Assembly: GCA_024405435.1 (NCBI GenBank)
Contig: JAKSOU010000003.1
Span: 1-64,000, forward strand
DNA: 64,000 nucleotides
Source of the DNA: Akkermansia sp.
GTDB lineage: Bacteria; Verrucomicrobiota; Verrucomicrobiia; Verrucomicrobiales; Akkermansiaceae
Reading direction: 5' to 3'
Below the pieces are notes generated by a model. It did no database searches. It had not been told where the DNA came from and saw only the letters and a list, made by a program, of their open reading frames with translations. Numbering within the stretch: position 1 is the stretch's first letter; each line of letters starts with the position of its first letter. Position numbers and translations under genes: made by a program. Below are positions 1 through 64,000 of this stretch, piece after piece.

Positions 1-1927
1 GCCAGAGGGTCTTGGGGTCGCCGTCGGCCACGTTCTTGGCATCCTTCTGGGCATCGCCCACGGAGCTGGTGAAGACGGGCCTGCAGGCGTCGCCCTTCGT
101 TCCGGCGAGCTGGCTGTAGACGCGTGCGTTGACGAAGTTGAGGGTCTCTTTTATGGCGGGTGTCATGGCGTAGGCGGCCACCTCGATTCCGGTGGTGGTG
201 CCCACGCTGCCGTTCTGCCAACAGGTGCGCGTCATGCCGCCGATGCGCTCCAGGATGTTTCCGGTGTAGAGCAGGCTCTCCAGCGCGGGGGCGGTCTCCT
301 GCTCGGCGAGGGCGCCGATGATGCGCCCGCCCGCCTGTCCTGTGAGCTCAAAGGCCTCCAGCCACGGGGCGATGTCCCGCTGCAGGGGCTCGATGCCCTT
401 GGCGCGGCGCAGCTCCCTGCCCGCGGCGGCCATGGCCTCGAACTCCGCCTGCAGCTTCTGCGCCCTGACGGCATCCGGCTTGCCCGCGGCCACGGATTCC
501 GTGTACGCCTTGGCGTCGTCCGCAATGCCGGCGGATTCCTCGCGGAAGTAGCCGTGGTTGTTGGGCAGCAGGTAGGAGTTGTGGTGGCAGAACACCTGCA
601 TGGCGTCCGCGCAGCCGGGGTACAGGCGTTTGATGCCCTGGTGCCAGGAGTTCTCGGAATCGAACCCGCAGATGTTCCAGGTGTAGTCCGCCACGCCGAA
701 GAGGCCCACCTTGCTGGCCTCCGCGCGCTCCATGGGGTTGGCCACAAAGCCGCTCATCTCCCCGCGCATCTCGGGTTCCTGGCCGTTGCCGTACGTGCGC
801 CCCATGGACAGGCGGGACGCCTTGAAGTCCGAGCACGGCCAGTTCCACCAGATGAACGTGGGGCGGCCCAATGCCTGATGCACCCACTGCTGGCCGGAGA
901 GCGTGATGTCGTGCACCACGGAATCGCCGGTCCACATCACGTGGATGGCCTTGTCAAGCCCGCTGCCGAGCGCGCCGAGGAACTGCGGGTTGGTCCAGGC
1001 GCGGTTGTAGCCCGTGGGGCACATCACAAGCTCCTGGTTCACGTCCTTGTGGGTGCGGATGAAGTTTTCCAGGATGTAGTTGCAGAGCTGCACCTGGCGC
1101 TCCGGCTTGCAGATCTCGCCGCCGGAGTCGTCCACCAGCACCGCGAAATCGCGCACGCCCAAATCATAGAGCTGCTGGAGCTTGGCGCACAGGCCCTCCA
1201 GCTGCTTCTCACCGCCGTTGTCGTTCCAGTTCACGGTGTTGGCGGGGTGGATACCCCACACGAAGCGCACGTGGTTCTTGCGCGCGCAGTCAATCTGCGC
1301 CTTCAGTTCCGCCGCCTGCTGCGCGGGGTACAGCTCATAGCAGCCGCTACCGTGGTGGTAGGGGTCGTCCTTGGGCGCGTAGAGGTAGAAGTTCATCTTG
1401 TTGCGGCCGTAGAACGCGAACTGCGACATGCGGGCCTCGCCGCCCCACGGGATGCCGTAGTAGCCCTCCACCGTGCCGCGGTACGCCAGGTCCGGCCAGT
1501 CGAGGATGGTGCCGCAGGGCAGTTCGCCCAGCTTCGCCACCTCCTCGATTCCCTTGTCCGGGAACGGGTCTTTCTGCGCGTCCTTGGCACCGGGAACATC
1601 CTTCAGCAGCTGGGAAACAGTCTGCTTGGCGTAGTACAGGCCCAGCTCGTCCAGCTCGGAGGACCACGGCTGTCCATGCACGAACACCTCCAGCTTGCCG
1701 GGGGTGATGCGCAAGGCGTACGAGCCTTCCTTGGCGGGCAGGTTGGAGCTGGGGTCGTCCTTCCCACGTTCGTTGCTGGTGATGGGGAAGATGACCACCT
1801 CGGTTACGCGTGTGTATTCCGTGCCCAGCTGGCACTTCTGCGGGGTGGGGTAGACGGGGCTCACGGCGGCGGGCGCGGCGGCGGCCAGCGCGCCCAACAG
1901 GCTCATTACGGCAAAGGCGGTTTTCAT
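1..1927 (-). CDS. Secreted GH84 beta-N-acetylglucosaminidase (O-GlcNAcase type), 3' end outside window
   Basis: Glycoside hydrolase family 84 enzyme, expected to remove terminal N-acetylglucosamine from glycans outside the cytoplasm. About 642 residues are visible and the gene runs off the left edge. The N-terminus (MKTAFAVMSLLGALAAAAPA) is a signal peptide. Near residue 150 lies the family signature VEGYYGIPWG, followed by YAPKDDPYH. Near residue 265 is the paired catalytic aspartate motif VLVDDSGGE, and further on MWTGDSVVHDI, typical of GH84. The last visible residues (VADGDPKTLW) look like the start of an F5/8-type-C (CBM32-like) carbohydrate-binding domain. The ATG at 1927 is chosen because it gives the signal peptide and lies 12 nt after a good -10 box. 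In family members this enzyme acts on mucin O-glycans or O-GlcNAc proteins; which substrate applies here is inference. Confidence 0.9.
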   Translation of the reverse strand, partial: MKTAFAVMSLLGALAAAAPAAVSPVYPTPQKCQLGTEYTRVTEVVIFPITSNERGKDDPSSNLPAKEGSYALRITPGKLEVFVHGQPWSSELDELGLYYAKQTVSQLLKDVPGAKDAQKDPFPDKGIEEVAKLGELPCGTILDWPDLAYRGTVEGYYGIPWGGEARMSQFAFYGRNKMNFYLYAPKDDPYHHGSGCYELYPAQQAAELKAQIDCARKNHVRFVWGIHPANTVNWNDNGGEKQLEGLCAKLQQLYDLGVRDFAVLVDDSGGEICKPERQVQLCNYILENFIRTHKDVNQELVMCPTGYNRAWTNPQFLGALGSGLDKAIHVMWTGDSVVHDITLSGQQWVHQALGRPTFIWWNWPCSDFKASRLSMGRTYGNGQEPEMRGEMSGFVANPMERAEASKVGLFGVADYTWNICGFDSENSWHQGIKRLYPGCADAMQVFCHHNSYLLPNNHGYFREESAGIADDAKAYTESVAAGKPDAVRAQKLQAEFEAMAAAGRELRRAKGIEPLQRDIAPWLEAFELTGQAGGRIIGALAEQETAPALESLLYTGNILERIGGMTRTCWQNGSVGTTTGIEVAAYAMTPAIKETLNFVNARVYSQLAGTKGDACRPVFTSSVGDAQKDAKNVADGDPKTLW

Positions 1928-1939
1928 AACTCGCCGCAC

Positions 1940-1968
1940 ATTCTACCAAATCGCCGCGCGCGCCGCAA
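1940..1968 (-). promoter_or_regulatory. Predicted promoter of the GH84 gene
   Basis: TTGCGG (1963-1968), 17-nt spacer, TAGAAT (1940-1945). The start codon at 1927 follows after 12 nt, so the leader would be about 5 nt. No transcription data; sequence match only. Confidence 0.55.
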
Positions 1969-2017
1969 GAAAGACTTGCGCGCGTCATACGCGCCGCCGC
2001 GCTGCTACAGATTGCGC

Positions 2018-2045
2018 TTGCCAAACGGTGGGGCTGTGAGATAAT
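2018..2045 (+). promoter_or_regulatory. Predicted promoter of the transporter/acyltransferase fusion
   Basis: TTGCCA (2018-2023), 16-nt spacer, GATAAT (2040-2045). The ATG at 2069 follows after 23 nt. No Shine-Dalgarno sequence is visible in the short leader. Confidence 0.45.
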
Positions 2046-2068
2046 GGGCGCGTACCTCCACCTCTTCC

Positions 2069-4717
2069 ATGGCGGACGAAATAGAACAGTTCTACAAGGA
2101 GCCTTCCAAGAAGGAATGGGCGGGCTTCTGGACGCTTGTGGCCGTGCAGGCGCAAAACGCGTTCAACGAAAAGGCGGTTCAATTCCTGCTGATACCGCTT
2201 GGGGTGTGGCTGTGGGGGGCGTCCGGCAGCACGCTGGAGTACACGCTGGGCGCCATCTTCGTGCTGCCCTACATTTTGTTTTCCCCGCTGGTGGGGTGGC
2301 TGACGGACTGCTTCTGCAAGACGCGCATCATCCAGGTGATGTGCCTGCTGCAGATATTCGTGATGAGCTGCATGCAGTACTGCTTCTACGTGCACGACAT
2401 GACGGCGGCCATCATCTGGTTCACGGTGTTCGCCACGCAGGCCACCATCCTCTCCCCCGCCAAGAAGGGTATCGTGAAGGACCTGCTGGGGTCGCGCTAC
2501 ATCTCGTTCGGCTCGGGCATCATTGAGATGAGCATGGTGTTTGTGCTGCTGGTGGCGCAGATTGGCGTGTTCTTCTGGTTCAGCTACCTGCTGGATGCCT
2601 ACAGCGCACTGCCGGACGGCGCGACGGAGGCCGGGTGGAGCGCGGTGATGTTGCCCACATGGGTGTTCCTGAGCCTGGCGTGCGTGGTGGCGGGGGCATC
2701 CTTCCTGCTGCCGCGCTACGAGCCCAAGCCGCCGCGCGCGTTCAGCTGGAGCCTGCTCTGGGAGCACTTCACCCAGGTGAAGTACCTGTGGCGCGACCGC
2801 AACCTGCGGCTCAGTGAGATGGGCATCTGCTACTTCTGGTGCCTGGCCGGCTCCCTCTTCCTCATCCTCATCCAGATTGCCAAGGCCATGCAGGCCGCGG
2901 ACCCGGACGTGAACTTCAGCCTGGAGTGCGGCATCCTCATGGCCTGGCTCACCGGCGGCGTGGTCGTCGGCGGCGTCACCGCCTCCCGCCTCTGCAAGGG
3001 CAAGAACGAGCTCGGCCTCATCCCCTTCGGCGCCATCGGCATCACCGTCTGCACCCTCCTGCTGGCCATGATGCCGGTCAACACGCTTGCCAGCAACATC
3101 CTGCTGGGGCTCACGGGCGCTTTCGGCGCGGCCTACCTGGTGCCGCTCAACGCCTACCTGCAGGACAACTGCGACCCCTCCAACCGCGGCAACATCATCG
3201 CCGCGGGCAACCTGATCGACAACCTGATGGGGCTGGTGGCCGTGGGGCTCATGTGGCTGATGTACCAGTGCGGCGCCTCCCCGCAGATGCAGTTCTTCGT
3301 CCTCTTCCTCATCAGCCTGTTCATCCTGATATCGGCGCTGCGCCTGATACCGCAGGATTTCATCCGCATGCTGGGGATGTGGATCATGCACCTGTTCTAC
3401 CGTGCGCGCGTGCTGAACGTGGACCGCATCCCGGAGCGCGGCGGCGCGCTGCTGGTGGTGAACCACGTGACGTATGCGGATGCGCTGTTCCTGACGATGG
3501 TGGTGCGGCGGCCGATCCGCTTCATCGTGGACGAGGAGTTCACCTCCGTGCGCTTTGTGGGGTGGATACTGGAGCTGTTCAACTCGCTTCCCATCTCCAG
3601 CAAGAACCCGCGCCACGCCATCCACGAGGCGGACAAGGGCCTGGAAAACGGTGATATCATCTGCATCTTCCCGGAGGGCCAGCTCACGCGCCACGGCTGC
3701 ATCACCGCCATCCGCCGCGGCGTGGAGGTCATCACCCGCCGCGCCAAGGTGCCCGTGATTCCCATCTACATGGACGGTCTGTGGGGCAGCGTGTTCTCCT
3801 ACTACGGCAACCGCTTCTTCACCAAGCGCCCGCTGCGCTACCCCTACACGTACACCGTGGCCGTGGGTGAGCCCATCAGCCCGCAGGAATGCAGCGCCGA
3901 CAACGTGATGCGCGCCTTCCGCAGCCTCTCCGCACAATGCCTGGAAACCACCGATGCCAGCAGCCGCGACGCCCTCATCCGCCGCTTGGAGCAGATGGGC
4001 AACACCGCCCTGGTGCATGCGCAGGGCGGGCAGAGCCTCACCGGGTTCCAGGTGGCGGCGGCGCTCATCAGCCGGGAGCCCGGCGAGGATTGGGACCCGC
4101 TGCTCGTGCGCTGGCTGGAGCTGCTGCAGGAGGCCTCCAAGGACATCCTCACGCTGCACCGCTACTGGATGAACGCGGAACAGGTGTGCCATGTGAACGC
4201 GCTGAGGCCGGGCGCCCCGCTGCTTGCCACCGTGGGACACAGGGAACCGCAGGAGCTGCTGCTCGCCGTGCTCTGGCCCATCATCACCCACACCCCGGTG
4301 CACCTGGTGGAGACCCCGCAGGACATGCTGCCCGCGGAGGTGGAGCAGATGGTGGGCGGCGCGCACATGCGCAGCATCCTGTTCAAATCCATCCCGCACC
4401 ACCAAGCGCCCTTCTTTGATTTCAGCGGCGGCTCCGCCATCTCCACACCCAACATGCGCTGGCGCCCCTGCCTGGCCACGCCGCGCCACATCGTCATTGC
4501 AATGAGCATGTGCCGCAGCGTCTTCAAGATTGGCGACGGCACCAGCCAGCTCGGCGTGCGCCCGCGCACGCGCGGCATCCTGCTGCCCGGATTCGCCGTG
4601 CGCGGCGAGCGCCAGCAGGGCGGAACCACCGTTTGCGGGCCAAGCCTCCTGCGCCCCTTCTCCCTGCCGGACAACCTGTACCTGGACGAGAGCGGCTTCC
4701 TCGCGGAGCTGGCGTGA
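2069..4717 (+). CDS. MFS lysophospholipid transporter fused to PlsC-type acyltransferase (LplT-Aas-like)
   Basis: 882-residue inner-membrane fusion. Residues about 20-430 form a multi-spanning MFS transporter of LplT type (FNEKAVQFLLIPLGVWLWG near the start). Residues about 440-640 form a glycerolipid acyltransferase with the HX4D catalytic motif in VNHVTYADALF (about 465) and the substrate motif FPEGQLTRHG (about 533). In E. coli, LplT flips lysophospholipids inward and Aas re-acylates them, so the fusion should do both steps of phospholipid repair. The C-terminal 240 residues lie where Aas carries its acyl-ACP synthetase (AMP-binding) domain, but I see no AMP-binding P-loop (xSSGTTGxPK) and the region is too short. 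It may be a degenerate remnant or a new domain. The start ATG at 2069 follows a predicted promoter. Confidence 0.85.
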   Translation: MADEIEQFYKEPSKKEWAGFWTLVAVQAQNAFNEKAVQFLLIPLGVWLWGASGSTLEYTLGAIFVLPYILFSPLVGWLTDCFCKTRIIQVMCLLQIFVMSCMQYCFYVHDMTAAIIWFTVFATQATILSPAKKGIVKDLLGSRYISFGSGIIEMSMVFVLLVAQIGVFFWFSYLLDAYSALPDGATEAGWSAVMLPTWVFLSLACVVAGASFLLPRYEPKPPRAFSWSLLWEHFTQVKYLWRDRNLRLSEMGICYFWCLAGSLFLILIQIAKAMQAADPDVNFSLECGILMAWLTGGVVVGGVTASRLCKGKNELGLIPFGAIGITVCTLLLAMMPVNTLASNILLGLTGAFGAAYLVPLNAYLQDNCDPSNRGNIIAAGNLIDNLMGLVAVGLMWLMYQCGASPQMQFFVLFLISLFILISALRLIPQDFIRMLGMWIMHLFYRARVLNVDRIPERGGALLVVNHVTYADALFLTMVVRRPIRFIVDEEFTSVRFVGWILELFNSLPISSKNPRHAIHEADKGLENGDIICIFPEGQLTRHGCITAIRRGVEVITRRAKVPVIPIYMDGLWGSVFSYYGNRFFTKRPLRYPYTYTVAVGEPISPQECSADNVMRAFRSLSAQCLETTDASSRDALIRRLEQMGNTALVHAQGGQSLTGFQVAAALISREPGEDWDPLLVRWLELLQEASKDILTLHRYWMNAEQVCHVNALRPGAPLLATVGHREPQELLLAVLWPIITHTPVHLVETPQDMLPAEVEQMVGGAHMRSILFKSIPHHQAPFFDFSGGSAISTPNMRWRPCLATPRHIVIAMSMCRSVFKIGDGTSQLGVRPRTRGILLPGFAVRGERQQGGTTVCGPSLLRPFSLPDNLYLDESGFLAELA

Positions 4718-4864
4718 GTGCCCTAGGATTTACAATTTGGAAAGTTCGCCGCGCCTGGCGGCGCGGGTATTGGTGGACAATGATTGGCGCGAACGGGCGT
4801 GGGTGGTACCTCTCCGAGCGTTTTTTCGTCCACCCATAAAATTGGCACTGCGCCGGTTTTTCGT
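4718..4864. repeat. Intergenic composite repeat: AT-rich tract, GC hairpin and a 20-nt shared motif
   Basis: 147-bp gap between convergent genes. It holds ATTTACAATTTGG (4728-4740), a member of the AT-rich repeat family also seen near 25.7, 27.3, 30.2, 51.8, 52.4 and 60.5 kb. This is followed by a GC hairpin (CGCCGC 4747-4752 / GCGGCG 4758-4763). The motif ACCTCTCCGAGCGTTTTTTC at 4808-4827 recurs exactly, inverted, at 56715-56734. I see no open frame of interest. Confidence 0.6.
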
Positions 4865-5743
4865 TCACGCCAGCTTCTTATCCGCCGCCAGGAGCAGGCG
4901 GGAGACGTAGGCCAGCAGCAGGGAGGCCAGCACGCTCACGCAGCCCAGCACAAAGCCGAGCAGGAAGGTGACGAAGATGGCCACGAAGTCCCATTCCGGC
5001 AGGGTTGCCAGGTGCCCCAGCATTGAGGGGACGAGCAGCGCCACTGGCAGCAGCAGCCACGCCGCCCACCGCCAAAACTCGTGCGGCGGGCGCCGCCAGC
5101 GCAGCAGCAGCGCACCGTCCACCAGCAGGCACGGCCCGAAAAACAGCACCGCCCAGCTGAGCATGATGACGCCGGAGACGAACGCCGTCAGCCCGGCGTT
5201 GCTGTTGAAGAAGGCCACCCAGGAGGGCGGGAGGTCTTCCAGCCAGGGCTCCCGGTACGGGAAGCGCGCGGGGATGGTGCGGGACTCCGGCCTTTCAGCC
5301 TCCTCCGGCGTCCAGAAATGGTTGCGTATGGCTACTATGCAAAAGTTGCCGCGGCTTTCCACCTTGATATCCACGCCGTCGTGGAAAACGCTGCCCTCCT
5401 GTGTGCGCAGGCGGCAGGGACCGGGGGAGACGTAGCGCACGGTGCCGTCCTGCGCGGTTTCCCTTTGCTCCAGCTGCAGCGCGGCGGCGTAGTCTGCCGC
5501 CTGTTGCGGCGTGGCTTTCACGGTGACGCTCAGGTTGCCGTTGAACCAGTCGCAGTCGGTTATTTCCGGTTTGTCGCCCAGCCAGGGTTGCAGCTCGCAC
5601 CACGGCGGCTTGCCGATGGAGTCCACCACCATCCACCACCCGCCTGCATACAGCAGGCACAGTAGGGCGTATACCAGACAGCACGCGCCGCGGAAGGCTT
5701 TTCTCCGGACGGGATTGTTCATTGTGTCCATAACGTTTCCCAT
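4865..5743 (-). CDS. Hypothetical membrane protein
   Basis: 292 residues, family not recognised. There is one hydrophobic segment near residues 18-40 (GACCLVYALLCLLYAGGWWM) and three or four more between about 180 and 290 (VSGVIMLSWAVLFFGPCLLV, WAAWLLLPVALLVPSMLG, FVAIFVTFLLGFVLGCVSVL). Between them lies a soluble stretch of about 140 residues, probably periplasmic. The start is uncertain: ATG codons at 5743, 5731 and 5722 are all in frame. A possible promoter (TTGAGC at 5772-5777, TTAATA at 5748-5753) sits so close that 5731 may be the real start. It lies 85 nt downstream of the PP2C gene on the same strand and could be co-transcribed with it. Confidence 0.7.
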   Translation of the reverse strand: MGNVMDTMNNPVRRKAFRGACCLVYALLCLLYAGGWWMVVDSIGKPPWCELQPWLGDKPEITDCDWFNGNLSVTVKATPQQAADYAAALQLEQRETAQDGTVRYVSPGPCRLRTQEGSVFHDGVDIKVESRGNFCIVAIRNHFWTPEEAERPESRTIPARFPYREPWLEDLPPSWVAFFNSNAGLTAFVSGVIMLSWAVLFFGPCLLVDGALLLRWRRPPHEFWRWAAWLLLPVALLVPSMLGHLATLPEWDFVAIFVTFLLGFVLGCVSVLASLLLAYVSRLLLAADKKLA

Positions 5744-5828
5744 ACCCTATTAAGCGCGAGAGCGGCCGAATGCTCAAAAAAAACGAAAAAAATCTGGAAA
5801 AAGTTCGGAGAGGGCCACCCCTTGGCGC

Positions 5829-7727
5829 TCAGGTGCGGATGATGAGGATGGTGATGTCGTCGTTCTGCTCGTTGCCGCGGGTGAAGCGCTTGAGGTCGGC
5901 GGAGAGGCGGTCGGTGGCCTCCCTGGCGGACATTTCCGGGGTGATGGTTCGTGCCCAGGCCATGAGGCGGTCCTCGCCGTACTGGTTCTTGTCGGGGTCT
6001 TCGGCCTCGGTCACGCCGTCGGTGTACATCACGATGGTGTCGCCCTCCTGCAGCTGGCGGCTCTGCATCTCGAACTGGAAGTCGTCCATCACGCCCACCA
6101 CCAGGTTGGAGATGAGGGGCAGGAAGTATGGTTCGCCGTTGCGGGGGATGATCACGGGTGCGTTGTGGCCGGCGTTGCAGTAGTCCAGCACATGCGTTTC
6201 CGTGTTGAAGCGGCCCAGCAGGAGGGTGACGAACATGCCGCTCTCGTTGTTCTCGGTGAGGCTGCGGTTGATCTTGCCCACCATGTCGCTGAGCAGCACG
6301 CCGTGGCCGCCCACAAAGCGGAGGGAGCTGCGGGTGATGGCCATGATGAGCGCGGCGGACACGCCCTTGCCGGAGACATCTCCCACGGCGAAGTAGAGCA
6401 TGTTCTTGCGGGAGGTGACATCGTACAAATCGCCGCCCACCTCCTTGGCGGGGTGGATGTCCGCATACACATCCGCCAGCGTGATGTCCGCAAAGTTCTT
6501 GGGCAGCATCTGCATCTGGATGTCGTGTGCGATGTTGAGCTCGCTTTCCAGGCGCTGCTTGCCGGCGGTGGTGGTTTTCAAATCCTGGATGTACTGTGTG
6601 AGCGAGCCCTGCATGTAGTCGAAGGAGTCGCGCAGCTGCTTGATTTCATCATCGGTCTTGATTTCCGGCAGCTTGGTGTGGAAGTTTCCCTTGGCAATGC
6701 TCATGGCGCTCTCCGAGAACTTGCGCAGCGGGGAGGCCGCGCGCTCGATGGACGCCCGGCACAGCAGGAACAGCCCGAACAGGCCCGCCAGCGCCACCGT
6801 GAGCACCACCAGGTTCATTTCCGTGGTGCGCGCCAGCACGGAGCTGTACGGGCAGATGATGGAGGCGGACCAGCCGTTGGAGAGCGGGCCGTACACGCCG
6901 ATGTAGGATTTGCCATCGTCCTCGAATTCGGCGGAGCCCTTGAGGCCCTTGACCATGTTGAGGGAGGCCTCCCAGGCGCGCTTGTCCTCCTTCTCCGCGG
7001 CCACGGAGAAGATGGTGGCGCCGCGCAGCCAGGAGCGGTCCGGCGCGGAGACGTAGGAGCCGTTGCGGCTGATGAGGACGGTGAAGGAATCCTTGTACGG
7101 GTGGATGGAATCGAACTTTTGGGAGAGCCACTCCAGCGAGATGTCCGCTGTCACCACGGCGTACAGCTTGCCGTCCTTGTCGAATAGCGGCCGGCTGTAC
7201 GTGCAGACCCACTGCTCGCCGCCCTCCTCGTCGTAGTACGGTTCCGTCCAGCACGCCTTCTTGGTGAGGGTGGGTATCTGGAACCAGTCCATCAGGAAGT
7301 AGTCGTACGATTCGCTGCCCAGGTGCGTGCTTTTCACCTCCCCCGTTTCCGCGTCTATCCAGCTGTATGGGGCGTAGTAGTGCCGGCCCGCGCGGTAGTC
7401 CGCCACAAAGGCCACGGCGCAGCCCACGATGTGCTCGTTGGATTCCACCAGCTTGCGCGTGAGATTCTGCAGGTAGGTGTCGTCGTCCTCGTGGCCCTCC
7501 ACCATCCAGGAGGTATTGGTGGCGGCCACCTCCACGCTGTGCAGCTCCTTCTCCACGTCTGCTATGGTGGCATCCAGCAGGTTGGCGGCGGACTTGGTGG
7601 CCTCGTCCGCGATGAGGTGGCGGCAGGTCTGCGCCACGATGGCCAGCACGCCGACGAAGAGGACGGAGATGAGCGCGATGACGATGAGGCTCAACCTCTG
7701 GGCAAAGGATTTGCGGTGCTTACTCAT
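5829..7727 (-). CDS. Membrane sensor phosphatase: Cache - HAMP - PP2C (SpoIIE/RsbU type)
   Basis: 632-residue transmembrane Ser/Thr phosphatase. A first membrane helix at about 12-34 is followed by a periplasmic double-Cache sensor domain (about 40-300; YAPYSWIDAETGEV and TYSRPLFDKDGKLYAVVTAD are Cache-like). A second helix at about 305-330 leads to a HAMP linker (to about 385) and a cytoplasmic PP2C domain of SpoIIE/RsbU type. The metal-binding motifs are present: GGDLYDV, DVSGKGVSAALIM, YTDGVTEAED and NDDITILI. Such proteins dephosphorylate anti-sigma-factor antagonists in partner-switching pathways; no antagonist or anti-sigma kinase is in this window. Its start overlaps the end of the binding-protein gene by 8 nt, so the two are translationally coupled and the binding protein is a plausible ligand-presenting partner (inference). 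Confidence 0.9.
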   Translation of the reverse strand: MSKHRKSFAQRLSLIVIALISVLFVGVLAIVAQTCRHLIADEATKSAANLLDATIADVEKELHSVEVAATNTSWMVEGHEDDDTYLQNLTRKLVESNEHIVGCAVAFVADYRAGRHYYAPYSWIDAETGEVKSTHLGSESYDYFLMDWFQIPTLTKKACWTEPYYDEEGGEQWVCTYSRPLFDKDGKLYAVVTADISLEWLSQKFDSIHPYKDSFTVLISRNGSYVSAPDRSWLRGATIFSVAAEKEDKRAWEASLNMVKGLKGSAEFEDDGKSYIGVYGPLSNGWSASIICPYSSVLARTTEMNLVVLTVALAGLFGLFLLCRASIERAASPLRKFSESAMSIAKGNFHTKLPEIKTDDEIKQLRDSFDYMQGSLTQYIQDLKTTTAGKQRLESELNIAHDIQMQMLPKNFADITLADVYADIHPAKEVGGDLYDVTSRKNMLYFAVGDVSGKGVSAALIMAITRSSLRFVGGHGVLLSDMVGKINRSLTENNESGMFVTLLLGRFNTETHVLDYCNAGHNAPVIIPRNGEPYFLPLISNLVVGVMDDFQFEMQSRQLQEGDTIVMYTDGVTEAEDPDKNQYGEDRLMAWARTITPEMSAREATDRLSADLKRFTRGNEQNDDITILIIRT

Positions 7728-8679
7728 GGGGTATCATCTCACGGTAGTTGACCTTCTTCATGATGACGGCGGCGCGGTACATGGCGTCCACCAGCTTGTT
7801 GAACACCTCCTCCGTGACCCGGGCGTAATCCCGCCTGCCGGTGTCCGGGTTCACTTGCAGGCGCAGGCACTCCTTGAGCATCATGCGCTCCATGACGGGG
7901 TTGCTGCTCACGTGGCCGGCCTCGACATACTTGTGGGTGATGGCGCAGGCCTCCTCCGGGTGCGCGGCGGCGTAGTCCCAGCCCTTCTTGGTTGCGCGGA
8001 CGAAGGCGTCCAGGGTGGGCTTGTTGTCCCTGTAGTATTGCTCGGTGACGTAGAGGCCGTCCTCCGGCGCCCTGAGGACGTGGTCGTGGCAGCGCAGCAC
8101 GTTTTCCTCCGGGATGCGGCCCATGGAGAGCAGCAGGCCCAGGTACTCGTTGTAGCTGTAGCAGAGCGTGGCATCCACCGCGCCGTAGATGAACAGGTTC
8201 ACGCTGCGGCTGATGGGCACCCACTCGATATCCAGGTTGAACTCGTGGCTCAGCACGTCGAACAGCTCGGAGTGGCCGGCACGCCACCGTGCAATGTGCA
8301 TGTGGTTCAAATCCTTCAGCTCCGGGATGGGGCGGTGCGCCACCACCCACAGCCCGCTGATCTGGGTGACCTGGCAGAAGTTGACAATCGGCGCGCCCTG
8401 TGCGCGTGCAACGATGGCCTGCATGAGCTGCAGGCCCGCGATGTGCGCCCTGCCCTCCTTCAGGAGATCCAGGGATGTACCCTTGGAGTTGATGCCGACA
8501 TGGTTGAAGGTGACGTTGAGCCCCTCCTGCTGGAAAAAGCCCTTTTCCTTGGCCACGTAGTACCCGGCGAACTGCGCCTGCGGAATCCACTGCGGCGCAA
8601 AAACAACGTCCTTCAGCTCTGCATGCAGAACGGAAAGCGCGCCGGCAACGAGTGTGATGAGCGTCAGCAGCCTAGTCAC
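7720..8679 (-). CDS. Periplasmic substrate-binding protein, NMT1/THI5-like (SsuA/ThiY superfamily)
   Basis: 319 residues with a signal peptide (MTRLLTLITLVAGALSVLHA, cleavage expected before Glu21). The fold signature is FAPQWIPQAQFAGYYVAKEKGFF, split as APQWIPQAQFAGYY and AKEKGFFQQEGLNV, characteristic of the NMT1/THI5-like binding proteins that bind pyrimidine precursors, sulfonates or similar small molecules. No ABC permease or ATPase gene is nearby. Instead the gene overlaps a Cache-PP2C sensor by 8 nt, which suggests the protein feeds a signalling pathway rather than a transporter. The start codon is GTG at 8679, only 6 nt after a TAGAAT -10 box, so the mRNA should be leaderless. The ligand cannot be read from the sequence. 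Confidence 0.88.
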   Translation of the reverse strand: MTRLLTLITLVAGALSVLHAELKDVVFAPQWIPQAQFAGYYVAKEKGFFQQEGLNVTFNHVGINSKGTSLDLLKEGRAHIAGLQLMQAIVARAQGAPIVNFCQVTQISGLWVVAHRPIPELKDLNHMHIARWRAGHSELFDVLSHEFNLDIEWVPISRSVNLFIYGAVDATLCYSYNEYLGLLLSMGRIPEENVLRCHDHVLRAPEDGLYVTEQYYRDNKPTLDAFVRATKKGWDYAAAHPEEACAITHKYVEAGHVSSNPVMERMMLKECLRLQVNPDTGRRDYARVTEEVFNKLVDAMYRAAVIMKKVNYREMIPHE

Positions 8680-8685
8680 GGCGGC

Positions 8686-8714
8686 ATTCTACCACACCCC
8701 CGCGCGAGCGGCAA
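8686..8714 (-). promoter_or_regulatory. Predicted promoter of the binding-protein/PP2C operon
   Basis: TTGCCG (8709-8714), 17-nt spacer, TAGAAT (8686-8691). Only 6 nt separate the -10 box from the GTG start at 8679, implying transcription starts at or next to the start codon. Confidence 0.6.
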
Positions 8715-8763
8715 GGAGGAAGCGCGTTTTAGCGCGAATTGTGGCATAAGACGCCTTTTTACC

Positions 8764-8791
8764 TTGATTGGAGAGGAAATACCGATATACT
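8764..8791 (+). promoter_or_regulatory. Predicted acnA promoter
   Basis: TTGATT (8764-8769), 16-nt spacer, TATACT (8786-8791). It lies inside a possible upstream in-frame extension that begins with TTG at 8768, and so supports the ATG at 8810 as the real start. The leader would be about 12 nt and has no Shine-Dalgarno sequence. Confidence 0.6.
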
Positions 8792-8809
8792 CGCGGGACT
8801 TCCTGCTTC

Positions 8810-11530
<2,721 letters not shown>

Positions 11531-11554
11531 TGCAAATCACCCAATCGTACATGG

Positions 11555-11585
11555 AAAAGGGGCGGCCTTGCGGCCGCCCCTTTTT
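11555..11585. terminator. Bidirectional intrinsic terminator between acnA and the outer-membrane protein gene
   Basis: Perfect inverted repeat AAAAGGGGCGGCC (11555-11567) / GGCCGCCCCTTTT (11572-11584) with a 4-nt loop and A/T tracts on both sides. It is suitably placed to terminate both convergent genes. Confidence 0.9.
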
Positions 11586-11615
11586 GGTTAAGGTTTTGTT
11601 GAATCAGGCGGGTGA

Positions 11616-12233
11616 TTAGAACCAGCAGCCCACGCCCAGGGAGATGGTGTGCTGGCCGTAGTTGCCCTTTACGCCCTTCTTGTCCACGTAGGTGCGGCCG
11701 AACTCGTAGCCCAGGCGCACGTACACGGCATCGCTGCACTGGATCTGGATGCCGCCGCCCACGCCGAACGTGAAGCCGTCCGTGTCAACCTTCTCCGTGC
11801 CAAACACAGACTTCTCCTTGACCTGGCCGATGGAGTAGCCGGCGCGGCCACCAAGGAAGAAGGAGACCTCGTCGCTGACGGCCAGGTGTACGTTGTAGCC
11901 CAGGGTGATGGGCATGGCGTACATCTCGTCCTTGTAGTGCACGTAGTCCTCCGTGTACTTCTCGTTGCCGGCCTCGTATGCCACGGACAGGCAGAACTGG
12001 TGGCGCACGGAAGCGCGCTGCATGGAGTACAGGCTGAAGTTGAGGCGGGCGCCCCACATGTCGGGCATGTGTTTCTCGGAGCCGATGGCGTAGAGGGCAT
12101 CGATTCCCCACACGGGGGTCCAGTCGTAGCCGGTGTAGGCGCCGGGCTGGTTCTCCGGGAGCACGTAGGGTGCGGCGTTGGCAACGCCTGCAAGGCATGC
12201 CATGATGGTCAATGTAGAAAGAACTTTTTTCAT
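11616..12233 (-). CDS. Small outer-membrane beta-barrel protein
   Basis: 205 residues. The signal peptide MKKVLSTLTIMACLAGVANA is followed by a mature protein of alternating amphipathic strands (for example LGYNVHLAVSDEVSFFLGGRAGY and AVYVRLGYEFGRTY, joined by charged turns) and ends in aromatic Trp-Phe (VGCWF), the C-terminal signal of outer-membrane barrels. Resembles OmpX/OmpA-like eight-stranded barrels (outer membrane beta-barrel family). The ATG at 12233 is chosen for the signal peptide. It has an AGAGGAA sequence 6-7 nt upstream, one of the few Shine-Dalgarno-like sites in the window. Function beyond being a barrel is unknown. Confidence 0.8.
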   Translation of the reverse strand: MKKVLSTLTIMACLAGVANAAPYVLPENQPGAYTGYDWTPVWGIDALYAIGSEKHMPDMWGARLNFSLYSMQRASVRHQFCLSVAYEAGNEKYTEDYVHYKDEMYAMPITLGYNVHLAVSDEVSFFLGGRAGYSIGQVKEKSVFGTEKVDTDGFTFGVGGGIQIQCSDAVYVRLGYEFGRTYVDKKGVKGNYGQHTISLGVGCWF

Positions 12234-12243
12234 AGACGTTTCC

Positions 12244-12272
12244 TCTTTAGCACAATTCCCCGCGCCATTCAA
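12244..12272 (-). promoter_or_regulatory. Predicted promoter of the outer-membrane barrel gene
   Basis: TTGAAT (12267-12272), 17-nt spacer, TAAAGA (12244-12249). Ten nt lie between the -10 box and the ATG at 12233. Confidence 0.5.
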
Positions 12273-12318
12273 GCATTTTCTTCACGCGGCCCCGAAATTT
12301 TGTTCCGTCGACACAGCC

Positions 12319-12347
12319 TTGACCCGGTGCGGGGAATGCGGTAGACT
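12319..12347 (+). promoter_or_regulatory. Predicted ahcY-folC promoter
   Basis: TTGACC (12319-12324), 17-nt spacer, TAGACT (12342-12347). Nine nt separate the -10 box from the ATG at 12357, leaving a leader of about 2-3 nt. This excludes an SAH riboswitch in the leader. Confidence 0.65.
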
Positions 12348-12356
12348 TGGCGCAAC

Positions 12357-13769
<1,413 letters not shown>

Positions 13770-13773
13770 CACC

Positions 13774-14985
13774 GTGTTCACCGGACTCGCAGAGGCGCTG
13801 GACTGGCTGTACGCCACGCAGGTGTTCGGCATCAAGCTGGGGCTGGACGGCATGCGCCGCCTGCTGCGCGAGTGCGGCGTGAGCGAGCCCCACGCCCGCG
13901 TGATCCACGTGGCGGGCACCAACGGCAAGGGCTCCACCTGCGCGTTCGCGGAATCCGTGGCGCGCGCCGCCGGATACTCCACGGGCCTGTTCACCTCGCC
14001 CCACCTGGTGGCGTTCAACGAGCGCATCCGCGTGAACGGCGAGGACATCCCGGATGCGGACGCCGCGCGGCTCATCGGCAAGGTGAGGGACACCATCGCG
14101 AGCTGGGAAACGCCGCCCACCTTCTTTGAAATCGTGCTGGCGGTGGCCATGATGCACTTCGCGGAGCGCGCGGTGGACATCATCATCCTGGAAACCGGAA
14201 TGGGCGGCCGCCTGGACGCCACCAACGCCGTGCCCAAGGACGTGGCCGTCATCACCCCCGTCGGCATGGACCATACCCAGTACCTCGGCAACACGCTCTA
14301 CGAGATAGCCGGGGAGAAGGCCGCCATCATCGCCTGGCACCGCCCTGCCCTCTCCGCACCGCAGCAGCCGGACGCCCTGCGCGCCATCCACGAGGCCGCA
14401 CAGCGCATGGACACCAACTACCGCATTGTCTCCGAACCCTGCGGGCAGCCGCTCGGCCTGCGCGGGAGCCACCAGAAGATGAACGCCGCGCTGGCGCTGG
14501 CCGCGCTGCACGCGCTGCCGCACTTCCTCTGCTCCGCGGAGGAGGAGGCGCGCGGGCTGGCAGAGGTTCGCTGGCCCGGCCGCTTCGAGGAAATCCTGCC
14601 CGGCGTAATCATGGACGGCGCACACAACCCGCCCGCCATCCGCGTGCTCGTGGAAACCTGGAAAAGGGAATTCCCCGACACCAAGGCGCGCTGCATCTAC
14701 GCCGGCTCCGCCGACAAGGCGCTGGACGAGGTCATCGGCCTGCTCTCCCCGCTGGTGGGGGAATGGGTGCTGCCGCCCGTGCAGAGCCCGCGCATCCTGC
14801 CGCAGGACGAGATGGCCGCCAAGGTGCGCGCCGTCGGCAGCGCGCCCGTCTCCACGCCCGCCACGCTGGAGGAAGCCCTGCAAACACTCCCCCCCGGCAC
14901 GCTGATATGCGGCTCCTTCTTCCTGCTGGGAGAGGCCAAGGCCATCCTGGCCAAACGCCAAGACTACCGCGCCACCAAGCAGTGA
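13774..14985 (+). CDS. folC: Bifunctional folylpolyglutamate synthase/dihydrofolate synthase
   Basis: Mur-ligase-family enzyme that adds glutamate to dihydropteroate and to reduced folates in the cytoplasm, using ATP. 403 residues, slightly below the usual 420-430. The P-loop VAGTNGKGSTCAF is near residue 45. TSPHLVAFNERIRVNGEDI and ETGMGGRLDATN follow as family signatures, and VIMDGAHNPPAI marks the start of the C-terminal domain. The start is GTG at 13774, 4 nt after the ahcY stop, with no separate promoter; translation probably depends on coupling to ahcY. Confidence 0.93.
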   Translation: MFTGLAEALDWLYATQVFGIKLGLDGMRRLLRECGVSEPHARVIHVAGTNGKGSTCAFAESVARAAGYSTGLFTSPHLVAFNERIRVNGEDIPDADAARLIGKVRDTIASWETPPTFFEIVLAVAMMHFAERAVDIIILETGMGGRLDATNAVPKDVAVITPVGMDHTQYLGNTLYEIAGEKAAIIAWHRPALSAPQQPDALRAIHEAAQRMDTNYRIVSEPCGQPLGLRGSHQKMNAALALAALHALPHFLCSAEEEARGLAEVRWPGRFEEILPGVIMDGAHNPPAIRVLVETWKREFPDTKARCIYAGSADKALDEVIGLLSPLVGEWVLPPVQSPRILPQDEMAAKVRAVGSAPVSTPATLEEALQTLPPGTLICGSFFLLGEAKAILAKRQDYRATKQ

Positions 14986-15018
14986 TTCCCGCGGAAACGC
15001 CGCAAAGGGAGGAACTGG

Positions 15019-16302
15019 TCATGGTCGCAGGGCGGTGGCGGGCACCACGTACACGCCGTCCGGGCGGCGGTAGGCGGCATCGCACAGCCCGCATATCACG
15101 CAGAGGAACGCGGGGGCGTTCGCCGGGCTTTCCGCCACCAGCGCCGCGCGCAGCTTGAGCAGCCCGGCTGCCGCGGCATCGATCTGGTTGGCGCCGAGCT
15201 TGATTTCGATGGCGCCCCAGGTCGAATCCGGCAGCTCCACCACGGCGTCAATCTCGCGGTCCCTGTAGTCGCGGTAGTGGTAGAGCTTGGCGTTGAAGGA
15301 TTCCGCATAGACGCGCAAATCTCGCTCGACGAGGCTCTCGAAGAGGAAGCCGAGGGTGTTCAAGTCGCCCATGAGGCGCTTGGGGGTGGCACCGAGCAGG
15401 GCCGCCGCCAGCGAGGGGTCCGCGAAATGCCATTTCTCCGCCTGCTTCACGCGCACGGACGAACGCAGGCCGAACCCGAACGGCGGCTGGTTCTCCAGCA
15501 GGAAAAGCCGCCGCAGCACATCCAGATAGCCGTTCACGGTCTTGATGTCGATATCCTGCGCATCCACCGCACTGATGTCGCTCACCAGCTTGCGCACGGT
15601 GGTCAGGGTGCATTCGTTGCGCGCCAGCGAGCGCAGCAGCAGTTGCATCTTGGCGGTGTCGCGCCGCACGCCGTCCAATCGGTTCATGTCGTCGCTCACC
15701 ACGGCGCGTATGTACTCGCGCGGCAGAAGCATGGCGCGGTTGAGCGGCATGCCGAGCGCCGCCGGCCACCCGCCGCGCACAATCAGCTCCGCCAAACGCT
15801 CCAGCTTCACCGGGCCGGTGGCCTTGTTTTTCGCAAAACCCTTCCCGAAGAGGCCCTGCAGGGAAACATCTCCGCTTGAATCGCCGGATTCGTAGAGCGA
15901 CATGGTGTGCATGCGCAGGCGCGCAATGCGCCCCGCCCCGCTGTGCAGCACGCCCTTGGTCACGGGGGTGGCGGAGCCGGTGAGCACAAACTGCCCATGC
16001 CGCCCGGCGGCATCATCCACACCGAAGCGCACGGCATCCCACAGGGACGGCACCTCCTGCCATTCATCCAGCAGGCGCGGGCGTTCCCCCTCCAGCACAA
16101 GCGCGGGGTCCATCTCCGCCATGCGGCGGTTCTGAAAATTGCCGCGCGGGTCCGCCAGGGAGCACACGCTCCCGCTGTGGCGCGCGGAGGTCCAGGTCTT
16201 GCCGCACCACTTGGGCCCCTCCACGCACACCGCGCCGAAGGTCTTGAGGTAGAGCGAGAGCGCGGCATCCGCCACGCGCGGCCTGTAGTCTTTGTTCTCC
16301 AT
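15019..16302 (-). CDS. AAA-type ATP-binding protein, DUF4143 family
   Basis: 427 residues. The N-terminal P-loop ATPase domain has Walker A in GPKWCGKTW (about residue 30) and Walker B in RPRLLDEWQEVP (about 75). The C-terminal half is a DUF4143 domain, a PD-(D/E)XK-nuclease-like fold (REIDAVVELPDSTWGAIEIK fits that core). This family is common and mobile in gut bacteria; its role is not established. Unlike most genes here it has a clear Shine-Dalgarno (AGGAG 7 nt before the ATG) and a promoter overlapped by a 23-bp tandem repeat array, which together suggest horizontal acquisition. It lies convergent to folC with a 33-nt gap. Confidence 0.88.
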   Translation of the reverse strand: MENKDYRPRVADAALSLYLKTFGAVCVEGPKWCGKTWTSARHSGSVCSLADPRGNFQNRRMAEMDPALVLEGERPRLLDEWQEVPSLWDAVRFGVDDAAGRHGQFVLTGSATPVTKGVLHSGAGRIARLRMHTMSLYESGDSSGDVSLQGLFGKGFAKNKATGPVKLERLAELIVRGGWPAALGMPLNRAMLLPREYIRAVVSDDMNRLDGVRRDTAKMQLLLRSLARNECTLTTVRKLVSDISAVDAQDIDIKTVNGYLDVLRRLFLLENQPPFGFGLRSSVRVKQAEKWHFADPSLAAALLGATPKRLMGDLNTLGFLFESLVERDLRVYAESFNAKLYHYRDYRDREIDAVVELPDSTWGAIEIKLGANQIDAAAAGLLKLRAALVAESPANAPAFLCVICGLCDAAYRRPDGVYVVPATALRP

Positions 16303-16320
16303 GGCTTTTCTCCTGCCCGC

Positions 16321-16349
16321 ACTTTATCTCATTCCCACAGATTTGTCAA
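16321..16349 (-). promoter_or_regulatory. Predicted promoter of the DUF4143 ATPase gene
   Basis: TTGACA (16344-16349), 17-nt spacer, TAAAGT (16321-16326). One copy of the 23-bp-spaced motif (TGTGGGAATG on this strand) fills the spacer and the next lies just upstream of the -35 box, as expected for an operator array. Confidence 0.65.
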
Positions 16350-16431
16350 TCCCATTCCCATACTTTTTTAGTTTTCGTTCCCACATATTTTCATTTTTCA
16401 TTCCCATATATTTCTATTTTCCATTCCCATA
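16330..16431. repeat. Five copies of CRTTCCCAYA at exact 23-bp intervals
   Basis: Copies start at 16330, 16353, 16376, 16399 and 16422. Read toward the ATPase gene each is TRTGGGAAYG followed by 13 purine-rich, poorly conserved bases. The strict 23-bp period (about two helical turns) with only the 10-bp core conserved indicates phased protein binding sites rather than a sequence-identical minisatellite. There are no Cas genes and the spacing is too short for CRISPR. Confidence 0.9.
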
Positions 16432-16529
16432 AATTTCACCCTTGGGCGGGTGCAAAAGGGGCGGGGTTGAATGAAACGTGGTTTTATACGCCGCACAATG
16501 CAGCGTTCCGCTCCCTAGGGATGTGTTTT

Positions 16530-17189
16530 TCAACGGATGATTTCCGTGAGCAGGGGGATGGTGCCGACGGTGAGCACGTCTCCGTGGCGGAGGGGAACGC
16601 GGTAGTCTGTGGGCTGGAGCTCGCGCTCGTTCACGGCGGTGCCGTTGAGGGAGCCCAGGTCCGTCACCACCAGGCCGTCGTCCGTGAGCTCCAGGCGCAC
16701 GTGCTCGCGGGAGACGCAGGCGTGGTCCAGCAGGATGATGTGGGGCACGTTGCGTTCGCGGCCGATGACGATGCCGTCCTCGCGTGCCATCTCGGAAAAG
16801 GGGATGTGGGTTTCCCAGGGCTTGCCGTCCGGCATGCGGCCGGCGAGGTGCAGCACGGCGTTGGTGGGGGCGTCGCGGTGGCTCACGGCCTTGGGGCGGC
16901 GGGATTCCAGCCCGGAGCCCAGGTCCCACTTGATGCGCAGCGCATCGTACGGCGGCAGGGGCTGCAGGTAGGCGGCCGGGTGTACGGAGGGCGTCTCCCC
17001 GGTGCCGCCGGGCGGCGGTTGGGCGATGGAGATGGGGTGGTCCCAGTCCGCATCCTCCGCAGCGTGCACCTGCGCGGAGACATCGCCTATGCTGGCGCGC
17101 ACGGCGGCCAGCTCCGCCTCCAGCACGCGCGCGCGCTCCCGCAGCTCTGCGAGCGCGGCCTTGTCGTCGTTCTGGGGGGTATCGGGCAT
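16530..17189 (-). CDS. FHA-domain protein
   Basis: 219 residues, predicted cytoplasmic. Residues about 8-45 form a short coiled coil (AALAELRERARVLEAELAAV). A proline-rich linker leads to a C-terminal forkhead-associated domain (about 135-219) with GIVIGRERN, SREHVRL and DLGSLNGTAVN, the phosphothreonine-binding loops of FHA domains. It should therefore bind phosphothreonine peptides; no Ser/Thr kinase is in the window. The ATG at 17189 lies 20 nt after the YugP-type protease gene, so both probably share the promoter at 18013-18041. Confidence 0.88.
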   Translation of the reverse strand: MPDTPQNDDKAALAELRERARVLEAELAAVRASIGDVSAQVHAAEDADWDHPISIAQPPPGGTGETPSVHPAAYLQPLPPYDALRIKWDLGSGLESRRPKAVSHRDAPTNAVLHLAGRMPDGKPWETHIPFSEMAREDGIVIGRERNVPHIILLDHACVSREHVRLELTDDGLVVTDLGSLNGTAVNERELQPTDYRVPLRHGDVLTVGTIPLLTEIIR

Positions 17190-17209
17190 GGCGTGGCGGG
17201 GCAGGTGAA

Positions 17210-18001
17210 TCAACGGCGCTTGGCCGCGCGGGAAAGGATGATTCCGGCGTAGTACACCAGCTGGGCCAGCGAGGACAGCGCAGCGGACACGTAGGTCATG
17301 GCGGCCCACTTGAGCGCGGTCTGCGCCTGGTCGTGCATGGCGCCGTCGGCCAGGCCGCTTTCCTCCAGCCACTTGAGCGCGCGGCGGGAGGCGTTGAACT
17401 CCACCGGCAGCGTGATGAAAGCGAAGATGGAGGTGCAGGCGAAGAGCGCCAGGCCCACCCACGCCACGGTGGTGTTGCCGTTGGCTCCCACCATCGCCAG
17501 CCCCGCGATGAACACCACCTGCCCCAGGCGGGAGCCGATGTTCACCATGGGCACGATGGACGAGCGCAGCCGCAGCCACGGGTATGCGGTGGCGTGCTGC
17601 ACGGCGTGCCCGCACTCGTGCGCGGCCACGGCCATGGCGGTGATGGTGTTGCACTTGTACACCACCTCGGAAAGATTCACAGTTTTGTCCGCGGGGTTGT
17701 AGTGGTCGGTGAGCTTGCCCTTGGTACTGACCACGCGCACATCATGGATGCCGTTCTGCTCCAGCATGCGGCGCGCGGTTTCAGCGCCGCTGACGGGGGC
17801 CTCCACCTGGGAGTATTTGCTCATCACGGACATGAGCCGCTTCTGCACCACCGTGCCCAGAAGTCCCATCACCACCAGCAGGATGATGCCCAGCATGGTG
17901 GTGGGGTTCTCCATGGCGCTGGAGAACCCGCGCATGGAAAGGTCGTTCACCTCGGAGGCATCCGGACCCCACTGCGCCAAGACCTGTAGGAAAGACATCA
18001 T
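17210..18001 (-). CDS. Membrane-bound neutral zinc metallopeptidase, YugP family
   Basis: 263 residues (262 if the second ATG at 17998 is used). An N-terminal membrane helix (TMLGIILLVVMGLLGTVVQ, about 36-54) is followed by a domain with the zinc motif AVAAHECGHAVQHA (HEXXH-type HECGH, about 125) and three further hydrophobic segments (VVFIAGLAMVGANG, VAWVGLALFACTSIFAFITL, and a C-terminal YYAGIIL). This matches the YugP family of integral-membrane peptidases, whose substrates are unknown. It leads a two-gene operon with the FHA protein. Confidence 0.9.
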   Translation of the reverse strand: MMSFLQVLAQWGPDASEVNDLSMRGFSSAMENPTTMLGIILLVVMGLLGTVVQKRLMSVMSKYSQVEAPVSGAETARRMLEQNGIHDVRVVSTKGKLTDHYNPADKTVNLSEVVYKCNTITAMAVAAHECGHAVQHATAYPWLRLRSSIVPMVNIGSRLGQVVFIAGLAMVGANGNTTVAWVGLALFACTSIFAFITLPVEFNASRRALKWLEESGLADGAMHDQAQTALKWAAMTYVSAALSSLAQLVYYAGIILSRAAKRR

Positions 18002-18012
18002 ACGTGCCTGTC

Positions 18013-18041
18013 AGCATACCAGCGCGCACGCGGATTTTCAA
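18013..18041 (-). promoter_or_regulatory. Predicted promoter of the YugP-FHA operon
   Basis: TTGAAA (18036-18041), 17-nt spacer, TATGCT (18013-18018). Eleven or 14 nt lie between the -10 box and the two adjacent ATG codons at 18001 and 17998. Confidence 0.5.
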
Positions 18042-18066
18042 GCAAAAAGCACGGAGAGCGGCCGAA

Positions 18067-18612
18067 TCAAATTGCCGCCGGACCGCCGCCGCGGGGGATG
18101 GGCAAGCCCTGCACGCCGGCCCGCAGGGCGGGATCGGATATTTCCTCGAACGTGCCGTTGGCGGGGTCGCGGCGGAAGCAGCGCTCGGTCTCCGGGGCGT
18201 TCCTTGCATCCGCCGCAGGCTGGAAGTACAGATACCACACTGCCCTGTCATTGTCCTCGACCTGAAGTGCCGGGTAGTAGGCGTATTGCGGGTTCCCCCA
18301 TATGGGGATGCCCAGCGATTCGCCCAGGCGACGGAACATTTCCTCAATTTCGCGCATGTACTGCGGCTCGACCGGCTCTATTCCCTCTTCCTCAAATGAG
18401 GCGCGGCCGATATACAACATGCCGCCCAAATCAAACGCGCCGATATGCCACGCCATCATGACGCCGCACTCGTCCACGCCCCAACGGGCGCACTGCCCGC
18501 GCGTTGCCACCACCTCCACCACCTTGCGAACATTCCGCCCCTCGTCGGACCACACAATGTCCCCGACGCGCGCCTCCACCCCGTTGGGATAGCAAACCTT
18601 TTCCTCTCTCAT
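18067..18612 (-). CDS. Hypothetical protein
   Basis: 181 residues, no family recognised, no signal peptide or membrane helix. The N-terminal part (CYPNGVEARVGDIVW, then RGQCARWGVDECGVMMAW) resembles short beta-rich regulatory or immunity-type proteins, but I cannot name the family. Hydrophobic/acidic patches such as EPQYMREIEEMFRRLGESL suggest a helix in the middle. It has its own promoter (18620-18647) with 7 nt between the -10 box and the ATG, which supports the gene being real. Confidence 0.6.
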   Translation of the reverse strand: MREEKVCYPNGVEARVGDIVWSDEGRNVRKVVEVVATRGQCARWGVDECGVMMAWHIGAFDLGGMLYIGRASFEEEGIEPVEPQYMREIEEMFRRLGESLGIPIWGNPQYAYYPALQVEDNDRAVWYLYFQPAADARNAPETERCFRRDPANGTFEEISDPALRAGVQGLPIPRGGGPAAI

Positions 18613-18619
18613 GGCGTTT

Positions 18620-18647
18620 ATTTAACGCAAAGCGATGGCGCAGTCAA
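18620..18647 (-). promoter_or_regulatory. Predicted promoter of the 18.1-18.6 kb hypothetical gene
   Basis: TTGACT (18642-18647), 16-nt spacer, TTAAAT (18620-18625), then 7 nt to the ATG at 18612. Confidence 0.5.
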
Positions 18648-18657
18648 CATGATTCCG

Positions 18658-19758
18658 TCAGCCGCGGAGGGTTTGGCCGTTGTCGGGTGCTGGGAAGCGG
18701 GCGGGGTCCACTTTGTTTTTCTGGAGTGCGGCGGCGAGGTCGTCGAGCGTTTCTTGATAGCCCTCGTTGGCGAGCTGCCAGGTGCCGAAATGGCAGGCGA
18801 TTCCCATGCGGGCGTGCAGGGTGAGGAAGGCCTCCACGGCATCCGCCGGGCTGGTGTGGTTCTTGCGTATCCACTCCGGGCGGTACTGGCCGATGGGCAG
18901 GATGGCCACGTCCGGCGCGCCCAGGCGGCCATGGATGTCTGCGAAGCAGGCGCTGCGCGCGCTGTCGCCCGCGAAGTACACCTTGGGGCCGCCGTGGGAT
19001 TCCAGCCAGAATCCGCACCAGAGCGAGCGGTTGCGGGTGTCCTGCGTGCGGTAGCGGCTGCTCCAGTGGCGCGCGGGGGTGAGGGTGACGCGCAGCTTGC
19101 CCGCGTCCACGGTTTCCCACCAGTCGCGCTCCTCCGCACGGCACTCTCCGCAATGGTGCTCCAGCAGGCTCTTCAATCCCAGGGGCATGATGAACAGCGG
19201 GTTGTCCCGCTCGCGCAAGCGCTGCAGCGTGGGCACGTCGAAATGGTCGTAGTGGTCGTGCGTGAGCAGGCAGACATCGATGTGCGGCAGCTTGTCCCAC
19301 GCGATGCCGGCGGGGCGGTGGCGCTTGGGGCCGAACCCTTGCACAGGGCTGGTGTAGTCGCTCCACACGGGGTCGGTGAGGATGTTCATGCCAGCCATGC
19401 GCAGCAGGAAGGTGGAGTGGTTGACGAGCGTGGCCTCCCAGGCCTTGCCGTCCACTGAGGGCGCAAGCTGCGGCGTGCAACGGAGCTCCGCCACATCGGG
19501 GTACTCGCCCATGGAGAGGCGGTCGCGGCACCAGCCCAGCAAATCGCCCGTGGAGTAGGGCGCATACGGCTCCGGGTTGAAGAAGCGCGTGCCGTCGAAA
19601 TGGTCGCTCACGGGGCCGTGCCACTCGCCGGGGCGGCAGAGCGTGCGCGGCAGCAGCCAATCCACGCCGAACCCGGCGGCGGTGAGCGCGCCCGCGCCCG
19701 CCAGCCCCTTCAGGAACCAGCGGCGGCTGCGCTTGGGTGTCTCTCCGTTGCCTGCCAT
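18658..19758 (-). CDS. Exported MBL-fold metallo-hydrolase (UlaG/NAPE-PLD-like)
   Basis: 366 residues. The N-terminus RSRRWFLKGLAGAGALTAAG is a Tat-type signal (twin Arg followed by a hydrophobic stretch), so export of a folded, metal-loaded enzyme is likely. The metallo-beta-lactamase core has LLTHDHYDHFD (HXHXDH-type metal site, here HDHYDH), FAGDSARS as the bridging Asp block and a later CHFGTW. Overall layout (NHSTFLLRMAGMNILTDPVWS) matches the NAPE-PLD/UlaG-like subgroup, which includes phospholipid-cleaving enzymes; the substrate here is unknown. The ATG at 19758 is chosen because it places the Tat motif at the N-terminus. It is the last gene of a six-gene operon, 22 nt after the nucleotidyltransferase. 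Confidence 0.87.
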   Translation of the reverse strand: MAGNGETPKRSRRWFLKGLAGAGALTAAGFGVDWLLPRTLCRPGEWHGPVSDHFDGTRFFNPEPYAPYSTGDLLGWCRDRLSMGEYPDVAELRCTPQLAPSVDGKAWEATLVNHSTFLLRMAGMNILTDPVWSDYTSPVQGFGPKRHRPAGIAWDKLPHIDVCLLTHDHYDHFDVPTLQRLRERDNPLFIMPLGLKSLLEHHCGECRAEERDWWETVDAGKLRVTLTPARHWSSRYRTQDTRNRSLWCGFWLESHGGPKVYFAGDSARSACFADIHGRLGAPDVAILPIGQYRPEWIRKNHTSPADAVEAFLTLHARMGIACHFGTWQLANEGYQETLDDLAAALQKNKVDPARFPAPDNGQTLRG

Positions 19759-19780
19759 GTCGTGATTGTAGGGTTTGCGC

Positions 19781-20668
19781 TCAAGCCTGCACGGTGATGC
19801 GCGGGGTGATGATGCAGCGGCGGTAGGTTCCGGGCTCCACGTGGGTGCGCGGCCACACGATGCAGTCGTCCAGCACGCATCCGGCGGGGATATGGGCGTC
19901 CTGGCCGATGGTGCAGTCCTCGCCGATATCGGCGGTGGCGGCAATGACGGCGGAGGAGTGGATGCGCGCGCGCGAACTGGCCTGCAGCACGGCGTCCAGG
20001 TAGGTTTGGGGGGAGCCGAGCTCGCGCCAGTTGGCCCAGTCGCACACGTGGCCGCCCACCTTGCCCTGCCGTATCAGTTCCAGCCAGGTGGGCACCACGG
20101 AGAATTTTTCCTCATCGGCGGGGAAGAGGTCGAACACCTGCGGTTCCATGATGTACATGCCCGCGAACTGGTACTCCCCCGCATCCACGCCCAGCGCGTG
20201 GCGCATGTCGGTCACCAGCCCGGTGGCGGGGTTGAATCCCACGTTTTTCTTGCCGTCCACGCTGCGCAGCGCCAGGGTGACCCAGTGCCCGCCCGCGCTG
20301 TGCGCCGCCAGCAGCTCGTCCACGGGGATATCCGTCCAGATATCGCCGTTGTGCACCAGGAGCGGCGCGGCGGGGTCCGCCAGCAGGGGGCGGATTTTCT
20401 TCACGCCGCCGCCGGAGTCCAGCGGCTCGTCCTCATGGCTGAACTGCACGGGCTTTCCGCGGTAGGTTCCCTCCGGGAAGGCGCGCTCCCACATGAGCGG
20501 CAGGCAGGATGTGTTCACGATGAACGAATCCACCCCGTAGCGCATGAAGTGGTCCATGGTGTGGTGTACGAGCGGCTTCTGGAACACGGGCATCAGCGGC
20601 TTGGGCAAGATGCTGGTGAGCGGCGCCAGCCGCGTGCCGAGTCCCGCTCCTAGGATGAACGCTTGCAT
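19781..20668 (-). CDS. NDP-sugar pyrophosphorylase-type nucleotidyltransferase
   Basis: 295 residues, cytoplasmic. The N-terminal nucleotide-binding signature AFILGAGLGTRLAPLT continues into LPKPLMPVFQKPLV, and LLVHNGDIWTDIP carries the metal-binding Asp. A short C-terminal left-handed beta-helix (hexapeptide-like ARIHSSAVIAATADIGEDC region, residues about 245-290) follows. This layout matches sugar-1-phosphate nucleotidyltransferases close to MurU or mannose-1-phosphate guanylyltransferases. The sugar and nucleotide cannot be told from sequence alone. The ATG at 20668 gives the canonical start MQAFILGAG. It lies within the six-gene operon, 25 nt after the DUF4126 gene. Confidence 0.85.
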   Translation of the reverse strand: MQAFILGAGLGTRLAPLTSILPKPLMPVFQKPLVHHTMDHFMRYGVDSFIVNTSCLPLMWERAFPEGTYRGKPVQFSHEDEPLDSGGGVKKIRPLLADPAAPLLVHNGDIWTDIPVDELLAAHSAGGHWVTLALRSVDGKKNVGFNPATGLVTDMRHALGVDAGEYQFAGMYIMEPQVFDLFPADEEKFSVVPTWLELIRQGKVGGHVCDWANWRELGSPQTYLDAVLQASSRARIHSSAVIAATADIGEDCTIGQDAHIPAGCVLDDCIVWPRTHVEPGTYRRCIITPRITVQA

Positions 20669-20693
20669 GGTGAAAGTGGCGTATGGGGTGGAA

Positions 20694-21269
20694 TCACTCG
20701 GCAGCCCTGCGGCGGCGGATTTTGTTGACGATGATGCACATGCCGGCCACCATGAGGATGAGGAAGACGGCCGCAATCACAGGGGCGACAACCGCCAGCG
20801 CGGAGCCGATGGTGGCGCATCCGTTCTCCACGGTGGAGACGATGCAGTTGCCGAGGCCGCCGGTGGTGGCGGTGCTGCCTGCGCGCACGGTGGCGGCGCC
20901 CGCCTTCACGGCCCCGGCGGCGCCACCGCCCGCCACCACGCCCAGCCCCCATTGCAGCGCGGGCGGCATATCGCCCAGCAGGCCGCCCACCAGCAGCGTG
21001 CCCGCCACCAGGGCCAGCGGGCCGTGGATGGTGTCAAGCGCGTTGTCCACCCAGGGGATGTAGTAGGCCAGGATTTCCACCAGCGTGGCGGCGGAAAGGC
21101 CCACCAGGCCCAGGTCCGTGGCGGTCCAGGCGAGAGCGGGTGTGGCGTTGAGGCCCATGAAGCGCACGGCCAGGCCGACCGCCAGCAGGGGCACGAAGAT
21201 GCGGAACCCGCACGCGGCGGACAGGCATACGCCCATGACCAGGGCGATGGTGAGTTGCATGTAGTCCAT
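20694..21269 (-). CDS. DUF4126 membrane protein
   Basis: 191 residues, family DUF4126, function unknown. It is hydrophobic throughout, with about four or five membrane segments: LTIALVMGVCLSAACGFRIF, then GLVGLSAATLVEILAYYIPW, then GPLALVAGTLLVGGLLGD, and a C-terminal VAPVIAAVFLILMVAGMCII. It ends in a basic tail (NKIRRRRAAE). The PWVDNALD block and the small-residue-rich stretch GLGVVAGGGAAGAVKAGA are family features. The ATG at 21269 comes 1 nt after the stop of the CPBP protease gene, so the two are almost certainly coupled; a second in-frame ATG at 21260 is possible. Confidence 0.82.
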   Translation of the reverse strand: MDYMQLTIALVMGVCLSAACGFRIFVPLLAVGLAVRFMGLNATPALAWTATDLGLVGLSAATLVEILAYYIPWVDNALDTIHGPLALVAGTLLVGGLLGDMPPALQWGLGVVAGGGAAGAVKAGAATVRAGSTATTGGLGNCIVSTVENGCATIGSALAVVAPVIAAVFLILMVAGMCIIVNKIRRRRAAE

Positions 21270-21270
21270 G

Positions 21271-22023
21271 TTACCAGAGGTGTGGGAGGTTGAGTTCAAT
21301 GGCGCACACGCCCATGACGAGGTTGGCCACGGCGTGCATAACAATGACGGGGGTGAGCTGGCGGGTGCGCACCACCAGCAGGTACGCCAGCGAGCCGTAC
21401 AGGAACGCGCCCGCGTAGTCCGCCGGGTTATGCACCAGCATGAACGCCAGCGTGACCACCAGGTAGGAAAGCCGGCTGCCTTGGCCGAGCGGTACGGATT
21501 GCGGCTCATCACGGTTGATGCACCAGCGCATCAGGTAGCCGCGCCAGAAGTATTCCTCAATGAAAGGCACAATGAGCACGGCGCGCGCAAAGCGCAGTGC
21601 GTACGCCGCGCACGTTCCCGCGGAACCCGCGCCGAACACCGTCTCCGGCATGAACCCGCCTTCCCGCGGCACCCAGCCGAACAGGTACGGCACCAGCCAC
21701 ACGGCAATGCCCACCACGCCCGCCAGCGCGCCCCACAGGCAGCTTCCCGCGGTGCAGCCCCATTCCACGCGCCGCCGCACGCGCCACAGGTACACCGCGC
21801 ACACCAGCACCTGCAGGGCGTACACGGGGAGCTCCGGCATGCGCTGCCACCACGCGGCGTTCGGGTGGTCCCACTTCACCGCGCCCTCCACCGCCCACAG
21901 CAGCAGGTTGAACGCCAGGAAGATGATGAACGGCACGGCGTAGGTGCGGAAAAGCGCGCCCTCGCCGCCCGCGCCGCCCGCGGCGGGCGGTGGTTCGCGG
22001 CGCGCTGTCTCGCGGTCGCACAT
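21271..22023 (-). CDS. CPBP-family intramembrane metalloprotease (CAAX protease-related)
   Basis: 250 residues with about six to eight membrane helices. The active-site motifs of the CPBP/Abi family are present: the Glu pair in VLIVPFIEEYFWRGYLMR (about 165), a downstream His in LAFMLVHNPADY and a second His in VIVMHAVANLVMG. Sequence layout is closest to the CAAX prenyl protease-related proteins found beside exosortase systems, but no exosortase or PEP-CTERM protein is in the window. The ATG at 22023 follows the aminotransferase stop by 19 nt. Role unknown; it may process a membrane or exported protein. Confidence 0.87.
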   Translation of the reverse strand: MCDRETARREPPPAAGGAGGEGALFRTYAVPFIIFLAFNLLLWAVEGAVKWDHPNAAWWQRMPELPVYALQVLVCAVYLWRVRRRVEWGCTAGSCLWGALAGVVGIAVWLVPYLFGWVPREGGFMPETVFGAGSAGTCAAYALRFARAVLIVPFIEEYFWRGYLMRWCINRDEPQSVPLGQGSRLSYLVVTLAFMLVHNPADYAGAFLYGSLAYLLVVRTRQLTPVIVMHAVANLVMGVCAIELNLPHLW

Positions 22024-22042
22024 GGCGGGATAGGAAAACGGT

Positions 22043-23215
22043 TCAGCCCTTGAGCGTATCGCAGAAGCGGGCCATCTTGTCGCACGCCTCCTCCAGCAGG
22101 GAGAACGCGGTGGCGTAGCAGCAGCGCAGGTAGCCCTCGCCGCATTCGCCGAACGCCGTGCCGGGCACCGCGGCCACCTTGGCATCCTTGAGCAGGCGCA
22201 GCGCGAAATCCTTGGAGCTGATGCCGAAGCGCTTCACGCTCGGGAAGGTGTAGAACGCGCCGCCGGGCAGGTGGCAGTCCATGCCCATCTCGTTGAAGCG
22301 CTTCACGATGTAGTCGCGGCGCATGTGGTAGCTGTCGCGCATCTCGTGCATGGCGTTGGTGCCGTTCTGCAAGGCCTCGATGGCGGCCTCCTGCGCCGTG
22401 ATGGTCGGGCAGATCATCGTGTAGGAGTGGATTTTCACCATCTGGTCGATGAGCTCCCGCGGGCCGCAGGCGTAGCCCAGGCGGAACCCGGTCATGGCAA
22501 AGGCCTTGGAGAAGCCGTGCAGCAGGAGCGTGCGCTCCTTCATGCCGGGCAGGGAAGCGATGCTGGTGTGCGGCTCGCCGTCGTAGCGCAGCTCGGAGTA
22601 GATTTCATCCGTCAGCACGAACAGGTCATGCTTCACGCAGATTTGCGCGATTTGCTCCAGGGTTTCGCGGGGGGCGATGGAACCCGTGGGGTTGGTGGGG
22701 AAGTTGAGCATCAGCACCTTCGTCTTGGGCGTGATGGCCGCCTCCAGCTTCGCAGGGTTCAGCGCAAACAGGTCGTCGATGCTCGTCTCCACCGGAGTGG
22801 CAACCCCGTACGCCAGCTTAACGGAGGGCGCGTAGCTCACGTAGCACGGCTCGTGGTACAGCACCTCGTCCCCGGGGCTCAGCAGGCAGCGCAGCGCCAG
22901 GTCGATGGCCTCGCTCACGCCCACGGTCGGCAGGATTTCGCAGGCGGGGTCGTACGCCACGTGGAAGAATCCCTCCACGTAGTCGGCGATGGCGCGGCGG
23001 AGGCTCAACAGGCCGTAGTTGCTGGTGTAGGTGGTGTGTCCCTTCTCCAGGGAGAAGATGGCGGCCTCGCGGATGTTCCAGGGGGTGACGAAATCGGGTT
23101 CGCCGACGCCGAGGGAGATGATGTCCTTGCTGCCGGTGACGAGGTCGAAGAATTCGCGGATGCCGGAACGCGGCAAATCCACGACCTGTTTGGAGAGCAT
23201 GCGGTCCCAGTTCAT
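22043..23215 (-). CDS. PLP-dependent class I/II aminotransferase (AlaT/YugH-like)
   Basis: 390 residues, cytoplasmic fold-type I aminotransferase. Conserved features include SLGVGEPDFVTPWNI near the start, LNFPTNPTGS (substrate-binding Asn), LTDEIYSELRYDG (Asp for the PLP ring) and the Schiff-base lysine in LLHGFSKAFAMTGFRLGY. The layout Lrp-type regulator followed directly by this aminotransferase (3-nt gap) is the same as yugG-yugH (alaR-alaT) of Bacillus subtilis, where the enzyme makes alanine from pyruvate. That makes alanine transaminase the best guess; aspartate or aromatic substrates are not excluded. Confidence 0.9.
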   Translation of the reverse strand: MNWDRMLSKQVVDLPRSGIREFFDLVTGSKDIISLGVGEPDFVTPWNIREAAIFSLEKGHTTYTSNYGLLSLRRAIADYVEGFFHVAYDPACEILPTVGVSEAIDLALRCLLSPGDEVLYHEPCYVSYAPSVKLAYGVATPVETSIDDLFALNPAKLEAAITPKTKVLMLNFPTNPTGSIAPRETLEQIAQICVKHDLFVLTDEIYSELRYDGEPHTSIASLPGMKERTLLLHGFSKAFAMTGFRLGYACGPRELIDQMVKIHSYTMICPTITAQEAAIEALQNGTNAMHEMRDSYHMRRDYIVKRFNEMGMDCHLPGGAFYTFPSVKRFGISSKDFALRLLKDAKVAAVPGTAFGECGEGYLRCCYATAFSLLEEACDKMARFCDTLKG

Positions 23216-23218
23216 GGC

Positions 23219-23695
23219 TTATGGAGCAACGCTGATGCGTTCATCGGTTTCCGCCTCGTCGAACAGGAGGCCGTTCTGCTTGTAGGTCTTCAGGCGGAAG
23301 TGCGTGGCGGTGGAGAGCACGCCCTCCATGCTGGAGAGTTTCTCGCTGACAAAGCGCGCCACCTCCAGCAGCGTCTTCGCCTCCACCAGAATCAGCAGGT
23401 CGAACCCGCCGGATATCAGGAAGCAGCTGCGCACCTCGTCGAACCGCGCAATGCGCTTCGCCAGCCGGTTGAAGCCGCCGCCGCGCTCCGGCGTGCAGCG
23501 CACCTCGATGAGCGCGGACACGCCCTCCTTGTCGTCGTTCAGGATGGCCTGGTAGCCCACGATGCGGCCCTCGGCCTCCAGCTTGGCGCGCGTGGCCGCC
23601 ACCTCCGCGGGGTCCACACCCAGGCGCGCGGCCAACTGCTCGTCGCTCAGGCGGGCATCCGTCTCCAACATCTTGAGAAGGGCATTCTGTGTCAT
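23219..23695 (-). CDS. Lrp/AsnC-family transcriptional regulator
   Basis: 158 residues. An N-terminal winged helix-turn-helix (KMLETDARLSDEQLAARLG, then VAATRAKLEAEGRIVGYQA, about residues 5-55) is followed by the RAM/AsnC effector domain (about 70-150; LIEVRCTPERGGGFNRLAKR and CFLISGGFDLLILVEAKTL). This is the standard size and order for the family. It precedes an aminotransferase by 3 nt, so it probably senses an amino acid and controls the operon. Its promoter (23705-23732) lies back to back with that of the divergent Sel1 gene, and both could be regulated by the same bound protein. Confidence 0.93.
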   Translation of the reverse strand: MTQNALLKMLETDARLSDEQLAARLGVDPAEVAATRAKLEAEGRIVGYQAILNDDKEGVSALIEVRCTPERGGGFNRLAKRIARFDEVRSCFLISGGFDLLILVEAKTLLEVARFVSEKLSSMEGVLSTATHFRLKTYKQNGLLFDEAETDERISVAP

Positions 23696-23704
23696 GGTGC
23701 GTGT

Positions 23705-23732
23705 ATCATACCACCCAGCCCCCCCAAGTCAA
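23705..23732 (-). promoter_or_regulatory. Predicted promoter of the Lrp-aminotransferase-CPBP-DUF4126-nucleotidyltransferase-MBL operon
   Basis: TTGACT (23727-23732), 16-nt spacer, TATGAT (23705-23710). Nine nt separate the -10 box from the ATG at 23695. Confidence 0.65.
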
Positions 23733-23762
23733 GGGCATTTGCCGCGTGCTGACTTGAAATGG

Positions 23763-23791
23763 TGGACAAGGGGCGGGGTTCGTGGTATAGA
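23763..23791 (+). promoter_or_regulatory. Predicted promoter of the Sel1-queG operon
   Basis: TGGACA (23763-23768), 17-nt spacer, TATAGA (23786-23791). The ATG at 23798 follows after 6 nt. The promoter argues against the longer in-frame start at 23759, which would lie upstream of it. Confidence 0.55.
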
Positions 23792-23797
23792 GATTGC

Positions 23798-24766
23798 ATG
23801 CGCATGAAAGCCGCCGGATTCTGCATGCTCGCCTGCCTGGCCGCCGCCGTGGCGGGCGGCGCCGAGCCGCAGCCGAACGCGCCCTCTCCGGAGGACGCCC
23901 GCAGCATGTACGTGCGGGCGAACGCCATGCTGGCGGACGCCCGCAACGGCGATGTGGACCGCGTGCCCCAGCTGCTGGAGGCCGCCGCGCCGGTCTACTT
24001 CCCGGCGGCGTACAAGCTGCTGGAGGTGTATGAGGGCCGCTACAAGGGCATCCCGGAGCAGCCTGAGAAGGCGGCGCGGCTGGCGCGCCGCCTGGCGGAG
24101 GACGACAGCGCGGGGGATGCCGTGCAGGCCGCCATGCGCGCGGTGGCCATGTTCCAGCTGGCGGGGTACTTGGAGAAGGGGCGCGGCTGCGTGGCGGACA
24201 TGCCCCAGGCGGTGATGTGGATGAAACGCGCGGCGGATGCCGGGAACGAGGCGGCGCGCGTGGAGCTGGCGCGCTACCTGATGCTCGGCAAGGGCGTGAA
24301 ACAGGATGCCGGGCACGCGCGCGAAACGCTCATTGGCGTGGCCCGCCGCGCCCCGCAAACACCCAAGGTCTTTTTCTATTTGGGCACCATGTGCTACAAG
24401 GGGCTGGGCCAGAAGGCGGACTACTACACCGCCGCGCGCCTGTTCGAGGCCGGTGTGAAGCGCCGCGACGCCGATTGCATGAACAACCTGGCCGTGATGT
24501 ACGAATACGGCTTGGGCGTGCCGCGCAACGCGCAGGCCGCCGCCACCCTCTACCGCCGCGCAGCCGAAATCGGCAACAGGGAGGCCTCCTCCAACCTGCA
24601 GCGCTTTTCCTTCAAGGAGAACGCCAAGGCCAGCCGAAGCCAGTCCACCCCGCCCGCGGAGCGCGTGCTCAACGCCGCACTGCGCCTGGTGGATGCCCTG
24701 CCGCTGCCGGAACCCTGGCCCACGCGCCTGAAGGCGGCCCTCACCCGCACGCCCGCCAAGCCATGA
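23798..24766 (+). CDS. Secreted Sel1-repeat protein
   Basis: 322 residues. A signal peptide (MRMKAAGFCMLACLAAAVAG) is followed by TPR-like Sel1 repeats: AVMWMKRAADAGNEAARVEL, YFPAAYKLLEVYEGRYKG, AARLFEAGVKRRDADCMNNL and ATLYRRAAEIGNREASSNL, each with the G-N/D-A spacing of the family. Such proteins act as periplasmic or outer-membrane scaffolds for protein-protein contacts; no partner is evident. The start is 23798 (or 23804) because a promoter ends at 23791. The stop codon overlaps the queG start (ATGA), so the two genes are translationally coupled although no shared function is obvious. Confidence 0.86.
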   Translation: MRMKAAGFCMLACLAAAVAGGAEPQPNAPSPEDARSMYVRANAMLADARNGDVDRVPQLLEAAAPVYFPAAYKLLEVYEGRYKGIPEQPEKAARLARRLAEDDSAGDAVQAAMRAVAMFQLAGYLEKGRGCVADMPQAVMWMKRAADAGNEAARVELARYLMLGKGVKQDAGHARETLIGVARRAPQTPKVFFYLGTMCYKGLGQKADYYTAARLFEAGVKRRDADCMNNLAVMYEYGLGVPRNAQAAATLYRRAAEIGNREASSNLQRFSFKENAKASRSQSTPPAERVLNAALRLVDALPLPEPWPTRLKAALTRTPAKP

Positions 24767-25665
24767 GCGCCGCCCTCCAAGCGCTGGAGCGGGCCGCCGC
24801 CGCACTCGGCTTCTCCGCCGTGGGCGTGGCACCCGCGGATGCCGACCAGGGGGAGCACCTGCGCCAATGGCTTGCAGAAGGCATGCACGCCGGCATGCTC
24901 TGGATGGAGCGCCACCTCCCCGCACGCCTCAACCCGCAGCTCGTCCTGCCCGGCGCGCGCAGCGTCGTCATCCTCACCTACGAATACGCGCGCCGGGATG
25001 CCCGCCCGCAGCCCGGCGCCGTGGCGCGCTACGCCCAGGGGGAGGACTACCACAAGCTGCTGGCGGGCAAGCTGGCGGATTTGGACGAGACGCTGCAGAT
25101 GTACGGCGGGGAGCAGCGCTGCTTCACGGATTCAGGTCCCGTGAGCGAGCGCTTCTTCGCGTGGCGCGCCGGGCTGGGCTGGATCGGCCGCAACGGCCTG
25201 CTCATCCGCCCCGGGCGCGGCTCGTACTGCTTCCTCGCCTCCATCCTCACCACGCTGCAGCTGCCCTGCGGAACGCCCATGAACAGCCATTGCGGCAACT
25301 GCCGCCGCTGTGAGGACGCATGCCCCACCCGCGCCCTGCACAACGGCTGCTGCGATGCCGGGAAGTGCCTATCATACTGGACCATCGAGGCCCACGAGCC
25401 CATGCCGCCCGCTATCGCCGCCGCACTCGGCAACCGCCTCTACGGCTGCGACGCCTGCCAGGAGGCCTGCCCCTGGAACGCCGCCGCCAAACCCGCGCGC
25501 ATCGACCCCCACCTGCTCATGCCCGCCCAACTGCGGGACATGCCGCTTGCGGAGATAGAAAACCTGACGGAGGATGCATTCGCGGAGCTCTTCACCGGCA
25601 CGCCCATCCGCCGCATCGGCCGCGCCCACCTGGCCGCCAATGCACGCACTATTTCCAAATCGTAA
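24763..25665 (+). CDS. queG: Epoxyqueuosine reductase
   Basis: Cobalamin-dependent iron-sulfur enzyme that performs the last step of queuosine synthesis, reducing epoxyqueuosine in the wobble position of tRNAs with GUN anticodons. 300 residues, shorter than the E. coli protein (379) because the C-terminal HEAT-like extension is missing, as in other short QueG forms. DUF1730-type N-terminal blocks (SVVILTYEYAR, GRNGLLIRPGRGSYCFL) precede two 4Fe-4S motifs, CGNCRRCEDACP and CDACQEACPWN. It overlaps the Sel1 gene by 4 nt. The last residues (ISKS and the stop) are encoded by an AT-rich dispersed repeat. Confidence 0.94.
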   Translation: MSAALQALERAAAALGFSAVGVAPADADQGEHLRQWLAEGMHAGMLWMERHLPARLNPQLVLPGARSVVILTYEYARRDARPQPGAVARYAQGEDYHKLLAGKLADLDETLQMYGGEQRCFTDSGPVSERFFAWRAGLGWIGRNGLLIRPGRGSYCFLASILTTLQLPCGTPMNSHCGNCRRCEDACPTRALHNGCCDAGKCLSYWTIEAHEPMPPAIAAALGNRLYGCDACQEACPWNAAAKPARIDPHLLMPAQLRDMPLAEIENLTEDAFAELFTGTPIRRIGRAHLAANARTISKS

Positions 25666-25700
25666 ATAGTAAATCGCCTGCCTTGGCGGAGACGGGTCAA
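25653..25700. repeat. AT-rich dispersed repeat at the queG 3' end
   Basis: CAAATCGTAAATAGTAAATCG (split CAAATCGTAAATAG/TAAATCG) and then GTCAATCGTCAATTCAG, with a small GC hairpin between. The first TAA is the queG stop codon. It is a same-orientation partner of the copy at 27287-27312, on the other side of the AbiE pair. Confidence 0.7.
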
Positions 25701-25708
25701 TCGTCAAT

Positions 25709-26626
25709 TCAGATGCCCCTCGGGTCAATCCATCCCTTGTCGGGTTGCCATTTCTGTGCGAATTCCTCGTCGGCGGCGAAGGCATGGACGACGGGGGCTA
25801 AAAAACGGCTGATGCCGCGCATGACTTCATCGAAAGGCAAGGCATCTTGGTGCAGAGTGTGCATAAAGTTTTCCCACTTGCGGAGCATGCCCTCGTGGGT
25901 CTCCAGTGAAGCCAGCCGGGAAAACAGGGAGTCGTTGCAGGGAGTGTGGCGATTGCCCATGGTATCGCGCAGGCCCTTTGCCAGGGGGGTGCCTTCAAAC
26001 GGGAAATGGCGGGAGAGGAAGTAAATGTCGTAGAAGTCTTTCATGCGGCTGTTCAATTCCAAGCGGCGCAGCATGGCATCAAGCTTTTCGGCAATGGTGC
26101 TTTCCAGCGAGTAGGTGAGGAGCTTGGGCGGTGTGAAATCTGGCAGCATCGCGTATACATCACGCTCGCATGCCGCTGGGGTGATGACATCTCCCACGCC
26201 CAAATCGATACCAAATGGCACGCGCACGTTCAGAATATGACCGATAAGCTGGATGCCCAGTCCAGGGTATTGCTTTTCCAAGGCTATCGGCTTGATTTTG
26301 CCCAAGGTGAATGAGACGAAACCATTGCCGCTCTCGGTGGCGATGATGTCCTCCACCATAGCCTTCACCTGGGCCTCGCCGTTGGGAAGTCCCTTCATCA
26401 GGAAATCCACGTCGATGGTGGGCCTGCTTTGGAAACGCGTCAGCGAGTAGATGAAGAGTCCACCCTTGAGGACGAGATGCTTTCTGTACGGCGACAGGGA
26501 GAGGCGGCGCAGGAATTCTTCCTGCACGAAAAGCTGGAGGCAGTGCTGATAGCTGATGCCGCCCTGTTTGGCGCGGTTTCTAAGGCGGGCCAGGGCAGAC
26601 GCTGCGCGGTTGGTGACTACAGCCAT
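25709..26626 (-). CDS. AbiEii-type nucleotidyltransferase toxin
   Basis: 305 residues. The nucleotidyltransferase core is LVLKGGLFIYSLTRFQSRPT followed by IDVDFLMKG (the GG and paired Asp of the AbiEii/AbiGii toxin fold, about residues 50-78). A later segment, STIAEKLDAMLRRLELNSRMKDFYD, is the conserved helical block of the family. In type IV AbiE systems the toxin inhibits growth, in the characterised Streptococcus case through GTP-dependent nucleotidyl transfer, and some systems block phage. It overlaps the end of the antitoxin gene by 10 nt, the usual coupled antitoxin-toxin order. Confidence 0.9.
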   Translation of the reverse strand: MAVVTNRAASALARLRNRAKQGGISYQHCLQLFVQEEFLRRLSLSPYRKHLVLKGGLFIYSLTRFQSRPTIDVDFLMKGLPNGEAQVKAMVEDIIATESGNGFVSFTLGKIKPIALEKQYPGLGIQLIGHILNVRVPFGIDLGVGDVITPAACERDVYAMLPDFTPPKLLTYSLESTIAEKLDAMLRRLELNSRMKDFYDIYFLSRHFPFEGTPLAKGLRDTMGNRHTPCNDSLFSRLASLETHEGMLRKWENFMHTLHQDALPFDEVMRGISRFLAPVVHAFAADEEFAQKWQPDKGWIDPRGI

Positions 26627-27216
26627 GGCTCAATGAGGTTTTGCACGCTTTGCCTGCAGCGCAGCCGTTGCGCGTAGTCGAGCAGCTGTGAGGTGTTCAT
26701 GTGCGGGTCCTCCACGTACGCCCTCACGGCCTTGCGCAGGATTTCCGGGTCTATGGAGTTGCGGAAGCGCAGGCAGTCGCAGATGACGCGGTCGCGGTTG
26801 TGCATGTGGACGGGGATGCCGTCCATCGTTTCCCGGCACACGCCGAGCTGCAGGGTGGTGGGTGTCAGGAAGTGCGGCTGCACGGCGGGATAGTGCAGGC
26901 AAAAGCGTTTCCGATTGGAGAATTTGGAGACCGCCAGGTGCCATTCGTCCGGCGTGCGTTCCGTGTAGCCGTAATGGAACAGCGCGGTTTGCATGCAGAA
27001 CACCGCATCCGGGAACAGACGTGTCAGCGTCCGCACATCGGAAGGAGCGCTTTCGCCAATCCACTGGTAGTGGCCGCGCCGCACGCACTCCACCATGCCG
27101 TCCGCCATCAGCTGTTGCAGCCGGTAGTGGTTAATGCCCGCCGCGCGCAGCTCCGCCGTGCGCGCCATGCCCCCATGGCGCGCAAACACTTCCTTTGCCG
27201 ATACATGAGCTTTCAT
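26617..27216 (-). CDS. AbiEi-type antitoxin/transcriptional regulator
   Basis: 199 residues. The N-terminal winged helix (EVFARHGGMARTAELRAAGI, then NHYRLQQLMADGMVECVRRG, residues about 9-50) is the DNA-binding AbiEi_4-type domain. The remainder (TALFHYGYTERTPDEWHLAV, then VHMHNRDRVICDCLRFRNSI) is the conserved AbiEi C-terminal fold, responsible for antitoxin activity in the family. Known AbiEi proteins repress their own promoter by binding inverted repeats, and a perfect 9-bp inverted repeat flanks the start region here (27215-27265). Confidence 0.88.
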   Translation of the reverse strand: MKAHVSAKEVFARHGGMARTAELRAAGINHYRLQQLMADGMVECVRRGHYQWIGESAPSDVRTLTRLFPDAVFCMQTALFHYGYTERTPDEWHLAVSKFSNRKRFCLHYPAVQPHFLTPTTLQLGVCRETMDGIPVHMHNRDRVICDCLRFRNSIDPEILRKAVRAYVEDPHMNTSQLLDYAQRLRCRQSVQNLIEPWL

Positions 27217-27265
27217 TTGCTAAAAGGTACACCGCAAGCAGCGTACGGCAGACACATTAGCAAAT
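27215..27265. promoter_or_regulatory. Inverted repeat, candidate AbiEi operator
   Basis: ATTTGCTAA (27215-27223) and TTAGCAAAT (27257-27265) are perfect reverse complements, 33 nt apart, with the proximal arm overlapping the AbiEi start codon. AbiEi proteins of known systems bind paired inverted repeats in their promoter; that this is such a site is inferred. Confidence 0.55.
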
Positions 27266-27286
27266 CTCATTACGCATGGCAAGAGA

Positions 27287-27312
27287 AAAACAAAATTGCA
27301 AATCGTAAATCC
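27287..27312. repeat. AT-rich dispersed repeat beside the AbiE pair
   Basis: CAAAATTGCAAATCGTAAAT, same family and same orientation as the copy at 25653-25700, so the AbiE module is flanked by direct repeats. Confidence 0.65.
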
Positions 27313-27960
27313 CTAGATATCCTCTGTTTCTGGGAGAGAGACGATTCGTTCGGCGGTTGCGGCGAGGAGGCGGAGGGGGTGGAAGGCGGTGGCGGCGGCC
27401 AGGAGCGCGCTGGCGGCGCGGAGGGGCAGAAGCCCCTCGAAATCCGTGAGGAAGGCCCCGAGCAGGAACAGGGGGAAGAGCGCGCAAAGGATGCGCAGGC
27501 TCCAGGGTGCAGCCTTGGTGTTGGGCAGGTTGAGCAGAACGGCGAAGAGGGCGATGGCGCAGATGTAGAGGGGGATTTCCTCCTGCCGCGCCAGCAGGGG
27601 TTCGTGCATGATGAGCGTGTACGCCACGCAAACGGGGATCAGCAGGGAGAGGAAGGCACCCAGCTGGGTGAAGAAGCGGGTGAACACGCTGCCGCGCCCG
27701 GATGGCAGTACCAGATGGCACCACGCCGCCAGCGGCCCCAGCATGAAGGCCCCCGCCAGCAGGAAGAGAGAACCCGCGCCGCCCGCCAGCACCCCCGCCG
27801 CCAGCAGGAACCGGCTCTGCACCCCCGCCGCCAGCGTGGCGCACGCTATCTCCGCCACGGAGCACAGGGCCCCCGCCAGAATGCAAATCAGCAGCAGGCG
27901 CGCCAGCACCGCGGCCACGCGTTTCACGCCAGGGTAGATGGGCCACTCGTCATTCATCAT
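27313..27960 (-). CDS. Hypothetical inner-membrane protein
   Basis: 215 residues, family not recognised. Five to six hydrophobic segments: LLLICILAGALCSVAEIACA, FLLAAGVLAGGAGSLFLLAG, GPLAAWCHLVL, FLSLLIPVCVAYTLIM, YICAIALFAVLLN and ILCALFPLFLLGAFL. The N-terminus is short and cytoplasmic (MMNDEWPIYPGVKR). The start overlaps the end of prmC by 11 nt, so it is the third gene of the prfA-prmC operon; this suggests co-expression, not necessarily a role in translation. Start could be either of two adjacent ATGs (27960 or 27957). Confidence 0.7.
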   Translation of the reverse strand: MMNDEWPIYPGVKRVAAVLARLLLICILAGALCSVAEIACATLAAGVQSRFLLAAGVLAGGAGSLFLLAGAFMLGPLAAWCHLVLPSGRGSVFTRFFTQLGAFLSLLIPVCVAYTLIMHEPLLARQEEIPLYICAIALFAVLLNLPNTKAAPWSLRILCALFPLFLLGAFLTDFEGLLPLRAASALLAAATAFHPLRLLAATAERIVSLPETEDI

Positions 27961-28861
27961 CGCTCGGTGTTTCCTCCTGCGGCTCCTCCCGGCGCTCAGG
28001 CGCGTAGCCGATTGGGAAACGGGGCTTTCCGCTCATGTCGGTGAGCACCTCGGTATCGGTGAAACCAAGCTGTTGCATGAAATCACGCACAACCTCACCC
28101 TGGTCGTGCCCCACCTCCAGCGCCACGAGCGCGCGGCTGGCGAGATGGGGGAGAGCCTCCTGCAGGAAGCGGCGCACCACGTCCAGCCCGTCCGGCCCGC
28201 CGTAGAGGGCTGCGGCGGGGTCGTGGGCCACCTCGGCGGCCACAGGTTCGCCGTCCGGCACGTAGGGCAGGTTGGCCAGCACCAGGTGGAAGGGAGAGGG
28301 CGGGGTGATGGCGCTCTCCGCGGTGTCGTTCCAGGCGGAGAACAAATCGCTGCGGTAGGTCTGCACCTTGGCGCCGAGGGAGTTGGCGTTCTCTAGCGTG
28401 AGCGCGAGCGCGGCATCCGAGATATCCGCCATCACCACGGTGGGGTGGTGTGCCGCCAGCTCCAGCGCCAGGGTGATGCCGATGATGCCGGAGCCGCAGC
28501 CCATGTCCAGCACGCGCATGCCCTCGCGCTTTTCCGCGCGGGCCAGCGCCAGCTCCACCAGCTCCTCCGTCTCCGGCCGCGGGATGAGGGCGCGGGCGTC
28601 CGTGCGGAACTCGCGGCGGTAGAATTCCGTGCTGCCCAGCAGGTGCTGCAGCGGCACGCCCTGGCCGCGCTGCCGCAGCAGATCGCGCAGCGGCGCCAGG
28701 CGCTCCTCCGGCAGCGGCTCGTCGAAGTGCAAGTACAGCCAGGTGCGGTCGCAGCCCAGCACGTGCACCATGAGGCTTTGCATGGAGTGCCGCGCGCCCT
28801 CGATGCCGCGCGCCTCCAGGTACTGCGTGCCCCTTGTCAGGACCTCGTTGACGGTTTTCAT
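27950..28861 (-). CDS. prmC: Peptide chain release factor N5-glutamine methyltransferase
   Basis: 303 residues, cytoplasmic SAM-dependent enzyme that methylates the glutamine of the GGQ motif in release factors. The N-terminal helical domain is followed by the linker PLQHLLGSTEFYRREF and ALIPRPETEELVELAL. The SAM site is VLDMGCGSGIIGITLAL. The substrate motif, NPPY in most members, is ANLPYVP here, an Asn-Leu-Pro-Tyr variant. Gene order prfA-prmC with a 9-nt gap places the enzyme next to its substrate gene, which supports the call strongly. Confidence 0.94.
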   Translation of the reverse strand: MKTVNEVLTRGTQYLEARGIEGARHSMQSLMVHVLGCDRTWLYLHFDEPLPEERLAPLRDLLRQRGQGVPLQHLLGSTEFYRREFRTDARALIPRPETEELVELALARAEKREGMRVLDMGCGSGIIGITLALELAAHHPTVVMADISDAALALTLENANSLGAKVQTYRSDLFSAWNDTAESAITPPSPFHLVLANLPYVPDGEPVAAEVAHDPAAALYGGPDGLDVVRRFLQEALPHLASRALVALEVGHDQGEVVRDFMQQLGFTDTEVLTDMSGKPRFPIGYAPERREEPQEETPSDDE

Positions 28862-28870
28862 GGCGTGTCG

Positions 28871-29947
28871 TTATTTCAATTCGTCCATGCGCTCCTGCAT
28901 CTCTGCGTGCTGCATGCGGGAGATGATTTCATCCAGTGCGCCGGTGGTGACCACGATGTCGAGGTTGTAGGCGGTGTATCCGATGCGGTGGTCGGTGAGG
29001 CGGTTTTGGGGGAAGTTGTAGGTGCGTATTTTCTCCTCGCGTCCGCCGGAGCCGATGAGGGAGCGGCGCTTCTCTGAATAGCTCTGCTGGGCCTCGCGCT
29101 GCTTCATCTCGAAGAGGCGGGCGCGGAGGATGCGCATGCCGGTCTCCCTGTTCTTGATTTGGGAGCGTTCCTGCTCGCAGCGCACCATGATACCGGTGGG
29201 CAGGTGGAAAATCTGCACGGCGGATTCCGTGCGGTTCACGTGCTGGCCGCCCGCGCCGCCGGAACGGCAGGTCTCGATGCGCAGGTCCTCCGGGCGGATT
29301 TCCACGTCCACCTCCTCGGCCTCCGGCAGCACGGCCACCGTGGCGGTGGAGGTGTGGATGCGCCCCTGGGTCTCCGTGACGGGCACGCGCTGCACGCGGT
29401 GCACGCCGCTCTCGTACTTCAGGTAGCGGAACACCTCCTCGCCGGAGACGCGCGCGGTCACCTCCTTGAAGCCGCCCACGTCGCTCGGGCTGGCATCCAG
29501 AATTTCAAACTTCCAGCCGCGGGTGTCCGCATAGCGCTGGTACATGCCCAGCAGGTCGCCCGCAAAGAGGGATGCCTCGTCGCCGCCCGTTCCGGCGCGG
29601 ATCTCCACCAGCGCGTCGCGGTCCTCCGTGGCGTCGCGCGGCAACAGGCTGTACTGGATTTCCTCCTCCAGCTGCGCCTCTCGCGGCTCCAGCGCCGCCA
29701 GGTCCGCCTGTGCCAGCGCGGCCATCTCCTCGTCCTCTCCGGCCGCCAGCTCGCGGTTCTCCCCAATCTGGCGCCGGATGTCCAGCAGCTCGTCCCAGCA
29801 GCGCATCAGCTCCTGCGCGCGGCGGTGCTCGCGCATCATCTCCTCCGCGCGGGCGCGGTCGTTGAACAGGGCCGGGTCCGCAATCTGCGTCTCCAGCTCC
29901 GCCAGGCGCGCGCGGCGTTTCTCAATGAGCGGCGCATAATCCATCAT
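28871..29947 (-). CDS. prfA: Peptide chain release factor 1
   Basis: 358 residues, ends translation at UAA and UAG codons. Domain 2 carries the tripeptide anticodon motif PVT (in [13 protein letters not shown]; PxT marks RF1 rather than the SPF of RF2). Domain 3 has the catalytic GGQ in [16 protein letters not shown]. There is no internal frameshift, as expected for RF1. Two adjacent ATGs (29947, 29944) lie 8 and 11 nt downstream of a TAGAAT box; both give near-leaderless mRNA. First gene of the prfA-prmC-membrane protein operon. Confidence 0.97.
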
Positions 29948-29955
29948 ACCCGCCC

Positions 29956-29984
29956 ATTCTATCCCACCACGCCGCGCCGCGCAA
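29956..29984 (-). promoter_or_regulatory. Predicted prfA operon promoter
   Basis: TTGCGC (29979-29984), 17-nt spacer, TAGAAT (29956-29961), 8 nt to the first ATG at 29947. Confidence 0.65.
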
Positions 29985-30049
29985 GCGCATTTTAGTCTTG
30001 CCTATCGCCGCGCCGTGTGGTACAAGAGGCGCACCAACCCCCGCCGAAC

Positions 30050-30120
30050 GGTCTCGTGGTGTAATGGTAGCACAAGGGATTTTGGTTCCCTTGGCCTAGG
30101 TTCGAATCCTGGCGAGACTA
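30050..30120 (+). tRNA. tRNA-Gln (anticodon UUG)
   Basis: Cloverleaf readable by eye: acceptor stem GGTCTCG / CGAGACT with a weak G-U first pair, D stem GTGT/GCAC, anticodon stem AGGGA/TCCCT with loop TTTTGGT giving anticodon TTG, and T arm with TTCGAAT. Discriminator A at 30120; CCA is not encoded and must be added. A weak 1-72 pair is usual for bacterial tRNA-Gln recognised by GlnRS. Confidence 0.93.
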
Positions 30121-30128
30121 CGATGTAG

Positions 30129-30170
30129 AAAACACCCCCATCCGGCATTCCGCCGAACGGGGGTGTCTTG
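30129..30170 (+). terminator. Hairpin terminator after tRNA-Gln
   Basis: ACACCCCC (30132-30139) pairs with GGGGGTGT (30159-30166), followed by CTTGTATT. It lies 12 nt after the tRNA end. Confidence 0.7.
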
Positions 30171-30171
30171 T

Positions 30172-30236
30172 ATTCCGCGCGCGGAGCGCGCCTAACTTAC
30201 AAATTGTAAATCGTCAATTGTAAATTGTAAATCGGC
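30172..30236. repeat. Composite dispersed repeat: GC hairpin plus AT-rich tandem units
   Basis: GCGCGC-GGA-GCGCGC hairpin, then TTACAAATTGTAAATCG, TCAATTGTAAATTGTAAATCG. Closest relative is at 60497-60550, where the same order (GCGCGC hairpin, then TTTACAAATTGTAAAT units) occurs. Confidence 0.75.
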
Positions 30237-30237
30237 T

Positions 30238-32025
30238 TTAGCCGTTGTACTTGCCGTAGATGGGGCCGAAGTTCTTGCAGGCGCGGAAGTCTGCGCCCTC
30301 CGGGTCTGCGGTGCCGAAGAGGTTCCAGGCGGCGGGACGGTAGATGTCCTCCTCCGGCACGTTGTGGGCGTACACGGGGATGCGCAGCATGGAGGCCAGC
30401 GTGATGATGTCCGCGCCGATGTGGCCGTATGTCCAGGCGCCGTGGTTGGCGCCCATGTTGGCCATCACGGAGTAGACGTCCTTGAAGGCGCCCTTTCCGG
30501 TGAGGCGCGGGGCGAACCAGGTGGTGGGCCAGCCCGGGTCGGTGCGCTCGTCCAGCGTGTTGTTGACCTTCTCCGGGAGGGAGCAGGTGTAGCCTTCCGC
30601 AATCACCAGCACGGGGCCCTGTCCCTTGACCAGGTTCATGCGGATCATGGTGACGGGCACGTCGCCCTTGGAGACGAAGTGCAGGGAGTAGCCGCCGCCG
30701 CGGAAGTACTCGCGGTTGGCGGGGCACCAGCAGGAGTTGTCCATCATGGCCTCGATATCCTCCTTGGTGGTCTCGCCGGTCTTCTTCATGCAGGGCTTGC
30801 CGTCCTTTCCGGTGGAGTACATGTTGCCGTCCAGGGCGGTGGAACCGGAGTTGATGAGGTGCATGATGCCGTTGGCGGCGTGGCCCTCCATGGTGTATCC
30901 CGTCACGCGCTTCACGGCGGCGGGGGACCAGTAGGTGCGGATATCGGAGAAGCAGGCGGCCTGCCCGGTGAGCTGGTGGAGCAGGAGCATGCACACGCCG
31001 TTCATGGCATCGTTCTCCGTGGCGAAGGGGATAGCCTCGCGCGGGCCGTTCCAGTCGAACGTGCTGTTGATGAGGGATTCCGCCATGTCGCCGTTCGGGT
31101 AGAAATCCGTCCAGTGGCGCTGGCCCTGGAATCCGCCGCAGATGGCGTTGAAGCCCAGGCCCTCCTCCTCGCGGTCGATAGTCTTGAGGTAGGGGTTGCC
31201 GTGCATCATGTCGCGGAAGATGATCATCATGAGGATGCTCTCGCGCAGCGTGCGCTCCTTGTCCTCCGCGGAGAGGATGAGGTCCGGCCTGTTGCGCTCC
31301 GGGCCGATGTGGACGTAGCGCTTGGCCCACTCCATGGCCAGATCGAACTCCTTCTCGTCGTAGATCTTGAGCTCCATGCGGCGCTTCACCTCCGTCATGT
31401 CCACGGGCTGCACGCGCATGCCCAGGTAGTCCTCCCAGAACGGCTGGTCCAGGATGGAGCCGGCAATGCCCATGGCGCAGCCGCCGATGGAGAGGTAGCC
31501 CTTGCCCTTGAGGGTGGCCACGGCGATGCCGGCGCGCGCGAAGCGCAGGATCTTCTCCGCCACGTCCTCCGGGATGGTGGTGTCGTCCGCGTCCTGCACG
31601 TCATGCCCGTAGATGGAGAAGGCGGGCACGCCCTTCTGGGCGTAGGCGGCCAGGGCGGCGGCCAGGTAGACGGCGCCGGGGCGCTCCGTGCCGTTGAAGC
31701 CCCAGATGGCCTTGGGGATGCGGTTGTCCGTCTCGAAGGTCTCCGTGATGTAGCACCAGCAGGGGGTGACGATGAGCGAGCAGCCCACGTTGTTCTCCGC
31801 GAACTTCTGGTTGGCGGCGGCGGCCTCTGCGGGACCGCCGATGCAGGTATCGGCGATAACGCACTTGACGGGCTGGCCGTTGGCGTGCTTCACGTTGGCC
31901 TCGATGAGGGCGGCAGCGGCCTTGGCCATGTTCATGGTCTGGTCTTCCAGGGACTCGCGGACGCCGAGGCGGCGGCCGTCAATCGTGGGGCGAATGCCGA
32001 TGGTCGGCAGTGTATCGTATTTCAT
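30238..32025 (-). CDS. fucI: L-fucose isomerase
   Basis: 595 residues (E. coli 591), cytoplasmic, converts L-fucose to L-fuculose as the first step of fucose breakdown. Recognisable blocks include [19 protein letters not shown] at the start, [35 protein letters not shown] and the metal-ligand region [28 protein letters not shown] and [21 protein letters not shown] (split across two blocks) are near the C-terminus. Gene order fucP-fucI, 42 nt apart on one strand, makes this a fucose uptake and isomerisation operon; the kinase and aldolase genes are not in the window. Confidence 0.96.
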
Positions 32026-32067
32026 ATTGTCGTTTGAATTATGGGTTGGAATGAATAATGAGAGGGG

Positions 32068-33618
32068 TTACTTTTCCTCGGCCTGCGGCACGGCGGGCTT
32101 GCGGAAAATCAGGCTGTACACCAGCACCACCGCAAAGCAGATGGCAGGCACGATGAAGGAGGCGCGCAGCAGCGTGGACGAGGTCTTGAGGTTGGAGTCC
32201 CAGGTGGTGTCGAACCCGCTCACCAGGGAGGCCCAGGAGCTGTCCACGTTGCCGATGATGCCGGCCATCCACGGGGTGATGATGGCGCCGCCGAGAATGG
32301 CCATGATGAGGCCGGCGGCACCGAGCTTGAGGATGCGCTGGTCAAGGCCGCCCAGGGCAATGCCGTAGATGGTGGGGAACATGAGGCTCATGCAGCCGCT
32401 CATCAGCACCAGGAAGATGACGTTCGCGGAGAACGGCAGGCCGCCGATGCTGAACAGCACGTCGCTGGGCAGGTACATCACGCCCAGGCAGCAGAGGATG
32501 GCGCCCACGGCGAAGATGCTCATCATGCTCGCCGGGTTGAACTTCTTCATGTAGTACGTGGCAATCCAGCGGCAGAGGATGAAGAAGCAGAGGGCGATCA
32601 CATAGTAGCTGGCGGCGGTGTCGGGTGCCACGCCCAGCTCCTTCTGGCAGTACACGTTCATCCACGTCCAGGCGGCAATCTGCACGCCCACGTAGAAGAA
32701 CTGGGCAATCACGCCGCACCAGTAGCGCGGGGCCTTGAGCAGGCCCGCCAGCATGCTGCGGTAGGAGCCCACAATGCAGATGTAGGCGATGGGGCCCAGC
32801 ATGCCCAGCAGAATCCACTGCACCTTGTCCATCTCCGGGAACAGCCAGTACAGCACGGACAGCGGCACAAAGCTGAACAGCGCGGCAACCAGCACGCGCA
32901 GGCCACCGCCCTGGCCGCCCTCCGTCTTGGCGGGCTTCTGCTCCTCCGCCTTGGAGCGCAGGAAGCACACCCACATGATGAGAGCAATGGCGCACAGGCC
33001 CACATACGGGGCGCCCAGCCAGAAGAGCTCGTTGCTGACAATCCCGTCCAGCGTCTGGGGATCCATGAGCTGGCGCTCCTCCGCGGTGGCGGGGTTCAGG
33101 TTGCCCAGGATGAGCTGCTGCGCCAGCACAATGCCCATCAGCGAGCCCAGCGGGTTGAACGCCTGCGCGAAGTTCAAGCGGCGCACACCCGTCTTGGGGT
33201 CGCCCAGGGAGAGCACGTACGGGTTGCAGGTGGTCTCCAGCAGGGAGCAGCCGCCCGCCACAATGAAGATGGCAATGAAGTACGTGTCGAAGCTCTGCCA
33301 GCCGCATGCCGGGATGTACAGCAACGCGCCCAGCACATAGATGCCCAGGCCGATGAGCACACCCACGCGGTAGGAGAACTCCTCAATCAGGATGGATGCG
33401 AAGATGGCCAGCACGGCATACGCGCCGTAGAACGCCACCTGCACCAGGCCCGCCTGCGCCTGCGAGAGCGTGAATATCTTCTGGAACGACGGCACCAGGT
33501 TGTCCGTCATGTTGTTCAGCAGGCCCCACAGGGCAAAGCAGCTCACCAGCAGGAAAAACACCGCGCGGAACTTGCGCGGCACTACGGGTGTCAAATCACG
33601 TTGATTGTCCGTACTCAT
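32068..33618 (-). CDS. fucP: L-fucose:H+ symporter-type MFS permease
   Basis: 516 residues, inner membrane, 12 predicted helices. FALWGLLNNMTDNLVPSFQK in the first helix region, VAFYGAYAVLAIFASILIEE and GGCSLLETTCNPYVLSLGDP, followed by LNFAQAFNPLGSLMGIVLAQ, are the signatures of the FucP/FHS family. It is longer than E. coli FucP (438), with an added hydrophilic loop around residues 230-250 (SKAEEQKPAKTEGGQGGG). Start ATG 33618 (MSTDNQRDL) is chosen because a promoter covers 33627-33654. Pairing with fucI supports fucose as substrate. Confidence 0.92.
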   Translation of the reverse strand: MSTDNQRDLTPVVPRKFRAVFFLLVSCFALWGLLNNMTDNLVPSFQKIFTLSQAQAGLVQVAFYGAYAVLAIFASILIEEFSYRVGVLIGLGIYVLGALLYIPACGWQSFDTYFIAIFIVAGGCSLLETTCNPYVLSLGDPKTGVRRLNFAQAFNPLGSLMGIVLAQQLILGNLNPATAEERQLMDPQTLDGIVSNELFWLGAPYVGLCAIALIMWVCFLRSKAEEQKPAKTEGGQGGGLRVLVAALFSFVPLSVLYWLFPEMDKVQWILLGMLGPIAYICIVGSYRSMLAGLLKAPRYWCGVIAQFFYVGVQIAAWTWMNVYCQKELGVAPDTAASYYVIALCFFILCRWIATYYMKKFNPASMMSIFAVGAILCCLGVMYLPSDVLFSIGGLPFSANVIFLVLMSGCMSLMFPTIYGIALGGLDQRILKLGAAGLIMAILGGAIITPWMAGIIGNVDSSWASLVSGFDTTWDSNLKTSSTLLRASFIVPAICFAVVLVYSLIFRKPAVPQAEEK

Positions 33619-33626
33619 AATACACG

Positions 33627-33654
33627 AGTCTACCATATAGCCCAGCCGTGTCAA
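33627..33654 (-). promoter_or_regulatory. Predicted fucPI promoter
   Basis: TTGACA (33649-33654), 16-nt spacer, TAGACT (33627-33632), 8 nt to the ATG at 33618. With the near-consensus -35 it should be a strong promoter; I see no catabolite-type operator that I can name. Confidence 0.65.
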
Positions 33655-33697
33655 CGACTAAAAGCGAGCCGGCGCGAGAAACATCCCGCGAAATGGC

Positions 33698-33725
33698 TTG
33701 ACAAATCCGCGCCCGCGCGTATAGT
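33698..33725 (+). promoter_or_regulatory. Predicted pheST promoter
   Basis: TTGACA (33698-33703), 16-nt spacer, TATAGT (33720-33725). The ATG at 33742 follows after 16 nt, so there is no room for a T-box or attenuator leader. Confidence 0.7.
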
Positions 33726-33741
33726 ACGCCCGCGAACCGTT

Positions 33742-34752
33742 ATGAAAGATAAGATAGCAAGCGTACAAGCAGAGGCCCTGGCGCGTATCGGCGGAATAGC
33801 CGATATGAAGGCGCTGGAGGAGGCGCGCGTGGCCGTGCTCGGCAAGAAGGGCACGCTCACCCAGCTGCAGCAGGGCATGAAGGATGTGCCCAAGGAGGAC
33901 AAGCCCGCCGTGGGCGCCCTGCTCAACGAGGCCCGCGCCGCCATCACCGCCGCGCTGGACGCCCGCAAGGACGCGCTGCAGCAGGAGATAGACCGCGCGG
34001 CCGTGGCCGGGTGCGATGTGACCATGCCCGGCGCCACGCTTCCCGGCGGCGGCCTGCACCCCATCAGCATTGTGCGCGACGAGGCGGTGCGCATCCTGCG
34101 CCGCATGGGATTCACCCTGGCGGACGGCCCGGAGATTGAGGACGAGTGGCACTGCTTCGATGCGCTCAACACGCCGGAGGACCACCCCGCCCGCAACGAG
34201 AAGGACACCTTCTACTTTGACAGCGGCAAGCTGCTGCGCACGCAGACCAGCACCGTGCAGGCCCGCGTGATGGAGAAGCAGGCGCCGCCCGTGCGCATCT
34301 TCTGCCCCGGCTCCGCCTTCCGCCGCGACGCCATCGACGCCACCCACCTCTCCGCCTTCAACCAGATTGAGGGCCTGTACGTGGACAAGCACGTGAGCGT
34401 GGGCGACCTCAAGGGCACGCTGGAATACTTCTTGAAGGCCCTGTTCGGCAGCGAGACGGCGGTTCGCTTCCGCCCGCACTTCTTCCCGTTCACGGAGCCG
34501 AGCTTCGAGATCGACGTGCTGCTTCAGGCGGCGGGCCAGGCCCCGCGCTGGATTGAAATCGCCGGCTGCGGCATGGTGAACCCCGCCGTGTTCGAGAACA
34601 TCGACAAGGCCGCCGGAAAGCGCCTGTACAGCGATTGCACGGGCTTCGCCTTCGGCATCGGCCTGGAGCGCCTCGCCATGATCCGCTGGGGCATCCGCGA
34701 TATCCGCCTGCTCATCGAGAACGATGTCCGCTTCCTCGCCCAGTTCCAATAA
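33742..34752 (+). CDS. pheS: Phenylalanine--tRNA ligase alpha subunit
   Basis: 336 residues (E. coli 327), catalytic subunit of the cytoplasmic alpha2-beta2 enzyme charging tRNA-Phe. N-terminal coiled coil (residues 1-85) that grips the tRNA, then class II motifs: motif 2 in VRIFCPGSAFRRDAIDATH, FRPHFFPFTEPSFEIDV (Phe-binding), and motif 3 in GFAFGIGLERLAMIRWGI. Start ATG 33742 (MKDKIASVQAEAL) is the family-typical N-terminus and sits just after its promoter. pheT follows after an 18-nt gap. Confidence 0.97.
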   Translation: MKDKIASVQAEALARIGGIADMKALEEARVAVLGKKGTLTQLQQGMKDVPKEDKPAVGALLNEARAAITAALDARKDALQQEIDRAAVAGCDVTMPGATLPGGGLHPISIVRDEAVRILRRMGFTLADGPEIEDEWHCFDALNTPEDHPARNEKDTFYFDSGKLLRTQTSTVQARVMEKQAPPVRIFCPGSAFRRDAIDATHLSAFNQIEGLYVDKHVSVGDLKGTLEYFLKALFGSETAVRFRPHFFPFTEPSFEIDVLLQAAGQAPRWIEIAGCGMVNPAVFENIDKAAGKRLYSDCTGFAFGIGLERLAMIRWGIRDIRLLIENDVRFLAQFQ

Positions 34753-34770
34753 CCCCAACCCTTCCTTACC

Positions 34771-37248
34771 ATGAACGTTTCACTCAATTGGCTTTCCCAA
34801 TACATCGACATCGCGGACCTCGACACCCAGAAGATGGCCGACATGCTCACCTTCGCCGGTATCGAGGTGGAGGGCATCCAGCAGCGCGGCGTCACCACGG
34901 ACAAAGTGGTGGTGGCCCAGGTGAAGGAGAAGGTGCCCGTGGAGGGCAGCGACCACCTCAACTGCTGCCAGGTGGACGCGGGGGAGGGTTCCCTGCGCCA
35001 GATTGTGTGCGGTGCCGCCAACTACAAGGTGGGGGACAAGGTGCCCTGCGCGCTGCCCGGCGCCATCCTGCCCGGCGGCTGGGAAATCAAGGAGGGCAAG
35101 ATGCGCGGCGTGGCCAGCAACGGCATGCTCTGCTCCGCCTCCGAGCTCGGCCTGCCCGACAAGGAGCACGGCCTCTGGATTCTCCCGCAGGACTACGCCA
35201 TCGGCACGCCCGTTCGCGAGTTCGTGAAGTCCGATACCATCTTTGAGCTGGAAATCACGCCGAACCGCCCGGACCTGCTGAGCCACTGGGGCATGGCGCG
35301 CGAGCTGGCCGGCATCACCGGCCGCACCCCGCACGCCCCGGAATACAAGCTGGACACCGTGCCCGCAGGGGATTTCGTGAAGCTCTCCGCGCCGCAGGCT
35401 TGCCCGCTCTACACCGCCACCCGCATCAAGGGCATCAAGATTGCACCCTCCCCGGAGTGGCTGCAGGAGCGCCTTATCGCCATCGGCCTGCGCCCCATCA
35501 ACAACGTGGTGGACATCACCAACTACGTGCTCTTCGAGCTGGGGCACCCGCTGCACGCCTTCGATGCCGCCAAGCTCACCGGCGGGCTGGACATCCGCTA
35601 CGCCAAGGACGGCGAGAAGTTCACCAGCCTCATGGAGGAGGAATACCAGCTCACGCATGAGGACCTGGTCATCTCCGACGCCAGCGGCGCCGCACTCGCC
35701 CTCGGCGGCGTGATGGGCGGCCTGGATTCCGGCGTCACGGACGCCACCACGGACATCGTGCTGGAGTCCGCCTGGTTCCAGCCCTCCGGCATCCGCTACA
35801 CCAGCCGCCGCCTGGGGCTGGGCTCGGATTCCTCGTACCGCTTCGAGCGCGGGGCTTCCCCGTGGAACGTGGCGTTCGCCGCCGGGCGCGCCATCGAGCT
35901 CATCCTGGAATGCGCGGGCGGCACGGCGGAGCCCACCATGGTGGCGGGCCAGGTCCCCTGCCTGGTGCCGGAGGACAAGGCCGCCAGCGCCAAGGTGGTG
36001 GCACAGGGTACCAATGAGAAGATTTTCACCGCCCTCCACAACGTGGAGCTGGACTGGAAGGAGCTGGACATCATGACCAACGCCTCCATCCCCCACCTGG
36101 AGGCCGCGCGCATCCTCAAGAACCTCGGTCTGGAGGACAACGGCGACGGCTCCTGGGCATGCCCGCCCTGGCGCATCGACCTGAAGCGCAGCTGCGACCT
36201 GCTGGAGGAGGTGGTGCGCGTGTGGGGTATCGACAACATCCCCGCCACCAACACCGCCATCTACGTGGAGGAAAGCGCCAGCGACCGCGCCAACGACTAC
36301 CGCATGCAGGTTTCCCGCAAGCTCGCCGGCGCCGGGTTCTGGGAGGTGCAGAGCTTCAAGCTCATCGCCGACAAGAGCATCGACCCCACCATTGCCAGCG
36401 TGGAGAACGCCCTGCCCATCAAGCCGCTTGTGGAAGGCGACATCATCCGCGTGGCGCTGCCCATCTCCGAGGACCACTCCACCCTGCGCCCGTCGCTCGC
36501 CCCCGGCCTCATCGCCGTGGCCGCCCGCAACATCAACCAGGGCATGGAATGCCTGCGCTTCTTCGAGTGCGGCCGCGTGTTCCGCAACACCGGCGGCGGC
36601 AAGGGCAAGGACATCGAGAACGAGGTGCTCGGCATCTTCATGGCCGGCAAGCTTACGCCCGCCAGCTGGGCCGCCACCAAGCCCGCAGACGTCCATTTCG
36701 AGCACCTGCGCGCCGTGGTGGACACCATCGTGCCCAAGGCGCAAATCACCCTCGTTCCCGCCAAGCAGGAGCGTGAGAACGCCGCCTACGGCGCGGATAT
36801 CCAGATCAACGGCCAGGGCTGCGGATACTTCGCACGCCTGTCGCTCTCCAAGTGCCGCGCGCTCGGCCTGCCCATGGAGTGCTACTACGCGGAGCTGGAC
36901 CTCCGCAAGCTCCAGCAGGTGGCAACCGCCCCCTACAAGGCCGCGGACCTGCCGCAGTTCCCCGGCTCCGGCCGCGATGCCTCGCTGGATGTGCCCGCCG
37001 CCACCCGCAACGCGGATATCGTGAAGGCCGTGGAGGCCGCCAAGCAGAAGCTGCTCGTCTCCTTCAACCTCAAGGACGTGTTCTGCGACCCCACCGGCGA
37101 GAAGCTGCCCGCAGACCGCAAGGCCATGACCTATTCCTTCCTCTACCGCGACGAGAAGAAGACCCTCACCGCCGCAGAGGTGGACGCCGCCCACAAGCAG
37201 GTGCTGGACACCCTCGCCGCCAAGGTGCAGGGCCTCAGCTTCCGCTAA
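34771..37248 (+). CDS. pheT: Phenylalanine--tRNA ligase beta subunit
   Basis: 825 residues (E. coli 795). In order: N-terminal MNVSLNWLSQYIDI, an OB-fold tRNA-binding domain (residues about 40-155; DHLNCCQVDAGEG), the B3/B4 editing domain (about 210-400; RPINNVVDITNYVLFELGHP and SRRLGLGSDSSYRFERG), B5 domain with DLLEEVVRVWGIDNIP, catalytic-like core (PSLAPGLIAVAARNINQG, then LRFFECGRVF) and the C-terminal anticodon-binding FDX-ACB domain (QFPGSGRDASLDVPAAT). It mischarging-edits Tyr-tRNA-Phe in known family members. Ends at a strong hairpin shared with the convergent alpha-2-macroglobulin gene. Confidence 0.97.
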   Translation: MNVSLNWLSQYIDIADLDTQKMADMLTFAGIEVEGIQQRGVTTDKVVVAQVKEKVPVEGSDHLNCCQVDAGEGSLRQIVCGAANYKVGDKVPCALPGAILPGGWEIKEGKMRGVASNGMLCSASELGLPDKEHGLWILPQDYAIGTPVREFVKSDTIFELEITPNRPDLLSHWGMARELAGITGRTPHAPEYKLDTVPAGDFVKLSAPQACPLYTATRIKGIKIAPSPEWLQERLIAIGLRPINNVVDITNYVLFELGHPLHAFDAAKLTGGLDIRYAKDGEKFTSLMEEEYQLTHEDLVISDASGAALALGGVMGGLDSGVTDATTDIVLESAWFQPSGIRYTSRRLGLGSDSSYRFERGASPWNVAFAAGRAIELILECAGGTAEPTMVAGQVPCLVPEDKAASAKVVAQGTNEKIFTALHNVELDWKELDIMTNASIPHLEAARILKNLGLEDNGDGSWACPPWRIDLKRSCDLLEEVVRVWGIDNIPATNTAIYVEESASDRANDYRMQVSRKLAGAGFWEVQSFKLIADKSIDPTIASVENALPIKPLVEGDIIRVALPISEDHSTLRPSLAPGLIAVAARNINQGMECLRFFECGRVFRNTGGGKGKDIENEVLGIFMAGKLTPASWAATKPADVHFEHLRAVVDTIVPKAQITLVPAKQERENAAYGADIQINGQGCGYFARLSLSKCRALGLPMECYYAELDLRKLQQVATAPYKAADLPQFPGSGRDASLDVPAATRNADIVKAVEAAKQKLLVSFNLKDVFCDPTGEKLPADRKAMTYSFLYRDEKKTLTAAEVDAAHKQVLDTLAAKVQGLSFR

Positions 37249-37266
37249 GCGGCAACCCCATTCCCC

Positions 37267-37316
37267 AAGCGGGCGCACGGAATGCCGTGCGCCCGCTTGT
37301 GTTCCATAGTTTTTTG
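37267..37316. terminator. Intrinsic terminator after pheT
   Basis: Perfect 14-bp inverted repeat AAGCGGGCGCACGG (37267-37280) / CCGTGCGCCCGCTT (37285-37298) with loop AATG, then a T-rich stretch ending in TTTTTT (37310-37315). It may also serve the convergent gene. Confidence 0.85.
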
Positions 37317-37403
37317 TTGCAAGGCGTGGTTCCGCCAAACAGTGCGCCCCATTACGCCCTTCAAAAAATTTGGGGGCATATATGGTTCACAATGTACGGT
37401 CGT

Positions 37404-40400
37404 TCACTTGCTCTGGATCACGCAGTTGGGTGAGAGGCCGTACATCTGGGGTTCGTACATGAGCTGGGCCTGGGCGGGGGGCGCGGTGGAGGTACCGGCG
37501 CGCTTCACGCGGGCGTAGTAGCGCATGTTGAGCAAATCGCGGCCGCCCCACTTGGTGCAGAAGCCGCGCACGCGGTCGGCCAGGTACTCCTTGTGGTCGA
37601 ACCACACGCTCCAGTCGCAGCGCTCCAGCCCGGCGCACTGGCTGGGGATGGCGGGGTTGAGGGCCTCCATGCAGGAGGGCAGGTAGTCCTCCAGCACAAA
37701 GTACTCCAAATCCCTGGCGGGCTTGGCGCAGGTGAGCGTCACGCGCACCACGTCGCCCACGTTGAAATCCCGGGCGGGGCGCCACACGCCGTCCGCGTCC
37801 TTCTTCTCGTACAGGCGGGTGACCTGCAATCCCTTCTCCACCACGCCGGGGTATTCGGTCTGGTCGGGCTGGGCCTTGGCGCGCACCACGGCGTAGGCGG
37901 TGCCCTCCGTGCAGGAGTAGGCGTCGGTGCAGTCGCCGAGCCTGCTGCCGCGGCCGACGAGCGAGAGGGTGGTGATGCCGTTGCCGAGGGTCATGGTTGA
38001 GCCATCCGCGGTGGTGATGGTGGCGGGGGTGTTGCTTGCGGGTTCGCGGCGCAGGTACTCGTGGAGGGCAATCAGCGTCCAGGCGCTCTGCCAGGTGGTG
38101 GTGTGGCGGTAGTCGTGCCCGCGGGAGCGCAGCCAGTCGATGAAGGCGTCATGGCGCTTGGCGGGGTCCTTCTCCATCTCCGCGATGAGACGGAAATCCG
38201 CCAGCACGGAGCGCGGGTGCCAGAAGCTCACATGCCAGGAGGCATCCTCCTGCGCCTGCTTGTCCTCCTTCACCAGCTCCGCGAGGGCGCGCCGGGCGGC
38301 CCGGTCGTCGCGCAGCACGCGCGCCACCTGGAAGCGCGTGGCGGCATCCGTTTTCTCCACGTACCTCTTGCGCTGCGTCTGCCTGCGGAGGTAGCCGCGC
38401 AGGGCGTCCATCTTGCCCTTGGGCACCTCGTACCCGCAGGCGGTGGCGATATCCAGCACGAAGGCCGTGTGGGCGGACGCCCAGAACGAGGAGCCGTCCG
38501 AGTCCTCCCAGTAGCCGAGCCCGCCATCCCTCTTCTGGCGCTTGAGTATCTTGGCAATGCTGTCGTCCACGAGCTTGTGGGCCTTGGCGGCGGGGGTCTC
38601 CGCCATGCGCGGGCAGACGGGCGCCATGCGGTCGTACAGCAGCCAGGGCAGCAGCCCGGTGGCGGTCTGCTCCGTGCAGCCGTAGGGGTAGTCCAGCACA
38701 AAGTCCATGCATCCGGCCAGGTGGAGCAGCGGGTTGGCGGAAAGCGCCACCTCCAGCTCGCCGCGCGTGGAACCGGCCAGCTCCGGCGCCAGCAGCGCCG
38801 CCGGTTTCATTGCCTCCGCGCCCTTGGCCAGCACCAGGTGGTGCGCCTCCTTGAGCAGTGGCGCGGGGAAGCGCACGGGGAAGGTGCCCTGCACGGCATC
38901 CGCGCCGTTCTCTGCGGTGGCGGTCCAGTTGAGGGCGCACTCGCCCTCCTGCGTGGCCTCCACCTCGAACTTGAGCGTGCCTGTAGTGTGGGCGGCCAGG
39001 CGGATTTCCTGCGTGTCCGCGGTGGCATCCAGCTTCACCTTCCAGGTGCCTTCCGCATCCGTGTTGTTGGTGACGGTGAGCGGCAGTACGAGCTTGTCAC
39101 CCGTGCTCATGAAGAACGGCGTGCCGGGGGTGAGCATCACGGGCTGGTTGACCTGCAGCTTGCCCTCCGTGCCGCCGAAGCGGTTGCCGCCCTGGTCCAC
39201 CGCCACGGCGAACACGCGGTAGGTGGTCAGCGTGTCCGGCAGCGTGCACTCGGTCTCGAAACGCCCCTGCGCGTCCACGGGCAGGGATGCCTTCCACACC
39301 GCCACCGGCACAAAATTGGTGCGCAGCCGCGGCTTGGCGGACGGCCCGGACGAGCCATCGCCATCCTCGCCGCCCTCGTCCTCCTCATCGCCATCCTCGC
39401 CGCCCTCGTCCTCCTCATCGCCATCCTCGCCGCCCTCGTCCTCCTCATCATCCGCCACGCAGGCTAGCGCCATCGGCGCGGGCGCGGCGGCGGGGGCCTC
39501 CTCCATCATGCAATCAACATCGCCATCTTCCACGGCCATGGCGGCACCGTTGGCAACTCCCATGCCGGCACGCTTCAAGGCACGCCTCACCCCGTAGCCG
39601 AGGTGGCCACCGAAGATGTGCGGGGCCCACATCCTGTCCTCGCTGCGGCTGACGCACTCGCCGCTCCACACGCCATGCATCAGGCCGACGAAGTTCCACG
39701 TTGCGGGCCGCCCATCCATCATGCCATACCCGCGGTTGCGGGCGAGATACATATTGGACGGACTGCAGCTCAGCTCGAGCTCCGGGTTGGGCAGGCGGTA
39801 TCTACCGGTGACGGAGAGCATGCCCTCGTCCACCGCGTAGAAGGTGACGGCGGCGGTGGCGGGCGAGCCGTCCGGCAGGGTGACGCTGCCGCCGAGCTTC
39901 ACCTGCGCGCCGGGGCGGCATGCCTCCGCGGGCAGGTCCAGCTTCACCTGCAGCTTGCGCTGCGGGTTCGGGACATCCAGGTCACTCGAGCCGTGCGCCT
40001 GGAGGGTGAACAGGCCGTCCATGTCCTTGACGGGCATGACCATCAGCACATTCATGCGCCCGGTCTCCTGCGGCGTGAGCTTCAGGTCCACGGGGTGCGA
40101 ACCGCGCTCCACGGGCACCGTCAGCGGGCGGAAGTTGTCCCTGCCGCTGGAGACGATGGCAAAGGCGGTGCCCTCCACCTCCGATTTCAGCTCCAAGGGG
40201 CGGCCATCCTCGCCGCCTGTCAGGGAGAAGTCGGGTGCGGTGTCCCTCTTCTCCAGCTCGCTCTCCCAAATGTGCATGGAATCGGTGAAGGAACGCCCGG
40301 CCGGATCCGTGCCGCTGACGTACAGGCTGAGGTTTGTGAGCGCATCCTTGTCCTTGCCCTTGCGGTATTCGTCGATGTGCGCCTTGAGGTTCATGGGGCA

Positions 40401-43400
40401 TCCGAATTCCGAGTTGGCGGGTACGGTGAGGTCACCCTCCCACACGATGACCTCGCCGCAGCGCTCCATGGTGAAGCCGCTGGGCAGTGCCTCGCGCTCC
40501 ACCACATCCTTGCCCTTGAGCACCAGGTGCACCTTCTGGTCACGGGGCAGCACCTTGTTGCCGTCCTCCTTGTCTGCCGCCACCGAGTAGAGCGTCAGGT
40601 TGCCGTGGTCCCGCACCACGCGGAAATCCGCATTGTAAATGGCCGTATTGCAGCTAAAGTTGCGCACCTCCTCGCGGTCGTTGGTGATGGTGCCGTCATC
40701 GACTCTCAGGTAGTGATAGTTGAAGGCATCGTCCTTCTTGGGCGAGAGGGTGACGGTGCGCTCATAGCAGCCCTTGGCGTCCAGCACGGCATCCACCACC
40801 TTCTCGCCGTCCACCTGCATATCCGTGTCAAGCTCGTAGTGTATCTTGGCGTTGGAGAGGGGCGCGCCGTTCAAATCCTGCGCGGTGATGCGCAGCTTGG
40901 CGCTCTTGGGAGCCACGCGCTCCACATCGATTTTGACCGTGCGTTCGAAGGCGTCGCGCCGGTACACCTCCGATTTGATGTAGCAATAGTCCAGCGTTTC
41001 CTTGCCATCCTTCAGCAGGATACCGTATCCCCCGGTCACATCCTCCTCGCCCTCCGGCAGCGTGAAATCGTACGCCACACAGCCGAACGCGTCCACCGCG
41101 AGCGTTTCCTTCTTCCATTGCTCGCCGTTCGGTTTCTCGATGACCAGGGTGACCTCCTTCAGCTTGGGCAGAGAGGTGTTGTTGAAGCGGTCGCGGTTGC
41201 GGATAATGCCGCGCACGTGCACGGCGTCGCCGGGACGGTAGAGGTCGTGGTCACAGAAAACGCAGGCATGGCAGTCGTCCCCGGAGTCCTGGTCTGCATC
41301 CTTGCTGTCATTGAAGACGGAGAGGACGAAATTGCCGATGCCGTCATCCGGCAGCAGGTAGTCCTCGCCGGCCTGCACGAGCATGCTGGCGGGTTCCAGG
41401 TCGGCGTCCGCGGGCTTGGGTTTCAGGCAGGCCGCGCCGTTCTCCACGGGGAACTCCAGGCTCTTTCCATCCTCGTCCCGCACCACCGCGCGACCCGCGC
41501 CCGCGGGCTTTCCGGTCTGGCGGTCGCTCACCAGCAGCAGGCCCGCCTCCTCCACGCCCGCCAGCTGCAAGTCCGACACCTGGACGGGGAATTCGGTGTG
41601 CAGGGTCAGGTCTTCCTCGCTCACGCCCACCGCCTTGGCGGCGGCCAGCACGGCGGGGTTGGGCTTGATGTCCAGACGGATGAGATAGAGGCCGGGCTTG
41701 GTGTTCCCGCCGGTGAGGGCATCCAAATCCAGCACATGCTCCGCGGTGTCGCAGAAGCCGGTTTCATCCGCGGGCAGCTGCTGCGGCTGGAAGCGCTGGG
41801 CCTTGGCGCAGGCCTCCTGCAGGCGCTTGCCGTTGCGCTTGTAGCGCAAGGCCGCGCCCCACTGGATATCCTTCGCGCTTTTGAAATCATCCTTGTCCAG
41901 CAAGCCGGCGCGCACCTGCAGCGTGGTGACGGCCAGGATGTATTTCTTCATGGCGTCGGGGTCGCCGTTGGAGCAGCGCATCACGGCCTCGTCCACCTGC
42001 AGGGCGGTTTCCGCATCCCAATGGTAGGCGGTGGCGGTGATGCCGCAGCTGCCGACGGAGCGCAGGCGCAGCTTGTGCTCGCCGCGGTGCGGCAGGCGCG
42101 CCGCCTGCCCCGTGCGGCTCTCCGCCAAATCCACGGCGGGCCAGGCGGGGGTGAGGTTGATGCGGTGCACGTGGGCGCGCGTGACGGGCAGCCCCAGCTT
42201 GGCTGCTATGCCGGGCTTCACGGTGAACTCCGCCAATGCGGGCGCCGGGGCTGTCACACGCATGCGGAAGCCCTTCACGGCATCCGGCTCCTTGTAGCTC
42301 CAGGTGACATCCCTGTCGCCGTCGTCATCCCCGTTGGCGACCCTGAAGTTGGCTACCCCGGTGTTCTCCATGAAGCCGTCGAAGGTGAAGGTGAAGGTGC
42401 CCTGCGGGGTGGTGACGCTCTTGGAGGCACCGTCCGCGGCATTGACGGACTTGGCTCCGGCGATGCTGATTTCCAGGTCTTGGAAGGCCTGTTTGGCGGT
42501 GGCTTCCGTGATGGTAGCGGCGAAGCCCACCTCCGCGGCGTAGTAGGGCTTCTCCCCCTCCTTCTCCGGCTTGCGGATACCGTCCAGCACGTCCGTCCGC
42601 AGCTCGGTGAACGCATCATTGTGCTGCGTGGTGCCGATGAGCCCGCTGCCCTTGGCGGGCGTGGCCACCAGCTTCCAGCGCGTGTTGTTCGGCAGCGTTT
42701 TCTCGGGCATCACCAGCACGCCCGACGGGAGGGCCGAGTCCGGCGTGAGGGTTCGGACCTCGTCCGCCGTGAACCCGCACTCGCAGCGCCCCACGTGCTT
42801 GAAGAGCACGGGCTGCGCCTTGCCGGGCACCTTGGGGCCGTCCACATAGCGGTCGCCCTTCTCGATCTGCTGCACGAAAGTGTACTCCACGGGGCTGGCG
42901 GGGGAGAACTCGATGGCCTCCTTGGTGTTGCCGGTCATGGGATGCACGATGAGGCCCAGGTTCGGCAGGCCTTCCAGCGGGCGGTTCGTTTCCAGGTGGG
43001 TGTCCGGCGCGTGGAAGCGGAATTCGCGCTGCGCCAGCTCCTTGCCGCTCAGGTAGGTGACCCCCGGCTTGAACGCCAGGCGGAACTCCGTGGCCACGCT
43101 CGTGCCCTTGGCCACCTCGATGAGCAGGCGGTTCTGATCCTCCCAATGCACCGTGGGCTGGTGCGCGGGGTCGCCCGTCACCTCGAAGAGGTCCAGCCCC
43201 AAATCGTGCGGCGTGGATTTCTTGTCGCGGTAGCGTTCGGTGCGGGCGGTATCCACCACGGTTTGGCTGACGATGGGCTCATCGAACTTGATGCGGATGA
43301 GCTGGTAGTCCGCCGAGACGTCTATCCGCTCGGCCTGGGCGGATGCGCCCAGCAGCGCGGCTCCGGCAAACGCCTGCACCAGACGGGAAAGGGGCTTCTT

Positions 43401-43406
43401 TTTCAT
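37404..43406 (-). CDS. Secreted bacterial alpha-2-macroglobulin with intact thioester and acidic repeat
   Basis: 2000 residues. Signal peptide MKKKPLSRLVQAFAGAALLG is cleaved after ASAQA with no lipobox Cys, so it is probably periplasmic and soluble, unlike the lipoprotein E. coli YfhM. Multiple macroglobulin beta-domains are followed by the A2M core RLRTNFVPVAVWKASLPVDA (about 1355) and the thioester motif DYPYGCTEQTATG (CXEQ, about 1575) in the alpha/alpha toroid, then a C-terminal receptor-binding-like domain. These proteins trap attacking proteases by covalent capture. Residues about 1319-1348 are three copies of an acidic decapeptide (DEEDEGGEDG type) at the position of the bait region. 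No pbpC gene is adjacent, although the usual YfaS-type partner is PBP1c. The ATG at 43406 is chosen for the signal peptide. Confidence 0.93.
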   Translation of the reverse strand: MKKKPLSRLVQAFAGAALLGASAQAERIDVSADYQLIRIKFDEPIVSQTVVDTARTERYRDKKSTPHDLGLDLFEVTGDPAHQPTVHWEDQNRLLIEVAKGTSVATEFRLAFKPGVTYLSGKELAQREFRFHAPDTHLETNRPLEGLPNLGLIVHPMTGNTKEAIEFSPASPVEYTFVQQIEKGDRYVDGPKVPGKAQPVLFKHVGRCECGFTADEVRTLTPDSALPSGVLVMPEKTLPNNTRWKLVATPAKGSGLIGTTQHNDAFTELRTDVLDGIRKPEKEGEKPYYAAEVGFAATITEATAKQAFQDLEISIAGAKSVNAADGASKSVTTPQGTFTFTFDGFMENTGVANFRVANGDDDGDRDVTWSYKEPDAVKGFRMRVTAPAPALAEFTVKPGIAAKLGLPVTRAHVHRINLTPAWPAVDLAESRTGQAARLPHRGEHKLRLRSVGSCGITATAYHWDAETALQVDEAVMRCSNGDPDAMKKYILAVTTLQVRAGLLDKDDFKSAKDIQWGAALRYKRNGKRLQEACAKAQRFQPQQLPADETGFCDTAEHVLDLDALTGGNTKPGLYLIRLDIKPNPAVLAAAKAVGVSEEDLTLHTEFPVQVSDLQLAGVEEAGLLLVSDRQTGKPAGAGRAVVRDEDGKSLEFPVENGAACLKPKPADADLEPASMLVQAGEDYLLPDDGIGNFVLSVFNDSKDADQDSGDDCHACVFCDHDLYRPGDAVHVRGIIRNRDRFNNTSLPKLKEVTLVIEKPNGEQWKKETLAVDAFGCVAYDFTLPEGEEDVTGGYGILLKDGKETLDYCYIKSEVYRRDAFERTVKIDVERVAPKSAKLRITAQDLNGAPLSNAKIHYELDTDMQVDGEKVVDAVLDAKGCYERTVTLSPKKDDAFNYHYLRVDDGTITNDREEVRNFSCNTAIYNADFRVVRDHGNLTLYSVAADKEDGNKVLPRDQKVHLVLKGKDVVEREALPSGFTMERCGEVIVWEGDLTVPANSEFGCPMNLKAHIDEYRKGKDKDALTNLSLYVSGTDPAGRSFTDSMHIWESELEKRDTAPDFSLTGGEDGRPLELKSEVEGTAFAIVSSGRDNFRPLTVPVERGSHPVDLKLTPQETGRMNVLMVMPVKDMDGLFTLQAHGSSDLDVPNPQRKLQVKLDLPAEACRPGAQVKLGGSVTLPDGSPATAAVTFYAVDEGMLSVTGRYRLPNPELELSCSPSNMYLARNRGYGMMDGRPATWNFVGLMHGVWSGECVSRSEDRMWAPHIFGGHLGYGVRRALKRAGMGVANGAAMAVEDGDVDCMMEEAPAAAPAPMALACVADDEEDEGGEDGDEEDEGGEDGDEEDEGGEDGDGSSGPSAKPRLRTNFVPVAVWKASLPVDAQGRFETECTLPDTLTTYRVFAVAVDQGGNRFGGTEGKLQVNQPVMLTPGTPFFMSTGDKLVLPLTVTNNTDAEGTWKVKLDATADTQEIRLAAHTTGTLKFEVEATQEGECALNWTATAENGADAVQGTFPVRFPAPLLKEAHHLVLAKGAEAMKPAALLAPELAGSTRGELEVALSANPLLHLAGCMDFVLDYPYGCTEQTATGLLPWLLYDRMAPVCPRMAETPAAKAHKLVDDSIAKILKRQKRDGGLGYWEDSDGSSFWASAHTAFVLDIATACGYEVPKGKMDALRGYLRRQTQRKRYVEKTDAATRFQVARVLRDDRAARRALAELVKEDKQAQEDASWHVSFWHPRSVLADFRLIAEMEKDPAKRHDAFIDWLRSRGHDYRHTTTWQSAWTLIALHEYLRREPASNTPATITTADGSTMTLGNGITTLSLVGRGSRLGDCTDAYSCTEGTAYAVVRAKAQPDQTEYPGVVEKGLQVTRLYEKKDADGVWRPARDFNVGDVVRVTLTCAKPARDLEYFVLEDYLPSCMEALNPAIPSQCAGLERCDWSVWFDHKEYLADRVRGFCTKWGGRDLLNMRYYARVKRAGTSTAPPAQAQLMYEPQMYGLSPNCVIQSK
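39361..39450 (-). repeat. 30-bp tandem repeat (three copies) inside the alpha-2-macroglobulin gene
   Basis: Three head-to-tail 30-bp units at 39361-39390, 39391-39420 and 39421-39450; the first two are identical and the third differs at its last base. In frame they encode a repeated acidic decapeptide rich in Asp, Glu and Gly. In-frame length changes would be easy by slippage. Confidence 0.95.
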
Positions 43407-43475
43407 AAGCGATATGTGGTGGATTGGTTCTATGATGATACGGTTCACCCCGCCGCGTGGCAAGGTCTTTCTATA

Positions 43476-43508
43476 CCATATAAGCCGCCTTTCGCGAAAT
43501 TTGTGAAA
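43476..43508 (-). promoter_or_regulatory. Promoter-like element shared with the DUF805 operon
   Basis: TTTCACAAA (43500-43508), 11 nt, GCGGCTTATATGG (43476-43488). The same arrangement, with identical 11-nt spacing, occurs at 56491-56521 upstream of the DUF805 operon. TATATGG would be the -10; the leader to 43406 would be about 60 nt, longer than for other genes here. Confidence 0.5.
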
Positions 43509-43590
43509 GAAAATTCAAAAATGACGAAAAAAACCGCCACGCCGCCCACCGCGCCATCCGGGAGCGGTGCCGGGGCGTGCGCCAATGGAG

Positions 43591-43609
43591 GGACGGCAAC
43601 CGTCCCTTT
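43591..43609. repeat. Hairpin between the alpha-2-macroglobulin and small secreted protein genes
   Basis: AGGGACGG-CAA-CCGTCCCT inverted repeat followed by TTGTCCCTTT on the plus strand. It lies 3' of the small secreted protein gene; the T-rich side is on the other strand, so a terminator role is doubtful. The rest of the 228-bp gap (43407-43634) holds the promoter-like element and nothing else I recognise. Confidence 0.5.
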
Positions 43610-43634
43610 GTCCCTTTGCGTGAGAGGCGCGGCT

Positions 43635-44090
43635 TCAGTTCATCCGCAGCACGGGTGCAATGGCCTGCATGAGCGCCTCGGAATCATAGAAGCCGTTCAT
43701 GGCGATGGGGCGCATGGTTTCCCCCAGGGCCTTCATGGCCTGCTCAAACTCCGCGCCAACGGCCTTTTCCACCTGGGCCTGGATTTCCGGGGTGGGCTCG
43801 CCGAGCTTCTCGTTTTCCGCGGAAACGGCGTCCATCTTGGCCACCAGCTCCTTCACCTTGGGAGCGGCGGCATCGGCGGTCGCGGTGTCCTTGACCCCCT
43901 GGAGCGCGTCATTCAGCTCCTTGATGCAGTTCATGAGGTTGCGCGCGGCGGTCTCAAACTTCGCGGCATCCGCGGGCGCGGCGGCTTCAGCCGGCGCAGG
44001 GGGCGCGGCCGGAACGGCGGGAGCGGTTTCCTGGGCAATGGCGGGCGCAAGGGCGAGCACGGCGGCGGCGAAAAGGATACTGTTCTTCAT
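43635..44090 (-). CDS. Small secreted Ala/Pro-rich protein
   Basis: 151 residues. Signal peptide MKNSILFAAAVLALAPAIAQ, then a low-complexity Ala/Pro linker (TAPAVPAAPPAPAEAAAPAD), then a helical domain (FETAARNLMNCIKELNDALQ, then VKELVAKMDAVSAENEKLGE) with a single Cys. No family recognised. Start ATG 44090 is chosen for the signal peptide and lies 7 nt after a -10 box. Located upstream of the alpha-2-macroglobulin gene on the same strand but separated by 228 bp with a promoter-like element, so probably transcribed separately. Confidence 0.7.
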   Translation of the reverse strand: MKNSILFAAAVLALAPAIAQETAPAVPAAPPAPAEAAAPADAAKFETAARNLMNCIKELNDALQGVKDTATADAAAPKVKELVAKMDAVSAENEKLGEPTPEIQAQVEKAVGAEFEQAMKALGETMRPIAMNGFYDSEALMQAIAPVLRMN

Positions 44091-44097
44091 GCGCCCC

Positions 44098-44126
44098 ACT
44101 ATGGGCCTGCCGCGCCGCCTTGTCAA
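44098..44126 (-). promoter_or_regulatory. Predicted promoter of the small secreted protein
   Basis: TTGACA (44121-44126), 17-nt spacer, CATAGT (44098-44103), 7 nt to the ATG at 44090. Confidence 0.55.
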
Positions 44127-44224
44127 GCCTGTACCATGTTCGCGGCCTTTCACCCATATGTGTCCGAATGGGAATTTCCCGACGGGCAGACGTGGCTGTT
44201 AGGGCGCATGGGGGCATATACCCC

Positions 44225-44253
44225 TTGACAAAAGGGCGGTGTGCGCGTATAAG
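44225..44253 (+). promoter_or_regulatory. Predicted MATE-rdgB promoter with overlapping palindrome
   Basis: TTGACA (44225-44230), 17-nt spacer, TATAAG (44248-44253), 10 nt to the ATG at 44264. GGGG-CATATA-CCCC (44211-44224) abuts the -35 box and could be an operator. Confidence 0.65.
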
Positions 44254-44263
44254 GCGCGGCGAG

Positions 44264-45649
44264 ATGGAAAAGGACCCCAAGTTGATAGCCTTGGAGACGC
44301 ACCCCGTGGGGCGGCTCCTTTTCCAGTACTCGCTGCCGGCCATCATCGGGATGGCGGCCATGGCGGTGTTCAACATCGTTGATTCCATCTACATCGGCCA
44401 GTGCTGCAACGCGTACGCCATAGCGGCCATTGCGCTGATCTTCCCGCTGATGAACCTGGTGGGCGCGGCGGGCACGCTGGTGGGCCTGGGCAGCGCGGCC
44501 TCCGCCTCCATCTTCCTGGGGCAGCAGAAGTTCGAGAACGCCTTCCGCGTGCTGGGCAACTGCCTGGGGCTGAGCTGCCTGCTGGGCATCCTGGTGGGGT
44601 GGGTGCCGCTGCTGTGGCTGGACGAGATACTGCTGTTTTTCGGGGCGGACGAGAACACGCTGGGCCCTGCGCGCGATTTCACGCTGGTGCTGCAGCTGGG
44701 CTGCCCGATTTCCTACTTCATGTTCAACCTGAACCACCTGATGCGCGCGAGCGGCTACCCGCGGAAGGCCATGGCGAGCCTGCTCATCGCGATGGTGGTG
44801 AACATAGCGGCGGCGCACGTGTTCATCTACTGGCTGGGCTGGGGCATGACGGGCGCGGGCATCGCCACCATCGGCGCGCAGTTCGTGGCCCTGGCCTGGA
44901 TCCTGGCCCACTACTGCGGGCAATCCCACATCCTGCACTTCCGCCGCGGCATCTACCGCCCGAGCCTGAAAATCATCCGCCGCATCTGCACGGTGGGCAT
45001 GCCGCCCTGCCTGCTCAACATCGTGGGCTGCGTGATTGTGGTGGTGTTCAACAAGCTGCTCATCCAGTTCGACGGCCAGCTGGGGCTGGCGGCGTTCGGC
45101 ATCGTGAACCGCGTGCTGTTCCTGTTCGTGATGGTGGTGCTGGGCGTCACCCAGGGCATGCAGCCCATTGCCGGGTACAACCTGGGCCTGGGCAACTACG
45201 CCCGCGTGAAGGGCGTGCTCTACCGCGCCATCGCCGCCGCCGTCTGCATCACCACCGTCGGCTGGCTCTTGGCAGAGCTCATCCCCGGCACGGTGGCCGC
45301 CGCCTTCATCAGCTCGGACGACCCGCACCGCGGCGAGCTCATGGAGCTGTGCCTGCGCGGCATGCGCTACATGGCGCTGGTGTTCCCGATAGTGGGCTCG
45401 CAGATAGCCATCGGCAACTTCTTCCAGTCCATCGGGCGGCCGATTATGAGCATCTTCCTGAACCTTTCGCGCCAGTGCCTGGTGCTGCTGCCCTGCCTGC
45501 TGATATTGCCGCGCTTCTTTGAGGACGACTCGGGCGTGTGGCTCTCGCAGGCGGTTTCCGACGGCTTCTGCGGCGTGGTGAGCATCCTGGTGCTGCGCCG
45601 CTTCATCACCCACGTGCTGGACAAGCAGAATCCCGCGCAACAATCCTGA
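44264..45649 (+). CDS. MATE-family efflux transporter
   Basis: 461 residues, 12 predicted helices in two related halves, inner membrane. The start ETHPVGRLLFQYSLPAIIGM and IVDSIYIGQCCNAYAIAAI, then NLVGAAGTLVGLGSAASASI, are MATE signatures of the DinF/NorM-like group; the second half has QGMQPIAGYNLGLGNYARVK. Such proteins export drugs or metabolites using a Na+ or H+ gradient; the substrate is unknown. The ATG at 44264 is fixed by the promoter just upstream. rdgB starts 3 nt after its stop, so they form an operon. Confidence 0.92.
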   Translation: MEKDPKLIALETHPVGRLLFQYSLPAIIGMAAMAVFNIVDSIYIGQCCNAYAIAAIALIFPLMNLVGAAGTLVGLGSAASASIFLGQQKFENAFRVLGNCLGLSCLLGILVGWVPLLWLDEILLFFGADENTLGPARDFTLVLQLGCPISYFMFNLNHLMRASGYPRKAMASLLIAMVVNIAAAHVFIYWLGWGMTGAGIATIGAQFVALAWILAHYCGQSHILHFRRGIYRPSLKIIRRICTVGMPPCLLNIVGCVIVVVFNKLLIQFDGQLGLAAFGIVNRVLFLFVMVVLGVTQGMQPIAGYNLGLGNYARVKGVLYRAIAAAVCITTVGWLLAELIPGTVAAAFISSDDPHRGELMELCLRGMRYMALVFPIVGSQIAIGNFFQSIGRPIMSIFLNLSRQCLVLLPCLLILPRFFEDDSGVWLSQAVSDGFCGVVSILVLRRFITHVLDKQNPAQQS

Positions 45650-45652
45650 ACC

Positions 45653-46249
45653 ATGAAGAAGACACCCCTTATCGTCGCCACCAAGAACGCCCACAAGGCC
45701 AGGGAGATAGCCCGCATCCTGCCCCCGCAGTACGAGCTGCACACGCTGGACGAATACCCCGGCATGCCCGACCCCGTGGAGGACGGCACCACCTTTGCCG
45801 CCAACGCCGCCATCAAGGCGGAGGCCGTGTCCGCCCGCGTGCCGGGCCTGGTGGTGGCGGATGATTCCGGCATCTGCGTGGATGTGCTCAACGGCGCGCC
45901 CGGCGTGATGTCCGCCCGCTTCTGCGGCGAGCACGGCAAGGACGACGAGAACAACCGCAAGCTCCTGCGCGAGCTGGCCGCCCTGCCCGGCCAGGCCCCG
46001 TTCAAGGCGCACTACGCCTGCGTCATCAGCCTGGCGCAGGACGGCAAAGAGATAGCATCCTTCCCCGGCACCGTGGAGGGCCAGATCACCCTGAACCCCA
46101 CCGGCACAGGCGGTTTCGGGTACGACCCCCTCTTCATCCCCGACGGCTACAACTGCACGATGGCGCAGCTCACCGCGGAGGAGAAGGACGCCATCTCCCA
46201 CCGCGCGCGCGCCCTGCGCCTGCTGGCGGATTATTTGGCGAAACGCTAG
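45653..46249 (+). CDS. rdgB: RdgB/HAM1 family XTP/dITP pyrophosphatase
   Basis: 198 residues, the normal family size. Cleans the nucleotide pool by hydrolysing ITP, dITP and XTP to monophosphates. Signature blocks are PLIVATKNAHKAREIARIL (N-terminal substrate loop), VVADDSGICVDVLNGAPGVM (catalytic Asp), SARFCGEHGKDDENNRKLL and TGGFGYDPLFIPDGYN, followed by KDAISHRARAL. Second gene of the MATE operon; no Shine-Dalgarno is visible, so translation likely depends on coupling. Confidence 0.96.
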   Translation: MKKTPLIVATKNAHKAREIARILPPQYELHTLDEYPGMPDPVEDGTTFAANAAIKAEAVSARVPGLVVADDSGICVDVLNGAPGVMSARFCGEHGKDDENNRKLLRELAALPGQAPFKAHYACVISLAQDGKEIASFPGTVEGQITLNPTGTGGFGYDPLFIPDGYNCTMAQLTAEEKDAISHRARALRLLADYLAKR

Positions 46250-46276
46250 CCGCCTGCCTGAAGGCGCGCGCATGCA

Positions 46277-46314
46277 AAACGGGCGGGGTGCCGAAGCACG
46301 CCCGCCCGTGAAAA
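46277..46314. terminator. Hairpin between convergent rdgB and symporter genes
   Basis: ACGGGCGGG (46279-46287) pairs with CCCGCCCGT (46301-46309), with A-rich flanks on both sides (AAAA before and GAAAA after), as for a bidirectional terminator, though the T tract is short. Confidence 0.65.
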
Positions 46315-46331
46315 TGGATTGTTGATGTCTC

Positions 46332-48569
46332 TTACCAGAAGATGGCGTAGAGGGCGAGGGTGAGGATGACGACGATGCATCCGAACACCTTGGCGCGCAC
46401 GGAGGTCTTCATCTCGATGATGCCCTTGTCTTCCAGGATGACGGCCTCTCCGCCCTTGGCGCAGTTCACGATGGTGAGGATGACGCCGATGAGGCAGACG
46501 GTGAGGAAGGAGACGGCCATGCGGTCCAGGAACGCCCAATCCGGGAGGATGACCCACTTGAAGGCGGCGTAGGCGATGGCACCGATGAGGATGCCGAGCC
46601 AGCCGAACACGCGCGGGCACATGGGCACGAAGAAGCCGAACAGGAACACCGCCAGCACGCCCGGGCTAAGGAAGCCCTGGAACTCCTGGATGAACGTGAA
46701 GATGCCGCCGAACGCCGGGTTGTCCAGGAACGGCGCAATCACCGTGGCGATGAGCGCGCAGACCAGCACGCCGGCCTTGCCCACGCGGACGAGCTGCGGG
46801 GAGGTGGCGGGGTTGCCGCAAACCTCCTTGGCCTTGCCGTAGATGTCCATGGTGAACAGGGTGGAGGCGGAGTTGAGCATGGAGGCGAGCGAGCTCACCA
46901 CCGCGCCGAACAGGGCCGCCAGCACGAACCACGCCCAGCCCGTGCCGGGCAGCAGGTTCTTCAGCAGCGTGGCGAACGCGGAATCATAGTGGTACGCGGC
47001 CAGCGAGGACGTGGTGATGTACTTCTGCGTATCGGCCCGCTCGTTGGCGGTCATCAGCGCATCGATGGCCAGCATCTTGTTGGCGGCCGCGGCGCGCTTC
47101 TCGATGTCCGCGGCGGGTGTGGCGGCCAGTTCCGCCTGGGCGGCGTTCTGCACCTGAATCACGGTTTCGGGGGTGACCTCGCCCTTGAAGGCGTCGCCGA
47201 ATTCCGGATTGGCCTTCAGGCCCTCGATTTCAGCGGGGGTCAGGCCGTCTGCCAGGGCGAGCTCCAGGTTGTGGTCAAGCCAGGCGACGGCCTCGGCGGA
47301 GGAATCCGGGCGGATGAGGCGGCTGGCGTTGAGGTTGTAGATGATGGCCTTGCCGGTGGCCTGGGCCTCCTTGCTCGCCTTGGCCACCACCTCCGTGGTG
47401 TTCTTGTCGGCCAGGCTGGAGAGGTCCCCGCGGTACAGGTTGTAGGCCAGGATGCCGGGGATGATGACCACGAAGGGAATGAGCAGCTTGAGGAACGCGG
47501 CGAAGACCACGCCCATCTGGCCCTCCTCCAGACTCTTGGAGGCCAGGGTGCGCTGCATGATGTACTGGTTGAGGCCCCAGTAGAAGAAGTTCGGAATCCA
47601 CAGGCCCAGCAGGTACACCGTCCACGGCATCACCGGGTCGTCCGCCGGACGCATCATGTGCAGCTTGCCGCCGATGCCGTTCACCGCGGCGCCGCCGTCG
47701 CCGTCATTCAGGTGCCACATGCGGGAGAGGCCGTCCATCAGGGTGCTGCCGGTGGACTGCATCTCGTCCGCGGTGGTCTGGGCGGCCACGGTTGCGGTGT
47801 CCATCACCTTGGTGAGCTCGGCGGACTGGTCCGGCAGGGCGCCCAGGGCGGTCACGGCGAAGTAGGCCACCACGCCGCCGCCCAGGATGAGCGCGGCACC
47901 CCAGATGAGGTCGGTCCAGGCGCAGGCCTTCAAGCCACCGATGTAGACGTAGACGGTGGCGCAGGCGGCGATGATGACGCAGCCCTGGGTGACGGTGAGG
48001 TCAAAGTAAACGGACACCACATTGGCACCGGCGTAGATGACGGTTGCGGTGGGCACGCCAACCAGGATGAGCAGGTTGACGACGGCCATGGTGACGCGGG
48101 AGATGCCGTTGTAGCGTTCCTCCAGGAACTGGGGGATGGTGAACACGCCGCGCTTGAGCAGCATGGGCAGGAAGGAGAAGGCCACAATCACCAGCACGAT
48201 GGCCGCGAGCCACTCATACCCGGCGATGGCCAGGCCGAGCCAGTCCGCCGCCTGACCGCTCATGCCCACGAACTGCTCCGTGGAGATGTTGGCGGCCAGC
48301 AGGGAGAAGCCCACGAGCCACCAGCTCAGGCCGCGCCCGGCCAGGAAGTAGTCGGCCGCGCCCTTCTCCTTCTTTTCCTCCTCCGTTTCATTGGGTGTGC
48401 CGGATTTCCAGATGCCGAGGCCGATGACACCGACCACCACAACGCAGAACACCACCATTTCCCACAATGCGAGCGGGGAGCTGGCGGCGGTTTCAGCGGC
48501 GGCCTCCTGGGCGGAGGCCCCGCATGTCAAGAGCGCAAGCGCGCCCATCAGTGTTATGAGTTTTTTCAT
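46332..48569 (-). CDS. Sodium:solute symporter (SSS/SGLT family) with signal peptide and long insertion
   Basis: 745 residues, about 200 more than a usual SGLT symporter. The N-terminus MKKLITLMGALALLTCGASA is a plausible cleavable signal peptide, unusual for this family, followed by the first helix. SSS signatures include FSLLAANISTEQFVGMSGQA, YNGISRVTMAVVNLLILVG and GGLKACAWTDLIWGAALI. Two inserts stand out: about residues 240-310 (AELTKVMDTATVAAQTTADE region) and about 376-526, a largely helical, charged segment between membrane parts. It begins 17 nt after galK, so galactose (or glucose) is the likely substrate, with Na+ as coupling ion. Confidence 0.9.
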   Translation of the reverse strand: MKKLITLMGALALLTCGASAQEAAAETAASSPLALWEMVVFCVVVVGVIGLGIWKSGTPNETEEEKKEKGAADYFLAGRGLSWWLVGFSLLAANISTEQFVGMSGQAADWLGLAIAGYEWLAAIVLVIVAFSFLPMLLKRGVFTIPQFLEERYNGISRVTMAVVNLLILVGVPTATVIYAGANVVSVYFDLTVTQGCVIIAACATVYVYIGGLKACAWTDLIWGAALILGGGVVAYFAVTALGALPDQSAELTKVMDTATVAAQTTADEMQSTGSTLMDGLSRMWHLNDGDGGAAVNGIGGKLHMMRPADDPVMPWTVYLLGLWIPNFFYWGLNQYIMQRTLASKSLEEGQMGVVFAAFLKLLIPFVVIIPGILAYNLYRGDLSSLADKNTTEVVAKASKEAQATGKAIIYNLNASRLIRPDSSAEAVAWLDHNLELALADGLTPAEIEGLKANPEFGDAFKGEVTPETVIQVQNAAQAELAATPAADIEKRAAAANKMLAIDALMTANERADTQKYITTSSLAAYHYDSAFATLLKNLLPGTGWAWFVLAALFGAVVSSLASMLNSASTLFTMDIYGKAKEVCGNPATSPQLVRVGKAGVLVCALIATVIAPFLDNPAFGGIFTFIQEFQGFLSPGVLAVFLFGFFVPMCPRVFGWLGILIGAIAYAAFKWVILPDWAFLDRMAVSFLTVCLIGVILTIVNCAKGGEAVILEDKGIIEMKTSVRAKVFGCIVVILTLALYAIFW

Positions 48570-48586
48570 AATCGTCTATTGTTGGT

Positions 48587-49765
<1,179 letters not shown>

Positions 49766-49774
49766 GGTGCGGTC

Positions 49775-49803
49775 ATTCTACCAGAATTCCCCCCGCGCGT
49801 GAA
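49775..49803 (-). promoter_or_regulatory. Predicted galK-symporter promoter
   Basis: TTCACG (49798-49803), 17-nt spacer, TAGAAT (49775-49780), 9 nt to the ATG at 49765. Confidence 0.5.
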
Positions 49804-49908
49804 GCAAAAAATAACCTCCTCCCCCCGCGCGCGCCCCTTTCACCGGTGCGTTTTCATTTTGAAACACTGCGCCTTTCTGCTTTGCATGCGCATTTTTCAA
49901 ATTGCCCC

Positions 49909-49937
49909 TTGAAAAAAGGGAGCGTTCGTGGTTAAAT
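49909..49937 (+). promoter_or_regulatory. Predicted promoter of the PAS-PP2C gene
   Basis: TTGAAA (49909-49914), 17-nt spacer, TTAAAT (49932-49937). The ATG at 49936 overlaps the -10 box, so the ATG at 49945 (7 nt after the box) is the better start. Confidence 0.6.
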
Positions 49938-49944
49938 GGAGGGA

Positions 49945-51585
49945 ATGAGCAATGAGCAAGGCAGTGCGCCCGGCAACGGCAAAACCGTGCACGGGGTGTT
50001 CAAGTGGGAGATGGTGCGCAAGGCGTTGCGCGCGGCTGAGGAAGGCGCGTACTGCTGGGAAATCGGCGAGGGGCAGATCTACTACACGGAGCAGTGCATG
50101 CGCATGCTCGGCCTGCCGCTCACCGAGTGGGCTCCCAACATCTTCACGGAACCGGACCTCACCATCCACGCGGAGGACCGCCAGTTCTTCGTCAACGCGG
50201 TGCAGCGCTTCCTGCAAAGCCCCGGCAGCGCGCCCCTGCGCGTGGAGGTGCGCCTGCTCAACCTGCGCTCCCGCGGCTGGCGCTGGATCCGCGTGAACGG
50301 CCTGCTGGAGCAGGATGCCGCCCACAAGCCCATTCGCCTGGTGGGCGTGTGGGTGGATATCACCCGCCGCAAGATGGCGGACCTGCACGCCATGGAGGAC
50401 CGCGACCTCTTCCGCACATTGATCAACTACCTGCCGGACAGCATCTACTTCAAGAACCGCGAATCGCGCTTCGTAGTGGCAAACGAGGCCACCGCGCGCA
50501 AGATGCACGTGCGCACGCCGTCCGACCTCATCGGCAGCCGCGACGAGGACTTCTTCGATGCCGAGATGAGCTCCGTGGCACGCGGCGAGGAGCGCGACAT
50601 CATGTCCACCGGAAGGCCCATCACCAACCGCATCCACCACGAACCCTGGAAGGAGGGTCACTCCACCTGGACCCGCATCTCCAAATTCCCCTGGTACGCG
50701 TCCGACGGCTCCGTCAAGGGCATCGTCGGCATCTCCTCGGATGTGACGGAGCTCATCGAGGCGCAGCACCGCTACCGCGACATCGCGGGCAAACTGGACG
50801 AGCGCAACCGCGCGCTGGAGAAGGAAATCGACCTGGCGCGCGAGGTGCAGCAGGCGCTCCAGCCCGTCAGCATCCCGGACCGCGTGTGGCGGCCGGACGG
50901 CGGCACCGCGCGCCGCGCCCACTTCCACCAGGTGTACATGCCCTCCACCGGCGTGGCGGGCGATTGTTTCGGGGTGTTCCCCGTGGGCAGTTCCGGGCTG
51001 GGCATGATCATCTGCGATGTGATGGGGCACGGCGTGCGCGCCGCGCTCATCGCCTCCATGCTGCGCGGGCTCATGGAGCAGGCGGCCAGCCTGGCGAACA
51101 CGCCCGGCCTCCTGCTTTCCTCGCTCAACCGCCAGTTGTCGCGCATCTTCACGCAGGCCAACATCACCATGTTCGCCTCCGCCTGCTACGTGTACATCGA
51201 TTTGGACAAGAAGCGGCTCACGCTCTCCGGCGCGGGGCACCCCGCCCCCATCATCCAGATGCCGGACGGGCGGGCGTACCTGCCGCCCATCCCGCGCTCG
51301 CCCGCGCTCGGGCTCATCGAGAACGCCCCGTTCCGCGAAAGCCAAATTCCCCTGGAGCCCGGCATGAAGCTCATGCTCTACACCGACGGCATCACCGAGG
51401 CGCGCAACGAATCCGGCGACGAGCTGGGGGCGCAGCGCATCATGGACGCCCTGGCCGCCGGGAAGCCGGAAACCGTTCAGGGCATGCTGGAAACCGCGCT
51501 GGAGGCCATGCGCCACTTCACGGGCAACGCCGGGCAGGACGACGACATCTGCCTGCTGGGCGTGCAGTTCACGGAGGGTGAGTGA
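49945..51585 (+). CDS. Cytoplasmic PAS-PAS-PP2C (RsbU/SpoIIE-type) phosphatase
   Basis: 546 residues, no membrane segment. Two PAS domains (about 20-150, ending in LVGVWVDITRRKMADLHAME; and about 155-285, with LPDSIYFKNRESRFVVANEA and GIVGISSDVTELIEAQHRY) precede a short coiled coil (KLDERNRALEKEIDLAREVQ) and a SpoIIE-type PP2C domain. That domain has the metal-site blocks GVAGDCFGVF, CDVMGHGVRAALIASMLRG, YTDGITEARNESGDE and GQDDDICLLGV. The family activates anti-anti-sigma factors in partner switching; here the input is an intracellular signal sensed by PAS. It is the second PP2C of this type in the window, after the membrane one at 5.8 kb. Confidence 0.92.
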   Translation: MSNEQGSAPGNGKTVHGVFKWEMVRKALRAAEEGAYCWEIGEGQIYYTEQCMRMLGLPLTEWAPNIFTEPDLTIHAEDRQFFVNAVQRFLQSPGSAPLRVEVRLLNLRSRGWRWIRVNGLLEQDAAHKPIRLVGVWVDITRRKMADLHAMEDRDLFRTLINYLPDSIYFKNRESRFVVANEATARKMHVRTPSDLIGSRDEDFFDAEMSSVARGEERDIMSTGRPITNRIHHEPWKEGHSTWTRISKFPWYASDGSVKGIVGISSDVTELIEAQHRYRDIAGKLDERNRALEKEIDLAREVQQALQPVSIPDRVWRPDGGTARRAHFHQVYMPSTGVAGDCFGVFPVGSSGLGMIICDVMGHGVRAALIASMLRGLMEQAASLANTPGLLLSSLNRQLSRIFTQANITMFASACYVYIDLDKKRLTLSGAGHPAPIIQMPDGRAYLPPIPRSPALGLIENAPFRESQIPLEPGMKLMLYTDGITEARNESGDELGAQRIMDALAAGKPETVQGMLETALEAMRHFTGNAGQDDDICLLGVQFTEGE

Positions 51586-51589
51586 GCCG

Positions 51590-51763
51590 TTACGGCACCA
51601 CGGAGTTCACAACCTGGCCCGGCAGGCGGGCGGCGGATTTCACCACATTGCTCACGCCGTTGAGCGCCCCGCAGGAGCTCAGGCCCAGGCAAAGGAAAGC
51701 CAGCAACGCCCAAAGCGCGCCGCGCTGCATCCATCCCTGCGGTATTGTGGGTTTGCCGACCAT
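51590..51763 (-). CDS. Small lipoprotein (57 residues)
   Basis: Short gene converging on the PAS-PP2C gene with a 4-nt gap. The product has a basic N-terminus, a hydrophobic stretch (ALWALLAFLCLGLSSC) and a lipobox LSSC, then a 27-residue mature part with NGVSNVVKSAARLPGQ. Size and layout recall entericidin-like lipoproteins, but sequence similarity is weak. A good promoter (51772-51801) with 8 nt to the ATG at 51763 supports it being real; the inner ATG at 51730 would give a more typical lipoprotein signal. Confidence 0.65.
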   Translation of the reverse strand: MVGKPTIPQGWMQRGALWALLAFLCLGLSSCGALNGVSNVVKSAARLPGQVVNSVVP

Positions 51764-51771
51764 GCGTGCGC

Positions 51772-51801
51772 ATTCTAGCACAACGCACCCGCCCTTGCCA
51801 A
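51772..51801 (-). promoter_or_regulatory. Predicted promoter of the small lipoprotein
   Basis: TTGGCA (51796-51801), 18-nt spacer, TAGAAT (51772-51777), 8 nt to the ATG at 51763. Confidence 0.55.
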
Positions 51802-51814
51802 CACTATTCCACGT

Positions 51815-51875
51815 CAAATTGACAATTGGCAATTTACGGTTTACAATTGGGAAAGGTTGTGCGCCACCCGGCGCG
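51815..51875. repeat. AT-rich dispersed repeat plus GC hairpin, containing a promoter
   Basis: AATTTACGG-TTTACAATTGGGAAAGG followed by the hairpin GCGCC-ACCC-GGCGC. Closely matches the element at 4728 (TTTACAATTTGGAAAG plus GC hairpin). It faces the copy at 52428-52464 in inverted orientation, so the Nudix gene is bracketed. Confidence 0.7.
51819..51847 (+). promoter_or_regulatory. Predicted Nudix promoter formed inside the repeat
   Basis: TTGACA (51819-51824), 17-nt spacer, TACAAT (51842-51847): a near-consensus promoter whose -10 box is the repeat core TTTACAATT. The ATG at 51881 is 33 nt downstream. Confidence 0.55.
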
Positions 51876-51880
51876 GTTCT

Positions 51881-52453
51881 ATGATTCCGGAAGACCCCAG
51901 GCACGCGCTCTGCGAAATGCTCATCCGCCACGCCGCCGCCCACGCGGAACGGCGGGAGGCCGCCACGTGCATTATGGAGTTCGTTTCCTCCACGCCGGAT
52001 TGCTTCTGCCGCACCTGCCGGCAGGGGCATATCACAGGTTCCGCCTGGCTGCTCAACCCCGCGGGCGACAAGGCGCTGCTCACCCTGCACCGCAACCTGA
52101 AACGCTGGATGCAGCTCGGCGGCCACGCCGACGGCGACCCCGACGTGCTGCGCGTGGCGCTGCGGGAGGCCACGGAGGAGAGCGGCATCCAGGGCATACG
52201 CCCGCTCTCCGCGGAAATCATGGATGTGGACATCCACCCCATCCCCGCACGCCCGGATAGGGGCGAGCCCGCCCATTTCCACTACGATATCCGCTTCCTC
52301 ATGCAGGCCCCGCACGAACGCTTCGCCATCTCCGACGAGTCCGACGACCTGGCCTGGTGGTCGTACGCGGACATCCAATCCCGCCGCGCCGAGCTGGACG
52401 AAGCCGTCCTGCGCCTCGCACGAATTTCCCAAATTGTAAATCGTCAATCGTAA
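51881..52453 (+). CDS. Nudix hydrolase
   Basis: 190 residues, cytoplasmic. The Nudix box is GGHADGDPDVLRVALREATE followed by ESG, with the catalytic REATEESG intact; the GGHADGD form is typical of one common subgroup. Upstream KRWMQLGGHADGD and downstream HFHYDIRFLMQAP fit that subgroup, whose substrates are poorly known nucleoside diphosphate derivatives. ATG 51881 (MIPEDPRHAL) is preferred to an upstream TTG at 51857. The last residues (ISQIVNRQS and the stop) are encoded by an AT-rich dispersed repeat. Confidence 0.87.
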   Translation: MIPEDPRHALCEMLIRHAAAHAERREAATCIMEFVSSTPDCFCRTCRQGHITGSAWLLNPAGDKALLTLHRNLKRWMQLGGHADGDPDVLRVALREATEESGIQGIRPLSAEIMDVDIHPIPARPDRGEPAHFHYDIRFLMQAPHERFAISDESDDLAWWSYADIQSRRAELDEAVLRLARISQIVNRQS

Positions 52454-52464
52454 ATTGTAAATCA
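52428..52464. repeat. AT-rich dispersed repeat at the Nudix 3' end
   Basis: CAAATTGTAAATCGTCAATC then GTAAATTGTAAATC. It supplies the last codons and the TAA stop of the Nudix gene. Confidence 0.75.
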
Positions 52465-53208
52465 GGGCAATGGCAGCCCTGCCCGGGTCAAAATCTCGCG
52501 TATCTGCTCGCGGGGGCGTTCCGGCCAGAATTTGTTGGAGACGGGGCTGGCTGGGCTGGGGTGCAGGATGGTTCCCAGCACCATCTCGCGGCCGGGGAGC
52601 TCTGCGGCGGCGAGCTCAAGCTGCTTGAGGGCGTATGCGCCCACGCCCACCAGGCAGCGCGGCTGCAGCACCTCAATCAGGCGCACCAGGTGGCGGCGGC
52701 AGGCGGCGTCTATCTGGGCGGCCTGCTCCTTGGGCAGCTGGGTGGGGGTGATGTTGGCGCCGGTCTCGCTCATCCATATCAGCGGGCAGTAGTTGGCCAC
52801 GTAGGCGTGCGCAAAGAAGTTCTCCGCCGGGCCGTACATCTCCTCGAACAAGCCCCACAGGCGGCGGCCGCTCACCTCCGACCGCGGGCACGCAAACCCC
52901 TGCACCGGGCGCTTGGGGTGCGTGGCGGGCGGCGCGCCCACCGCCGCCGTGATGCCCATCCACAGCGTCACCGCCGCTATCTCGCCGAACGGCACGCCGG
53001 TCTGCGCCATACCGAACGGCCCGGGGTTCATGCCCAGGTACAGCACGTCCTTGGGCCCCCGGCCGAACTTGCGGATGTAGGCCTCGTGGCCGGCCCAGGC
53101 GTACTCCAGCGGGTTGTAGGTGAACGCCACGGGCGCGGAGAACTCCAGGGCCTCCATCTCGCGGCTCAGCTGCCGCGCCGCGGCCACCAGCTCATCCGTT
53201 GTATCCAT
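52462..53208 (-). CDS. SMUG1-type uracil-DNA glycosylase
   Basis: 248 residues. Excises uracil (and related damaged bases) from DNA. The active-site block LGMNPGPFGMAQTGVPFGE (about residue 60) matches animal SMUG1 almost exactly, including the water-activating Asn, and the second motif ILHPSPASP near 225 carries the catalytic His. Bacterial SMUG1 homologs are known in Planctomycetes and other groups, so transfer from animals need not be assumed. ATG 53208 is selected because a promoter ends 6 nt before it. Confidence 0.9.
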   Translation of the reverse strand: MDTTDELVAAARQLSREMEALEFSAPVAFTYNPLEYAWAGHEAYIRKFGRGPKDVLYLGMNPGPFGMAQTGVPFGEIAAVTLWMGITAAVGAPPATHPKRPVQGFACPRSEVSGRRLWGLFEEMYGPAENFFAHAYVANYCPLIWMSETGANITPTQLPKEQAAQIDAACRRHLVRLIEVLQPRCLVGVGAYALKQLELAAAELPGREMVLGTILHPSPASPVSNKFWPERPREQIREILTRAGLPLP

Positions 53209-53214
53209 GCAGAC

Positions 53215-53243
53215 ATCATACCACACGCGCCCGCACCTGCCAA
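53215..53243 (-). promoter_or_regulatory. Predicted promoter of the uracil-DNA glycosylase gene
   Basis: TTGGCA (53238-53243), 17-nt spacer, TATGAT (53215-53220), 6 nt to the ATG at 53208. Confidence 0.6.
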
Positions 53244-53300
53244 CAAAATATGGCACGCCGGGGCGCCGTCCGCCGGGGTTGCGGGGATACAGTGCGGGTA

Positions 53301-53346
53301 ATTAGGATTAGGGATTAGGATTAGGATTGGGATTGGGATTAAGATT
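53301..53346. repeat. Telomere-like TTAGGA/TTGGGA short repeat
   Basis: About seven hexamer-like units (ATTAGG, ATTAGGG, ATTGGG) in tandem. The end overlaps the DUF805 gene and provides its TAA stop. Related copies are at 54908-54949 and, inverted and shorter, at 63711-63727. Confidence 0.8.
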
Positions 53347-53923
53347 TGGAACGCGGGCCGTACTTGTTGTCCGCGGCGCTGGGGAGGAGGGTGAGCACGA
53401 AGAGGAGCAGGCCGAGCAGGGTGAGCGCGGGGTCGGCTATGGCGCAGCAGAGCTTGAACCACGCGGGCTGGAAGGCTTGGAAATCCTGCGCCAGGGCAAA
53501 GAGTTCCCCTATCGTCATGAAGGGGATTTGCGTGGTGTCCAGCGCGAATTCAATCTGGAATTGGAGGAAGATGCCGATTTCCAGCACGGCCATAACAGCC
53601 ACAATGCCGTATTGCACGGCTATCCACCAGCCGCTCCAGCCCACGTCGTGCAGGCGCCGCACATAGACCGCCAGCATGGGCAGCGCCGTGTAGAACACGT
53701 AGAACAGCAGCGCCAGGGAGCCCACCGCCAGCATGACCACGCCCACCGCCTGCGACACCAGGCACGCCACGCACCCCGCCACGATGATGCCGAGCGGGAT
53801 GCACCCGAACAGCAGGGCGAAGAGCATGCAGCTCCAGTACTCCGCCAGCGTGGCGCGGCCGGCCGTGCGGGCGTAGTTCTCGCGCCTGAAAGCGTTGGCG
53901 AAATGCTGCCAGATGGTGCCCAT
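53339..53923 (-). CDS. DUF805 membrane protein (no GYF domain)
   Basis: 194 residues, last gene of a four-paralog operon. It lacks the N-terminal GYF_2 domain and zinc ribbon of its three relatives and consists of the DUF805 domain only: WQHFANAFRRENYARTAGRA, YWSCMLFALLFGCIPLGIIV, VYVRRLHDVGWSGWWIAVQ (the conserved RRLHDxGxSGWW signature) and a final NKYGPRSKS. Four membrane helices. The stop codon lies in the TTAGGA repeat. Function of the family is unknown. Confidence 0.83.
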   Translation of the reverse strand: MGTIWQHFANAFRRENYARTAGRATLAEYWSCMLFALLFGCIPLGIIVAGCVACLVSQAVGVVMLAVGSLALLFYVFYTALPMLAVYVRRLHDVGWSGWWIAVQYGIVAVMAVLEIGIFLQFQIEFALDTTQIPFMTIGELFALAQDFQAFQPAWFKLCCAIADPALTLLGLLLFVLTLLPSAADNKYGPRSKS

Positions 53924-53927
53924 GGGA

Positions 53928-54902
53928 TTAGCCGAGCGGGTACTTGGCGGAGGGGCCGTACTTGTTGCTGCCGCGCTTGGAATCCAGCAGCGTCAGCACG
54001 AACAGGAGAATCCCCAGCGGGTAGACGACGATACCCAGCAGCATCCAGGGGCTCTTCACCGATTGCATCTGCGCCTCATCGTACGACTGCACGGCCTCCA
54101 GGCGCAGCTGAGCCAGCACCGCCTTGTGCAGCTCGTACGACTGGACCGGTGTCAGGTCCGACAGGGTCAAATCATCTTCCGCGGCTATTTGGGCGGCGAT
54201 TTCGTGCACGCGGGGGCTGTTGACATCGTACCGCCACACCGGGGAGGTGGCCAGGTCGTATACATTCGAGTATTGTCCGCCTGCGAAGCCGAATCCCACG
54301 CCGAACAGCATGGACGCCGCCACCCACCAGCCGCTCCAACCCACATCATGCAGGCGCCGCACCTGCACCCCCAGAAGCAGTAGCCAACTACCCAGGACCA
54401 TGAACGCGTAGGCACCCACACCCACCCATATCGCCGTGTCCAGCTCAAGTGCACTCAGGGCGACAACCATGACGATGGCCAGCAGCATGAGCAACACATA
54501 ATAGATCAAAACAGCGCTCCAATACTCCTTGCGCGTGGAGCGTCCGCGGAACACCAGGCAGTGCTTCAGCTCCAGGGCGAAGTTGCGCCACAGGCCGCCG
54601 GATTGCGCATGCAGCTCCGCGCCGCAATGCGGGCACTGCTCCGGCAGGCCCTTGCGCTCCGTGGTGAACTCCTGCCCGCAGTACGGGCAGGCGACCTCGC
54701 CCTTGATGCCGGGCACGGGCGGCAGGTCCTCGCCTGCGGCGGTGGCCTCCGTGAGGATGGTGCCGAGGGGCTTCCAGGCATCGCCGCCCACGGGAGCGAC
54801 GAGCGTTTCCATGGTGATGGTTCCCTGCTGCAGGAGGGCGCACAATTCCTCTATGGAATGGGGGCCGGTGGGGGTTTTCTTGCTGTTGAGGTAGTAATAC
54901 AT
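53928..54902 (-). CDS. GYF_2 - zinc ribbon - DUF805 membrane protein
   Basis: 324 residues. N-terminal GYF_2-type domain (MYYYLNSKKTPTGPHSIEEL, then LLQQGTITMETLVAPVGGDAW, residues 1-50), a zinc ribbon with CPYCGQ and CPHCGAEL (about 74-100), then DUF805 (VQVRRLHDVGWSGWWVAA) with four or more helices and an extra soluble insertion of about 70 residues (DLATSPVWRYDVNSPRVHEI). It ends in the usual SNKYGPSAKYPLG. A 4-nt gap to the next gene implies coupling. Confidence 0.85.
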   Translation of the reverse strand: MYYYLNSKKTPTGPHSIEELCALLQQGTITMETLVAPVGGDAWKPLGTILTEATAAGEDLPPVPGIKGEVACPYCGQEFTTERKGLPEQCPHCGAELHAQSGGLWRNFALELKHCLVFRGRSTRKEYWSAVLIYYVLLMLLAIVMVVALSALELDTAIWVGVGAYAFMVLGSWLLLLGVQVRRLHDVGWSGWWVAASMLFGVGFGFAGGQYSNVYDLATSPVWRYDVNSPRVHEIAAQIAAEDDLTLSDLTPVQSYELHKAVLAQLRLEAVQSYDEAQMQSVKSPWMLLGIVVYPLGILLFVLTLLDSKRGSNKYGPSAKYPLG

Positions 54903-54907
54903 GGGGG

Positions 54908-54949
54908 AATTAGGATTAAGATTAGGATTAGGATTAGGAATGGGAATGG
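54908..54949. repeat. TTAGGA-type repeat between two DUF805 genes
   Basis: ATTAGGATTAAGATTAGGA, ATTAGGATTAGGA then ATGGGAATGGGG. Its left part fills the intergenic gap and its right part overlaps the 3' end of the upstream paralog, providing that gene's TAA stop. Confidence 0.8.
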
Positions 54950-55668
54950 GGGGCGCGCCTGGTGGGGAGCATCATCTGGACGATGAGGGCGAGGTAGGCA
55001 ATGGCGCCGGCCGCGATGATGGCGTCGTGGTACCATTGCCCTGGCTCAACTTTCAGGATATCGCAGACACGGAGGGCGGCAAAGGACATGACGAGCACCA
55101 GCAGGAGCCACCAGCCGCTGTGGCCGCGGTCGTGCAGGCGGCGCACCGTCACCGCCAGCTTGGGCGGGATGAGCACCAGGCCGGGCAGCACGACCAACGC
55201 CATCAACGCAAACCAAGCTGTGTCGAAATGGCCGACTTTCACAACGGTCTTTCCCAGGAGAATCGCCACGAACGCCAGTCCGTACTGCGCCAGGTAGCTG
55301 TACAGGATGAAGCTCCAGAACTCGCGCCGCGTGGCGCGCCCGCGGAAATCGAACATCTGCTTGAAGGCGTACACGGCGTTTTGCCACAGGTTGTCCGTGC
55401 CGGGGTGCAGGTTCCTGCCGCAATGCGGGCACACCGCCGGTTCCTCCGCGCCCTCCAGCGCCTCATGGCAATGCGGACACGGCCCCAGCTCCACCGCGGG
55501 AACATCGTCCGCTAGGGTGAGGGAATCCAACGGCTGCCACTCGCCGCCGCCAGCCGCGGAGGCCAGCGTTTGGCCGTTAATGGAACCGTCGGCCATCATG
55601 CGGCGCATCTGCCCCGCCGTGAACGGCCCCTGCACTTCCTTCCGCTCGTTGAGATAGTAATAGCTCAT
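54934..55668 (-). CDS. GYF_2 - zinc ribbon - DUF805 membrane protein with altered C-terminus
   Basis: 244 residues. GYF_2 domain (MSYYYLNERKEVQGPFTAGQ, then MMADGSINGQTLASAAGGGEW), zinc ribbon (CPHCHEA, CPHCGRNLHPGT) and DUF805 (VTVRRLHDRGHSGWWLLLV) with four helices. Unlike its paralogs it does not end in NKYGP but in MMLPTRRAPHSHS, with the last codons and stop made by the TTAGGA repeat; the C-terminus has probably been replaced by repeat invasion. The start ATG overlaps the previous gene's stop (ATGA). Confidence 0.84.
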   Translation of the reverse strand: MSYYYLNERKEVQGPFTAGQMRRMMADGSINGQTLASAAGGGEWQPLDSLTLADDVPAVELGPCPHCHEALEGAEEPAVCPHCGRNLHPGTDNLWQNAVYAFKQMFDFRGRATRREFWSFILYSYLAQYGLAFVAILLGKTVVKVGHFDTAWFALMALVVLPGLVLIPPKLAVTVRRLHDRGHSGWWLLLVLVMSFAALRVCDILKVEPGQWYHDAIIAAGAIAYLALIVQMMLPTRRAPHSHS

Positions 55669-56477
55669 GGGAAAAGACGCGGGAAGAGGACGGAGGGGCC
55701 GTATTTGTTCGGACCGCATTGGGAGGGCATGAGCATCTGGATGAGGAGGTAGATGCCGAAGCCCGCGGCAGCGAGCACCGCCACCAGTGCGAATATGCCC
55801 AGCATCATACCGCGGTCGTGCGCGCCGAGGGTCAAGAGGATGCCGAGAATCTCCACCAGCAGGCATGCGAGCGGCGCCACCACCCACCAGCCGCTGTGCC
55901 CGGTGTCGTGCAGCCGCCGCACCGTCACCGCCAGATTGGCCAGGATCAACGACAGCTGGAACAGCAGCAGGAGAAGCCCCGCCACCATCAACACGATGTC
56001 CACGAGCAGGGATACACCCCCGTCCCCTTGCATCTTGTCAAATATTTTCTCCCCGATGTTGCCCAGAATATTCAGCGCGACCATCACCAGCGAGCTGAAC
56101 AGGTAGTAGCTCCAGAACTCGCGCCGCGTGGCGCGGCCGTGGAAATCCGTCAGCTGGTTGTAGGCGTACATGGCGTTCTCCCACAGGCTCTCCGTGCCGG
56201 GGTGCAGGTGCTTGCCGCAATGCGGGCACACCGCCGGCACCTCCGCGCCTACCAGCGTTGTCTTGCAGTGCGGACACTCCCCCAGCACCGCCGCGAGGAC
56301 TTCCGGCGCGACACCGCCCGGCAGGTGGAGCGAATCCAGCGGCTGCCACCCGCTGCCGCCCTCCTCGGAGGCCAGCGTTTGGCCGTCGAGTGTGCCGTCG
56401 GCCAACATGCGGCGCATCTGCTCCGCAGTGAACGGCCCCTGCACTTCCCTTTGTTCGTTGAGATAGTAGTATTGCAT
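55665..56477 (-). CDS. GYF_2 - zinc ribbon - DUF805 membrane protein, first of operon
   Basis: 270 residues. GYF_2 domain (MQYYYLNEQREVQGPFTAEQ, then MLADGTLDGQTLASEEGGSGW), zinc ribbon (CPHCKTT, CPHCGKHLHPGT), then DUF805 (LAVTVRRLHDTGHSGWWVVA) with four to five helices, and the C-terminal GPNKYGPSVLFPRLFP. The GYF_2 and ribbon segments are strongly similar to those of the next gene, showing recent duplication. Predicted transcription starts about 6 nt upstream of the ATG. Confidence 0.86.
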   Translation of the reverse strand: MQYYYLNEQREVQGPFTAEQMRRMLADGTLDGQTLASEEGGSGWQPLDSLHLPGGVAPEVLAAVLGECPHCKTTLVGAEVPAVCPHCGKHLHPGTESLWENAMYAYNQLTDFHGRATRREFWSYYLFSSLVMVALNILGNIGEKIFDKMQGDGGVSLLVDIVLMVAGLLLLLFQLSLILANLAVTVRRLHDTGHSGWWVVAPLACLLVEILGILLTLGAHDRGMMLGIFALVAVLAAAGFGIYLLIQMLMPSQCGPNKYGPSVLFPRLFP

Positions 56478-56490
56478 GGTTTCCTACCCT

Positions 56491-56521
56491 ATATAAGCCG
56501 CGCGAAGCGGTTTTTGTGAAA
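56491..56521 (-). promoter_or_regulatory. Promoter-like element of the DUF805 operon, shared with alpha-2-macroglobulin
   Basis: TTTCACAAA (56513-56521), 11 nt, GCGGCTTATAT (56491-56501). Same blocks and spacing as at 43476-43508. The TATATAG overlapping 56490-56496 would be the -10. Confidence 0.5.
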
Positions 56522-57168
56522 CTTTTTGCATTTTTCTTGAAAAAAATTGCCGACTGTTGATTTTAGCGCATCAGGCGCTCCCGCGCAAGCGCGAAAGTTC
56601 GACTAGAGTTGGCGTGCACATGCGTCCCAATGGTTGTATTTCTGCCACGCAAGATGCTGGTTCATATAACGATGGGGAATTTGTGAAAATCGAAGCCCCC
56701 CATTGCATGGCGGAGAAAAAACGCTCGGAGAGGTGCAAAGCCGCCGACGGCGGTAAGGCGGATTGGACAAACCGCCAAGCGGTTTGCCCCGAAGGGGGTG
56801 AAAGCGCCCGACGGCCCCGTTTAGGGCGCGCTGCGTAGCAGTGCGGTAAGGGCGATTGGACTGTACCGAAGTGTACAGCCCCCGCAGGGGGTGAGGTGCC
56901 GAGAGGCGGCACCGAATCAAGGCGCGATGGGGCGCGCCCGAATCAACGACAACTTTTTCCAGCCCCAGGCGTCAGCCTGGGGGGTGTCCCCGCGTGCGTA
57001 ACAACTAACGCAAAGCGCCCGACGGCCCCCGCAGGGGCGCACCGCTTGCGGTGCGGTAAGGGCGATTGGCCAGCCACGTATGTGGCTGCCCGCAGGGCGA
57101 ACCGCCGTGAGGCGGCGGTGAGGCAACCCCGCCTCCGCGCGGGGTGGATACACGCCAACGCCCGCCTA
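56522..57168. repeat. 647-bp intergenic block with tandem hairpin units
   Basis: Non-coding block between the DUF805 operon and carB. From 56741 to 57144 it contains at least 13 perfect or near-perfect hairpins. Two long units share AAAGCGCCCGACGGCCCC (56801, 57012) and GTGCGGTAAGGGCGATTGG (56841, 57051), each followed by a variable hairpin and a C-rich hairpin with loop GCA; a third, shorter unit begins at 56741. Stems differ between units but stay paired. The inverted 20-nt motif at 56715-56734 also occurs at 4808. Before 56700 I see no feature besides the promoter. Small open frames here look like chance products of the repeat. Confidence 0.85.
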
Positions 57169-60375
<3,207 letters not shown>

Positions 60376-60449
60376 GGTCGGTGTAAACTGGCAGATATAT
60401 GCCACAACTCCACCCAAAAAGCAAGACTTATTTGCGCGCCCGCGCGTGA

Positions 60450-60550
60450 AACGGTCCATCCGGCGGGACGCCGGATGGACCATGAAATCCCCGCGCGCAC
60501 AGCGCGCGCTCACTTTACAAATTGTAAATTGTAAATCGTAAATTGTAAAT
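60450..60550. repeat. Perfect 13-bp hairpin and AT-rich composite repeat
   Basis: GGTCCATCCGGCG (60453-60465), loop GGA, CGCCGGATGGACC (60469-60481): a perfect 13-bp stem. It is followed by GCGCGC-ACA-GCGCGC (60498-60512 region) and TTTACAAATTGTAAAT-type units to 60550. Lies between the divergently spaced carB start and the M3 peptidase stop; may terminate the latter. Confidence 0.75.
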
Positions 60551-62745
60551 CACTTCAGTCCTTCCTTCTTGAGCAGGGCGTCCGGCTGGGGGTCGCGGCC
60601 CATGAAGTCTCGGAAGACCTGGGCGGCGGGCTTGCTGTCGCCCTTGGAGAGGATGGCCTCCCTGTAGGCGGCGCCGGTGGAGGGGTTGAGCACGCCCTCG
60701 TTGGCGAAGCGGGAGAAGGCGTCCGCGGCCAGCACTTCCGCCCACTTGTAGGAGTAGTATCCGGCGGCGTACCCGCCGGTGATGCAGTGGGTGAGGTTGC
60801 GCATGATGGAGCGCGAGGGCACGGTGGCGGGCATGCGCCACGCACCCACCAGGGCGTTGGATGCCTCGTCCAGGTCGCGCCCCTTGAAGAGCTTGTCGTA
60901 GTTGGTATGCATCTCCAAATCCAGCTTGGCGAGGGCGAGCTGGCTCATCTCATCGGTGGCGGGCATGTAGAAGCGGCTGTCGTTGAGCTTCTTCACCATC
61001 TCTGCGGGCATGGGCTCGCCGGTCTTGTAGTGCTTGGCGTAGGTTGCCAGGGCCTCCGGCTCCCAGGTCCAGTTCTCGTTGAGCTGGCTGGGCAGCTCCA
61101 CGAAATCCCAAGCCACGCTGGAGCCTGCGTGCGCCAGCAGCTCGGTGTCGGTGAGCATGTTGTGCATCATGTGCCCGAACTCGTGGAAGATGGTCTCCAC
61201 GTCATAGTGGGAGTAGAGGGCGGGCATGTCGTCCGTGGGGGCGGTGAGGTTGCCGCAGAGGGCTGCCAGGTGGGGGCGGTGGGGCTTGCCGTTGGCGGCG
61301 GGCTCGCCGAATGCCAGGGGCATCACCCAGGCGCCGGCGCGCTTGCTGGGGCGCGGGTAGAGGTCCATGTAGAACGAGCCGAGGTGGGCGCCGGTCTTGT
61401 TGTCGCGCACCTCGAAGAGGCGCACGCCGGGGTACCAGACCTCCGCCTTTCCTGCGGGCAGGTCCTCGCCGGGCTTGAGGCAGACGGTGGGCACCTCCTT
61501 GAAGTTGATGTCGTACAGCGTGGAGGCGAGGTTGAACATGCCTTGGCGCACCTGTTCCGCCTCAAAGTAGGGGCGCACGGAGTCGGGGTCGAACGAGTAG
61601 CGCTGCTTTTTGAACTGGTAGGCGTAGTAGGGGATGTCCCACGGGTCCATCTTCTCCACCCTCTTGCCGGTCTCCTTGGCGTAGAAGTCCAGCAACTCTT
61701 GGCATTCCTTCTCGAATGCGGGCAGCACCTGCGCCGCCAGGTCGTCCACAAAGGCCATGGCCTTGTCGCCGCTCTCCACCATGCGGTGAACAGTGGTGAG
61801 GTCCGCGTAGGTCTTGAAGCCGAGCATCTCCGCGAGCTCCTTGCGCAGCTGCATCACCTCCGCCACAATCGCGGTGGTGTCGTACTCCCCGGTGCCCACG
61901 CTCTGGCGGCCCTCCCAGCACGCCTTGCGGGTGGCGGGCACGGTGCAGTTGCGCAGCACCTCGATGACGCTGTCCACATCCAGGGTGACGAGCCACTGGG
62001 GGGCCTCCTTGGTGCCGTGGCCCTTCTCCAGCGCGGCGGCGGCGGCCTTGGCCAGCCAGGCGTCGCTCATACCTGCCAGCTGCGCCTTGTCGGTCACCAC
62101 CAGCTGCCACGCGTTGGTGGAATCCAGCACCTTCTTGCCGAACTCGTGCGTGAGGGTGCCCAGGCGCTCCATGATTTGGGCCTTGCGTGCCTTCTGCTCG
62201 GGCGAGAGGTCGGCGCCGCTCTCGCGGAAGGAATCCACCACCTGCTGCACGTAGCGCTGCTTGGCGGGGGAGAGGGTTTTCACCCAATCCTGCGCGGCGG
62301 CGTTCTTGATGACGGCCCAGAGCTTCTCATTGGCGACGATGGAGGCGGAGAAGGCGGAGAGCTCCGGGATGAGCTGCTCCTGCACCTCGCGGATTTCCGG
62401 GGAGTCCAGGTTGTTCCCCAGCACGCTGAGCATGCTGTCCGCGTAGTCCATGTCGAGGCCTATCTCCTGGTAGGCCCCGAACACGCTTTCAAAGGTGGCC
62501 TTGTCCGGCGTGACAGCGCAAAGGGCGTCGATGTTCTGCTGCGCGCGCTGCAGGCCGTAGCGCATGTCCGCCAGCACCTGCTTGGGTGTGAGTTTGGACC
62601 AGCGCGGGTACTCGTTCCAGGCGCAGGCGGGGTGTTCCGCCGCCACGGGCGTGGGGGACATGGGAGCCGCGCTCTCCTGCGCGGCGAGCGGCGCGCCCAG
62701 GGCAAGCCCGAGCGCCAGCGTCAGCATGATGTCTTTGGTCGTCAT
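60550..62745 (-). CDS. Secreted M3-family zinc oligopeptidase (Dcp/PrlC-like)
   Basis: 731 residues. Signal peptide (MTTKDIMLTLALGLALGAPL, cleavage near AAQ), so probably periplasmic, unlike cytoplasmic PrlC. The thimet-oligopeptidase active site is VETIFHEFGHMMHNMLTD (HEXXH, about residue 525), and the distal zinc-ligand Glu region follows in family order (WAEVLAADAFSRF near the end matches M3A peptidases). It should degrade short peptides, possibly complementing the alpha-2-macroglobulin in periplasmic protein turnover (speculative). Start could also be the ATG at 62727 (MLTLALG). Confidence 0.92.
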   Translation of the reverse strand: MTTKDIMLTLALGLALGAPLAAQESAAPMSPTPVAAEHPACAWNEYPRWSKLTPKQVLADMRYGLQRAQQNIDALCAVTPDKATFESVFGAYQEIGLDMDYADSMLSVLGNNLDSPEIREVQEQLIPELSAFSASIVANEKLWAVIKNAAAQDWVKTLSPAKQRYVQQVVDSFRESGADLSPEQKARKAQIMERLGTLTHEFGKKVLDSTNAWQLVVTDKAQLAGMSDAWLAKAAAAALEKGHGTKEAPQWLVTLDVDSVIEVLRNCTVPATRKACWEGRQSVGTGEYDTTAIVAEVMQLRKELAEMLGFKTYADLTTVHRMVESGDKAMAFVDDLAAQVLPAFEKECQELLDFYAKETGKRVEKMDPWDIPYYAYQFKKQRYSFDPDSVRPYFEAEQVRQGMFNLASTLYDINFKEVPTVCLKPGEDLPAGKAEVWYPGVRLFEVRDNKTGAHLGSFYMDLYPRPSKRAGAWVMPLAFGEPAANGKPHRPHLAALCGNLTAPTDDMPALYSHYDVETIFHEFGHMMHNMLTDTELLAHAGSSVAWDFVELPSQLNENWTWEPEALATYAKHYKTGEPMPAEMVKKLNDSRFYMPATDEMSQLALAKLDLEMHTNYDKLFKGRDLDEASNALVGAWRMPATVPSRSIMRNLTHCITGGYAAGYYSYKWAEVLAADAFSRFANEGVLNPSTGAAYREAILSKGDSKPAAQVFRDFMGRDPQPDALLKKEGLK

Positions 62746-62877
62746 TTTCGGTTGTTCTATTAAGAAGGGTGCATATCATCCGCCCCTGCGGAAGACAGAA
62801 GTTTATAACATGCGGGGGTGCCGCATGTCAATCCGTTTCAACGTGCGCCCCGGCAGGCGCGCGGCGCTTCATTCTCC

Positions 62878-62906
62878 TTGAAGAAAGCGGGCGCATGGTA
62901 TAGACT
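62878..62906 (+). promoter_or_regulatory. Predicted promoter of the lipoprotein gene at 62.9 kb
   Basis: TTGAAG (62878-62883), 17-nt spacer, TAGACT (62901-62906), 7 nt to the ATG at 62914. The -10 is identical to those of ahcY and fucP. Confidence 0.6.
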
Positions 62907-62913
62907 GGTGGAT

Positions 62914-63708
62914 ATGAAGGCATATTGGATGATACCGTTGGCGGCGATGGCGCTGGGTTCCTGTGTGGCCGAGCCCGGAGTGCAGCCCGTGCGCGCCACG
63001 GCTGCGGGCGTGGGCGCAAACGTGGACACGGCCTGGCTGGGGCGCAAGATATGGGCGAACGAGTGCGCGGGCACGGTGCCGGGGCTGGTGTCGTGGAACG
63101 CGGGGGAGGCGTTTCCCTCGCTGGGCATCGGGCATTTCATCTGGTACCCCGCCGGGGTGCAGGAGCGTTTTGACGAGAGCTTTCCCAAGTTCGTGGCCTA
63201 TGCGCGGCGCAGCGGCGTGCAGGTGCCGGCGTTCTTCAACGGCCCCGCACCGTGGGCCAACAAGGCCGCGTTCCTGGCGGACCGCAGCGGCCTCGCGGAC
63301 CGCATGCGCCAGTGGCTGGCGCAGCATGTGGAGCTGCAGACACGCTTCATCATGGCACGCTCCCGCGCCGCGCTGGGCACCATGGCGCGCATGAGCCGCA
63401 ACCCGCAGGCCGTGGCCGCGCACTACAACGCGCTCGCCGCCACCACGCAGGGCATGTACTGCCTGGTGGACTACGTGAACTTCAAGGGCGAGGGCGTGAA
63501 GGAGACCGAGCGCTACAACGGCCAGGGCTGGGGGCTGCTCCAAGTGCTGGAGGAGATGCGCGGCAACCCGCAGGGCCGCGCCGCCACGGCGGAATTCTCG
63601 CGCGCGGCGGGCGCGGTGCTCACGCGCCGCGTCAACAACTCTCCCGCCGAGCGCGGCGAGCGCCGCTGGCTCCCCGGCTGGCTCAACCGCTGCGCCACCT
63701 ACCGCTGA
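62914..63708 (+). CDS. Lipoprotein of unknown function
   Basis: 264 residues. The N-terminus MKAYWMIPLAAMALGSC ends in a lipobox (LGSC), so the mature protein is lipidated at Cys17. The conserved-looking core IWANECAGTVPGLVSWNAGE, then FPSLGIGHFIWYPAGVQERF near residues 47-85, recalls a family annotated as hypothetical in many Gram-negatives; the NEC/SWN pattern superficially resembles lysozyme-type active sites but I cannot assign it. The C-terminal half is helical. The start is fixed by the promoter 7 nt upstream. Confidence 0.78.
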   Translation: MKAYWMIPLAAMALGSCVAEPGVQPVRATAAGVGANVDTAWLGRKIWANECAGTVPGLVSWNAGEAFPSLGIGHFIWYPAGVQERFDESFPKFVAYARRSGVQVPAFFNGPAPWANKAAFLADRSGLADRMRQWLAQHVELQTRFIMARSRAALGTMARMSRNPQAVAAHYNALAATTQGMYCLVDYVNFKGEGVKETERYNGQGWGLLQVLEEMRGNPQGRAATAEFSRAAGAVLTRRVNNSPAERGERRWLPGWLNRCATYR

Positions 63709-63737
63709 TTTCTTAATCCCAATCTTATTTCGCCAGG

Positions 63738-64000
63738 ATGTTCGGCCCGTTCCCGTTGTATTTGGCGCCCATGGCCGGCGTGACCGACCCCATCTTCCGC
63801 ACGCTGTGCAAGGAGGAGGGGGCGGACGTGATGGAGACGGAATTCGTATCCGCGGAGGGCGTGCTGCAATGCTGGGAGCGCAACCGCCGCTACGTGGAGT
63901 TCGAGGATGCGCACCGCCCGCTGGGCATCCAGCTATTCGGCTCCGTACCGGAGCACATGGCCGCCGCCGCACGCATCATCTGGGATGCCTCGCACCCGGA
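63738..64000 (+). CDS. tRNA-dihydrouridine synthase, 5' part (runs off window)
   Basis: 87 residues visible of an FMN enzyme that reduces uridines in the tRNA D-loop. The start MFGPFPLYLAPMAGVTDPIF, followed by RTLCKEEGADVMETEFVSAE and GIQLFGSVPEHMAAAARII, is typical of Dus proteins: the APMAGVTD FMN loop and the QLFGS strand. The active-site Cys region lies beyond the window. Start ATG 63738, 29 nt after the lipoprotein stop; a short AATCCCAATCTTA repeat related to the TTAGGA family lies in between. Confidence 0.92.
   Translation, partial: MFGPFPLYLAPMAGVTDPIFRTLCKEEGADVMETEFVSAEGVLQCWERNRRYVEFEDAHRPLGIQLFGSVPEHMAAAARIIWDASHP

Follow-up and report, generated by a model that had tools for sequence, protein, structure and literature searches.

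A solute-binding protein gene paired with a dCache-PP2C phosphatase gene in Akkermansia: a probable sensory unit with relatives in three phyla

What does a periplasmic binding protein do when its gene abuts that of a sensor phosphatase and no importer genes lie nearby? The question is raised by a 64,000-nucleotide stretch of DNA from Akkermansia sp. (contig JAKSOU010000003.1, hereafter the window), in which a gene for an NMT1/THI5-like solute-binding protein (SBP) runs into one for a dCache-HAMP-PP2C phosphatase. The genome that carries the pair is Akkermansia-like and 2.53 Mb in size. A preliminary description of the locus proposed a sensory pair, with the liganded SBP read by the Cache domain of the phosphatase and partner switching as the output. 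From the comparisons presented here, it is quite probable that the two proteins form one sensory unit acting through a STAS/RsbW partner switch.

The gene pair and its products

Both genes lie on the reverse strand. The SBP gene (7720-8679) starts with GTG and encodes 319 amino acids, while the phosphatase gene (5829-7727) starts with ATG and encodes 632. The end of the first and the start of the second have 8 nt in common, ATGAGTAA (7720-7727, reverse strand), and the junction on the coding strand reads ...CCCC ATGAGTAA GCAC, in exact agreement with the overlap reported in the preliminary description. The lack of accompanying ABC permease and ATPase genes, also reported there, stands as well: a search with an in-house ABC profile gave no match in the 5 kb around the pair, and all five matches to BPD_transp_1 in the genome are on contigs other than that of the pair. 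Just upstream of the SBP gene, a consensus scan alone gives a weak promoter-like match (TTGCCG-17-TAGAAT, 9/12; 8686-8714, reverse strand).

The SBP is an NMT1/THI5-like binding protein by its match to Pfam NMT1 (PF09084; E 9e-31, 107.9 bits, curated cut-off 20.5) and by the periplasmic-binding fold of its AF2 model (pLDDT 90.4) as compared with Foldseek. Its first 20 residues (...VLHA/ELK; 8620-8679, reverse strand) read as a likely Sec signal peptide, and the NMT1 domain spans 7948-8577 on the same strand. The best PDB matches are the thiamin-bound 4nmy, the FAMP-binding ThiY-type 3ix1 and Thi5; the window SBP therefore resembles ThiY and Thi5 of the NMT1 family in fold, at about 15-19% identity. 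Near the N-terminal strand, ThiY-like ABC paralogs carry NxNH where the window SBP has QxQF. In a column comparison, QxQFAG (aa 34-39), E178 and W234 are common to free-standing sensory SBPs and to NMT1 domains fused to histidine kinases, whereas most of the 12 Cloacimonadota ABC paralogs that form the control group have NxNHTG, G and Y in these columns. Because the 12 control sequences are related and the permease-adjacent SBP of locus L009 has an NEP motif, the signature residues do not serve as a clean marker in general. With a ThiY-like fold but different residues, the SBP may have a ligand that differs from those of the ThiY-like transport proteins.

Turning to the phosphatase, Pfam matches comprise MCP-like_PDC_1 (1e-27), dCache_1 (7e-15), HAMP (4e-9) and SpoIIE (1e-48). 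The extracytoplasmic dCache/MCP-like_PDC_1 sensor domain (aa 42-287; 6867-7604, reverse strand, as are all parts of the protein) was modeled by AF2 with a pLDDT of 84.8, and its best Foldseek matches are the mmHK1 sensor domains 3li9 and 3lib. The HAMP domain (aa 331-377; 6597-6737) leads into a linker (aa 378-443; 6399-6596) with an AHDIQMQMLP stretch ahead of the SpoIIE/PP2C catalytic domain (aa 444-632; 5832-6398). Residue D433 of the linker and D450, D570 and D624 of the catalytic domain are kept in at least 67 of 68 paired phosphatase homologs. We take these to be the catalytic metal-binding aspartates of PPM/SpoIIE phosphatases, and by their conservation the window protein is predicted to be an enzyme of this kind. 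Its linker appears to resemble RsbU-type coiled-coil linkers (cf. the available text of PMC12143880). Two more SpoIIE-type genes are present in the genome.

In the near Akkermansia relatives, the copies of both genes are under purifying selection, with dN/dS values (NG86) of 0.16-0.35 for the SBP and 0.12-0.18 for the phosphatase. The more distant genome G056 (SBP identity 55%) has the pair in the same place, adjoining a gene whose name, aconitase-like, was read from its sequence.

Sensory and transport neighborhoods

Within Akkermansia, the SBP occurs in 5 of 76 genomes and is directly followed by the dCache phosphatase in all five. Matches in Bacteroidales were found in 46 of 393 genomes (E 1e-12) at 48 places, 41 of which were examined (37 free-standing SBPs and four of the 11 long fused frames). 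A dCache sensor lies directly downstream at 34 of the 37 free-standing places. One of these 34, L096, has an SBP split by an in-frame stop, the second half of which abuts the phosphatase. The three misses comprise two contig ends (L098 and L112) and one free-standing SBP with no adjoining sensor (L122). Cloacimonadota have matches in 57 of 124 genomes, with 53 strong places, two of which are parts of a single gene, and 37 weak places; the phosphatase is directly downstream at all 22 strong places examined. A Verrucomicrobiota sample yielded matches in 58 of 387 genomes, at 71 places, 69 of them outside Akkermansia, and the 20 examined, taken from the best-scoring single-domain ones, all have a dCache sensor downstream. 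At most loci the sensor was called with an in-house profile, and Pfam was applied to the partners in the window and at L006, L007, L113, L217, L218, L220 and L235. The same pairing in three phyla suggests that sensors of this kind are widespread. Chance adjacency of the two genes was rejected on the strength of this recurrence, in five of five SBP-bearing Akkermansia genomes and three phyla, together with the purifying selection.

An SBP can serve an unlinked permease, and the one in the window might be an orphan transport protein for an ABC permease encoded elsewhere, with its place beside the phosphatase due to co-regulation only. The genome indeed has BPD_transp_1 permeases, on contigs C138, C105 and C60; however, the one on C60 already has its own adjoining NMT1 SBP and ATPase. 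Counted within 5 kb on the same strand, an ABC ATPase gene is found at none of five places in Akkermansia, 2 of 37 in Bacteroidales, none of 22 in Cloacimonadota and none of 20 in other Verrucomicrobiota, and at none of the places examined does a sensory-type SBP directly adjoin an ABC gene. By contrast, the weaker NMT1 paralogs of Cloacimonadota are directly followed by an ABC ATPase gene at 12 of the 12 places examined and by a dCache sensor at none of the 12. This paralog control removes the orphan transport protein as the main reading. Since the exchange of outputs and the preferential co-divergence with the Cache domain described below would also be unexpected for a transport protein, we regard an orphan role as highly improbable.

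The window SBP, like its homologs, thus lacks the adjacent permease and ATPase that characterize an ABC importer. Farther out, several Bacteroidales loci hold the genes of another ABC system, complete with a binding protein (ABC_sub_bind, BPD_transp_2, ABC_tran; Pfam-checked at L097 only). In a tree of SBPs, built without L096, L021, the second copies in some Geobacter-type loci and the Verrucomicrobiota loci L217-L236, one branch (SH-aLRT 99) parts 62 sensor-linked rows from 30 that are ABC-linked, fused to histidine kinases or other. Together, the ABC control, the split in the tree and the importer set on C60 indicate that neighborhood divides a sensory from a transport NMT1 subfamily. The proposal of a sensory pair as opposed to a transport function is therefore well supported by comparison, and it withstood both conditions that the preliminary description had named as refuting it: the pair is conserved well beyond this genome, in Akkermansia, Bacteroidales, Cloacimonadota and other Verrucomicrobiota, and its sensory-type homologs do not regularly adjoin ABC genes.

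A constant Cache sensor with a variable output

Judged by domain content, the constant element beside the SBP is the Cache sensor, while the output domain varies. At eight Bacteroidales loci the partner is a dCache-histidine kinase and the next gene encodes a receiver-SpoIIE protein, as seen by phmmer at all eight and by Pfam at L113, where the kinase has the order dCache-HAMP-GAF-histidine kinase. The partner at the Verrucomicrobiota loci L217 and L220 is a dCache-MCP chemoreceptor, and at L235 the Cache part alone was found. These swaps fit an argument made in an eLife article of 2025 (PMC12143880), according to which sensor domains can be exchanged between PPM phosphatases, kinases and cyclases thanks to coiled-coil linkers.

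Co-divergence was examined by the mirror-tree method in 68 pairs, a set that leaves out the eight kinase-type and two MCP-type loci as well as L235, L096 and L109. The highest correlation was that between SBP and Cache domain (r 0.77). With PP2C held constant, the partial correlation of SBP and Cache was 0.56; with Cache held constant, that of SBP and PP2C was 0.20, and the corresponding values in 53 dereplicated pairs were 0.51 and 0.18. Distances among the SBPs therefore agree better with those of the Cache domain than with those of the phosphatase domain. Since SBP and Cache are both extracytoplasmic, shared constraint alone could raise part of their co-divergence.

Many dCache domains bind ligands directly, and the Cache domain might bind its own ligand here, with sensing independent of the SBP and the SBP a mere modulator or scavenger. 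The nearest Cache folds found by Foldseek include ligand-binding chemoreceptor domains, and the RelA operons discussed below encode phosphatases of the same clade with no adjoining SBP. Against such an arrangement, the SBP stays beside Cache sensors of different outputs in three phyla, and we consider it unlikely. In the sensory unit favored here, the SBP would be exported, bind a small solute and dock on its partner's dCache domain. From there the change would be relayed through the membrane helices, the HAMP domain and the linker to switch the cytoplasmic PP2C domain.

In LuxP-LuxQ a dedicated binding protein signals through a membrane receptor, and the sensor parts of MbaA and LuxQ share the dCache/PDC-type fold. 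NspS-MbaA of Vibrio cholerae likewise has a dedicated SBP that, as proposed here, signals through a membrane receptor and does not feed a transporter. By its gene content, an SBP gene paired with that of a putative Cache-type membrane receptor, the window pair classifies with these SBP-activated receptors. Their outputs are c-di-GMP enzymes or a histidine kinase, and the SBP families differ from the NMT1 type, whereas the output of the window pair is a PP2C phosphatase. In the available text of a 2022 survey (PMC9602780), SBP-activated receptors are listed as chemoreceptors, sensor kinases, c-di-GMP enzymes and Ser/Thr kinases; phosphatases do not appear there. The open-access literature searched yielded no description of an SBP-PP2C pair. 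While SBP-driven receptors are already known, the new element is the phosphatase output on an SBP-paired Cache receptor. If the pair works as proposed, it would add a class of receptors, protein phosphatases driven by an SBP, across Bacteroidota, Cloacimonadota and Verrucomicrobiota, gut species included.

Partner switching and a candidate alarmone output

The frequent presence of RsbW-type and STAS genes near the pair makes partner switching its likely output. On the strand of the pair and no more than 5 kb away, genes of each type are found at 25 of the 37 Bacteroidales places; RsbW-type and STAS genes are found respectively at 3 and 2 of 22 places in Cloacimonadota and at 5 and 6 of 20 in other Verrucomicrobiota. 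The [ST]SxGL motif is kept in all 40 single STAS proteins checked. As in the RsbU/RsbW/RsbV systems of Bacillus and Chlamydia, the parts are a SpoIIE-type PP2C, an HATPase_c_2 kinase and a STAS protein with an acceptor motif; the classical targets of those systems are sigma factors, and the input here is the SBP-Cache pair. The phosphatase would dephosphorylate a STAS protein that the RsbW-type kinase had phosphorylated. Reading of the liganded SBP by the Cache domain, with partner switching as the result, is made more credible by the swapping of outputs, the co-divergence and these neighbors. The conserved pairing, the split from transporter-type paralogs, the intact catalytic residues, the output swap and the RsbW/STAS neighborhood or co-occurrence are properties of the sequences compared; the SBP-Cache contact, the ligand, the direction of the response and the targets are what we infer.

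At the Bacteroidales locus L006, RelA-like, HD/APH, DAGK-RsbW, SBP, PP2C and STAS genes are joined in one run. The STAS and RsbW genes of the window genome that are most like those of L006 sit together on contig C116, away from the SBP pair, in an operon that also contains RelA-like, HD-APH and tyrosine-phosphatase-like genes. That this STAS/RsbW/RelA operon is not adjacent to the SBP-phosphatase pair in Akkermansia counts against the proposed unit, as do the two further SpoIIE-type genes of the genome. The STAS and RsbW proteins of C116, encoded alongside the RelA-like synthetase and HD hydrolase, are the best candidate partners in this genome. The RelA-like protein matches RelA_SpoT (PF04607, E 2e-16), and its closest PDB entries are GTP pyrophosphokinases. 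Its RIK, TDxxGxR, FGYxSLHY and ExQxR columns, presumably the catalytic motifs of RelA-type synthetases, are largely conserved in 15 rows (one pair being near-identical copies), and the HD motifs of the hydrolase are intact. By domain and motifs, the C116 protein fits a small alarmone synthetase and is a candidate output gene.

From these genes a further proposal can be made, to which we give a little less than an even chance: through the Cache-PP2C protein, the SBP would set the phosphorylation of the STAS protein, and STAS and RsbW would gate the RelA-type synthetase and the HD hydrolase with its APH-like kinase fusion. Within the sensory reading, the switch might instead be a conventional one for a sigma factor, with RsbW as anti-sigma factor and the RelA/HD linkage incidental. 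Classical partner switches control sigma factors (available text of PMC8256260), the STAS protein scores above the ant_ant_sig cut-off, and the matches of the HATPase protein to RsbW models fall below theirs. On the other side, seven of the nine strong Bacteroidales RelA loci have RelA and HD in one run of genes together with PP2C, RsbW and STAS (L171 and L172 are without these three), and a RelA-like gene accompanies the SBP in all five Akkermansia genomes. A sigma-factor switch is a serious possibility, though less likely than not. Of the 76 Akkermansia genomes, the five with the SBP are also those with the RelA-like gene of C116, for which G008 adds a 29% match; as the five genomes are related, these co-occurrences are not independent events.

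Among the 393 Bacteroidales genomes, nine have a strong RelA relative (at least 53% identity), and 12 have a match at E 1e-20. The SBP is present in five of the nine, which also give the five highest-ranking SBP matches. A universal RelA partner was rejected, given strong RelA in nine genomes (five with SBP) against 46 with SBP, and no RelA-like gene found in the Cloacimonadota genomes G077 and G078. The window PP2C groups (SH-aLRT 100) with that of L006 and four PP2Cs of RelA operons. PP2Cs of the RelA operons L167-L170 are close kin of the window phosphatase with no adjoining SBP gene, and no SBP was matched at E 1e-12 in two of these genomes, G159 and G418; the SBP is therefore not obligatory for that phosphatase. 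Gating of RelA and HD by the switch is a good but unproven extension of the sensory reading.

On the output side, SiaABCD of Pseudomonas aeruginosa comes closest in mechanism. There, by the available text of PMC7647112, the PP2C-type SiaA and the kinase SiaB set the phosphorylation of SiaC, with proposed control of the nucleotide second-messenger enzyme SiaD. The words periplasmic, dCache and solute-binding are absent from that text, whereas the window pair has an SBP and a dCache domain, and the window phosphatase scores 58.7 against the NCBIfam SiaA model (NF038263), below its cut-off of 700. The SiaABCD effector is a diguanylate cyclase; the candidate effector here is RelA/HD. If the alarmone proposal is true, it would describe a SiaABCD-like partner switch with a (p)ppGpp-type nucleotide as output instead of c-di-GMP, and would link alarmone control to a solute outside the cell. 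The sensory pair itself, if true, could offer a genetic handle on the roles of partner switches in these bacteria. As to an anti-phage role, the one match in a PADLOC scan of six proteins was that of the RelA-like protein to the candidate family PDC-S33 (E 3.6e-17).

Other SpoIIE-type phosphatases and related domain architectures

Besides the dCache-HAMP-SpoIIE/PP2C sensor, the genome of the window carries a second SpoIIE-type phosphatase with PAS domains (window 49936-51585, forward strand) and, on another of its contigs (C93), a third SpoIIE-type gene with a weaker match. Among the RsbW-type proteins, that of the Bacteroidales locus L006 (L006:3513-4814) is a diacylglycerol-kinase/YegS-like enzyme fused to an RsbW-type HATPase domain. 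An Akkermansia protein in which an HD hydrolase is fused to an APH-like kinase domain (HD-APH; L047:7281-9029) has an insert whose STAS-like match is weak and falls below the cut-off (E 0.0098); this match is not reported for the shorter HD-APH version of L006. Fusions of an NMT1 domain with a histidine kinase that also carries receiver domains are seen at loci L010, L011 and L123.

Setting and integrity of single SBP-PP2C pairs

At L087 and L088, the pair formed by the NMT1/THI5-like binding protein (SBP) and the phosphatase is flanked by ribosomal-protein-like genes on one side and an enolase-like gene on the other, as read from the ORFs. At L096:7872-8867, one in-frame TGA splits the SBP, and an intact phosphatase frame follows directly.

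Additional genes near the Bacteroidales loci

Near the SBP-PP2C-RsbW-STAS genes of seven Bacteroidales loci (L102, L103, L106, L107, L108, L110 and L112) lies a class III cyclase-like gene of about 220 amino acids, which in L112 matches PF00211 (E 1e-4). In several Bacteroidales loci, the RsbW-STAS genes are followed by a different ABC set consisting of ABC_sub_bind, a STAS-containing protein, BPD_transp_2 and ABC_tran; this set was Pfam-checked only in L097 (L097:11632-16591), which L093, L094, L115 and L121 resemble.

Follow-up and report, generated by a model that had tools for sequence, protein, structure and literature searches.

Small gene-free mobile DNA elements with variable stems and conserved pairing, nested in a larger palindromic repeat next to carB in Akkermansia

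The window analysed here is a stretch of 64,000 nucleotides from an Akkermansia sp. genome (GenBank assembly GCA_024405435.1, contig JAKSOU010000003.1, positions 1 to 64,000 of the forward strand). Between a GYF/DUF805 gene and carB, it carries a dispersed repeat that spans 56697-57161 (Table 1). The repeat consists of parts of a larger palindromic host element, named the A element, and of three small units, named B-units, which run antisense to both flanking genes. The left-end sequence of the A element recurs at other loci with 80-98% identity, and its middle block is also found at loci L082, L085, L095, L102, L103, and L107. At 52462-56477, several minus-strand neighbours seem to form a tandem family encoding GYF_2 + DUF805 membrane proteins (the Pfam assignment concerns the last one). 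In G030 and G001, two close relatives with ~95% DNA identity, the genes on either side of the repeat (56478-57168) are not adjacent, which places the repeat at a rearrangement point; gene order at carB differs in both, and there is consequently no usable empty site for the whole A element.

Table 1. Features of the repeat and of its two neighbouring genes (positions in the window)
Feature	Position	Strand	Basis
GYF_2 + DUF805 protein, neighbouring gene	55665..56477	-	Pfam
A element, left end CCATTGCATGGCGGAGAAAAAACGCTCGGAGAGGTGCAA	56697..56738	+	dispersed-repeat extent
B-unit 1, left part, up to GGGGGTGAA	56739..56802	+	left-end model R1 (56739-56768), 35.1 bits
B-unit 2, 118 bp, nested in unit 1 after GTGAA	56803..56920	+	R1 (56803-56861), 79.1 bits
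B-unit 2, left end	56803..56861	+	covariation, ssDNA folding
B-unit 2, right end: hairpin GGTGCCGAGAGGCGGCACC, then GAATCAA	56895..56920	+	ssDNA folding, empty-site comparison
B-unit 1, right part: hairpin GGCGCGATGGGGCGCGCC and CGAATCAA end	56921..56946	+	joined to left part in uninterrupted relatives
A element, middle: hairpin CCCCAGGC/GCCTGGGG, GGGGTGTCCCC arm	56947..57013	+	shared block elsewhere
B-unit 3, 113 bp, inserted after CTAACGCAA, terminus GGTGAGGCAA	57014..57126	+	R1 (57014-57071), 84.5 bits
A element, right part: hairpin CCCCGCCTCCGCGCGGGG and arm	57127..57161	+	repeat extent, empty-site comparison
carB, carbamoyl-phosphate synthase large chain, neighbouring gene	57169..60513	-	Pfam

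Unit 1 starts directly after GTGCAA (host GCAA), and its left part holds a short-form trunk (CCGCC/GGCGG), the hairpin CAAACCGC/GCGGTTTG, and a CCCC/GGGG hairpin. In unit 2, the trunk CGCCC/GGGCG surrounds two inner hairpins, with a GAC..GTAA junction and an ATTGG foot, and the unit terminates in GGCACC-GAATCAA. Relatives that lack unit 2 carry an unbroken GGGGGTGAGGGCGCGAT; unit 1 is thus split by unit 2, and the apparent tandem arrangement is in fact nesting. Empty sites for unit 2 were found at L086 (202-273, 93%) as well as at L085 and L084, and one for unit 3 at L085 (1824-1896, 89%). As single-stranded DNA, the units fold better than shuffled sequences do, with z-scores of -4.8 (unit 2), -2.8 (unit 3), and -2.8 (unit 1). 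The left-end structure model found no significant match in the 64-kb window beyond these three copies.

The locus had been singled out by an original prediction, made from the sequence alone, of tandem multi-hairpin units with covarying stems. All the hairpins and shared linkers it quoted lie where it placed them, and the layout it drew from them has to be revised. The linkers it took to be linear pair with each other, CGCCC with GGGCG, closing the unit; the edges it set at 56801-56891 and 57012-57098 move to 56803-56920 and 57014-57126; its shorter third unit is the left part of the element split by unit 2, and tandem repetition gives way to nested insertion. Of the hairpins it assigned to the space between units, the first (56895-56913) belongs to the right end of unit 2, while the second (56963-56982) is indeed present and forms part of the larger host repeat.

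The B-unit is a discrete, gene-free mobile DNA element of 84-120 bp with exact ends, as follows from the uninterrupted versions of its insertion sites that are described below. It begins directly 3' of a host S-A-A and itself ends in ..TCAA or ..GCAA. After the host triplet come, in order, AGCGCCC (variable trunk), GACGG, two optional hairpins, GTAA, and the other arm of the trunk; the 3' part consists of ATTGG, hairpin C, a short CCCC/GGGG hairpin, TGA, a right-end hairpin, and a terminal sequence (variants GAATCAA, GAAGCAA, GAGTCAA, and GTGAGGCAA). The left end is therefore a trunk stem enclosing two hairpins and the right end a hairpin just before the terminal tetranucleotide. Since the left end AGCGCCCGAC and the right end GAATCAA are not complementary, terminal inverted repeats are lacking, and the unit is too short to encode a transposase. 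Among 138 copies selected by their trunk, the host base at -1 is A in 129, that at -2 is A in 131, and that at -3 is C or G in 133, and the foot of the trunk is TT, likewise conserved; these host bases can therefore pair with the element across the junction. Triloops are of the GNA type in 88 of 112 cases, a loop that is very stable in DNA.

To find the sites as they were before insertion, the sequences on either side of each copy were fused and used as queries. Uninterrupted sites were recovered for ~22 distinct insertions, two of them at 100% over 80 nt. The unit at L090 lies in CCACAGGTGTCAA^CCTGTGGGG, a site that is unbroken at L091 and L070 (100% over 80 nt); the unit at L092 has its empty site at L104 (100%) and that at L086 at L080 (96%). 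The unit at L096 has an empty counterpart in G000:C62 (97%, with small differences near the junction). Outside the repeat family, an insertion in G001:C4 can be compared with the empty G083:C77, at 84% identity apart from 2 nt at the junction. At most AA is shared at the empty sites and the base at -3 (C or G) is not duplicated; exchange at a 2-bp AA core is indistinguishable from insertion without duplication. Head-to-tail arrays, with a spacing of 115 bases in G024 and 112 bases in G091, are what one would expect if the terminal CAA can in turn serve as a target; simple tandem duplication is ruled out by the exact nested junctions. Where B-units are identical, they nearly always sit at homologous host sites, from which it follows that part of the copy number reflects the spread of larger composites and that recent independent jumps are not demonstrated.

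Two further kinds of sequence were encountered around B-units. Runs of TTTACGATT / CATCGTACA repeats are found between genes throughout Akkermansia genomes (in the window at 60491-60551; also at L226, L231, L242, and L253) and are frequent B-unit targets (..TTTACAA| and ..CGTACAA|). A conserved, structured-looking multi-copy sequence, GUGAAAGUCC...GAAGAACAA^CUGCGGGGAGG..., at L273 (G001:C4:49000-50200) and L271 (G083:C77) resembles a group II intron by eye and has no Rfam match; it is occupied by a B-unit in G001 but not in G083.

Although the stems of the B-units change in sequence between copies, their pairing is kept. Across 94 distinct left ends, taken from all loci by a selection blind to the trunk and counted without regard to shared ancestry, 443 of 470 trunk pairs (94%) are Watson-Crick, 8 are G-T, and 19 are other combinations, against a mean of 328 (70%) and a maximum of 350 Watson-Crick pairs in 1000 trials with shuffled partners. 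The trunks come in 13 or more different versions that pair perfectly or nearly so, about a dozen of them perfectly. In a set of 20 aligned left ends, 97.2% of cells are paired, a value reached in 0 of 500 shuffles and falling to 33-47% when partners are slid. The next pair outward of the trunk (n=94) is G.A in 50, A.G in 23, G-C in 8, and A-T in 7; the exchange of G.A for A.G cannot result from palindrome repair and hence argues for selection on shape. The covariation noted in the original prediction is accordingly real, and its proposal of selection on structure is backed by the trunks, by this swap, and by the presence of copies in 28 of 76 genomes of the genus. What it called possibly a structured RNA or DNA element is mobile DNA; a structured RNA is not supported and was rejected on the grounds of the transposon-like, exact empty-site junctions, the antisense position relative to the neighbours, and the lack of a promoter, of a better-than-chance terminator, and of an Rfam match (in Rfam 15 the sole match was CRISPR-DR20, at 20 bits and E 0.67, far under the cut-off).

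The further copies that the prediction called for were found by searching with the structure model: B-units are present in 28 of 76 Akkermansia genomes. Copy numbers are highest in G090 (64), G024 (57), G025 (50), G095 (44), G091 (40), and G093 (39). Searched with a query of 410 bases, the genome of the window gave 68 partial matches; 20 of 59 relatives also matched, with a single one outside the genus. The sequence taken for closer comparison covered the stretches around repeat copies. Spread on viruses was rejected as well, for 31 viral contigs with the core word gave no convincing model match (best 20.4 bits, E 0.007). A literature search found no report of these repeats in Akkermansia.

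The A elements (e.g., L104 856-1528 and L078 1052-1676) are palindromes of 500-700 bp whose half-linkers pair as a trunk and whose hairpins branch off both sides; in autonomous copies, a Y1 transposase gene takes the centre place. Beside the A element at L104, the right flank (about 1590-1800) carries tandem ~32-base repeats of the type CCAAATTCGAGGGAGATTT.... The genome of the window has three IS200-like Y1 (RAYT/TIRYT) genes, each inside A-element arms, and the same arrangement is seen at five RAYT loci of named Akkermansia records (L135-L139). Their proteins have intact DHIH and Y-x-x-x-Q motifs. With a Y1 gene between long inverted repeats of a dispersed family (L069, L070, L071, L072, and L135-L139), the A elements match published TIRtrons (PMC3733652).

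A RAYT relative is found in 4 of 17 genomes with at least three B-units and in 26 of 59 genomes with fewer, and Y1_Tnp scores above the Pfam cut-off in 4 of 16 B-rich genomes. The high-copy genomes G090, G024, G025, G095, G091, and G093 gave neither a RAYT relative nor any Y1_Tnp match. No transposase lies between B-unit ends among the transposase genes inspected, and a B-unit directly follows a RAYT element only in G000:C68 and G001:C8. Resident RAYT/TIRYT genes are candidate movers only in G000, G001, G030, and G083. In most B-rich genomes no Y1 gene was detected, which leaves the mobilising enzyme unproven; it may have been lost, may be absent from the draft assemblies, or may belong to another class.

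Our best reading is that the B-units are a new PATE/REP-like family of non-autonomous single-stranded DNA elements, recognised mainly by shape and arranged in nested or tandem arrays. The repeat in the window is a stack of such small units, inserted in each other and in a larger palindrome and probably moved as folded single-stranded DNA by a Y1/HUH enzyme. A transposase of this IS200-like type would read the end structures by shape, and the host SAA would pair with the TT(G) foot inside the left end, much like the target-guide pairing in IS608. The strand could then be excised and inserted through cuts made behind SAA and behind TCAA. An enzyme that reads shape would leave the stems free to drift as long as they stay paired, and if the terminal CAA and inner GAA/CAA spots serve as targets, nested and head-to-tail arrays would result.

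A narrower form of this proposal, in which the resident RAYT/TIRYT proteins are the specific movers and the high-copy genomes have either lost the genes or have assemblies that lack them, is conceivable yet doubtful. The RAYTs are intact, and a B-unit stands right after a RAYT element at the two contigs named above; on the other hand, RAYT genes are bracketed by A-element arms rather than B-unit ends, a B-unit is found close to only one of the five RAYT loci of named records, and RAYT relatives are found in many genomes poor in B-units. We think it unlikely that the same element is moved in trans by another enzyme class, e.g., a recombinase of the IS110 or IS607 type acting on a two-base AA core. 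Such an enzyme would suit the junctions and the many high-copy genomes without a Y1 gene, and PF02371 (IS110-type) genes do occur in G090, G093, G024, and G095. These are, however, just 4 of 16 B-rich genomes, which is why IS110 was rejected as the mover, and the search found none in G025 (50 copies), G091, G000, G001, G030, and G083; moreover, the placement of hairpins immediately within the two cleavage points, together with host-foot pairing, is HUH anatomy. Distinctly unlikely, in our view, is the more far-reaching idea that these are ultra-small elements read by three-dimensional DNA shape and not by sequence, host base pairs across the junction included, whose mover in many Akkermansia is neither a known Y1 nor an IS110 enzyme.

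Two other explanations concern the conserved pairing rather than the enzyme. The units might be host-adapted structures (mRNA 3' ends or protein-binding sites), mobile in the past and now selected for a cellular function. Diverged copies that keep pairing, identical copies at mostly homologous host sites, and the intergenic position adjoining carB would all fit, yet the idea is very improbable given that the window units are antisense to both neighbours, that terminators do not exceed chance, and that the conserved pairing takes in host bases outside the element. In addition, 7 units lie opposite and 2 in the sense direction between same-direction gene pairs, a rough count owing to spurious long ORFs in a GC-rich genome. 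Alternatively, template switching at replication could have made imperfect hairpins into perfect palindromes, producing covariation without selection. One B-unit hairpin has 41 variants whose stems differ almost wholesale between copies, as this process would produce; the G.A/A.G swap of the outer pair is nevertheless not an outcome of palindrome repair and the trunk is broken up by two hairpins, making this origin highly improbable.

The B-units constitute a natural collection in which a single mobile DNA structure is represented by ~90 sequence variants, with stems free to vary and pairing kept, and such a set can show what a single-stranded DNA transposase reads. They also account for much of the intergenic repeat clutter and many of the assembly breaks in these Akkermansia genomes.

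Among known systems, REP/BIME/REPIN sequences with their RAYTs share with our repeats the many dispersed palindromes and genomes that also hold IS200-like tyrosine transposase genes (PMC3116915, PMC3733652). A match to a REP/BIME-type element was named in the original prediction as a possible refutation, and the units are mobile DNA of the REP/PATE kind. They differ from REPs and REPINs in their length of 84-120 bp, against 20-40 bp (PMC3116915, PMC3733652), in having as many as five hairpins, in lacking a GTAG or CGTC tag at the hairpin foot (18 aligned units), in not forming inverted pairs, and apparently in not bracketing the transposase: A arms flank the RAYT, and a B-unit follows it in G000 and G001 only. 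The A elements resemble TIRtrons, where a TIRYT (Y1) gene lies between long, partly self-complementary inverted repeats of a dispersed family (PMC3733652), and differ from them as long multi-hairpin palindromes that are targets for B-units. MITEs have terminal inverted repeats plus target duplication, a combination not seen in B-units.

IS608 inserts 3' of a target that remains at its left side, and on the right it is cleaved at TCAA (PMC5934647). B-units likewise retain a 5' target and show a TCAA right site, subterminal hairpins, and apparent target pairing by the left end (PMC5934647), whereas their target is SAA instead of TTAC, their guide lies at the 3' foot of the trunk and not 5' of the hairpin, and they have no internal transposase. 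Closest are the PATEs (palindrome-associated transposable elements) of Haloquadratum, for which insertions were seen even though the IS200-type genes are disrupted (PMC3119063). Common to both are the lack of terminal inverted repeats, palindromes near both ends, a length too short for a transposase, a short 5' target motif, heavy nesting, and the difficulty of assigning their mobility, as tnpA genes are missing or broken (PMC3119063). PATEs leave no target duplication (PMC3119063), and at the empty sites of B-units at most AA is shared. The question raised by PATEs, namely what moves transposase-free elements where tnpA is absent, is restated here in a gut genus. Apart from their host, Akkermansia, B-units differ from PATEs in their branched left-end trunk with two inner hairpins, in stems that vary between copies while pairing is kept, and in that no IS605-type parent with B-unit ends was found around any transposase gene inspected. 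Sharing most of the defining PATE traits and apparently working like IS200/IS605 ends, B-units would represent a new variant rather than proven IS200/IS605 derivatives; because a parent transposon with such ends is missing and Y1 genes are absent from most of the rich genomes, we place them beside the PATEs.
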